A stretch of 39,390 nucleotides of DNA from contig JADGPZ010000009.1 of the NCBI GenBank assembly GCA_017882165.1, positions 1-39,390 of the forward strand, given 5' to 3'. Within the stretch, counting starts at the first letter, position 1. Each line of letters opens with the position of its first letter. The stretch is from Candidatus Kapaibacterium sp. GTDB lineage: Bacteria > Bacteroidota > Ignavibacteria > Palsa-1295. This document shows positions 1 through 39,390 of the stretch, piece by piece. The notes beneath the pieces were generated by a model. The model was given only the letters and a program-made list of their open reading frames with translations. It searched no databases and had not been told where the DNA came from. Position numbers and translations under genes: made by a program.

Positions 1-210
1 TCTCTGTCCAAAATTCTTGATGGAAAGATCGAGCTTGCGATTCCTAGATGGCAAAGTGACCACGAAGTATGGTCTGCTTTGTTCCGATGCGATCTCCTTG
101 GTTGCTCTAACTAATTTATGAGTTAGAAATGCATAAACGCAGGTGACAGCCGCGATCACTACCGTGGCCGCAGCTGTCACCCATTGAATCAGATAGTTTG
201 ACTCAGGCAT
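1..210 (-). CDS. Membrane-anchored protein, C-terminus cut by the window edge
   Basis: An ATG at 210 (minus) opens a frame that stays open to base 1, giving the first 70 residues. The start reads MPESNYLIQWVTAAATVVIA. A hydrophobic stretch covers about residues 8-30, followed by a positively charged HKLVRATKEI segment. This pattern fits a single N-terminal membrane anchor with the remainder in the cytoplasm. The gene begins 4 bases after the stop of the preceding minus-strand gene, so it is probably the last visible member of the dnaK run. The family was not recognised and the C-terminus is outside the window. Function is unknown; the reading frame itself is fairly secure because of the tight spacing and the clean hydrophobic segment. 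Confidence 0.6.
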   Translation of the reverse strand, partial: MPESNYLIQWVTAAATVVIAAVTCVYAFLTHKLVRATKEIASEQSRPYFVVTLPSRNRKLDLSIKNFGQR

Positions 211-214
211 GCTA

Positions 215-757
215 CTAAATCCGTCCATCACTCAGAAGGAACTGCGAGCTTATGCCATTACGTCGTTTGAATCGAAAGATCGCTTCACCAACGTCTTTGC
301 CCTGAATCTCTTGATGCATCGGTCCGAGATTCTCGAAGTTCAGACTATCAAATATCCAAAAACCGTTCGGATACTCTCCGCAATAGAATGTTACTTCCAT
401 TACCGGTTTTGGCTCTGGATAAGTGTGGACGATTCGACTTTTGTCGGCCCACTTCATCCTATCCTTGAGCGATGGAAGAAGGTCGATGCGAAGGCGTCGA
501 CCCGTTGGGTCTTGGTTCCTTTCCACGCTATATTCGAGGAGGAAATCATCCCCATAGTGATCAACTTCTTTGTCATGCGTCAGGCCGTCAAAATAACCCC
601 TCGCTCTGGCCCGTTCCACTTCATCATATTGGTCAGCCTGACCAAGTAAGTGCAGATCGATCACAGATTCGGAGTTATCCTGACGCCCGATCTCCAATCC
701 GACTTCGTATGGTGTCGGATAAGAAGGGTCTTGGGGTGATGTAAGAATAAAATCCAT
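215..757 (-). CDS. Hypothetical protein directly downstream of dnaK (180 aa)
   Basis: The predicted protein starts MDFILTSPQDPSYPTPYEVG and is acidic and soluble, without signal peptide or membrane segment. An in-frame alternative start lies upstream inside dnaK. The ATG at 757 is preferred because it follows the dnaK stop (761-759) by one base and has a purine-rich GAGGAGAAG just upstream, one of the few Shine-Dalgarno-like sequences in the window. Features seen are a mixed charged centre (VERARARGYFDGLTHDKEVD) and a Tyr/Cys/Trp-containing segment (VTFYCGEYPNGFWIFDS). No family was recognised. Its position suggests translational coupling to dnaK, but a chaperone-related role is only inference. 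The base composition is lower in GC than dnaK, suggesting an accessory gene. Confidence 0.7.
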   Translation of the reverse strand: MDFILTSPQDPSYPTPYEVGLEIGRQDNSESVIDLHLLGQADQYDEVERARARGYFDGLTHDKEVDHYGDDFLLEYSVERNQDPTGRRLRIDLLPSLKDRMKWADKSRIVHTYPEPKPVMEVTFYCGEYPNGFWIFDSLNFENLGPMHQEIQGKDVGEAIFRFKRRNGISSQFLLSDGRI

Positions 758-758
758 A

Positions 759-2678
759 TTATTTCTTCTCCTCATCCACCACCTCGAAGTCGGCGTTCTC
801 GACTTTCGGGCCACCGGCGGATTGGCCGTCGTGACCGTTCGGCGGTGGCTGCGGGCCGCCTGCGGCGCCATCTGCGCCGGGCTGCTGGTACATCTGCGTC
901 GAGACTTCCGACCACGCGCGGTTCACCGCTTCGACAGCGGCTTTGATTGCCGCCGCGTCGGTGCCCTTCAGCGCGTTTTCGAGATCGCCAATCGCAGAGT
1001 TGATCTTACCCTGACCTTCGGGCGTCATCTTATCCTTCAGTTCTTCGAGTTGCTTCTTCGACTGGAAGACGAGATGATCGGCCTGATTGCGGGTCTCGAC
1101 CTGCTCCTTGCGCTCGGTGTCCTCGGCTTTGTGCGCCTCGGCATCGCGCTTCATCTTTTCGATCTCTTCCTTCGAGAGTCCGCTCGATGACGTGATGCGG
1201 ATCGACTGCTCCTTGCTTGTCGCTTTGTCTTTTGCAGACACGTGGAGAATGCCGTTCGCATCGATATCGAACGTGACTTCGATTTGCGGCACGCCGCGCG
1301 GTGCGGGTGGAATGCCATCCAAATGGAATTTGCCGAGCGACTTATTGTCGATCGCCATCGGACGCTCGCCCTGCAAAATGCTGATCTCGACACTCGGCTG
1401 GCTGTCGCTCGCTGTCGAGAACGTCTCCGCCTTGCGCGTCGGGATCGTCGTGTTCGATGGGATCATCGCCGTTGCCACGCCGCCCATCGTTTCGATCGAG
1501 AGCGTCAGCGGCGTTACGTCGAGTAACAGCACGTCTTTGACTTCGCCTGTGAGCACCGCGCCCTGAATGGCCGCGCCGACCGCAACGACTTCATCCGGGT
1601 TCACACCCTTGTGCGGCTCCTTGCCGAAGAGCTGTCGCACGATCTCCTGCACCTTCGGAATGCGCGTCGAACCACCAACGAGAATCACTTCGTCAATGTC
1701 GTTCGGCGTGACCTTCGCGTTTGCCAGCGCGCGCTTGCACGGCTCGACGGTCTTCTGGAGAATATCATTCACAAGCTGCTCGAACTTCGCGCGCGTGAGC
1801 AAGATGTTCATGTGCTTCGGACCGTCGGCTGTCGCGGTGATGAACGGCAGATTCACATCGGTCTGCATCATCGTTGAAAGCTCCATCTTCGCTTTCTCAG
1901 CAGCTTCCTTCAGGCGTTGCAGGGCCATCGGGTCCTTGCGGAGATCGATGTTCTCCAGCGTCTTGAATTCGTCCGCAAGCCAATCGACCAAGCGCGCGTC
2001 GATGTTATCGCCGCCCAAGTGCGTATCGCCATCGGTCGATTTTACTTCGAAGACGCCTTCGCCGAGTTCGAGGATCGAAACATCGAACGTGCCGCCGCCA
2101 AAATCATAGACGGCGATCTTCTCGTTCTTGCCTTTTTTATCAAGGCCATACGCGAGCGCGGCGGCCGTCGGCTCGTTGATGATGCGGCGGACAGTGAGGC
2201 CCGAGATTTCGCCGGCGTCTTTCGTCGCCTGGCGCTGCGTGTCATTGAAGTAAGCCGGCACGGTGATGACCGCCTCGGTGACCTTCTGTCCGAGATAGTC
2301 CTCGGCGGTCTGCTTCATTTTGGTGAGGATCATCGCCGAAATCTCCGGCGGCGAGTAGACCGTGCCGTTGATCTCCACGCGCACGTTGTCGTTCTCGCCG
2401 CGTATCACTTTGTAGGGCACGAGCTTCATCTCCTCGTTGACCTCACCGAACTTGCGTCCCATGAAGCGCTTGATGGAGAAGATCGTGTTCTGCGAGTTCG
2501 TCACGGCCTGCCGCTTGGCGGCCTGCCCGACGAGCCGCTCGCCCGTCTTCGAAAATGCGACGATAGAGGGCGTCGTGCGCGCGCCTTCCGTGTTCGCAAT
2601 GACCGTCGGCTGCGTGCCTTCCATGACCGCCACGCAGCTATTCGTTGTTCCTAAGTCGATTCCGATTACTTTACTCAT
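759..2678 (-). CDS. dnaK: Molecular chaperone DnaK (Hsp70)
   Basis: This is a full-length Hsp70 of 639 residues that binds and refolds exposed hydrophobic peptides in an ATP-driven cycle, normally with DnaJ and GrpE. The N-terminal ATPase phosphate loop [12 protein letters not shown] is at residues 5-16. Also visible are the actin-like signatures [14 protein letters not shown] and [13 protein letters not shown], the linker [15 protein letters not shown], the substrate-binding domain and a helical lid. The C-terminus is a Gly/Pro-rich tail ending [14 protein letters not shown], typical of the housekeeping bacterial protein. No dnaJ or grpE is adjacent. Instead it sits between unrecognised genes on the same strand: 31 bases after a His-rich protein gene and one base before the next gene. 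No CIRCE-like inverted repeat was noticed upstream. Confidence 0.98.
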
Positions 2679-2709
2679 TGTTGTGTGGTGTTAAAAAACT
2701 TTTGTTCAA

Positions 2710-3144
2710 TTATCCATTCAATCTCGCGTACAGCGCCCAGACAAAGTCGAGGTGTGCGCTTTCGATGAGATTTTTCGGAGGAATAATCCACTCTGGGAAT
2801 TTAACTTTTATTGCGTCTGCAACCTTGTTTGGAATTGTATAACCATGCGATCTATCGTGCGCTGACCCGTCAATATTGAGTGCAAACAGTTGGTTGTTCC
2901 TATGGTAGGCGTGGATATGGTGCATGCCCTGTCCGCCGTGGGGTGGATGCTCAACGGCACTATAAGCATTACCTAAATCGAACCTCTTTGCTTCATTCAG
3001 CATCTGAGCTATCTCATGCTGATTGAGGTCAGGTTCGTGAAAATAGATATGAATTGTCCACTCATCGACTTCGAAGGTGATGTAATCAACCTGTTTGGGT
3101 AGCACGTTGTCTTCAATTATCTCTCGTATTGCTTGTATTGACAT
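2710..3144 (-). CDS. Hypothetical His-rich protein upstream of dnaK (144 aa)
   Basis: The ATG at 3144 begins MSIQAIREIIEDNVLPKQVD. The first half looks like an alpha/beta domain (VDYITFEVDEWTIHIYFHEPD). The centre carries a dense histidine cluster, HPPHGGQGMHHIHAYHR, followed by NIDGSAHDRSHGYTIP, which could bind metal or form a nuclease-like or RelE-like active site. That is inference from residue spacing; I do not recognise the family. It lies 34 bases after the winged-helix/deoxyribosyltransferase-like gene and 31 bases before dnaK. It is visibly more AT-rich than dnaK. Small His-rich proteins beside a larger effector-like gene sometimes form defence or toxin pairs, but nothing here proves it. 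Confidence 0.65.
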   Translation of the reverse strand: MSIQAIREIIEDNVLPKQVDYITFEVDEWTIHIYFHEPDLNQHEIAQMLNEAKRFDLGNAYSAVEHPPHGGQGMHHIHAYHRNNQLFALNIDGSAHDRSHGYTIPNKVADAIKVKFPEWIIPPKNLIESAHLDFVWALYARLNG

Positions 3145-3178
3145 ATAGTTGTATTCGTTATAGAACCAGATGCCAGCG

Positions 3179-4303
3179 CTATGCCGACGTCTTCCTTAAA
3201 ATTTTAATATAGGTTTGGTCGCTCCCCCTGTTCTCCCAAGTTGCTGTAATGTGCTTTGTCAATTCCGACAAATTCGCCTCAACGGTTGTTCGCCAAAGAT
3301 TCGGATCATATTCAAACACTCTAAGCATATTGTCGACGTCGAAGACGGGACCTGTTCCCGTAGCCTTAATTAACGCTACAGGTTTGTTCTCGGCCAAGCG
3401 AAGTCCTAATTCGACCATGACATTAGGATTGTGATCCGTCAGATCAGCAATCACGAGATCGGCATCCAGGAGCTCATTGATAATCGTGGATTGAATCACA
3501 TCGCTCCCCTGCCGATTAGCGGTTCCGACATTGAACTTCGCTTCCACTGCAGCTGGCGTTATAAGGCTATTAAGAACCTCAGTGAAAAAGCCTTTAGGTC
3601 GATGAGGTGTCTTATCCTCATTGAAAGGCATAATCACAAATGCCTTGAAACCTGACTTTTTCGAAGGTTCACCAACGATTACTGTTGAAGGTGCGCGCGA
3701 GGAGTTATTAGCCGATGGTTCCCCCGCCGAAATGTCGAGGTATCGACAATTCTCTTGAAAGAGGCGCGAAAATTCCTCATGATGCTCCGGAGGTAATCCG
3801 AACGTGCTTTCGAGGGTATTGCCGAGATACTTCATCTCTGGCAAGCTGCTGCTATGATAATGATTTAGAACCTTATTGAAGATCTCGATTTTATTGAAAG
3901 CCTCGATTTTCTTTTCTCTCTCTGACTCAGGGCTCGGGGCATACACGATTGCTCGACCGAGATCGGTAAGCGAGATTGTTTCGGTGTCTCGCGTACCGAT
4001 CGTCAATCCAAAATCTCGCGATGCCGCTGTCAAATAATAGAATGAATTCGTTTTGGGACTGAGGCCGAGCGCATTAGCGATTTCGGATGGGGGCCATGGA
4101 TTCCCTCCATTAATCTTGATCTTTTGAGCTACCTCAATGGCGCGCTCTAAAGCTTCCGAGGGGTACGGTCGGGTTGATTTTCTCGAATTGTCCGCCTTAC
4201 CCTTCTTCGGGTTTTTGCGATTTTTTGACTTCTTGCTTCGAGTTCGTCTCGGTGCGGCTTCTTTTATCGCGGATGCTTCCTTGCTTTTGCTCTCGTCTTC
4301 CAT
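3179..4303 (-). CDS. Winged-helix plus nucleoside 2-deoxyribosyltransferase/TIR-like protein (374 aa)
   Basis: Residues 1-45 are a Lys/Arg-rich low-complexity leader (TRSKKSKNRKNPKKGK). Residues about 45-190 look like a helical winged-helix region: NGGNPWPPSEIANALGLSP, then SFYYLTAASRDFGLTIG and ISLTDLGRAIVYAP. Residues about 218-374 are a Rossmann-like domain with KAFVIMPFN and ADLVIADLTDHNPNVMVELG. This is the arrangement of the nucleoside 2-deoxyribosyltransferase/TIR-like superfamily, with E298 in MVELG as the expected catalytic acid. In other bacteria such domains hydrolyse nucleotides or NAD and act as effectors in immunity; that role here is inference. The ATG at 4303 is preferred over an upstream in-frame TTG at 4318. 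It heads the minus-strand run leading into dnaK. Confidence 0.75.
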   Translation of the reverse strand: MEDESKSKEASAIKEAAPRRTRSKKSKNRKNPKKGKADNSRKSTRPYPSEALERAIEVAQKIKINGGNPWPPSEIANALGLSPKTNSFYYLTAASRDFGLTIGTRDTETISLTDLGRAIVYAPSPESEREKKIEAFNKIEIFNKVLNHYHSSSLPEMKYLGNTLESTFGLPPEHHEEFSRLFQENCRYLDISAGEPSANNSSRAPSTVIVGEPSKKSGFKAFVIMPFNEDKTPHRPKGFFTEVLNSLITPAAVEAKFNVGTANRQGSDVIQSTIINELLDADLVIADLTDHNPNVMVELGLRLAENKPVALIKATGTGPVFDVDNMLRVFEYDPNLWRTTVEANLSELTKHITATWENRGSDQTYIKILRKTSA

Positions 4304-4360
4304 ATTAGTATTAGTCAAAAGAACAGTATTTTAGCCTCCTCGCGGCGTGGTACTCGCTAC

Positions 4361-4391
4361 CCAGGGTGAAGGCCGGAGGCCGGAACCCTGG
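4361..4391. repeat. Palindromic hairpin repeat, intergenic
   Basis: The arms CCAGGGT (4361-4367) and ACCCTGG (4385-4391) pair perfectly and enclose a nested GGCC-GGA-GGCC hairpin (4371-4381). The nested GC-rich palindrome resembles dispersed intergenic repeats of other large bacterial genomes. No second copy is in this window, so its repetitive nature is a guess from its form. It has no T-run, so it is not an obvious terminator. Confidence 0.45.
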
Positions 4392-4681
4392 TGTGCCACT
4401 TTACGACTGTGCCATAATGTCATACGTCGCCGATCTCGCGATTGTTTCGTCTTACGCTTCAAGTGGTAATCGTGAAATTATCCTGAAAACTAAAATCGCA
4501 GCGCGCGAGCGTTTGTGCTTCATGAACTGTGTTGTTTCTGTCAAGCAATAGCCAATTCTAATATTTCGAACCTCATGCTCAACTGAGTCGGAGGGGTTCT
4601 GTTTTCAAAACATTAGAAAGCTATTCACTGCCAAAACCGGTCCGGCAAATGAGAATAAAGGAAGGATCGTGCCAAAAGCAA

Positions 4682-4712
4682 AACGGTCGAAATCAGACTG
4701 ATTTCGACCGTT
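4682..4712 (-). terminator. Rho-independent terminator of the DinB-like gene
   Basis: Fifteen-base arms, AACGGTCGAAATCAG (4682-4696) and its exact complement (4698-4712), are separated by one base. Read on the minus strand, the stem is followed by a T-rich run (TTTTGCTTTTGG). It lies 37 bases beyond the stop at 4749, as expected for the minus-strand gene. Confidence 0.85.
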
Positions 4713-4748
4713 GCGAAAAGAATTGTATGACGTAGTGGCAGTGCTGGC

Positions 4749-5291
4749 CTAAGCCGATGCAACGACCGCTGGCTTCGCCGCCGCTGGCTGGGCATCCACT
4801 CCGCGCCAGTTATTGCCAGTATTGATTTCCGCACCACACATCTTCGCGTAGAGGAAAAGCTGTTGGCGATAAGCGCAAAGATACTTCACGACCGTGAGAA
4901 GCGCGTCGAAGAGCGTGGTGTCTTCCTTGCTGAACGGATGATACGTCGTGCGCGTCAGGTCTGCATCGGAGAGGTTAGCAAGAGTCTCGCGGATCCCCTC
5001 TTTCTCCCGCTCGATCATTTCAGCGAAATTCGCGAAGGTCACATTCTCGGTTGACCACTTCGCCTTCGCGCGGTAATTATCGACCGCAAGCGCCCTATCT
5101 TCCGAAGGGTTGACAAAGTGACCCGTCATTGTCTTGCCGATGTAGCAGAGGTACTGCATCAGTTCAACGGTCGAGCGCATGTTCTCGCGCGGACGCCAGT
5201 CGGCGTTCTTGGCGTCAAACTTGGTGTAAAGGTGCTGGCAAACGGTGAGTTCGTGGAGGAGGCTGTTCTGGAGTGAGTTCTTGATGGTCAT
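4749..5291 (-). CDS. DinB-like protein (DUF1993-type helical bundle), 180 aa
   Basis: The protein starts MTIKNSLQNSLLHELTVCQH and is all-helical and soluble. Early His residues (LLHELTVCQHL), an LMQYLCYIGKTMTGHF segment, the ENMRSTVELM helix and a late VVKYLCAYRQQLFLYAKMCG helix match the general layout of DinB/YfiT four-helix bundle proteins. These often bind a divalent metal and act as thiol-dependent transferases. The metal ligands cannot be assigned with certainty, so only the fold is proposed. The C-terminus is an Ala/Pro/Val-rich tail. An upstream in-frame start at 5333 exists, but it would read from inside the leader of the divergent thiamine operon; the ATG at 5291 fits the domain better. 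A strong terminator follows. Confidence 0.65.
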   Translation of the reverse strand: MTIKNSLQNSLLHELTVCQHLYTKFDAKNADWRPRENMRSTVELMQYLCYIGKTMTGHFVNPSEDRALAVDNYRAKAKWSTENVTFANFAEMIEREKEGIRETLANLSDADLTRTTYHPFSKEDTTLFDALLTVVKYLCAYRQQLFLYAKMCGAEINTGNNWRGVDAQPAAAKPAVVASA

Positions 5292-5407
5292 GATACGACA
5301 ATAAGATTGTGATTGAAAATTGCGACGTATCAATACACCTGTACGCCCGAATGAGTTTTGCGTTCGTCACGGAATCATTCGCCATCGCTGTGGGGTTGCT
5401 CGCACGA

Positions 5408-5504
5408 ACTTCCGATGGGGGTGTCGCGCAATATTCACAATTCACTTGCGCGGCTGAGATCATACCCCGGGGACCTGATCTGGATCATACCAGCGTGGGA
5501 AAAG
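5408..5504 (+). promoter_or_regulatory. TPP riboswitch (THI element) controlling the thiamine operon
   Basis: The conserved core is easy to read: GGGGGTGTCGCGC, then GCTGAGATCATACCC, then ACCTGATCTGGATCATACC and CAGCGTGGGAAA. These are the P2/P3/P4/P5 and closing-helix signatures of the thiamine pyrophosphate aptamer. The 5' CTTCC (about 5409-5413) can pair with the 3' GGGAA to form P1. It stands directly before thiD and the rest of the pathway, so TPP binding should repress the operon. No terminator hairpin with a T-run was seen after the aptamer. Together with the start codon inside its 3' end, this points to translational control. Confidence 0.95.
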
Positions 5505-6319
5505 CGGAAACACCTATCGTACTCACTATTGCGGCCAGCGATCCGACCGGAGGCGCAGGCGTTCAGGCCGACCTGAAAGTTTTTCAGGCCTTCGGCGTCC
5601 ATGGTCTTTCCGCGATCACTGCCGTCACCGCTCAGAACACGCGCGGAGTAAGCGGTGTCTGGCCGGTTTCCGCTGAATCGCTCATAGCGCAACTCGACTC
5701 GCTTCGAGAAGATATTCTATTTTCTGTAATCAAGATTGGTGCGCTCGGTTCGCGCGAAGCGGTGGAGGTTGTTACAGATTTCATTGCGGGTCGTGACTAC
5801 ACTGTGATTCTCGATCCGGTTATCCGGCCAACGAGTGGACGGGAGTTGACAGGGGTGGACGCAGTGGAAACGATGATGAAGAGACTATTCCCGCTTGTCA
5901 CGTTGCTCACGCCGAATATCCCCGAGGCCGAAAAGCTGCTCTCGAGGAAGATCGCATCATTCGATGAGATGGAGGAAGCGGCGAGATCGCTGCTTGCCCT
6001 CGGACCGAAAGGAATACTATTGAAAGGTGGACATTCAATTGTCAGTGATACCGTGCAGGATCTCTTCGTTGATGGAACGGTCGCGCGGGAGAACCCGGCC
6101 TCGACGTTTTCGTCGCCGCGCCTCAATGGCGATTTGCACGGCTCGGGCTGTATGCTCTCTTCGGCGATCGCTGCGTTGCTCGCACATGGCGCGGATATGC
6201 TAAATGCAATCGAACAGGCGCGCGAGTTCGTACATCATGCGCGCGAATCTTCCGTTCAGATTGGCAGTGGCCAGCGCATTGCCGCACCGATCAGCTTTAT
6301 TCCAGAATTTGTCGCTTAA
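5495..6319 (+). CDS. thiD: Hydroxymethylpyrimidine/phosphomethylpyrimidine kinase
   Basis: ThiD phosphorylates HMP and then HMP-P to give HMP-PP, the pyrimidine donor for thiamine phosphate. It is a ribokinase-fold enzyme. Visible motifs are LTIAASDPTGGAGVQADLKVF near the N-terminus, VILDPVIRPTSG, LLTPNIPEAEKLL, GILLKGGH and the C-terminal LNGDLHGSGCMLSSAIAALLA with the catalytic Asp/Gly-Ser-Gly-Cys region (usually GTGCT/S). No ATG exists between the aptamer and the conserved start of the protein. The GTG at 5495 lies inside the 3' conserved aptamer sequence and gives 274 residues, close to the usual 265-270. In-frame ATGs further upstream (such as 5351) would require translating the whole riboswitch. 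The stop is three bases before thiC. Confidence 0.93.
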   Translation: MGKAETPIVLTIAASDPTGGAGVQADLKVFQAFGVHGLSAITAVTAQNTRGVSGVWPVSAESLIAQLDSLREDILFSVIKIGALGSREAVEVVTDFIAGRDYTVILDPVIRPTSGRELTGVDAVETMMKRLFPLVTLLTPNIPEAEKLLSRKIASFDEMEEAARSLLALGPKGILLKGGHSIVSDTVQDLFVDGTVARENPASTFSSPRLNGDLHGSGCMLSSAIAALLAHGADMLNAIEQAREFVHHARESSVQIGSGQRIAAPISFIPEFVA

Positions 6320-9347
<3,028 letters not shown>

Positions 9348-9351
<4 letters not shown>

Positions 9352-9548
9352 AGCTGATCGTAAGCGGTGCAGAGCGTGAGTTTGAGAGCGCCGTGAACAT
9401 CTCGGCCCTAATCGAACGTCTTGCGCTTGATGCTCGTGGCGTGGCCGTTGCGGTGAACGATGAGGTTGTGCGCCGTAACGCGTGGCAGGAGCGCAAACTT
9501 TGCGACGGTGATCGAGTGGAAATTGTACGCGCAGTGCAGGGAGGATGA
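9348..9548 (+). CDS. thiS: Sulfur carrier protein ThiS
   Basis: A 66-residue ubiquitin-like protein, [20 protein letters not shown], ending in the diagnostic Gly-Gly (AVQGG). ThiF adenylates this C-terminus and sulfur is loaded as thiocarboxylate, which ThiG uses. The segment [20 protein letters not shown] is the conserved beta-grasp centre. Its start overlaps the thiO stop and its stop overlaps the thiG start, so these three genes should be translated in coupled fashion. Confidence 0.97.
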
Positions 9549-10351
9549 TTATGGATAAGTTAAGAATAGCGGACAAAGAATTCAATTCGCGCCTGATCCT
9601 CGGCACGGCGCGATATGTTAGTCCGGAGATCATGCTGGAGTCCATCGCGGCCAGCGGCGCGGACATGGTGACGGTCTCGGTTCGGCGGCATAACGTTCTC
9701 GACCAATCGCACGAGAGCGTGATGGGTCTGCTGCGCAAGGGGCCATACCACTTGCTTCCGAACACCGCCGGATGCTACACTGCGAAAGAGGCGGTGCTCA
9801 CGGCCGAGCTTGCGCGCGAGGCGCTCGAAACGAATTGGATCAAGCTTGAAGTCATCGGCGATGACGAAACGCTGATGCCCGATGTCACGGAGTTGTTGAA
9901 GGCCGCGTCACAATTAGTCGCGCTCGGCTTCATCGTGATGCCGTACACCAACGACGATCCGATCACCTGCCGCAAGCTTGCGGACATGGGCTGCGCATGT
10001 GTGATGCCGCTCGGCGCGCCGATCGGCAGTGGCGCGGGCATTCGCAATCCATACAACATCCAGATCATCCGCGAGCTGATATCGCTGCCACTTATTATCG
10101 ACGCCGGCATTGGAACAGCATCGGACGCTGCTCTCGCCATGGAGCTCGGCGCCGATGGCATTCTGCTGAACACCGCGATTTCTTGCGCCGAGCATCCGGT
10201 CATGATGGCACGCGCAATGCGGCTCGCCGTCGAAGCGGGGCGACTTGCATATCAAGCCGGTCGCATCCCCGAGAAGTTGTATGCGGAGCGATCGAGTCCA
10301 ATAGAAGGAGTAATGAGTAATAATGGTGGACTTCAGACTCTACGCAATTAG
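9545..10351 (+). CDS. thiG: Thiazole synthase ThiG
   Basis: ThiG combines deoxyxylulose 5-phosphate, dehydroglycine and ThiS thiocarboxylate to make the thiazole phosphate. It is a TIM-barrel protein of 268 residues. The catalytic Lys is K100 in [10 protein letters not shown]. Other family motifs are [64 protein letters not shown] and the C-terminal AERSSPIEG. The ATG at 9545 overlaps the thiS stop; a second ATG follows at 9551. The last 29 bases overlap tenI in another frame, an unusually long overlap that gives ThiG a tail ([12 protein letters not shown]) beyond the usual end. Confidence 0.98.
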
Positions 10352-10928
10352 CAATCGGCATATGATGCCCGATCTCGTGGCCTTCGCTCGCGAAGCAGCC
10401 GCTTGCGGCTTGCGTGCATTTCAACTGCGCGAGAAGGATCTTCCCACGCGAGACTTGCTCGCGCTCGCCCTGCAAATCCGTGAAGCAGCGCCCGAACTTC
10501 AGCTCTTCGTCAACGATCGTCCCGATGTCGCGCTTGCGTGTAGGGCGGCTGGCATTCATGCGTCCGAAGCAGGTTGGCCCGCCGAGCGATTTAGCAAGAA
10601 GTTTGAGGGACTCCTCTGCGGCAAAAGTATGCACTCGGTCGGCCCAATGACGGATTGGAGTGGAGTCGACTTCATCACATTTGGTCCGGTGTTTGCCACT
10701 CCTTCCAAAACCGTGCTCGGCATGGGGCCGCGTGGACTCGGCGCGCTTCGGCAAGCATCCGAGCTTGCGCCCGTGCCAGTTTTCGCCATCGGTGATATGA
10801 CGCCTGAACGAGCCGCGCAATGTCGCGAACTTGGCGCACACGGTGTCGCTGTCATGTCTAACATTTTGCAGGCAACCGATTTGAAAGCGCGCTTGCAGGA
10901 GTATGAATCGGCACTCGACGAACTATGA
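10323..10928 (+). CDS. tenI: TenI-like thiazole tautomerase (ThiE paralogue)
   Basis: A 201-residue TIM barrel of the ThiE/TenI family. TenI shifts the ThiG product to the aromatic carboxythiazole tautomer. QLREK (35-39) and NDR (64-66) are kept. The ThiE substrate motif HLGQDDLP is replaced by [13 protein letters not shown] by GKSMHS, and the late strand reads AVMSNI as in TenI, not a ThiE phosphate-binding Gly/Ser loop. This loss of ThiE residues is why TenI is chosen over ThiE. The His expected in TenI (FGH) is Pro here (FGPVFAT), so the assignment is not final. It starts inside thiG and its stop overlaps the thiE start as ATGA. Confidence 0.8.
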
Positions 10929-11593
10929 TCCGCGATCTTACCGGCTTGCATGTAATCGTCGGCGGCGAACGGGCTGTTGAACTCGCCGCGCTCGCCGATC
11001 GGCTCGGAGCGAGCGTCATTCAGCTTCGCGAGAAGGAGAAGCCTGTCGGTGACGTGCTGCGTATTGCCGATGAGATTCGACGCGTAGTAAAGCGAGCCGC
11101 ATTCATCATCAACGATCGCGCCGACATTGCGCGTGCGGTGAGTGCGGATGGAGTGCATCTCGGTCAGGACGATCTGCCCATTGAGTATGCTCGGAAGATT
11201 CTTGGATCCGATGCGATAATTGGTGTTTCCTGCGGCTCCACAGCCGGAGCACTTTCGGTGCAAGCTGCCGGTGCGAATTACGTTGGCTTCGGTCATATTT
11301 ATCCGACAGCATCAAAAGAAAAGACAACTCCTCCGAAGGGTCTGGAAGAACTGTTTGAGGTCGCTGCCGTCCTTTCGGTCCCTGTGATTGCGATTGGTGG
11401 CATCACCCCATTGAACGCAGCGCCAGTGCTTCAAGCGGGCGCCTCCGGCATTGCGGTGATCGGAGCGATTCAGCATTCCGATGATCCCACGCGGACGATT
11501 CGCGAATTGCTATCTGTAGTGGCGCGGTTTCCGCGCCTTTCGGCATCGGCGATCGCAATCCACGAAGGCGCGGAAACCGCGACACTACAATAG
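10925..11593 (+). CDS. thiE: Thiamine-phosphate synthase ThiE
   Basis: ThiE joins HMP-PP and thiazole phosphate into thiamine phosphate. Key motifs are QLREK (33-37), NDRADIA (63-69, binds Mg-diphosphate), HLGQDDLP (78-85), GVSCGS, PTASKEK and VIAIGGI. The FGHIYPT strand carries a His at 124 where many ThiE proteins have Pro, a TenI-like feature. The last 26 residues or so (VVARFPRLSASAIAIHEGAETATLQ region) are not family sequence; they are encoded by an inverted pair of a dispersed repeat (11515-11589) that supplies the present stop region. The protein is 222 residues, slightly longer than usual. The thiF start follows the stop by two bases. Confidence 0.93.
   Translation: MIRDLTGLHVIVGGERAVELAALADRLGASVIQLREKEKPVGDVLRIADEIRRVVKRAAFIINDRADIARAVSADGVHLGQDDLPIEYARKILGSDAIIGVSCGSTAGALSVQAAGANYVGFGHIYPTASKEKTTPPKGLEELFEVAAVLSVPVIAIGGITPLNAAPVLQAGASGIAVIGAIQHSDDPTRTIRELLSVVARFPRLSASAIAIHEGAETATLQ
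11515..11589. repeat. Inverted pair of REP-like repeat units inside the 3' end of thiE
   Basis: The left unit (11515-11539) and right unit (11565-11589) are inverted copies, matching at 24 of 25 positions. Each unit is itself a small hairpin, GGCGCGG-TTT-CCGCGCC, preceded by GTAGT. A third copy and a variant unit occur at 34070-34115. The pair lies wholly within the coding frame of thiE and encodes its C-terminal tail. It could also fold in the mRNA between thiE and thiF and dampen read-through. Confidence 0.85.
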
Positions 11594-11595
11594 CC

Positions 11596-12669
11596 ATGCT
11601 CACAGAGATTGAACGCGAACGCTACCAGCGCCACCTGACACTCGCCGAGATCGGCGAGCGCGGGCAGGAGTTGCTTTCGCAAGCGCGCGTGCTCGTGATC
11701 GGCGCAGGTGGGCTGGGCTCTCCCGCACTGCTCTATCTCGCCGCGGCCGGCGTCGGCACAATCGGCATCGTCGAAGATGACGGAGTTGATGTCTCGAATC
11801 TTCAGCGGCAGATACTCTTCGGCGAAGGGTCCATCGGAGTCTCCAAAGCGGAAGAATCGAAGCGCAGACTCTCCGATCTGAATCCGTTTGCATCGATCAC
11901 GCTTCACGAGATGCGTTTCTCGCCACAGAATGCACTGGATATACTTAGTGAATACGATCTCGTACTTGATGGCTCCGACAATTTCTCGACGCGCTACCTG
12001 GCTAACGATGCCTGTGTCATTCGTGGCATTCCGCTCATCTCTGGCTCGATTGACCGCTTTGAAGGCCAAGTCAGCGTCTTCGCAACGAGCGGCGGACCAT
12101 GCTATCGCTGTCTCTTCCCGGAAATGCCCGATCCCGCGCTCGTGCCATCGTGCGCGGAGGCCGGTGTGCTCGGCGTGCTGCCGGGCGTGATCGGAAGCCT
12201 CATGGCGACCGAAGCGATCAAGCTGATCTGCAAGATCGGAGAGACACTGGTTGGTCGACTTCTGCGGTACGATGCGCTCTCGATGCGATTCGCCGAGTTT
12301 AGCATTTCGCGCGATCCCGAGTGTCCGATGTGCGGTCGAAATGCATGGCGCGAGTTATTCGAGAGCTACGAATTCGCTTGCCAAACCGAGCCGCTTGAAA
12401 TCACGTCGAGCGAACTTGATGAAGCGATGCTGCTTGTCGATGTCCGTGAAGCATCCGAGTTTCGTGTGCAGCCCTCTCGGGGTCTTCTCATGTCAATGAG
12501 CGAGCTTGATTCGCGCATCGCCGAACTCCCGCGCGACCGAACAATCGTCTTCCTCTGCGCTTCTGGCGTTCGCAGCCTGAACGCGGCGAAGATGCTCTCG
12601 CAACAAGGCTTCTCGAATGTCCGAAGCCTCGCTGGCGGCTTGCAGAAGAATCCTGATCTGACTGCCTGA
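11596..12669 (+). CDS. thiF: ThiF/MoeB-type adenylyltransferase with C-terminal rhodanese domain
   Basis: This E1-like enzyme activates the Gly-Gly end of ThiS (or MoaD) by adenylation; the rhodanese domain can pass sulfur to it. The ATP-binding loop VLVIGAGGLGSP is at residues 33-43, with the conserved SNLQRQILF at 67-75 and DGSDNFSTRY at 125-134. Two zinc CXXC pairs lie at 169/172 and 243/246, and the crossover Cys is C186 in PSCAEAG. The rhodanese domain covers about 265-350 with the active loop CASGVRS (C321). MoeB-rhodanese fusions share this layout, but the last position in a thiamine operon favours ThiF. The organism may use it for both pathways. Confidence 0.93.
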   Translation: MLTEIERERYQRHLTLAEIGERGQELLSQARVLVIGAGGLGSPALLYLAAAGVGTIGIVEDDGVDVSNLQRQILFGEGSIGVSKAEESKRRLSDLNPFASITLHEMRFSPQNALDILSEYDLVLDGSDNFSTRYLANDACVIRGIPLISGSIDRFEGQVSVFATSGGPCYRCLFPEMPDPALVPSCAEAGVLGVLPGVIGSLMATEAIKLICKIGETLVGRLLRYDALSMRFAEFSISRDPECPMCGRNAWRELFESYEFACQTEPLEITSSELDEAMLLVDVREASEFRVQPSRGLLMSMSELDSRIAELPRDRTIVFLCASGVRSLNAAKMLSQQGFSNVRSLAGGLQKNPDLTA

Positions 12670-12678
12670 CTCTAACAT

Positions 12679-12710
12679 CACTATACCCTATACCCTACAC
12701 CCCATACCCT
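12679..12710 (+). repeat. Degenerate CCCTATA repeat between thiF and the ABC exporter genes
   Basis: The short convergent gap contains CACTATACCCTATACCCTA followed by further degenerate CCCTA/CCCATA units. A second array of the same type, in the opposite orientation, lies at 19916-19946 and is part of a coding region. Both begin with the same CACTATACCCTA. No hairpin is formed. It is the only material between the two convergent operons. Confidence 0.7.
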
Positions 12711-12715
12711 GCCCG

Positions 12716-13846
12716 CTACGCCAGCTTCTTCTTAAACCTGACCGCACTCAGCGTCAGGATCCCCACCGCAAAAACGACGAGCGCCAACACCTGCGGCCAG
12801 AGCACATCGAGTCCCGCGCCGCGGAGTACAATACCACGAATGATCTCGAAGAAATACCGGAGCGGAAGTAAATAACTTACCAACTGAATCAGCTTTGGCA
12901 TATTCTCGATCGGGAAGATGAAGCCCGAAAGGAAGTTCATCGGCAGCATGACGAAGAACATCGCGGTCATCATTGCTTGTTGCTGCGTGCTGCTGACGGT
13001 CGAGACGAAGAGTCCAATCCCGAGCGTCGTCAGAATGAAGAGCGCCGAAAGTCCGCCGAGCGTCACCAGCGAACCGCGCACCGGGATGCCGAAGAGGAGC
13101 GTGATGCCGGCCAGCGCGAGAAGAATGTCGATGATACCGATGATCGTAAACGGCGCCAGCTTGCCGATGATGATCTGCCACGTCTTGACCGGCGTGACGA
13201 TCAGTTGCTCCATCGTGCCGGTCTCTTTTTCCTTCACGATCGCCAGCGCCGTCAGCACGACCGTCGCTTGCATCAGGATCATCCCGAGCAGACCCGGCAG
13301 AATGTAGTTGCGGCTCCTGAGATCGGGATTGTACCACACGCGTATCTCTGGCTCGACCGAGATCGGCCTGAGCATTCCGAAGCCGCGCCGGGCAAAACCG
13401 GCAAGCATCACTTGTTGCGAGTAACCCGCGACGATTGCCTGCGCGTAGCTGATTCCGACCGATGCCGCGCTGCTCTCCGAGCCATCGACGATGGCCTGCA
13501 CCTGCGCCGGCTCGCCCTTGGCGATCTTCCGGCCAAACTCGCGCGAGATGGTAATCGCAATCGAGGCTTTGCCGCGCTGGAGGTAGTCATCGATATCCCC
13601 TATGCGATCCACATACGCGACGATCGGGAAGTAGCCGGAATTCTCGAATCGTGCGATGAAGTCGTGGCTTTGCAGCGAGTGGTCCAGGTCGCAGACGATC
13701 ATCGGCACCGAGTTCACATCGAGATTGATTGCGAAGCCGAAAATCAGCAACTGCGCGATGGGGCCGATAAAGATCAGCCGCACGATATTAGGATCGCGAC
13801 GAAGCTGAAGGAATTCCTTGCGAAGAATGTGGAGTATCGCGCGCAT
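12716..13846 (-). CDS. ABC-2 type transporter permease (YbhR/YbhS-like), second copy
   Basis: A 376-residue inner-membrane permease. A membrane segment near the N-terminus (IVRLIFIGPIAQLLIFGFAI) is followed by a large extracytoplasmic domain (about residues 45-170), then a cluster of five membrane helices in the C-terminal half. The motif KEKETGTMEQLIVTPVKTWQIIIGK is the conserved cytoplasmic loop of ABC-2 exporters. The ATG at 13846 shares one base with the stop of the first permease gene (TGATG). A longer frame upstream is discarded because it would read antisense to transporter domain order and lacks hydrophobic content. It should form a heterodimer with the neighbouring permease. The substrate is unknown; relatives export drugs or lipids. 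Confidence 0.93.
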   Translation of the reverse strand: MRAILHILRKEFLQLRRDPNIVRLIFIGPIAQLLIFGFAINLDVNSVPMIVCDLDHSLQSHDFIARFENSGYFPIVAYVDRIGDIDDYLQRGKASIAITISREFGRKIAKGEPAQVQAIVDGSESSAASVGISYAQAIVAGYSQQVMLAGFARRGFGMLRPISVEPEIRVWYNPDLRSRNYILPGLLGMILMQATVVLTALAIVKEKETGTMEQLIVTPVKTWQIIIGKLAPFTIIGIIDILLALAGITLLFGIPVRGSLVTLGGLSALFILTTLGIGLFVSTVSSTQQQAMMTAMFFVMLPMNFLSGFIFPIENMPKLIQLVSYLLPLRYFFEIIRGIVLRGAGLDVLWPQVLALVVFAVGILTLSAVRFKKKLA

Positions 13847-14982
13847 CACAGCACCTTCCTTCGCAGCCGGTTCCAGCTTACGACGATGATCCAGGTGGCG
13901 AAGAGCATCATGAAGAGCGTCTCTTGCCAGAAGACTTCGAGTCCCGCGCCGCGGAGCACGATGCCGCGCAGAATCCAGAGAAAATACCGCGCGGGATTGA
14001 TGTAGGTCAGCGCCTGTATCGGCCAGGGCATGTTGCGGATCGGAAACGCGAAGCCGGAGAGCATGAACGTGGGCAAGAGCGAGACGAGTGTCGCAAGCTG
14101 GAAGGCTTGCTCCTGCCGCGTCGAGACGGTCGAGACCCAAATGCCGAGACCGAGTCCGCACAACAGGAAGATCAGCGCTTCGCCATAGAGCAAGAGCAAG
14201 CTGCCGCGCACCACGACATCGAACAGGATGTAACCCACCAGCAGAATCAGCGACGTGCTGACGAGCGAGATCAGCACGTACGGCAGCGTCTTGCCGACGA
14301 TCAGCTCCATCGGATGAATCGGCGAGACGATGATCTGCTCGATCGTCCCTTTCTCGCGCTCGCGCACGATCGAAAGCGATGTCGAGATCACGGTCGAGAT
14401 CATGAGGATAAATCCGATGAGTCCCGGCACCAGAAACTTTGGACTGGTGAGTTCGGGATTGTACCAGATGCGCGCCCGATAATCGATCGGCAGCGTCGGA
14501 CGACCGAATCCGTTGCGCGCCAGCAGATCGAGCGAGAGGCGCGTCGAGTAGTCCTGCGACATCTCCGCAAGGTAACCTGCGGCGGCGGTCGCGTTCGTTG
14601 CGTTCGAACCATCGACCAACACCTGAATCTTGACCGAGCGGTTCGCCGCCAAATCGCGCTCGAAGTTCACCGGAATAACGAGCACTGCACGAGCGATTTG
14701 GCCAGTCAGGACGCTATCAATCTGATGCTCGCTCGTGAGCGTGGCGATTCTATCGAAGTACTCGGTGTGGAGGAATCCATCGGTCAGCTCGCGGCTGGTG
14801 GTGGTGCGGTCCTGATCGTAAATCGCGAGCGGGACGTGCTTCACATCGTAGTTCAGCGCGTAGCCGAACAGCACTAGCATGAACGCCGGCACCACCAGCA
14901 GCACCCCAAGCGAGCGCTTATCCCGCCGGACCTGGCGGAATTCCTTCTTGATGATCGGGCGGATGCGATGGACAGAAATCAT
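13846..14982 (-). CDS. ABC-2 type transporter permease (YbhR/YbhS-like), first copy
   Basis: A 378-residue permease with the same build as its downstream neighbour: an N-terminal membrane helix (LGVLLVVPAFMLVLFGYALNY), a soluble periplasmic domain with DGSNATNATAAAGYLAEMSQ, and a C-terminal bundle of membrane helices. REREKGTIEQIIVSPIHPME is the cytoplasmic coupling loop. Sequence parallels along their whole length (for example NPARYFLWILRGIVLRGAGLEVFW against the partner's LPLRYFFEIIRGIVLRGAGL) show that the two genes arose by duplication. The start overlaps the ATPase stop by four bases and the stop shares one base with the next start. Confidence 0.93.
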   Translation of the reverse strand: MISVHRIRPIIKKEFRQVRRDKRSLGVLLVVPAFMLVLFGYALNYDVKHVPLAIYDQDRTTTSRELTDGFLHTEYFDRIATLTSEHQIDSVLTGQIARAVLVIPVNFERDLAANRSVKIQVLVDGSNATNATAAAGYLAEMSQDYSTRLSLDLLARNGFGRPTLPIDYRARIWYNPELTSPKFLVPGLIGFILMISTVISTSLSIVREREKGTIEQIIVSPIHPMELIVGKTLPYVLISLVSTSLILLVGYILFDVVVRGSLLLLYGEALIFLLCGLGLGIWVSTVSTRQEQAFQLATLVSLLPTFMLSGFAFPIRNMPWPIQALTYINPARYFLWILRGIVLRGAGLEVFWQETLFMMLFATWIIVVSWNRLRRKVL

Positions 14983-15926
14983 GATGCGTCGCTCGTCACT
15001 CCTTGCTGATCGAGCAAATGGATAAACACATCTTCGAGTGATGGCACGATACGCTCGGCGCGGTGCAACGGCAGATTGTGTGCGGCCAGCACGCTTTTGA
15101 TTACATCCTCGGCATTGTATTCTGGTTTGATACTCACGTGCAGCAGCGTCCCGAAGACCGACGTCTCTTCGATGCGCGGATCGTCAGAGAGGGCGTTCAT
15201 CGCTTCGATCACGCGGTCGGTCTCGACCTCCATCACTGGGTTCTGGATGTACTGCGTCTTCAACTCCTGCGGACTTCCGCCGGCGATGATGCGGCCCGCG
15301 TGTATCAGCATCAGCCGGTTGCAATACTCGGCTTCATCGAGGTAGTGCGTAGTGACGAATACCGTCGTGCCAGCCTCCGCAAGCTGGCGGATGAGATCCC
15401 AGAAGCGGCGGCGCATAATCGGATCGACGCCGCCGGTTGGCTCGTCCAAGAAGACGATCTCCGGCTCGTGCAGCATCGCGCAGGCGAGCGCGAGACGCTG
15501 CTTGAATCCACCCGGCAGCGCCGAAGGCAGGCTCGCCTCTCGGCCTTCGAGTCCGGCGGTTTGGATGGCCCACGCGCGTCGCTCGGCAATCTTTGCATCG
15601 GTGAGGCCGTAGATGCCGCCCCAGAAGCGGATGTTCTCCGCAACCGTGAGGTCAGCGTAGAGCGAGAACTTCTGCGACATATAGCCGATGCGCATCTTGA
15701 CTTGCTCCGGCTGCTTGTTGATGTCGTATCCCGCAACAGTGGCCGTTCCGCTCGTCGATTGGAGCAGTCCCGTCAGCATCCGAATCGTCGTCGATTTGCC
15801 GGAGCCGTTCGCGCCCAAGAATCCGAAAATCTCGCCCTTCGCGACCGAGAACGACACATCATCCACCGCCGTGAAGCTGCCGAAGCGTTTGGTGAGCGAG
15901 TGGGCTTCTATCGAGACCTTTTGCAT
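14979..15926 (-). CDS. ABC transporter ATP-binding protein
   Basis: A 315-residue ATPase driving the two permeases downstream. Walker A GANGSGKST is at 38-46, the Q-loop SQKFSLY at about 84-90, the signature LPGGFKQRLALACA at 137-150, Walker B IVFLDEPTGGVDP at 157-169, and the switch His in VFVTTHYLDEAEYCNRLMLI. The signature has PGGFKQ instead of SGGQ, as in DrrA/YbhF-type exporters. The C-terminal 90 residues are the accessory domain typical of that group. Related systems usually include a HlyD-like membrane fusion protein and a TolC-like channel; neither is next to it here. It is divergent from the T9SS cargo gene at 15999. Confidence 0.96.
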   Translation of the reverse strand: MQKVSIEAHSLTKRFGSFTAVDDVSFSVAKGEIFGFLGANGSGKSTTIRMLTGLLQSTSGTATVAGYDINKQPEQVKMRIGYMSQKFSLYADLTVAENIRFWGGIYGLTDAKIAERRAWAIQTAGLEGREASLPSALPGGFKQRLALACAMLHEPEIVFLDEPTGGVDPIMRRRFWDLIRQLAEAGTTVFVTTHYLDEAEYCNRLMLIHAGRIIAGGSPQELKTQYIQNPVMEVETDRVIEAMNALSDDPRIEETSVFGTLLHVSIKPEYNAEDVIKSVLAAHNLPLHRAERIVPSLEDVFIHLLDQQGVTSDAS

Positions 15927-15998
15927 GTTGCTGTGTTCCTGAAACAGTCAACCCGCGGAAATAGTCATTTGGGAGGATGGGACCTCACCCGATAAGCC

Positions 15999-16943
15999 AT
16001 GAAGTCGATGAAACCGTTTGCAGTCTTCCTTCTAAGCGTAGTGATACGCAATTGCGTCCAGGCCGCTGATCTCGGCAGTGGATCGCTGCCTCGTGATTCC
16101 AAAACCATAGTGGTCGATACTTCCGCGGTTGATAGTTCAACCTGCTACCAATTATATGTCGATGGGACTGAGTATCAAGGGGAGGGAGCTTATCTCACCG
16201 CTCGGGATACGCTGAGGTACGTGATCGAGAACTGTCATCAGTATCTCGCCAAACAAATGCCCTTCGCATTCGGCCATCTCAATGGTGCCGAGAGCGGCAT
16301 TGGCACAGAGTGGCTCAACTTCCGGGAATGGCTTTTCAGCATTCTCTATCTAAGTCCGGACACTAATTACTTTTGTCCAGCTGTGGATGATCTGCTTTCA
16401 ACATTCAATTACACCACTGGCCCGAGGGGTGATGATATGAAAGGCAAAATAGCGGTTGAGAATTTCATAGTTGCTACTGGGCGATGCCCGCTCTCTGCAT
16501 CGTATTATCGGAGCGCGATGAAACTCCAATGGGGTGCGGTGCATGCAAAGTGGCAGGACACTGTGAAGGACACGCTTGCAACACCCTTCGACAGTACGCT
16601 TCCGACTCTCCAGCAAATTGGCTTCCAGATCCTTCTTGGCCCGCAATCTGGCGCAGTGAATTACTCATCGTTGCCGACAACCGTGCTTGGCTCGATCTCT
16701 GCTTCGCCGAATCCTTTTGCGAGCGAACAGATGGTTGCTTACACCTTGAATATACCAGCAACGCTGACGGTCGAGGTGTTCGATGCGCTGGGATCGAAGG
16801 TTCTTTCGCAAGTGCCATCGGTCTTTACCACGAACGGGGATTACACGTTCACTCTCGGCAACTCGCTTCCATCGGGGACGTATTATGTCCGCTTCGCTGT
16901 GCCGGAGGGAGAAGTGAAGACGATCAAGGTAGTGAAGGAGTAA
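15999..16943 (+). CDS. Secreted protein with T9SS C-terminal sorting domain (314 aa)
   Basis: The N-terminus MKSMKPFAVFLLSVVIRNCV followed by QAADL looks like a signal peptide. The central region of about 200 residues contains four to six Cys and many Trp/Tyr residues and was not recognised. Residues about 235-314 form the type A T9SS sorting domain: SASPNPFASEQMVAYTLN, LTVEVFDALGSKVLSQV and the end LPSGTYYVRFAVPEGEVKTIKVVKE. This tail directs export across the outer membrane by the Por system and is normally cleaved or used for anchoring. It stands alone between the ABC exporter and a convergent histidine kinase. Confidence 0.88.
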   Translation: MKSMKPFAVFLLSVVIRNCVQAADLGSGSLPRDSKTIVVDTSAVDSSTCYQLYVDGTEYQGEGAYLTARDTLRYVIENCHQYLAKQMPFAFGHLNGAESGIGTEWLNFREWLFSILYLSPDTNYFCPAVDDLLSTFNYTTGPRGDDMKGKIAVENFIVATGRCPLSASYYRSAMKLQWGAVHAKWQDTVKDTLATPFDSTLPTLQQIGFQILLGPQSGAVNYSSLPTTVLGSISASPNPFASEQMVAYTLNIPATLTVEVFDALGSKVLSQVPSVFTTNGDYTFTLGNSLPSGTYYVRFAVPEGEVKTIKVVKE

Positions 16944-16949
16944 CGGGTC

Positions 16950-16987
16950 AACCACCCCCTGCCCCCCGCCTTGAAAAGGCGGGGGTT
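16950..16987. terminator. GC-rich hairpin between convergent genes, also a REP-like repeat
   Basis: The stem CCCCCGCCTT (16963-16972) pairs with AAGGCGGGGG (16976-16985). The hairpin lies seven bases after the T9SS gene stop region and five before the histidine kinase stop, so it probably ends both transcripts; the T-run is short (TT). On the minus strand the hairpin is followed by GGCAGGGGGTGGTT, the same layout as the copy at 31019-31060. It therefore appears to be a mobile-type repeat that has been placed where a terminator is needed. Confidence 0.7.
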
Positions 16988-16991
16988 CTGC

Positions 16992-19979
16992 TTACAGCTT
17001 TGCCCGTAACTCCTCGAAGGCTCGCAGGCAATCGGTGTTGACGGCGGCGAACTCGCGCTTGACGCGCTCGGCGTCGGGGGCGCCTTCGGCGCAGTGTTGC
17101 TCCAGGGACTCGGCAAATCCGGCGGCGTGCTTCATGCCCATGAATTTCAGGTGCGGCTTCATCGCATGGATCTGCCTCTTGACGGCGGCGAAGTCGCTCG
17201 CATCGATCGCAATGCGAATGGTCTCGAGCTGCGGCGGTACACCATCCAAAAACATACGGATGTACTTCTTAAGCTGCGCGTCATCGCCTCCGGTGATCTC
17301 GCGGAGTGTTGCGAGGTCTGTGGTGGGTGGCCCAGCAACTGGTGTCGTCTCATTCATGGCGTTTACCTTCCCATTATTTCCGCCCTGCGTCAGGCGTGTT
17401 GCCTTCTCTGGTCCCTTCGGCACTTCTACGTGGGCGGGTGCTTTCTTCTTGTAATACTTCACGAGCACGCTGAGTAGCTCGTCCCTTCTGAACGGCTTGG
17501 GGACATAATCGTTCATGCCGGCGGCAAAACAGCGGTCGATCTCGCTCTTGATGACGGAGGCGGTCAGCGCGATAATTGGCACATCTCTTTTCGATCGCGG
17601 CAGGTGCGTGCGAATATGTTTGGTCGCCTCGATGCCGTCCATCTCGGGCATTTGTACGTCCATGAGGACGAGATCGAATCCGAACCGCTCGACGAGCGTA
17701 ATCGCCTCGCGTCCGTTGTTTGCAATCTCGAGTGACATTTCGCCGATGACATTGCGGAGCGTATCGGCAAGGACGATCTGGTTGTACTCGTTGTCCTCGA
17801 CGAGCAAGATATTGATGCCGGAGAGCGATGCCGGATCGATGGCATCGCTCACGCGTTGCGCGGTGGCCTCGCCGTGGACCAATGCTTCCTCGCTCGCAAC
17901 TTCATACGGCGTGGTGAACGAGAACTCCGAGCCGTGGCCGAATTCACTCTGAACCGAAATTGCGCCGCCCTGCAATTCCACGAGTGTGCGCGAGATCGTC
18001 AGGCCAAGGCCGGTCCCGCCGTACTTACGCGTCGTCTCTGTTTCGGCCTGCGAGAACGATTCGAAAATGGTGTGGATTTTCTCTTTCGAGATACCGATTC
18101 CCGTGTCGCGCACGGCGAACCGGACGACCATCGTGTGGTCCTGGCCCACGACCGGCCCCATGGCAGTCGCGCTCGCGGCGAGCGTCACCGATCCCTGTTC
18201 GGTGAACTTGATCGCGTTGCCCATGAGATTGACGAGGATCTGGTTGAGCCTGGTCGAGTCGCCAATGACGACATCCGGCGCGGATTCGTCGATATCGATG
18301 ATCAGCTTCAGCCCTTTCGCCTCGGCTTTGAACCGCATGATTTCCATGACGTGATTCGTCACTTCGCGCAGGCGGAATGGGGCGCGCTCGAACTCCATCT
18401 TGCCGGCTTGCAATTTCGAGAGGTCGAGAATATCGTTGATGATGACGAGGAGATTATCGGCAGAAGCGGCGATGGCTTCGAGGTAGTCGCGCTGCTTTTG
18501 CACCAGCTCGGTCTCGAGTAGAAGCCGCGTCATGCCAAGCACCGCGTTCATCGGCGTGCGTATCTCGTGGCTCATGTTGGCGAGGAACTGCTTCTCAAGA
18601 CGTTCGCTTGCCTCGGCGCGGTCCTTGGCGCGAGCAAGCTCTTCGTTCGCGCGCTGCTTGTGGCGATCGCTCCGATAGATGAGAACGGATATGATCGAGA
18701 GCGCGATCGCAACCAGAATGATCGCATATGTAATGAGCCGCTGCCGCGAAAGCTCCTCTCCCTGCGTGGCAATCTCCGCCTCCTTCTTGGACGACTGGTA
18801 CTTGCCTTCCATATCGGCAAGGATGCGACTCTTATCGCCGTTGAAGAGGGAGTCGTGGAGGGCCGTGCCTTTGTCGAGGTATTCGTAGGCTTGCTTGAAG
18901 TCGCCGGTCTGCGCATAGGCTTTTGCCAGACTCATGTACCGATCGTAGAGGCCTCGCCGCGCTCCGGCACGCTCGTCGATATCCTTGGCGCGATTGAGAT
19001 AATAGAATGCGCTATCGTTGCGCCGCACGCTGAGGAAGAAATTGCCGAGCGATGCGTAGGCGCCGGCGGTGTATGTTGAGCTGGCGTCTGAATTGTCGTG
19101 AAGCACGACGGACTGCCGGTAATAATAGAGCGCGCTATCGAGCGTGCCTTCTCGCTCGAAGACGGCTCCAATGTTGCCGAGCACCCGTGCGCGCTGGACG
19201 CGATCGTCGAGCGTCTCATAGAGATCGGCGCTCCGTCTGAAATTCGAAAGGGCGGTATCCAAACTGCTGTGGATGCCGTTTGGCGAGGCGTTCGTGTCCG
19301 CGTAGTTAAGCCCGATGTTGTTCAGCACGGCAGCTTGCGTGCGAAGATCGCCGGTGCGCTTGGCGCAGAAAAGCGATTTCGAGAGATACATCAGCGCATT
19401 CGCGCGATCTTTTTGATCGATGAAAAGACAGCCAAGGCTGTTATACGCGAGTCCGAGTGCCACGGAGTCGTGCGAGCGAACGGCAAGGTCCTGGGCGCGA
19501 AGGTGATAATCGAGCGCCTCCCGATACTCGCCGATTTCCATGTCGTTCCAGCCTAATTGCGAATAGGCACGAACGAGCAAATCGGTATCCTGCGCGGTTT
19601 CCGCGCGCTTGAGAACCGCCATGAGCCGCACGCGGGCGCTATCGTAGCGTCCCGCTTGGGAGAATCGCTTTCCCATAAAGAGGTCGAAGTATGCCATGCG
19701 GCCTTCATCGCGCGCCGCGCGCGCATACTCGAAGGACTGGGCGGCGTAGTTCGATGCCGCAGAGGTATCGGTCTCTTCGAGTGCCACCGAAAGCGCGCGG
19801 AGGATGTCGCTCTTTTCCGTGTCACTGTGGGCATAGGAAAGCCGGGCGTGGAGGCTATCGAAAAGCTTTTGTTCTTGCGCGCGACCCGTGCCCGTCAGGC
19901 ACAGCAACAAGATGAGGGTATAGGGTATAGGGTTTAGGGTATAGTGCCCGAAACCCGACCGTAACGTTTGCTTTCTCAT
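16992..19979 (-). CDS. Hybrid sensor histidine kinase: periplasmic TPR, HisKA, HATPase, receiver, Hpt
   Basis: The protein is 995 residues from the ATG at 19979. Residues 1-35 are a signal peptide whose start is repeat-encoded. Residues about 50-380 are TPR-like repeats (for example ALDYHLRAQDLAVRSHDSVA), and about 415-435 form the membrane helix ITYAIILVAIALSIISVLIY. A coiled coil leads into HisKA with FLANMSHEIRTPMN (H471). The ATPase has N588, DTGIGI (625) and GGTGLGL (654-660). The receiver covers about 723-843 with D774 (LVLMDVQMPEMDG) and K828. A C-terminal Hpt domain has H938 (IHAMKPHLKFMG). All phosphorelay residues are present, so a full His-Asp-His relay is expected. A TTG at 20015 overlapping the upstream gene stop is an alternative start. 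Confidence 0.95.
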   Translation of the reverse strand: MRKQTLRSGFGHYTLNPIPYTLILLLCLTGTGRAQEQKLFDSLHARLSYAHSDTEKSDILRALSVALEETDTSAASNYAAQSFEYARAARDEGRMAYFDLFMGKRFSQAGRYDSARVRLMAVLKRAETAQDTDLLVRAYSQLGWNDMEIGEYREALDYHLRAQDLAVRSHDSVALGLAYNSLGCLFIDQKDRANALMYLSKSLFCAKRTGDLRTQAAVLNNIGLNYADTNASPNGIHSSLDTALSNFRRSADLYETLDDRVQRARVLGNIGAVFEREGTLDSALYYYRQSVVLHDNSDASSTYTAGAYASLGNFFLSVRRNDSAFYYLNRAKDIDERAGARRGLYDRYMSLAKAYAQTGDFKQAYEYLDKGTALHDSLFNGDKSRILADMEGKYQSSKKEAEIATQGEELSRQRLITYAIILVAIALSIISVLIYRSDRHKQRANEELARAKDRAEASERLEKQFLANMSHEIRTPMNAVLGMTRLLLETELVQKQRDYLEAIAASADNLLVIINDILDLSKLQAGKMEFERAPFRLREVTNHVMEIMRFKAEAKGLKLIIDIDESAPDVVIGDSTRLNQILVNLMGNAIKFTEQGSVTLAASATAMGPVVGQDHTMVVRFAVRDTGIGISKEKIHTIFESFSQAETETTRKYGGTGLGLTISRTLVELQGGAISVQSEFGHGSEFSFTTPYEVASEEALVHGEATAQRVSDAIDPASLSGINILLVEDNEYNQIVLADTLRNVIGEMSLEIANNGREAITLVERFGFDLVLMDVQMPEMDGIEATKHIRTHLPRSKRDVPIIALTASVIKSEIDRCFAAGMNDYVPKPFRRDELLSVLVKYYKKKAPAHVEVPKGPEKATRLTQGGNNGKVNAMNETTPVAGPPTTDLATLREITGGDDAQLKKYIRMFLDGVPPQLETIRIAIDASDFAAVKRQIHAMKPHLKFMGMKHAAGFAESLEQHCAEGAPDAERVKREFAAVNTDCLRAFEELRAKL
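19916..19946 (-). repeat. CCCTATA repeat encoding part of the histidine kinase signal peptide
   Basis: On the minus strand the array reads CACTATACCCTAAACCCTAT and onwards. It encodes HYTLNPIPYTL immediately before the hydrophobic core ILLLCLTGTG of the signal peptide. It matches the intergenic array at 12679-12710 at its first dozen bases and in unit sequence. Here the repeat is expressed as protein. Confidence 0.75.
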
Positions 19980-20011
19980 GTATTGGAAACGATACCCTTT
20001 ACCGTGCTTCT

Positions 20012-20509
20012 TCAATGCAGCCGGAGATAAACGATGTACACCACGAGCGCGAGGACCAGCACCCAGAAGACCATGTTCATCGCCTTCTGGAAGCCGTGCG
20101 ATTTTTTCAGCGTGCGCATCTGCGCAATTTGCCGAACGGCGAGCTCCAGCTTGTGGAAGGCCGTCTCGCCCTTGACGATGTAATCGTAAGCGCCGTACTT
20201 GATCGTGTTCGAGGCCACTTCCATTCGGTCCTGCGCGCTCATGAAGATCACCGGGAGTTCCGGGAAGCGTTCTTTTAGCTTTGACAGGATCTGAATCCCG
20301 TTCATCGCATCCGGCCGGACGGAATCGAGCTGATAATCGAGGACAACGATGTCCGGCTGGTCCGTGATCTGGGCGAGGGCATCCTCGCCGGTGTTGTACG
20401 TCGTGAACGTCGTGCCGGGAAATTTCCGCGCGAGCGTATCGCGCACCATTTCGCAGAGCGTGACGTCGTCGTCGATGATCGTAATGGAAAGACTGGTCTC
20501 CGAGGCCAT
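20012..20509 (-). CDS. Response regulator receiver domain with C-terminal membrane anchor (165 aa)
   Basis: MASETSLSITIIDDDVTLCE begins a CheY-like receiver. Acidic D13/D14/D15 and the phosphoacceptor D58 (IVVLDYQLD) are present, as are the switch Ser/Thr (FMSAQD) and K113 (YIVKG). Instead of a DNA-binding domain, residues about 145-162 form a hydrophobic helix, MVFWVLVLALVVYIVYLRLH, at the extreme C-terminus. This is expected to tether the receiver to the inner membrane (tail-anchored). It lies just upstream of the hybrid kinase and is probably its partner, accepting phosphate from the Hpt domain. The ATG at 20509 is chosen over an upstream GTG at 20548, which would place a perfect palindrome inside the coding region. 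Confidence 0.88.
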   Translation of the reverse strand: MASETSLSITIIDDDVTLCEMVRDTLARKFPGTTFTTYNTGEDALAQITDQPDIVVLDYQLDSVRPDAMNGIQILSKLKERFPELPVIFMSAQDRMEVASNTIKYGAYDYIVKGETAFHKLELAVRQIAQMRTLKKSHGFQKAMNMVFWVLVLALVVYIVYLRLH

Positions 20510-20537
20510 GAGGATCAGATTGTGTGATGTGGATGAG

Positions 20538-20560
20538 CGATCATCCACGGTGGATGATCG
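20538..20560. promoter_or_regulatory. Perfect 23-base palindrome upstream of the response regulator
   Basis: CGATCATCCAC and GTGGATGATCG form exact 11-base arms around a single G. The site is 29-51 bases upstream of the ATG at 20509, a typical place for a dimeric regulator. It has no T-run for use as a terminator. The binding protein is unknown. Confidence 0.5.
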
Positions 20561-20603
20561 CGTTCACCCGGAACCATACAAAAGGCAAATCGCAGGCTGA
20601 ACC

Positions 20604-20617
20604 GTTCCACCTGGAAC
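20604..20617. promoter_or_regulatory. Candidate operator GTTCCA-N2-TGGAAC
   Basis: A perfect inverted repeat of six bases on each side of a two-base spacer, in the same divergent region. The same half-sites recur in opposite order upstream of the HTH gene at 35704-35726. Six-base arms can arise by chance, so this is tentative. Confidence 0.25.
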
Positions 20618-20808
20618 AATGTCGTTTCTTCTGAACCTTGTTGATTTTGATGCTTTTCCTTCTTTGATAGGACTTTCTCTGTGGCGGCCTCTCTTGGCCG
20701 TGGCAAGATTCTGAGGGTTCGGCTGTAACTAATTGACCGTTTTGGGATTGTTATGGTTCTGGGGAGTTCTTCGAATCATCGAGTGCTCTCCGTTCGGCGT
20801 CAGATGCA

Positions 20809-23154
20809 ATGAAGTTTCGAACTCCAATCGTACTCCTGCTTGCGGCCATTCTGGGATGGTCGGCGCCGGCGTGCGGTCAGGTCTCGATTTCGTTGGTGCC
20901 GAAATCAGATACGATTGACTTTGGTCGCGTCCTGATCGGCAGTCACGCGGATAGCGAGTTCACCATCATCAATTCTGACACGAGCAAGAGTGTTCTGCTG
21001 ATGGATGTCATATTTCAAGACTCCGTCAGGGATTCAGACTTTCGCGTTGCGCCACTAAACACCTTCCTCTACTACCCCCTTGGACCGAGCGCATCGGTCA
21101 AGGACTCTGTCCACTTCAAACCAACAAAGGAAGGCCGGTTCGTTGAGCTTGTCCGCATTCGTACTTCAGATACGATTGTCCGGAAGACTCTCGTGCTCAT
21201 TGGCCAGGGCGTCCGGTCACGCATTACGACAGCCGACCACGACTTCGGTGCCGTTCGGGTTGGTGGCACCGTTGCGACCAACATCAGCATCGTCAACGCC
21301 GGCGGGGGGATGACCGTCATTGATAGCATCACCCTCTTGAAGGGCCTTCCCGTCGATAGCGTGATGCAGCGGATTGTCGATTCATTGCACATCGACAGCA
21401 CCATCGTGCAGGGGGTACAGCACTTCGACACCACTGTCGTCCATGACACATCCTATGTTAATACAGTCATATTTCGGGGCATCTCCGATACGACAGACTT
21501 CCAATTGGACCTTTCACCGTTTCCCCCAGCGTCGGGTTCGAAGGTAACCTTGCAATACAAAGGCGATACGGTTTTGCTTATTCCTATTAAATTCTCGCCC
21601 CGCTCTCTCGGGAAGGATTCGATGGCTCTGCGGATTCACACCACGGCGAACCAGGTAGTTTTTGCGACGCTCCGAGGCACCGGTGTTGAGCCGCTCGTCA
21701 CGTTGTCGCCGGGCACAATCAACTTTGATACGATCACGGTTACGACGTCGGCGCCTGCCCCCGTTGACACGTTCTTCACTGTTTCAAACACAGGCACACT
21801 TGAGGGTCAACTCTATCTCATTACTCATACTGACACAGCGCATTTCCATTCCTCGATTCCCGATACATTGGACCAGGTGCTTTATCCCGGAAGCACCCTT
21901 ACCATCCATGAAACATTCATCGGAAATGACGAGGGAGACTTTGCTGACACCATCCATCTTTCCAACGACACGCGATACTCACTGTATGACAGAATGATGA
22001 CCAAGTTCGACACGGTCATCGTACAGAGGGCCTTCGTGCGGACAGCCCCCTTAATCATTCCAACGGTTTTCGTGGATACCGTCCGAACCTGCGACACTGT
22101 GTTCCATTCTCTTCTGATCCATAATACCCTTCCCGTCGCAATTCGGATTGATACGATCACGTTCGATTCAACGGCGGCTGGCCTATCCATGTCGCCAAAA
22201 CTTGCATTCAGCTATCCGATCAACATCCCAGCCGGTGGGAGCTATCCTCTCGATCTGGCATACGGCTTCCCACCCGATTCCCTGAATGGCTTGCAGCAGA
22301 TGATACTGCACTTCATTCAGCGTCGCAGCGATGAATTGGCCAAGATCGGCACGGCGAACGTTCAGGTCTTTCGCCTGCGGCAGGAGCTAACCCTTCATGC
22401 GCTCCTGCCTACGTTTGTTTCGAGCGCGAATGATGTCGCTCCGCTCCGGCTTCCGATCAAGATCGAAGGTCCCCGCGCCGGCGTCCATGAACTCGATGCC
22501 TGGACGCTCGCGCTCACGTTCTCGAACGATCTCTTCGAGCCGACCGGTCTCGATACCAGCGGCGGACTTGTGACTGCGCATGATACCACACCGTTCTCGC
22601 TCAGCACTTCCTGGGATCAACCGACGCGCACCTACAAGATTACGGTCAGCGGCGCGAAGCTGTCGGATTCGAATAGTATCTACAATTTGCTGTTGTTTAA
22701 CGTCAAGATGCGCGCGTACCTGACGATGGACACCTCGGTGACAGTTACACCCACGTTCACGTTCGTCACGCATCCTTGCGCGTACAGTCTACTTCCCTTC
22801 ACGCTCACGATCCCATACGCAAACGACTGCGGCGATGTCACGATCCGGTCGTTCCTGCTCGGGGATGCGGAGCCGTTCCGCATCACAGGTCTGTGGCCCG
22901 ATCCTGCGGGCGCGGATGGTGTCTCGATTAGTTATGATGCAGCGCAGGCAATGCAGTTGAGCGCTACCGTGAGCGATGCGGCCGGGAAACTCATCGGCAC
23001 GCACGTCTGGACAACCGATGTTGGAAGCGGAATGCAAAAGTTGCCAGCAGACCTGCTCCCGCACTCTGGCGCTGCCTATCTCACCGTTGAGGCACACTCT
23101 ACAACCGGAGCGCTGCTCGGTCGGCGATCACTCAAACTTTCAGTCGACAGATAG
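20809..23154 (+). CDS. Large secreted protein with ASH/choice-of-anchor-D-like repeats (781 aa)
   Basis: A signal peptide MKFRTPIVLLLAAILGWSAP-ACGQ is followed by immunoglobulin-like repeats: DTIDFGRVLIGSHADSEFTI, HDFGAVRVGGTVATNISIVN and INFDTITVTTSAPAPVDTFF. This repeated 'F-D/G-x-V-x-x-G' pattern is typical of ASH/HYDIN and choice-of-anchor D domains of surface proteins. The middle (residues 530-660) resembles a cohesin-like or anchor beta domain. The last 75 residues (LSATVSDAAGKLIGTHVWTT to the end LGRRSLKLSVDR) look like a divergent T9SS sorting domain. The role is probably an extracellular or cell-surface structural protein. Its stop shares a base with the GTG start of the lipoyl transferase gene. 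Confidence 0.85.
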   Translation: MKFRTPIVLLLAAILGWSAPACGQVSISLVPKSDTIDFGRVLIGSHADSEFTIINSDTSKSVLLMDVIFQDSVRDSDFRVAPLNTFLYYPLGPSASVKDSVHFKPTKEGRFVELVRIRTSDTIVRKTLVLIGQGVRSRITTADHDFGAVRVGGTVATNISIVNAGGGMTVIDSITLLKGLPVDSVMQRIVDSLHIDSTIVQGVQHFDTTVVHDTSYVNTVIFRGISDTTDFQLDLSPFPPASGSKVTLQYKGDTVLLIPIKFSPRSLGKDSMALRIHTTANQVVFATLRGTGVEPLVTLSPGTINFDTITVTTSAPAPVDTFFTVSNTGTLEGQLYLITHTDTAHFHSSIPDTLDQVLYPGSTLTIHETFIGNDEGDFADTIHLSNDTRYSLYDRMMTKFDTVIVQRAFVRTAPLIIPTVFVDTVRTCDTVFHSLLIHNTLPVAIRIDTITFDSTAAGLSMSPKLAFSYPINIPAGGSYPLDLAYGFPPDSLNGLQQMILHFIQRRSDELAKIGTANVQVFRLRQELTLHALLPTFVSSANDVAPLRLPIKIEGPRAGVHELDAWTLALTFSNDLFEPTGLDTSGGLVTAHDTTPFSLSTSWDQPTRTYKITVSGAKLSDSNSIYNLLLFNVKMRAYLTMDTSVTVTPTFTFVTHPCAYSLLPFTLTIPYANDCGDVTIRSFLLGDAEPFRITGLWPDPAGADGVSISYDAAQAMQLSATVSDAAGKLIGTHVWTTDVGSGMQKLPADLLPHSGAAYLTVEAHSTTGALLGRRSLKLSVDR

Positions 23155-23930
23155 TGGAAGATTACTCACGCGAAACTTGGCTGATCGAAGAATCCTTCGA
23201 TAGAACCGGAGCGGAGCACATGGCGCGCGATGAGGAACTTGCGCGCGAACGAATCGAACGTGCGGACCTACCGAACGTCTTGCGCCTATACTCCTGGCAG
23301 CCACATGGCGTCTCGATTGGATACCAGCAGTCGATGGACGCGATCGATCTCGAAGCATGTGCCAGCGTCGGCGTGGATGTCGTCCGCCGCCCGACCGGCG
23401 GCCGCGCCGTGCTGCACGCGAACGAGCTGACTTATGCCGTCATCATGCGGGCGGATACTGGCATCTACCGCACACATAATTTGATTGTCAGGGCGCTGCT
23501 GAATGCTTTCGAGCCATTAGGCGCGCGGCGTCTGGACCTTACGGGCGGCGATTCGAATATCCGAACTGCATACGCTCCGGGCACGCTGACCAACGCCGCC
23601 TGCTTTGCCTCCAGCGCCCGGCACGAGGCAACATTCGAAGGCCGCAAAGTTATCGGCTCTGCCCAGCGCAGGTTCGGCGAAGTCGTGCTTCAGCACGGCT
23701 CCATCTTGCTTACGAAGGACCATCTGCGCCTACCGGAGTTGCTCCGAATGAGCGAGGATGATCGGCGACGGATGCGCGCGCTCCTCGAACGCGAAACCGC
23801 AACGCTGGCGGATGTCTGTGGACGGCCCATTTCCATCGAAGAAGCTGCCCAAGCCGCGCGCGAACGATTTGTCCCGGAGATTTGTGAACTGCTCTCATGC
23901 CAAGAACAAGTACCAATGGCGCTCCCGTAG
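23154..23930 (+). CDS. Octanoyl/lipoate-protein ligase family protein (LipM-like)
   Basis: A 258-residue biotin/lipoyl transferase-fold protein that attaches octanoyl or lipoyl groups to lipoyl domains such as GcvH. Visible family motifs are VVRRPTGGRAVLHANELTYAV (78-98), NAACFASS with C150 as the likely acyl-enzyme cysteine, FEGRKVIGSAQRR (K165) and LQHGSILL. The early segment ETWLIEESFDRTGAEHMARDEELA matches the family start, which supports the GTG at 23154 over the later ATG at 23220. The GTG overlaps the previous stop as TAGTG, and the 3' end overlaps panB by 34 bases. LipM and LplA-type functions cannot be separated with certainty; the Cys favours octanoyltransferase LipM. Confidence 0.88.
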   Translation: MEDYSRETWLIEESFDRTGAEHMARDEELARERIERADLPNVLRLYSWQPHGVSIGYQQSMDAIDLEACASVGVDVVRRPTGGRAVLHANELTYAVIMRADTGIYRTHNLIVRALLNAFEPLGARRLDLTGGDSNIRTAYAPGTLTNAACFASSARHEATFEGRKVIGSAQRRFGEVVLQHGSILLTKDHLRLPELLRMSEDDRRRMRALLERETATLADVCGRPISIEEAAQAARERFVPEICELLSCQEQVPMALP

Positions 23931-24799
23931 CCGCCGCAAAGATCGCTTCCGCACCGAAGACATCCCCTCGTGATGCGCAGCGCGAAACGCGGCGCGTAAC
24001 CACGCGCACCATCCGCGAAATGAAATTGCGCGGCGAGAAGATCACGATGATCACCGCCTATGATTACACATTCGCACGGTTATTCGACGAGGCTGGCGCC
24101 GATATTATCTTGGTCGGCGATTCACTCTCGAACGTCATTCAGGGTAACGAGACAACGATCCCCGTCACGTTGGACGAGATGATTTACCACGCTCGTCTTG
24201 TCGTTCGTGGGGCGGGCACGCCAGGGGCGGGGCACGCGATGGTCGTCTGCGATATGCCGTTCATGAGCTTTCAGGTCGGTGCCGATGAAGGCTTCCGCAA
24301 TGCCGGGCGCATCATGAAGGAAGCTGGCGCTGGCGCGGTGAAGGTCGAAGGAGGCGAGCGGGTCTGCGAGTTGGTTCGCCGTATGAGTGAAGCCGGCATT
24401 CCCGTCATGGGACACCTGGGACTCACGCCGCAGTCGATCCACCAGTTTGGCTCTTATATCACGCGTGGAAAGTCGCATGCCGAAGCCGAGCAGCTCAAGC
24501 GTGACGCGAAGGCGCTCGAAGATGCGGGAGTATTCTCCATCGTGCTCGAAAAAATCCCGGCCACACTTGCGAAGCAGGTAACGGCCTCGCTCAAAGTCTC
24601 GACCATTGGCATCGGCGCGGGACCGGATTGCGATGGGCAAGTCCTCGTCATGCACGACATGCTCGGACTGACCGAGGAATTTCACCCCCGATTTGTCCGC
24701 CACTATGCCGCGCTTGCCGATACCGTGCGCGATGCAGTCCGCCGCTACGATTCGGACATCAAGAAGGGCACATTCCCGAACAAAGAGGAATCGTACTGA
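23897..24799 (+). CDS. panB: 3-methyl-2-oxobutanoate hydroxymethyltransferase PanB
   Basis: PanB transfers a hydroxymethyl group to ketoisovalerate, giving ketopantoate for coenzyme A. The TIM-barrel motifs are MITAYDYTFARLFDEAGADI, LVGDSLSNVIQGNETTIPVT (metal Asp), VVCDMPFMSF, GHLGLTPQSIHQFG, FSIVLEKIP (catalytic Glu) and TIGIGAGPDCDGQVLVMHDM. The first 35 residues are a low-complexity Ala/Ser/Thr-rich extension before TRTIREMKLRGEKI; the ATG at 23897 lies inside lipM, so the true start could be later, but no good ATG is available until EMK. Pantothenate and lipoate biosynthesis genes are next to each other, both feeding acyl-carrier cofactors. Confidence 0.97.
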   Translation: MPRTSTNGAPVAAAKIASAPKTSPRDAQRETRRVTTRTIREMKLRGEKITMITAYDYTFARLFDEAGADIILVGDSLSNVIQGNETTIPVTLDEMIYHARLVVRGAGTPGAGHAMVVCDMPFMSFQVGADEGFRNAGRIMKEAGAGAVKVEGGERVCELVRRMSEAGIPVMGHLGLTPQSIHQFGSYITRGKSHAEAEQLKRDAKALEDAGVFSIVLEKIPATLAKQVTASLKVSTIGIGAGPDCDGQVLVMHDMLGLTEEFHPRFVRHYAALADTVRDAVRRYDSDIKKGTFPNKEESY

Positions 24800-24830
24800 A
24801 ACTGCTATCGCCTCGGTGTGTTCTCTATTT

Positions 24831-24899
24831 GTGCGAAGTAGATTCGGTCTTTTCTTTCTCGGGTTAGCATTGCTCACGCTTTGCTGGAGCGATTCCTAA
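24831..24899 (+). pseudogene. Detached signal peptide, ended by TAA, of the following barrel-like protein
   Basis: A GTG at 24831 opens MRSRFGLFFLGLALLTLCWS and DS, then TAA (24897-24899). The positively charged start, hydrophobic core and polar end make a textbook signal peptide. The same frame continues after the stop as AQSQPPVESAQLSGAY, which leads straight into the next gene. If the TAA were a Tyr codon (TAT or TAC), the sequence would be S-Y-A-Q, a good signal peptidase site. This suggests one gene broken by a single-base change or by a sequence error. Confidence 0.65.
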
Positions 24900-24917
24900 G
24901 CCCAATCTCAGCCGCCT

Positions 24918-25481
24918 GTGGAATCGGCTCAGCTTTCTGGCGCCTATCTCTTCGCCGGTTTCGGCGGCTTCATTCCGTTTCGCGATAGTTACCGGTTGAA
25001 CTACTCGACTAATCTCGGCGGCGTGCCGGTGGAGCTGTATGGCGGCGTGATGGTCCCGGTTTCGCCATCGGCCTTCGCACCCGTGACGATTCGCTACGAG
25101 CGGCGCGAGGCGAATTTCATCTCGGGGACTGCCATCCGCGTGATCTCTGTCGAGCCAGGTGTCCGGTTCTATCTCGAACGCCAGCGCGATCAAGATTTGC
25201 GATTGTTCGGCATGGTCGAAGCACTGCTCGCGCGCGCGACGGTCCAAAGCACATACGATGTTTCCAGTGATGGGACGGTTACGGGTCAGGCATCGGCGCA
25301 AAAGGATTACTACAATCTGGGCATCGGCCTGGATCTCGGGATGAGCTACCCGCTCACCGCTTCGACCGCGCTCGATGGAACGGTGCATGTCGCAACGTAT
25401 CTCGCGAATCCAGTGACAAGTGGCGGACTCGGCAATATCGGTGGGGTTTCACTCACCGTAGTATATCGTTTTGGTTTTTGA
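24918..25481 (+). CDS. Outer-membrane beta-barrel-like protein, separated from its signal peptide
   Basis: From a GTG at 24918 the protein is 187 residues and has the alternating pattern of outer-membrane strands: GAYLFAGFGGFIPFRDSYRL, GVPVELYGGVMVPVSP, DYYNLGIGLDLGMSYPL, and a last strand VSLTVVYRFGF ending in aromatic F. An aromatic C-terminal residue is characteristic of barrels inserted by BamA. Without the upstream segment it would not be exported, so the GTG start is a default, not a convincing start. The natural gene is probably 24831-25481 with an in-frame TAA at 24897. The family was not recognised. Four bases separate it from the lipoprotein gene. Confidence 0.7.
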   Translation: MESAQLSGAYLFAGFGGFIPFRDSYRLNYSTNLGGVPVELYGGVMVPVSPSAFAPVTIRYERREANFISGTAIRVISVEPGVRFYLERQRDQDLRLFGMVEALLARATVQSTYDVSSDGTVTGQASAQKDYYNLGIGLDLGMSYPLTASTALDGTVHVATYLANPVTSGGLGNIGGVSLTVVYRFGF

Positions 25482-25484
25482 TCT

Positions 25485-25895
25485 ATGACGAAGCTCTATC
25501 TTCTCATTATTCTCTTCGCGCTCGCAAGCTGCACGACGGATTCGCCCGTGGTTCGGAATCAGATCGTCTTCTCGCTTGGCAAAGCGGGCGGAGGGTTTCC
25601 CGATTCGCTTTTTCCCGTGTTTCCAAATCCGTTCAACCGCGTGACGGGCGATACGGCGCTGACCATCCGTTTTGCGCTGCGGGATTCGGGCACCGTCACC
25701 CTTCTCGTGCAGAATGCCATCGGTGATCCGATTACGCAGTATTCCGATTCCACGCTCGTGCAAGGATTGTACAGCACGACCTGGAATCCTGTTGCTTCGG
25801 ATGGCACTCGACTGAATGCCGGATTGTATTTCGTGACGCTCCATACCCAGAACTATATTAACTCTCGTTTGGTCAATATTGAAGAGAATGAATAA
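25485..25895 (+). CDS. Lipoprotein with FlgD/T9SS-tail-like Ig fold (136 aa)
   Basis: MTKLYLLIILFALASCTTDS is a lipoprotein signal peptide with lipobox LASC. The rest looks like a single small Ig-like domain: FPVFPNPFNRVTGDTALTIR, then TVTLLVQNAIGDPITQYSDS, ending LNAGLYFVTLHTQNYINSRLVNI. This matches the layout of FlgD Ig-like or T9SS type A sorting domains, here used as a whole lipid-anchored protein instead of a tail. The role is unknown. It overlaps the start of the next gene by 17 bases. Confidence 0.82.
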   Translation: MTKLYLLIILFALASCTTDSPVVRNQIVFSLGKAGGGFPDSLFPVFPNPFNRVTGDTALTIRFALRDSGTVTLLVQNAIGDPITQYSDSTLVQGLYSTTWNPVASDGTRLNAGLYFVTLHTQNYINSRLVNIEENE

Positions 25896-26844
25896 CCGCA
25901 GGTCGTTCGCCACTATCGTTGCACTCGCCCTCTGCCTTGCAAGCGGATGGGTAAACGCGCAGTCATCGCTCACTCGCTATCTTCAGCACGTCCAGCCGCT
26001 CGGCTCCGCGCACCTGACTTTTCCGGGACCGGCCGGAGGATACACCCTCGCACACATGCCGACGAAGCGGGTCATGGAGTGGGGTGACACCGTCATCCAG
26101 GAGCGCGCATTCCTCATCAATCTCAATCTATCTGGCGATGGACTCTTTCTTTCGCCCGACACCGTGCTGAATGTCACCGGCAACACACCGTTCGAGTTCG
26201 TATTCTCGAAAACCCGGACGATCCACGCAGCACTGACGCCGACCCACACGCATGAGGAGTATCTGAATTTCGACACCACGTTCGATGGCGTAATCGGCTA
26301 TGGGTTGTTCAAGCAGTACATCACCGCGTTCGACTTCACCAACAAGTCCGTTACGTTCTATCCGCTGTTCTCGCAGGTAGACGTTTCGGACACCGACGCG
26401 CGCATCATGCAGCTTCCGCTGATCGACGACGCTAAACTTACCTACTGTCACTGCGACTATCCGACGATCTGGCTCGATGCTCAGGCGCCGCCATTCAAGC
26501 CGGGACACGTGCAGCTCGCGTTTCAGGAGCCGCTCTCCCAGATCTTCGTGGGCGCTCTCGATAAGAAGACGAGCGACATCATCGACCGCCAGTTTGTCAA
26601 GGATTCTCTGGCCGGTCTCAAGCGGCCGCTTGGGCTATCGCTCGCAGAGTTCAAAGTCCGCACGCTTTCTGGAATAAGCGAGAACCTTGCCGGTCGCAGC
26701 CCGCATCGCAGTGTCAACGATCTGCCCAAGGAGTACCACGATCTCTCTGTCCCGATCCTCGGCACCTTCGCCACCGACATCATGCGCACCTACTCCGGAC
26801 TCATCATCGATCCATCCCGCCAAAAGCTGATCTTCGTGAAGTAG
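25879..26844 (+). CDS. Secreted protein with retropepsin-like fold signature (321 aa)
   Basis: The N-terminus MKRMNNRRSFATIVALALCL followed by ASGWVNAQ is a signal peptide; a second ATG is at 25888. The segment FDTTFDGVIGYGLFKQYITA and FDFTNKSVTFYPL resembles the second half of bacterial retropepsin-like aspartyl proteases (IDGIIGYDFLKNY, DYKNKKI). The catalytic DTG/DSG was not found, so it may be a non-enzymatic relative. Other traits are HTHEEYLNF and YCHCDYP with two close Cys. It overlaps the preceding lipoprotein gene, suggesting coupled translation. No T9SS tail is visible, so it is likely periplasmic. Confidence 0.75.
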   Translation: MKRMNNRRSFATIVALALCLASGWVNAQSSLTRYLQHVQPLGSAHLTFPGPAGGYTLAHMPTKRVMEWGDTVIQERAFLINLNLSGDGLFLSPDTVLNVTGNTPFEFVFSKTRTIHAALTPTHTHEEYLNFDTTFDGVIGYGLFKQYITAFDFTNKSVTFYPLFSQVDVSDTDARIMQLPLIDDAKLTYCHCDYPTIWLDAQAPPFKPGHVQLAFQEPLSQIFVGALDKKTSDIIDRQFVKDSLAGLKRPLGLSLAEFKVRTLSGISENLAGRSPHRSVNDLPKEYHDLSVPILGTFATDIMRTYSGLIIDPSRQKLIFVK

Positions 26845-26850
26845 GCTCGA

Positions 26851-27450
26851 CTACCGGCGCGATCCGGCTTCTGACAATCTCGCCTCCATCTCCTCGATCC
26901 TCTCATGGAAGTACTCATCCCGCTCCGGACTCATCCGCGAGAGCTGGATGTAAATCTTCCGCGCTTCCTCGAACCTACTCTGATGCACCATGATCTCCGC
27001 CAGCGTTTCGCTGACAAGACCGGGCTCATACTCTGCCGCCTCTTCAGCAGTGTCATCCAAGGATGCACGATGAGGCGTGATGGATGAGCCAAGATTCTTA
27101 GCAAACGCCGGTCCAGCTTCACTCTTCTCCGCACCCGATAGCTGGAACGACGGCCGGATCATCCGGTCCAATTCCATCATCTCCTGTGCTAACTCCAGCA
27201 GAATCTCCGCTCGTACAGAATTCGGCGCTAACTCCAACGCCCGCCTCGCCTCACCCTTCGCATTGGCGAACTGGTGTAGCGCGTAGAAGCACTCGGCCCG
27301 GACGAGATGGTACGTCGCAAAGCCCTCGCTGCCCATCGTGGGCGATGCCATCGCGCTCAGCGCTTCCATCGCCTCGCTGGCATGCCCAGAGAGCAGCAAG
27401 CGGCGGGCATCGTGGATTCGGCTGACTGGACTGCGATCTCCCATGTTCAT
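26851..27450 (-). CDS. TPR-containing protein (199 aa)
   Basis: A soluble helical protein with TPR-like repeats: ARRLLLSGHASEAMEALSAM, AECFYALHQFANAKGEARRA and LAEIMVHQSRFEEARKIYIQ. The Ala/Gly/Tyr/Pro pattern of tetratricopeptide repeats is clear for at least three. The central stretch (residues 95-135) is Ser/Ala-rich and probably unstructured. No signal peptide is present, so it should be cytoplasmic, where TPR proteins act as scaffolds. It is convergent with the gene at 25879, with a six-base gap and no obvious terminator. A candidate promoter lies directly at its start. Confidence 0.8.
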   Translation of the reverse strand: MNMGDRSPVSRIHDARRLLLSGHASEAMEALSAMASPTMGSEGFATYHLVRAECFYALHQFANAKGEARRALELAPNSVRAEILLELAQEMMELDRMIRPSFQLSGAEKSEAGPAFAKNLGSSITPHRASLDDTAEEAAEYEPGLVSETLAEIMVHQSRFEEARKIYIQLSRMSPERDEYFHERIEEMEARLSEAGSRR

Positions 27451-27454
27451 GCCA

Positions 27455-27483
27455 CAAACTTACGGCAATGCGCCCGCCCCAAA
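27455..27483 (-). promoter_or_regulatory. Candidate Bacteroidota-type promoter of the TPR gene (leaderless)
   Basis: On the minus strand TAAGTTTG (27462-27455) matches the -7 consensus TAnnTTTG exactly, with TTTG (27483-27480) upstream. The 17-base spacing is slightly short of the usual 19-21. The box ends five bases before the ATG at 27450, so transcription would begin at or very close to the start codon. This is suggestive but unproven. Confidence 0.35.
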
Positions 27484-27488
27484 ATAAA

Positions 27489-27520
27489 GATCGCGCATTC
27501 CACCAAAGGAATGCACGATC
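27489..27520 (-). terminator. Rho-independent terminator of the Cys-Cys repeat lipoprotein gene
   Basis: GATCGCGCATTCC (27489-27501) pairs with GGAATGCACGATC (27508-27520), with one G-T pair and a six-base loop. On the minus strand the stem is followed by CTTTATTTT. It lies 38 bases after the stop at 27559, as expected. Confidence 0.85.
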
Positions 27521-27558
27521 TTCTCGAAGGTCGATCGGTGTCTGCGGACCAGACTCCC

Positions 27559-28788
27559 TTACTGATGACTCAAATAGAACGTCTCGGTATGCGTGTAGCA
27601 CTCGCCGATCTGCCATGTGAACGACTTCTCGTGATAGCCGTCCTTTGTGAAATGTACCGTGTACGTCGAGGATCCATTCAACGTGCTCGGCGTCAGGAAA
27701 TACCCATGATCGTCTGTCGTGCCGTGAGCGACGACAATATTGTTCAGGTACACCGTAACCGTTGCTCCGGCAACCGGCGTATCCTGGTGGATAGAATCCC
27801 TCACCGTGATGCCGAGCGATGCCGTATCGCAAACCGCGTTGTGATACGCAAGCAGGCTCTTCGTCATGCCAAGTCCCTGGTTGCAGCCAAGCTTGAATTC
27901 GAGTACCGTCTGCGGATAGCCGTCCTTACTGATCGTCGCGTGATAGCCGCCCTGACAGAGATTTGCAAATCGAACGCCGCCATCGTTGCCTGTTGTCATC
28001 GTCCAGCTCATTCCATTGCCGCTGAGCGCGACCGTCGCGCCGGCGATGCCATGGCCCGTCATCGAGTCCTTCACCGCCAGCTCGAACACTCCGTTGCAGC
28101 AATCGCCATGAAGGGCCGACATCGTCCGGTTCACGGTGTGCGTCCCATTGCAGCCCAGGGTATCGATATCGGAGCGTGTGCTATTGTAGCCGTCCTTGGT
28201 AAGGGCGATCGCATAGTGTCCGGGGCAGAGGCCGTCCCAGACCGTCCCGTTCGCGGACATCGGCTTTGTGCTCAGGGCCTGACCGTTGTAGTAGAGCGTG
28301 GCCGAGCCGCCATCGAGCACCGCGTTCGTCGCGGAGTCGTGGACCATTAGCGTGATCCGGCCGTGGCAGCAATCGTTATTCGCATGTGAAGCGACGCCAA
28401 GTGTCGTTGTCAGGTGCGTGGTATCGTTGCACGTCAGTTCGATGACAGACTCCGTCGTCGTGTAGCCAGTTTTCGACGTGTGGATGACGTAGCGTCCCGG
28501 GCAGAGCTTCACGACATGCGCGTTGCCGTCACCATTCGTCATCTCAGTGCGTGAGACGTTGTTCGGTCCCGTCAGCGAGATTGTCGCGTCGTTGATCGGC
28601 GCGCCGGTCGAGTCCTGCACATGGAAGGCAATCATGCCATTGCAGCAGGAATCCGGATTCGGCGTCGGATTCGGTTCGGTCGGCGTGGTATGACGGCACG
28701 CCGAGACGGTGATGAGTAAGAACCAGGCCGCCAGGAGCGGTAACCCGCGAAGGGCGAGACTGCGGAAAGAAGATCGGCTAAGTTTCAT
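27559..28788 (-). CDS. Lipoprotein with four Cys-Cys carboxypeptidase-regulatory-like repeats (409 aa)
   Basis: The start MKLSRSSFRSLALRGLPLLA, then AWFLLITVSAC, gives a lipobox (VSAC). After a Pro/Thr/Asn linker there are four repeats of about 90 residues. Each of the first three begins D-x-CC-N/H-G and contains V-x-DS-x-T, a late L-C-x-G-x-Y and K-x-GY motif, then L-x-C-N: CCNGMIAFHVQDSTGAPIND, CCHGRITLMVHDS, CCNGVFELAVKDSMTG; the fourth is divergent (AVCDTASLGITVRDS). They look like CarboxypepD-reg/PEGA-type Ig domains on the outer surface. The conserved Cys probably form disulfides. The ATG at 28788 is preferred over an upstream start at 28842 because of the lipoprotein signal. Role unknown. 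Confidence 0.85.
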   Translation of the reverse strand: MKLSRSSFRSLALRGLPLLAAWFLLITVSACRHTTPTEPNPTPNPDSCCNGMIAFHVQDSTGAPINDATISLTGPNNVSRTEMTNGDGNAHVVKLCPGRYVIHTSKTGYTTTESVIELTCNDTTHLTTTLGVASHANNDCCHGRITLMVHDSATNAVLDGGSATLYYNGQALSTKPMSANGTVWDGLCPGHYAIALTKDGYNSTRSDIDTLGCNGTHTVNRTMSALHGDCCNGVFELAVKDSMTGHGIAGATVALSGNGMSWTMTTGNDGGVRFANLCQGGYHATISKDGYPQTVLEFKLGCNQGLGMTKSLLAYHNAVCDTASLGITVRDSIHQDTPVAGATVTVYLNNIVVAHGTTDDHGYFLTPSTLNGSSTYTVHFTKDGYHEKSFTWQIGECYTHTETFYLSHQ

Positions 28789-29133
28789 AACGTTTGAAGC
28801 TGTTGAGGACGGCCGGGAAATTCCCAGCCCGAGGATTAACACATCGACCTGCTAATCATCACGCGAAATTACGAATATTCCTGATGAATTCCAAACCCCA
28901 TACTGTTCCCAAGGGCACGCATTGGGCGTCCACGCCGCGATTTGCCGATTCCAGCCAGTATTCCACCATTTCCTTCTGACAGCGCAAGGGAATTTGATTT
29001 CTCATTTGTGTTCAGAGTTCATGAACGCGCCCACTTCTCCCCAATCTGCCGTCTAACCGTTTCTTGTAGCAACTGGTGCCCATAGATTACTCTACAATAT
29101 AACTCCGAAACCGGTGAATTGTTACGGAATAAT
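28789..29133. other. Gene-free 345-base region
   Basis: This gap between two minus-strand genes shows no convincing coding sequence. It holds a candidate promoter for the lipoprotein gene (28864-28895). The rest is AT-richer sequence with no clear hairpin, tRNA or repeat. Confidence 0.5.
28864..28895 (-). promoter_or_regulatory. Candidate Bacteroidota-type promoter of the Cys-Cys repeat lipoprotein gene
   Basis: On the minus strand TTTG (28895-28892) is followed after 20 bases by TAATTTCG (28871-28864), one mismatch from the TAnnTTTG consensus and with the normal spacing. It would give a leader of about 70 bases before the ATG at 28788. Confidence 0.4.
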
Positions 29134-30765
29134 TCAGGATCTTTTTGCCCACGTTTTCCTTCGGACTTTCATTTTCCGTCGTGCCACAGTTTTCCGCCGC
29201 ACAACCTTCTTCTTGGTCTTCCACTCTGTGCCTCGCAGCCACGCCACATACGCCGGCAGAAGCTCCATCGTTTTGGCCCATAGCATATCGTACCGCAGCA
29301 CTTGCTGCGCCTGATACTTGTCGATCGTTTTGATCGCCACCATCCGCTTCACGATCGGCGCGGCGGCTTTCGCGATCTTCGCCACATCGAGATCGTACCG
29401 AGGCACAAGCTGCATGAGCGAGATAAACAGATTGCTCTGCGTTTCATGGCCCCGCTTGAGATGACGCGACTTATACTGTGTGAGCGATTCGATCCGCTCG
29501 AATATATAGGTATGGTCTTGCCGCCGGTCCAGAACGATCAGAATTTCGAGCGCGACTGCGGCCATTCCGTATCCCGCGTAATCGCCCTTGAAGCTTGGGA
29601 ATTGCCGCATAAGATGGCGCAGCAGTTCGCCGGTCTTCTCCTCCTTGGGCTTCTTCTCGCCGGGCACGGGTCTCGCCGTAAAGAGCGCGGCATAAATCTG
29701 GAAGAGATTCCACTTGTCGCGGGTCGTCTCCGTTTGCGAAGCAAAGCGCGAGTGGCCCATCACCTCCAGCACGAGTGCATGTGCTTTCTCAAAATCCTCC
29801 GTGTGCATGTGCAGGATGAAGTGCCACTCCTGAAACGTGTGCCAGTTCTGATCTCCCGCGTCGAACAAATCGCCGCTGGACGCCACCACCTGTTCCGCAC
29901 GCTGAACCTGTCCCGTTTGTACTGAGCACATGAGCCGCGACAGCGCGTTGCGGCTTTTCCGCGAACGGTTCGCAAAGAACGGATAATCGCGCAGCAACGT
30001 CTCCGTCTCGTCGCATACCGCAAGCGCTTCCCGGTAGTCATTCGTTGCTTGCGCGGCCCGCTTGCGAAGCAGAAGGAGTTTTTCCTGCAACGTGAACGTG
30101 CCGAGTTCGCGGGCGATGGGCGTAAGCCGTTTGATGGCCGCATCGAGCATCGGTCGTATTTCCGGATGCTCGGCGCCGCTCTTCGCGAATGTCATCGTGG
30201 CGCGGTCGGAAGCTTCGCTGGCATCGTCAATTGCGGTTTGCAGAGTTATGAAACGCTGTCGCTCGGATTGAAGACGATCGTATTCTGCTACATCACCAGA
30301 GAGCGAGGCCCAACCCAGAATCGGCGAAAGAAGTGATAGTGCCACACGCCACTGCTCGAGCTCGATCGCCTCTTTCAGCCACGCATTCGCCTCTGCATTC
30401 GCGCTGTAGATCGCCGAGAAGCGTTCGAGAATGCGGACGCGAGCATGGGCGAGATCGAGCGCAAAAAGGCGCTGTGCCAGATCCGAATAGTTGCCGCGCG
30501 ACAGATCGAGTTCGAGTAGCGCATCGAGCAGCGCGGACTTTAGCTTCCACATCCCCCGATGGTATTCCGCTTGGGTCATCCCAGCACGCTGCTTCACCTC
30601 GTCGTCGGTGAGGGCATGGGGCGCATCGGCAAGGATGGAGTAGAGCGAGAACGCGCGGTCACTCGAATCCTCGAACCGGGCTAAAACTTTTTTTGGCGCC
30701 AATTTTTGGAAAAAATGGACCAGTTCTACCGTCTCGATCAGCGTTTTTGAGGTCTCCTGTGGCAT
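29134..30765 (-). CDS. Large helical protein with a highly basic C-terminal tail (543 aa)
   Basis: A soluble all-helical protein without signal peptide. It begins MPQETSKTLIETVELVHFFQ. Residues 15-80 look like a small helical adaptor (LTDDEVKQRAGMTQAEYHRG). The following 400 residues show TPR/solenoid-like helices (AHARVRILERFSAIYSANAE, EWHFILHMHTEDFEKAHALV). The last 30 residues are extremely rich in Lys/Arg with a repeated [KR][KR]xVxRRK pattern, as in nucleic-acid-binding tails. I do not recognise the family. Inference: a cytoplasmic scaffold that may contact DNA or RNA through the tail. It is divergent from the small secreted protein gene at 30905. Confidence 0.8.
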   Translation of the reverse strand: MPQETSKTLIETVELVHFFQKLAPKKVLARFEDSSDRAFSLYSILADAPHALTDDEVKQRAGMTQAEYHRGMWKLKSALLDALLELDLSRGNYSDLAQRLFALDLAHARVRILERFSAIYSANAEANAWLKEAIELEQWRVALSLLSPILGWASLSGDVAEYDRLQSERQRFITLQTAIDDASEASDRATMTFAKSGAEHPEIRPMLDAAIKRLTPIARELGTFTLQEKLLLLRKRAAQATNDYREALAVCDETETLLRDYPFFANRSRKSRNALSRLMCSVQTGQVQRAEQVVASSGDLFDAGDQNWHTFQEWHFILHMHTEDFEKAHALVLEVMGHSRFASQTETTRDKWNLFQIYAALFTARPVPGEKKPKEEKTGELLRHLMRQFPSFKGDYAGYGMAAVALEILIVLDRRQDHTYIFERIESLTQYKSRHLKRGHETQSNLFISLMQLVPRYDLDVAKIAKAAAPIVKRMVAIKTIDKYQAQQVLRYDMLWAKTMELLPAYVAWLRGTEWKTKKKVVRRKTVARRKMKVRRKTWAKRS

Positions 30766-30904
30766 AAGAGCGAATAGTGTTGTCTATCAGAACCAAAACA
30801 CGCGGGAGAAAAGTGCGATTTCTGTCTGAGGTTTTATGGCAATGACGAGCGATTTTTGTGGCTGAGTAAGATCACTTGGTTCAAAACCATAAACCAATCG
30901 CATC

Positions 30905-31384
30905 ATGAAAAAAATACTAATCGTTCTTTCGCTGGCCGTATTAACTACCGCTTTTCGTCCGATACCTCCTCCAACTTCTACACTCCCGCCCGTTCCCCCC
31001 ACGGCGGGTGTGGTTCTCAACTCCCCCTCCTCTGAAAGAGGAGGGGGCTGGGGGGTGGTGCTGGCCCAGCCCCTGAGTCCTGGGGTGGTCTTTCCCGACT
31101 GCTACACCTTCACAGTCGATAACGGCTCATCGGACTCCATCGGCAATGTGAGGATCAGTGGCGCGAGCAGCTACGCCGATTTCAATGTAGTCACGACCGC
31201 CTCCTACGAGCAGAGCGTCTGCTTTACGGCTATGTCGGTCACGGTCAACGGCGTTGCCGTCACATATCCGAACTCCGGCGACGTACAACTCGCAAGCGGC
31301 GTGTGGGTCAAAGTCATCTGGCAATCGCCTAGCTTCATCGAGATCGCAGATGAACGCGGGACGAATTCCCCCGTCCGCCAATGA
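30905..31384 (+). CDS. Small secreted protein with repeat-derived N-terminal linker (159 aa)
   Basis: The signal-like start MKKILIVLSLAVLTTAF is followed by a Pro/Gly/Ser-rich stretch of about 45 residues (RPIPPPTSTLPPVPP to SSERGGGWGVVLAQPLSPG). That stretch is largely encoded by a GC-rich palindromic repeat (31019-31060). Next comes a small beta domain with two Cys: CYTFTVDNGSSDSIGNVRIS and SVCFTAMSVTVNGVAVTYP. The sequence VVLAQPLSPG after the repeat looks like the end of a signal peptide, so the repeat may have entered between its core and its cleavage site. The family was not recognised. The stop overlaps an alternative upstream start of the next gene. Confidence 0.7.
   Translation: MKKILIVLSLAVLTTAFRPIPPPTSTLPPVPPTAGVVLNSPSSERGGGWGVVLAQPLSPGVVFPDCYTFTVDNGSSDSIGNVRISGASSYADFNVVTTASYEQSVCFTAMSVTVNGVAVTYPNSGDVQLASGVWVKVIWQSPSFIEIADERGTNSPVRQ
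31019..31060 (+). repeat. GC-rich REP-like palindrome inside the coding region at 30905
   Basis: CCCCCTCCTC and GAGGAGGGGG form a hairpin around TGAAA, followed by CTGGGGGGTGGTG. The copy at 16950-16987 (opposite strand) has the same build: a CCCCC/GGGGG hairpin with a different inner stem and the tail GGCAGGGGGTGGTT. Changes inside the stem keep pairing. In this copy the sequence is read as protein. Confidence 0.75.
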
Positions 31385-31412
31385 GCGCGAACACCAAACA
31401 AGTTTTTTTGAA

Positions 31413-31502
31413 GCTCCAGCCGGCTTTGCCGGCGGGAGCGGAAAAAGAAGCCGGTGGTTGCGGCCCGGCTGATGCTTCAAAACCCCTGGCACGCAACCGG
31501 CT
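31413..31502 (+). promoter_or_regulatory. Structured leader before the Cys-rich secreted protein
   Basis: Two strong inverted repeats lie between the genes. GCTCC-N17-GGAGC (31413-31439) encloses a perfect GCCGGC-TTT-GCCGGC. AGCCGGTGGTTGCG (31449-31462) pairs with CGCAACCGGCT (31492-31502) apart from a three-base bulge. No known riboswitch consensus could be fitted. It may be a leader RNA element or another repeat. Confidence 0.35.
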
Positions 31503-31533
31503 GGGATCTTGTAACTTAGTTAGGAACAGTATT

Positions 31534-32031
31534 ATGAAAAATCGAATTCCATTACGAATGTTGGCGCTGGCAGGACTCCTGCTCGCGTTGACAATACCAG
31601 CGAGCAAGAGCTTCGCACTGACCTTAGGGCAGACATCGATCGGTTATGTTGACCAGTATGGTAATGGGGTGCTGACAGTCGCCGATAGCGTACTCGAAGC
31701 AGCCTTCACCGACGAGCTCAATCACGATGCCGATGATTCGCTTCACAATGCCACCATATCCAGCGTTAGTATCATACCAATTGGCGGCACATACTACCTC
31801 GTTGGCGAAGGCAGCAGCGATTCGTGCTCGTCCATCATCGTAAAAGTGGTAGTCACCAGCGGTCCAGCAGGGCTTCTCAAGATCAACGACAATCAGTCAG
31901 TCCATTGTTCTTGTGGAACCGGAGGGATGGACACCTGTCCTGCGGATTGTTCAGCGACCATCATATGTCCTTGTAATCCCCAGGCATCAAATCTCTATAA
32001 CGGTGCAAACCATCTTGGTAACTTCTATTAA
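31534..32031 (+). CDS. Small secreted Cys-rich protein (165 aa)
   Basis: MKNRIPLRMLALAGLLLALT followed by IPASKSFA is a clear signal peptide, which fixes the ATG at 31534; an in-frame upstream start at 31381 has only low-complexity sequence. The mature protein begins LTLGQTSIGYVDQYGNGVLT. The C-terminal part has a Cys cluster, HCSCGTGGMDTCPADC then SATIICPCNP, with eight Cys in under 50 residues. This may form disulfides or bind metal. The family was not recognised. It precedes a secreted thioredoxin-like protein gene by about 85 bases. Confidence 0.75.
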   Translation: MKNRIPLRMLALAGLLLALTIPASKSFALTLGQTSIGYVDQYGNGVLTVADSVLEAAFTDELNHDADDSLHNATISSVSIIPIGGTYYLVGEGSSDSCSSIIVKVVVTSGPAGLLKINDNQSVHCSCGTGGMDTCPADCSATIICPCNPQASNLYNGANHLGNFY

Positions 32032-32115
32032 TTCTGAACCGTTGTGTAACGCTCTCCGCTGCTTCATTCTGGAGCGGCGGGGAGTATCATTAGATTAAGT
32101 AATTTGAGTCAGGTT

Positions 32116-33573
32116 ATGAACATAGTTAAGGCTTCAGTCATTCTTGCTCTTCTCTTTGCGCTTACTAGTAATGACGCTTCGAGCCAAATTCCGAGCAGTA
32201 ACACGCGATCCATACATCTCGCGTCTCTTGAGGTGCGGACAAATCAGTCCGGAGGTCTTTGGGCTTACCTTCTCGAGAACAAGTTTCTCAACCTTCGCCG
32301 GCGCATCGTCGACTCCACGTTGGTGGATAGCGGAGGCGTGATTAGATTCAGGTTTGCCCCGAATCCGAATTACTGGTATTCAGTCGAGGTAGGTGAAATG
32401 CCGGTGGCTTATGGCTCCTTTGCGCTGGGAGACAGCATAGTCATCCAAAGAAATCCCGGTGCATTCATACTCCAGGTTCTCTATGATAGGATTGGAGCGT
32501 TCACAGTCGCAAACGACTATTATTATTACTATGGAGGGAAGGCCACTACTCTGGACCCGCTAAAGGATACGTCTTGCCAAGGAATTTCCAAGTATCTGGA
32601 TTCAGCGAGGGCAATTTCGCAGCATCTACATGCACTGGCTGTCTCGGTTCACACAAAATTTCCTGAGCGTACATACTTTGTGCGGGATTTACGCAGGTGG
32701 TCCCAACTATTTGAGACATTCGCGATGGCAGCGCTTGCTAATCAAGTTGAGCGGGGTGCTCTTCCCACCTGCAAATCTTATCCAGGCCGCTGGCTCGACA
32801 CTGTTACCCTTAATTTCCGCGGTGAGCAGCTTAACCCGATCGATCTTGCTTTCATAACCTCATTTATTCTTGAGGCGCGGTATAATCGACTGAAACGGCT
32901 TGATTCAATCGTGTCTCGTCACTATGGTCTCGAAGCAAGGTTCCAGATTGCTATGCAGTTCAATGGCTTCGCTCGCGACCTCGCGTTTATTCGGCTTGCG
33001 GAAACGGCGTCTTCAGTGCCTCCAGAGGAGTTGTTACAGTTCTATGAGCGCATGTTGGACACGATACGTGTCCGTCGAGGGAGTGCGGATGTGCGCAAGA
33101 TTCTGGAGAACCGCATGTCGATTCTCCTCCACAGAAAAGCGGGTTCATCCGCCTATAATCTCATGCTGCCTGACTCAAATTATAAATTGAAGACTCTTCG
33201 AGATTACCGTGGGAAGGCAGTTCTCGTCCACTTTTGGGGGACGTGGTGTGGTCCGTGCTTGAACGAGCTATCTCGCTCCGAAGAATTCGAGCGTCAACAT
33301 TCAGGCGACACTGACCTCGTGTTCTTGAACGTTTCGTTAGAGGATCATAATTATGTGAAATGGAAGAAGTTCTGCAGCACTCATGATCTGGCCGGCATCA
33401 ATCTCTATGCGGAGGGTCTATGGCAGAGTGAAGCTGCACAGAATTACGGTATCACAGTGGTTCCATCGCGCGTCCTCATCGACAGGCAAGGTAGAATTGT
33501 GAATTCTTACATGGGCAGCAGTTGGAAGGATGAAGATGTGGAGTATGGAATCAAAATCGCGGAGCATCATTAG
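32116..33573 (+). CDS. TlpA-like secreted thioredoxin-fold protein (485 aa)
   Basis: A signal peptide MNIVKASVILALLFALTSND (then ASSQ) starts at ATG 32116; a TTG at 32104 is in frame but adds nothing. Residues 25-350 are an N-terminal domain of the kind seen in Bacteroidota thiol-disulfide interchange proteins (HLASLEVRTNQSGGLWAYLL; a beta-sandwich then helices). The C-terminal thioredoxin domain has VLVHFWGTWCGPCLNELSRS, with the redox pair WCGPC at 377-381, and the cis-Pro region ITVVPSRVLIDRQGRIV. It probably reduces or exchanges disulfides of periplasmic or exported proteins, possibly the Cys-rich neighbours. That partnership is inference from proximity. Confidence 0.9.
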   Translation: MNIVKASVILALLFALTSNDASSQIPSSNTRSIHLASLEVRTNQSGGLWAYLLENKFLNLRRRIVDSTLVDSGGVIRFRFAPNPNYWYSVEVGEMPVAYGSFALGDSIVIQRNPGAFILQVLYDRIGAFTVANDYYYYYGGKATTLDPLKDTSCQGISKYLDSARAISQHLHALAVSVHTKFPERTYFVRDLRRWSQLFETFAMAALANQVERGALPTCKSYPGRWLDTVTLNFRGEQLNPIDLAFITSFILEARYNRLKRLDSIVSRHYGLEARFQIAMQFNGFARDLAFIRLAETASSVPPEELLQFYERMLDTIRVRRGSADVRKILENRMSILLHRKAGSSAYNLMLPDSNYKLKTLRDYRGKAVLVHFWGTWCGPCLNELSRSEEFERQHSGDTDLVFLNVSLEDHNYVKWKKFCSTHDLAGINLYAEGLWQSEAAQNYGITVVPSRVLIDRQGRIVNSYMGSSWKDEDVEYGIKIAEHH

Positions 33574-33600
33574 CACTCGACCCTACATCTTTCTAGACTT

Positions 33601-33689
33601 TCTCCCGCCTTCCCGCCGGCGTCTATTACGTGAGCGATGGAGGCAGCACCAATGGTGCGCCGCGCCGCGCGCGGTTTGTGAAGGAGTGA
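33601..33689 (+). pseudogene. Orphan fragment of a T9SS sorting tail
   Basis: Translated in frame from 33603 this reads SRLPAGVYYVSDGGSTNGAP, then RRARFVKE and TGA: the last 28 residues of a T9SS C-terminal domain without any gene body or start. It is identical at 82 of 83 positions to the end of the gene at 37954-39390 (39308-39390). It lies 27 bases after the thioredoxin gene stop and 28 bases before the next start. It is probably the scar of a deletion or recombination between copies. Confidence 0.85.
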
Positions 33690-33717
33690 GGGCGGGCGGG
33701 ACGCTGTTCATTGTAAT

Positions 33718-35523
33718 ATGCGGCGGCTTGCAATTCTCATAGGTCTCTCGTTTCTCGGCAGCATCGGCGCATCGTGGGCGATTGCTCCATCGCTGGCGCT
33801 GGCTCAATCGTGGGAGCCGGTTGGCGGAGAGGCGTTTGTTGCTATCGCTGGTCTGAGCGATGGCGCGCTCGTCATGGTCCGCGAGCCGGGTGATATTCTC
33901 CGCAGCAGCGATCACGGCGCGACGTGGCATCGGGTGTATCATGGGCTCACGAGCCTGACCGGGATCGAGCGCGCAGGCGATACGGCGTTCGCATTTTACG
34001 ATAGCGTCGCCGTTCTCGTCTCGCACGATACCGGGCGAACGTGGAGAGGAGTGGATGCCGGAAGCGGCCAGGCGCGGAAACCGCGCCACTACAGTAGTGG
34101 CTGGGTTTCCCAGCCTCCTCTCCCTTCGGCAAAAGGCGATACCATTCTCGCAACTGCGACGGTCGATTCGGTCTGCTATGCGGTCGGCGCGCCGGGATTA
34201 GTGTATGTGTCGGACGCGAGCAAGCAGCACTGGCGGCGGTTGCATCGAGCGCCGTTCTCATCTGCGGGCGCGTCAGCGAGCGCGCCGGGGTCGGCACGCT
34301 CCACGCGGCTTGTTGATTTCTTCACTGCTGCCAGCGGCGCAATCCTGCGCGATAGCCTCCTCTACGTCACGCACGACTCCGGTACAACATGGCAGGAAGT
34401 CCGCACAGGTCTGCGCGTAGCGAGTGCGATGCTGATGCTCTCGGATACGTCGGCGCTTGTTGGCGATACCAGTGGTTCGCTTGCACTTGTGAGAAGCGAC
34501 TCCACGCATCGGCTCGATTCAATGCTCGGAGCGAAGCGTCCCATCATTCAGATTGGCTGGCGGAATAAGCCGAACGGCGACATCTACATCCTCACCGATT
34601 CCGCGATGTATCTTACGACGACGAGCTTCGAGTCCGTCACTTCGCGTGCGCTGCCTCTCCGCGCCGGCGAGCATGCCACGAGCGCGAGCTATCCCGATCC
34701 CTATACATGCTACGTCATCGCGGATTCCATCACACGTCTCGACACAACAACGCTCACGGATAACATCACGCACGACACGACGATCTATCACGACACGAGC
34801 ACGGTCTATCTCACAACTGATGGCGGCGCTACGTGGGCAACCACGACAAGCGGGCTTGTGAACCTGAAGAAGATTTTCTTCGCCTCTTCCAAAAGCGGCT
34901 ATGCGTGCGGCCCGCATGGCGCGCTCATGTTTACCGCGGACAGCAGCCTCACGTGGCACCGCTCGTTCGTGCCGAGAGCGCAGGACTTGCATGATGTTCG
35001 CTTCGTCAATGATAGTGCCGGTTATGCCGTGGGCGATAGCGGCATGGTGTTCATGACGCAGAACCGTGGCCGGTGGTGGCGAATGGTCGCGCCCGAGCCG
35101 CTCTTCTCGCATCCGGGCAGTTCATATCAAAGTATTGCCTTCGCCGATGCGCGGACGGTCTATGTGCTCGGCTCGGATCGATGCTACCGGCAAACAATCC
35201 GCGACCCGATGGCAGGCTTTCGCTTCACGCGGCGCACACAGCAGAAGAACACGCTCGCGGTCACGGCCTCGCCGAATCCTTCGAACGGCTTCGTTCGCTT
35301 TACGATCACTTCCAAACAGACTGCGGATGACGGATCGAGTCCCACGCTTGTCATCAGTGATGCCTCCGGCCGGACGGTCGAGCAGCTTCAGGATGTCTCC
35401 GCAGGTGCGATGAATACGTGGAGCGCGACGGCGGATTTCTCGAATCTCACGACCGGTCCCTATACCGCAATTGCCACGCTCGGAGGCGCATCAGGACTGT
35501 GCAAATTCGCGATAGCACACTAA
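33718..35523 (+). CDS. Secreted BNR/Ycf48-like beta-propeller protein with T9SS tail (601 aa)
   Basis: The signal peptide MRRLAILIGLSFLGSIGASW continues to LALAQ. Asp-box/BNR motifs recur: RSSDHGATWHRV, VSHDTGRTWRGV, VTHDSGTTWQEV, LTTDGGATWATT and FTADSSLTWHRS. GYACGPHGALMFT and GYAVGDSGMVFMT are characteristic of Ycf48-like propellers. The last 85 residues are a T9SS sorting domain (VTASPNPSNGFVRFTITSKQ, LVISDASGRTVEQLQ). Residues about 118-140 (ARKPRHYSSGWVSQPP) are encoded by dispersed repeats at 34070-34115 and look like an insertion in a loop between blades. The start follows the orphan T9SS fragment. Confidence 0.87.
   Translation: MRRLAILIGLSFLGSIGASWAIAPSLALAQSWEPVGGEAFVAIAGLSDGALVMVREPGDILRSSDHGATWHRVYHGLTSLTGIERAGDTAFAFYDSVAVLVSHDTGRTWRGVDAGSGQARKPRHYSSGWVSQPPLPSAKGDTILATATVDSVCYAVGAPGLVYVSDASKQHWRRLHRAPFSSAGASASAPGSARSTRLVDFFTAASGAILRDSLLYVTHDSGTTWQEVRTGLRVASAMLMLSDTSALVGDTSGSLALVRSDSTHRLDSMLGAKRPIIQIGWRNKPNGDIYILTDSAMYLTTTSFESVTSRALPLRAGEHATSASYPDPYTCYVIADSITRLDTTTLTDNITHDTTIYHDTSTVYLTTDGGATWATTTSGLVNLKKIFFASSKSGYACGPHGALMFTADSSLTWHRSFVPRAQDLHDVRFVNDSAGYAVGDSGMVFMTQNRGRWWRMVAPEPLFSHPGSSYQSIAFADARTVYVLGSDRCYRQTIRDPMAGFRFTRRTQQKNTLAVTASPNPSNGFVRFTITSKQTADDGSSPTLVISDASGRTVEQLQDVSAGAMNTWSATADFSNLTTGPYTAIATLGGASGLCKFAIAH
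34070..34115. repeat. Back-to-back REP-like units inside the propeller gene
   Basis: The left unit (34071-34092, reverse orientation) is the same as the units in thiE: a GGCGCGG-AAA-CCGCGCC hairpin and CACTAC. The right unit (34094-34115, forward) is a variant, GTAGTGGC then TGGGTTTCCCA then GCC. The two units differ at four positions that keep the stem paired. The central CCACTACAGTAGTGG is itself palindromic. The element stays in frame. Confidence 0.85.
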
Positions 35524-35703
35524 TGAATTCGAGCTTCTGATGAGGCACAAATCGCTCGGCTGCCGTGTCGTTCATTCCGCGTGTCACACTCGCTCCTACG
35601 AGTTTTGGCATTGCATTCTTCCGCCCGCCTCCAGCGGTTCGAAATCCCGAGGAAGATAAACATTGGTAGTTGGATGCGAAAAAAATGGTCGAACGAGAAC
35701 GCG

Positions 35704-35726
35704 TGGAACACACGCGGGTCGTTCCA
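35704..35726. promoter_or_regulatory. Candidate operator TGGAAC-N11-GTTCCA upstream of the HTH gene
   Basis: Six-base inverted arms around an 11-base spacer lie 34 bases before the ATG at 35760. Next to it is TATAAT (about 35735), which could serve as a -10. The half-site is shared with 20604-20617. Short arms keep this tentative. Confidence 0.25.
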
Positions 35727-35759
35727 TGGCATGTATAATTATCAATGTACTGAGCGGAG

Positions 35760-36098
35760 ATGAAGAACGGTGATTTCGATTCAAATAATGGAGCGCCCGG
35801 CGATCACTCGGGCGGGGGATGGGAACAACACGATGCCGCCTCGGGCGGCACGTTGCAGGCGCGCGTCCGGGAGTTGCTGCAGGAGTATCCGGAGCTATCG
35901 CTCACGGGCGCCAGGATCAAGGCGCTCGCCGAATACGGATTGACCAACATGAGGATCGCGATTGTGCTCGGACTCAAAGAGCAGACCGTCTATAACCACG
36001 CCTCGAAGATCCGGAAGATTGCCAGCGTGGGAAGGAAGGAGCCGTTTCGCTTGGTTTTCTCCCCCCCCCCCCAAGAACCAAGACTCGACCCCGAATGA
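35760..36098 (+). CDS. Small LuxR-type helix-turn-helix protein ending in a poly-C tract (112 aa)
   Basis: MKNGDFDSNNGAPGDHSGGG begins a flexible, acidic/Gly-rich leader of about 32 residues. Residues 33-90 form a helix-turn-helix: LQARVRELLQEYPELSLTGA, then RIKALAEYGLTNMRIAIVLG and LKEQTVYNHASKIRKIA. The second and third helices match LuxR/GerE-type recognition helices (xNxxIAxxLGxxxxTVxxHxxxIxxK). There is no receiver or sensor domain. A run of 12 C (36061-36072) lies in the codons just before the C-terminus, which here ends FSPPPQEPRLDPE. Changes in tract length would give other tails. It sits in front of secreted protein genes it might regulate. Confidence 0.8.
   Translation: MKNGDFDSNNGAPGDHSGGGWEQHDAASGGTLQARVRELLQEYPELSLTGARIKALAEYGLTNMRIAIVLGLKEQTVYNHASKIRKIASVGRKEPFRLVFSPPPQEPRLDPE
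36061..36072 (+). repeat. Homopolymeric C12 tract within the HTH gene
   Basis: Twelve consecutive C bases inside coding sequence. With 12 C the protein ends 13 residues after the FS codons. With 13 C the frame would extend about 40 residues to a stop near 36190; with 11 C it would extend about 20. Such tracts slip during replication and commonly cause phase variation. Confidence 0.9.
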
Positions 36099-36272
36099 TG
36101 ATAAAAATAAATCCGAAAAAAATGATGGCCGGTAAATTATCGGTAAACAGGTTTTCGAGGAATCGATTATATTGGTACAAGGGAATGTGATGGTTGAATG
36201 GCGGAGATCAAACGATCGATGCCAGCATCGTTTCATTCTTCAGTTCAAAGTCATGTCGTCTGCTTTTTTGAA

Positions 36273-37298
36273 ATGTCGCTGTTATTGATCTCATTTAGAC
36301 TTGCAAGCCTGTTGCTGATCGCCGGTACAACACATCAAACGTCCGCGCAACGGCCAATTGCGCAGGTTGATCGATTGTATTGGGATCACGTCGAGGGTTT
36401 TTGCGTCTCGACCACCGGGAAAGAAATTTATGCCGGAAGCCGAAACAGACTCTATTTTTCCTCGGATTTTGGAAAGAATTGGGTTCTCCTTGGCAAGCTT
36501 CCGACGGTTAAGTTGATCAGACAGATTATTCCGATTAGCCGGCGAACGATATTTATCAATGCTTCAAACGGCGGTTATGGCGAATGCTTTTTGAGCACGG
36601 ATTCGGGACATACATTCTGCGAGAGTCTGCCTTCAACGGGTGCTGGCAATTGCGCTTCGTTCATCCCTGAAACAGGGACACTGTATGCAGCTGCGGAAAA
36701 TCCATTCAATCTCATGCGATCCGATGACAGCGGCTTTATGTGGGCGCCGGAAGGGAGTCAGCTCGATTCAATAAAACCCGATCAGGTTTGCTCGCTGCTT
36801 ATTACCAGCGATCGCTCAGGAAAAGAATTTTATGTTTCAACCTCTCGGCCGCCGGCGATCTATTGTAAGACAGAACAGGAGCATACATGGCGCAAATGCT
36901 TTCAGCGACCCACGAAAGAGCTAAACCGCGAAGTTCCGCTCGTGACGAAGTGGGGCAATCGGCTTGTTGCGTGTTTGGCTAATGACCCTCATGGAACGCG
37001 CGAGAGCATTTATCTTTCCGAAGATGACGGTGACAAATGGCGGGGAATAAAGTGCCCGTTCATAATCTGGGGGATCGGGGTAAATGCGTCTGATCCGAAA
37101 ACGATTTGGGTCGGCAATTACGGCGGGTACACAAGGTCGAAAGATTCTTCCGCGCTGCAGTTAACCCGTAATGAAGGTCTGACCTGGCAACTCATTCCGA
37201 ATTGCGAGGCTACCATATTTTGGCAACTACAAGTGCTCGCGGATGGCACCTTGTTCGCTGCCACAGATTTTGGCTTACTTCGCGTTAAACTAAATTGA
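36273..37298 (+). CDS. Secreted BNR-like beta-propeller protein without T9SS tail (341 aa)
   Basis: MSLLLISFRLASLLLIAGTT followed by HQTSAQ gives a signal peptide starting at ATG 36273; an earlier ATG at 36198 would place a polar stretch ahead of it. Propeller-like blades carry Asp-box-type motifs: YFSSDFGKNWVLLG, LSTDSGHTFCES, RSDDSGFMWAPE, LSEDDGDKWRGI and LTRNEGLTWQLI. The last blade ends FAATDFGLLRVKLN with no sorting tail, so it is probably periplasmic or uses another route. The low GC and codon use differ from the thiamine region. The stop overlaps a possible upstream start of the following gene. Confidence 0.8.
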   Translation: MSLLLISFRLASLLLIAGTTHQTSAQRPIAQVDRLYWDHVEGFCVSTTGKEIYAGSRNRLYFSSDFGKNWVLLGKLPTVKLIRQIIPISRRTIFINASNGGYGECFLSTDSGHTFCESLPSTGAGNCASFIPETGTLYAAAENPFNLMRSDDSGFMWAPEGSQLDSIKPDQVCSLLITSDRSGKEFYVSTSRPPAIYCKTEQEHTWRKCFQRPTKELNREVPLVTKWGNRLVACLANDPHGTRESIYLSEDDGDKWRGIKCPFIIWGIGVNASDPKTIWVGNYGGYTRSKDSSALQLTRNEGLTWQLIPNCEATIFWQLQVLADGTLFAATDFGLLRVKLN

Positions 37299-37417
37299 TG
37301 CGGAATATATCAATAAAAAACGAGGCTCGGAGCGGTTACGGCTCCGGCCCCGTTGATTTGGGTATCGATTCCGAGGCTCGTAACAAGCCGAGGAATCACG
37401 ATTTTTTAACACTAACT

Positions 37418-37933
37418 ATGATGGAATTGAATTCTCGACGCTTCGCGGCTGTTGCGGTCACCACGCTGGTGTTGATCAGCAGTTTCCTTTTCGCGGACAA
37501 GGGCTATTCGCAACTGCCGCCTTGTAATCCGTTATTAACATGCGACAATTGCCTTGTGGTCGGAATCGATACGAATCATCACCTGTGCGATTGCCCCGAA
37601 GGTTGCTTCACCTGGGACATAAGAAACTGCTGCCCTTCCTCCGTCTGCTCGATCACAATGCACACAAAAGATGGGAAACCGTTTACTACATGCTGCGTTG
37701 TGGTTTATCATCCATCGTATCACCAATGGCACGTGACTCAGAACACCCCAAGCTCTGTTACATACTCAGCCAATACTTCGGCTGACTGCCTAGCCACAGG
37801 CGATTTCATTCAAATCACTACCTGCGGTCTCGACGCATGCGATATGCTGGTCTTCGACTGGGATACGGCTAACAATGAATGCGGAGTTAATGGTACCCAG
37901 GGCCTACACCTTAGAGTGCCACCATGCCATTAA
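37418..37933 (+). CDS. Small secreted protein with about 18 cysteines (171 aa)
   Basis: The ATG at 37418 (or 37421) begins MMELNSRRFAAVAVTTLVLI and SSFLFADKGYSQ, a signal peptide. An in-frame start at 37295 adds 41 residues that do not look like a signal. The mature protein is very Cys-rich: PPCNPLLTCDNC, LCDCPEGCFTW, NCCPSSVC, TTCCVVVYHP, TTCGLDACD. No known knottin or EGF spacing was recognised. Extracellular disulfide-bonded or metal-binding function is likely. It shares size and style with the protein at 31534, but no alignable core was found by eye. Confidence 0.78.
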   Translation: MMELNSRRFAAVAVTTLVLISSFLFADKGYSQLPPCNPLLTCDNCLVVGIDTNHHLCDCPEGCFTWDIRNCCPSSVCSITMHTKDGKPFTTCCVVVYHPSYHQWHVTQNTPSSVTYSANTSADCLATGDFIQITTCGLDACDMLVFDWDTANNECGVNGTQGLHLRVPPCH

Positions 37934-37953
37934 ATGCAACATTTGGAGAGACT

Positions 37954-39390
37954 ATGATAGCATGTCGTAACGTTTACTTCTTCTTATGGGTCTTCGCTGC
38001 GTTAGCGATGGCCCATACTTCCCACGCTCAAATCATTCCGGGGCATTGGCATCGGGTTGCGTTAACGCAAGCCGATCGAGGGGGACGAAATAATAACACC
38101 ATGGACTTTGGCTTCCGGGACAGTCTCAACGGCTTATGCATTTCCGTCCACGGCCTCATTAGCTCGACAACCGATGGCGGTCGTACTTGGGCGCTGGATA
38201 CAGACCTCAAAACGTTTGGAGGCGAGAAGTCCACTCTCAATAGTCTGGAGTGTACCGCGCCGCACTATGGGTTCTTTCACGGCAGTGCCTACTCTATTTC
38301 AATTAAGCCGTCTCGGTCTGTTGAGGTTCGCGCCTACAATGTTCCAGTAGCAGATTCCCAGGAAGTCAATTACGGGGCATACATTTCGCTCGCAGAAAAA
38401 ATGTATGATACAGCATACGGTTTCCGCCTTGTGGAATACGTCAACTGGTATGATCCGAACGACTTCTGGGACACGGTCGCAATCATTGTGACCCACGATG
38501 GCTGGCAAAGCTCCGCGATGTATGGCTCGCCGTACGTCTTGTCTCCCGTCCCTCATCACAGGCAGCTCATGCGTATCGGCTACATCGTCGACAGCAACGA
38601 CGTATGGACAGCAAAGGGAACGGCAGAAAATGAGAACATTCTATTGCATACAACGAACGGTGGGACCTCGTGGCTGGAAATACACCTCTCCGATACTATG
38701 ATAGGCTTCCAGCCGGTGTTTGTGGATATCAATATCCGGCCGAAGACAGGAGAAGTCTTCTGTTTCGGCACATCCAGCGGGGTGGATTTTGCGTACTCCA
38801 GCGATTATGGAACCACATGGTTGCTCAATTCGACGTTTCGAAAGAACATCGGCGAGAATTTTGTGTGGCGTATGGCCAATCCATCGACTGGTATCCTGTG
38901 GGCGATGGTCAGTCAGGGGGGATACTACGAAGTAAAGGTTAGTCCTACGACAGTTGATTTTCCGCAGGATCTTTGCCGAAAGATCGCGTATAGCTCCGAT
39001 AATGGATTTAGCTGGACCATCGACTCCACGACATTTATTGATGATACCCTGTTGGAGATGCATTTCATAAACGCGCGTCACGGATGGATTGCTTCATGGA
39101 GCCACAACAGCCCATTCATGTGGTATTACGATCCGGATGCTACGAGCGATGTGGCTGAAAGTCTTGCGCCGAATTCCGCTCTGATGTTTGTGCTTCCTAA
39201 TCCAGGGCAGACAAGCATAACGGTTGACGGCGCGGGTAAGGACATAGAAATCTTCGATGCACTTGGCCGCTCGCGTGAGTGTCCGCGAACTGGCAACACG
39301 CTCGACATCTCCCGCCTTCCCGCCGGCGTCTATTACGTGAGCGATGGTGGCAGCACCAATGGTGCGCCGCGCCGCGCGCGGTTTGTGAAG
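37954..39390 (+). CDS. Secreted BNR-like protein with T9SS tail, cut at the window end (479 aa seen)
   Basis: The ATG at 37954 opens a frame that runs to the last base. A signal peptide MIACRNVYFFLWVFAALAMA is followed by HTSHAQ. Propeller motifs are STTDGGRTWALD, HTTNGGTSWLEI, YSSDYGTTWLLN and YSSDNGFSWTID. The C-terminal T9SS domain starts at VLPNPGQTSITVDGAGKDIE, then IFDALGR, and ends SRLPAGVYYVSDGG to RRARFVK. In the 82/83 identical orphan copy at 33601 the next codons are GAG TGA, so only one residue and the stop are probably missing. Confidence 0.87.
   Translation, partial: MIACRNVYFFLWVFAALAMAHTSHAQIIPGHWHRVALTQADRGGRNNNTMDFGFRDSLNGLCISVHGLISSTTDGGRTWALDTDLKTFGGEKSTLNSLECTAPHYGFFHGSAYSISIKPSRSVEVRAYNVPVADSQEVNYGAYISLAEKMYDTAYGFRLVEYVNWYDPNDFWDTVAIIVTHDGWQSSAMYGSPYVLSPVPHHRQLMRIGYIVDSNDVWTAKGTAENENILLHTTNGGTSWLEIHLSDTMIGFQPVFVDINIRPKTGEVFCFGTSSGVDFAYSSDYGTTWLLNSTFRKNIGENFVWRMANPSTGILWAMVSQGGYYEVKVSPTTVDFPQDLCRKIAYSSDNGFSWTIDSTTFIDDTLLEMHFINARHGWIASWSHNSPFMWYYDPDATSDVAESLAPNSALMFVLPNPGQTSITVDGAGKDIEIFDALGRSRECPRTGNTLDISRLPAGVYYVSDGGSTNGAPRRARFVK
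39308..39390 (+). repeat. T9SS tail segment duplicated at 33601-33683
   Basis: These 83 bases match 33601-33683 with a single change (T at 39348 for A at 33641). The identity begins a few bases before the codons for SRLPAG and reaches the window end. Both copies keep the same reading frame, but only this one is attached to a gene. Confidence 0.9.

Follow-up and report, generated by a model that had tools for sequence, protein, structure and literature searches.

A bodiless T9SS tail in Candidatus Kapaibacterium sp. read as the probable 3' stub of a replaced cargo gene, and exchange of T9SS tails between genes

A T9SS tail that stands without a gene body upstream of a conserved beta-propeller gene (gene Y) is probably a 3' stub left by a T9SS cargo gene, here called X, whose body was replaced by a gene pair and whose tail is nearly identical to those of two living genes, A and B, presumably through recent homogenization. 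The window in which it was found is a stretch of 39,390 nucleotides and constitutes an entire contig (C144) of the draft genome G000 (249 contigs, 3.46-Mb). A self-BLAST of the window confirmed the 83-base match noticed in the initial annotation: positions 33601-33683 and 39308-39390 are the same at 82 of 83 bases (98.8%, E = 2.4e-36), which is far beyond chance, and the sole mismatch, at 33641, is GGA versus GGT, both of which encode Gly. The likeness of the first copy to living tails runs on through the stop codon, as 33601-33693 equals the start of contig C51 at 92 of 93 bases, including TGA GGGC. This copy indeed lacks a gene body, as had been claimed, with an in-frame open stretch of 30 codons only and a TAG directly upstream. 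Its description as a T9SS sorting domain holds for the C-terminal end of that domain but not for the whole, since the 83 bp encode only about the last 28 residues, or about the last third of the type A sorting domain (TIGR04183 / PF18962) of ~75 residues; the orphan is therefore not a complete sorting domain on a secreted body. The features of the window that bear on its origin are the following.

31381..32031, + strand: small secreted protein with a Cys-rich C-terminal part, the first of the putative replacing pair; the true start is probably an internal ATG
32104..33573, + strand: TlpA/ResA-like secreted thioredoxin-fold protein (Redoxin, 1.7e-13), the second of the putative replacing pair
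33574..33600, no strand: junction of the TlpA-like gene and the orphan tail, 27 bp that are unlike the sequence 5' of other tails; putative replacement breakpoint
33601..33693, + strand: orphan T9SS tail, comprising the last 28 codons, the stop and a few bases beyond (SRLPAGVYYVSDGGSTNGAPRRARFVKE and stop), bodiless and read as the 3' stub of lost gene X
33718..35523, + strand: gene Y, a BNR/Ycf48-like secreted beta-propeller protein; conserved downstream anchor of the site
35760..36098, + strand: small HTH gene (LuxR-like, below the Pfam cut-off) between the repeats
37924..39390, + strand: gene A, a Ycf48/BNR propeller with a T9SS type A sorting domain (TIGR04183), cut by the contig end before its stop
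39292..39390, + strand: 99 bp that equal the end of paralog B (C246:10968), the bodies being 66% identical; putative recent conversion or exchange tract
39308..39390, + strand: second copy of the 83-bp repeat, from the self-BLAST of the window

The site was then compared across related genomes with gene Y as the anchor, which has an ortholog in G001 (68% at the amino acid level) and homologs in G002, G003, G004, and G006. In G002 and G004, a T9SS gene scoring above the TIGR04183 cut-off lies directly 5' of the Y homolog and ends in FVKE and a stop codon, at a distance of ~30 (31) bp from the Y homolog in G002 and ~10 bp in G004, where the open frame of the X gene may be incomplete. The bodies of both of these genes bear only a weak resemblance to gene A outside the tail. 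In G001, the alignment to the window starts at 33662, within the orphan, and reaches into Y without interruption, which places the 3' half of the orphan at its ancestral location. What G001 retains of this tail is a stub of ~30 bases from its end, which lies ~270 bp 3' of another T9SS gene and contains no counterpart of the 5' half of the orphan (33601-33661). As the gene directly upstream of Y in G003 and G006 is not a T9SS gene, the ancestral state rests on G002, G004, and G001, and the differing genes 5' of Y suggest frequent turnover of the site just upstream of it. Gene-replacement remnants in general consist of the 3' end of a lost gene beside a conserved neighbor, where relatives have a gene of that type at the corresponding site; this is what was found in G002 and G004, with a shorter stub in G001, and the orphan differs from such remnants in nothing categorical, being unusual only in its 99% identity to the tail of a living gene. 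Given the T9SS genes 5' of Y in relatives, the orphan is best read as an unmoved 3' stub, rather than as the scar deposited by tail movement that the initial annotation had proposed, and these gene orders make it most likely that a T9SS gene once stood upstream of Y and left its 3' end there.

A tail fragment might instead have been copied from A or B into the intergenic site upstream of Y, by ectopic insertion or one-sided conversion. The 99% identity of the orphan to the A and B tails of the same genome would fit such an origin, as would the tail exchange seen elsewhere in G000 (see below), but a stub of the same tail occupies the orthologous position in G001 and a T9SS gene stands there in G002 and G004. 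In addition, neither a target-site duplication nor a mobile-element signature was seen at the orphan, whose flanks differ without a duplicated target, and a Pfam scan found no transposase among its neighboring genes. We consider this explanation unlikely, with the proviso that a stub already in place may have had its 5' half overwritten by conversion. It has also to be asked whether the stub was kept for a candidate function, either as leader or ribosome-binding context of Y or as a silent tail donor for conversion. A stretch of 25 bases (GCGCGGTTTGTGAAGGAGTGAG.GC) that includes AAGGAG is the same at 24 positions in the G000 and G001 stubs, compared with 70.7% in the adjoining Y gene, and the chance of such a match is ~0.002 before allowing for the choice of stretch. 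However, the distance of ~30 bases between this AAGGAG and the ATG of Y is too large for it to serve that start as a ribosome-binding site, and both stubs may be merely recent remnants of conserved tails, making retention for function very unlikely in our view.

The second copy of the repeat had been described as the end of a gene, which is correct insofar as it belongs to the tail of gene A; the gene, however, is cut before its stop, as 39390 is the end of contig C144 at a fork of the assembly graph made by the repeat. One and the same 95-base sequence ends both C144 and C246 and begins both C51 and reverse-complemented C242, and an assembly k of 95 was inferred from these contig-end overlaps. 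The incoming contigs (C144 and C246) have 99 bases in common and the outgoing contigs (C51 and C242) likewise 99. Judged from these overlaps, the fork is the pattern expected where two gene copies have ~103 identical bases in common, and the window ends at a genuine break rather than at a false join. Gene A would thus end in KE TGA (C51) or KE TAG (C242), between which the synteny of C51 and C242 with G001 and G006 made no choice. A scan of the genome collection with gene Y returned no relative that bears a name, and one with RecG returned one uncultured Ignavibacteriae MAG contig (68% identity), and no T9SS gene was recognized among the open frames upstream of its recG. A false join produced by the repeat, either at the orphan or at the contig end, would be in line with the exact termination of the contig in the repeat and with the 95-bp overlap of four contig ends. 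Yet the orphan carries a mismatch, the longest exact runs within its match to the gene A tail are 40 and 42 bp, well below 95, and G001 independently confirms its right flank, whereas the left flank (33600/33601) is known from this assembly alone. An artifact is very improbable on these grounds. Elsewhere in the genome, C6 and C191 both open with a T9SS gene end (the first ~550 bases). The two ends are 95.6% identical across 548 bp and may mark a further break of the assembly within a duplicated T9SS gene. Identical tails can break short-read assemblies inside T9SS genes.

The search of the genome for further copies that had been suggested earlier identified, beside the orphan, two genes with an exactly shared tail (the end of C144 and the end of C246) and one diverged paralog tail (C246:4046); C51 and C242 are the continuations of the two gene copies and add no tail copies. 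Gene A scores 24.7 bits with TIGR04183, above the cut-off of 23, and 23.9 with PF18962, below the Pfam cut-off of 27. It is a predicted T9SS type A cargo by its TIGR04183 score and by the presence of an encoded SprA, the T9SS outer-membrane translocon (TIGR04189 on C155, 550.8 bits, or 695.5 with its neighbor in frame). Its paralogs on C246, B at 10968 and C at 2542, are also Ycf48/BNR propellers with a T9SS type A sorting domain, and the TIGR04183 cut-off is exceeded by A, B, C, and the X genes of the relatives alike. The bodies of A, B, and C are 64-73% identical in DNA, and identity climbs toward the 3' end. Although the identity of their tails may be slightly inflated should near-identical copies have been merged at small-k steps of the assembly, A and B differ at none of the 22 fourfold sites of their last 33 codons, compared with 5 of 15 in the preceding 33 codons and mostly 40-90% further upstream, and the corresponding computation yields (10/15)^22 = 1.3e-4. 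The A/B tail thus shows the abrupt local rise in synonymous-site identity over its flanks that marks gene conversion. Purifying selection alone was ruled out, as the fourfold sites are unchanged too; selection at the protein level is insufficient, and recent conversion or exchange explains the tail. Two further observations concern the surroundings of these genes. Where G001 has a gene A homolog between matching genes, G000 has only ~75 bp (window 24795-24870). A 53-bp sequence of the window (36220-36272) is 87% identical to the sequence just upstream of a T9SS gene of G001 (contig C1), which suggests that 5' leaders as well as tails may be shared.

Sorting-domain tails were also surveyed across the genome, which contains at least 150 T9SS sorting-domain matches. 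The survey covered part of this set, with 77 T9SS genes of G000 compared by BLAST and 62 by tail statistics, and 14 of 78 entries were without a clean frame. Among 1891 pairs from the 62 genes, the background identity of the last 90 nt was 51% (sd 5%, 99th percentile 64%), whereas the identity was 100% for A and B, 93% for L058 and L186, and 82% for L052 and L162. L058 (C86) has a body that matches L160 (C175) and the tail of L186 (C155), and L052 (C185) has a body that matches L044 (C1) and the tail of L162 (C69); in both cases, the bodies of the genes that share a tail are at background. These two chimera events are older. The likeness of L058 and L186 extends beyond the stop codon, partly via a dispersed intergenic repeat with a core of ~40 bp (GGGCGTTCATGAAATGACAATTCAAAAGAGAGAAATTAAAG) and a length of up to ~140 bp, located at L186 1-160 (G000:C155:6021-6180, - strand) and at G001 L095 10366-10405 in reverse complement. 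This repeat has 26 matches in G000. At least 40 occur in G001, where one copy stands between the tail of a T9SS gene and the stub 5' of Y. The idea of the initial annotation that T9SS tails are exchanged or homogenized between genes is supported for G000, as the last 99 bp of A and B are 100% identical despite bodies of 66% identity and two independent chimeras carry the tail of an unrelated gene. The identity of the orphan to the gene A tail is a sign of recent recombination among tails rather than of a tail having been carried to a new place.

These observations are best explained by the following sequence of events, the order of which we infer. Gene X would have lain directly upstream of Y in an ancestor within the genus. 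The tails of its T9SS subfamily would recently have been homogenized or exchanged by recombination over ~100 bp at the 3' end, presumably through RecA-type gene conversion. X would have belonged to the homogenized set, and at the time of its loss its tail would have differed little from those of A and B; the most economical reading of the match between stub and gene A tail is that homogenization with A and B continued until shortly before the loss of the body. Conversion onto an already existing stub would be an alternative step. In the G000 lineage, the X body would have been swapped for the small Cys-rich secreted protein and the TlpA-like protein, with only the last ~93 bp of X remaining beside Y, and a separate event in G001 would have left the even shorter stub. 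The TlpA-like gene has homologs in G001 at C1:459849 and C1:462046, away from the syntenic Y locus, and the pair of small secreted protein and TlpA-like protein occurs there twice in tandem (C1:459-463 kb, L134 3075-7432). The small secreted proteins of the recurring pair (window 31381-33573) end in NHLGNFY, and the pair possibly comprises a peptide and its dedicated thiol oxidoreductase. The two copies of the 83-bp repeat are in direct orientation and could recombine, but their longest exact runs are 40 and 42 bp, and the deletion of 33.6-39.3 kb (5.7 kb) between them that had been envisaged is possible in principle. The small HTH gene between the repeats has a C12 tract near its 3' end (36061-36072) and is a candidate for slippage.

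A search of the literature on T9SS together with gene conversion, recombination, or domain shuffling, with most subscription journals outside its range, yielded a single relevant paper. In Porphyromonas gingivalis, T9SS surface proteins undergo domain rearrangement and allelic exchange, and gene conversion has been discussed as a route to variation (PMC5266723). The two systems have in common that T9SS cargo genes share or rearrange domains and undergo allelic exchange. In P. gingivalis, however, adhesin and catalytic domains vary between strains, whereas the variable part described here is the last ~30-90 codons of the sorting domain, compared within a single genome, and the host is an Ignavibacteriae-like bacterium. 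We tentatively put forward, as a possibility that is more doubtful than not, that T9SS cargo genes in this genus have 3' ends that serve as common homology arms, such that export signals would be swapped or homogenized genome-wide among many of these genes, giving rise to new combinations of body and tail and to stubs where bodies were exchanged. The orphan itself is an ordinary gene remnant, and the interesting part is the recurrent exchange of 3' tails among many T9SS cargo genes. If general, such exchange would provide a concrete, countable signature of recombination and would explain how a bacterium with so many T9SS-tail matches keeps and redistributes its export signals.
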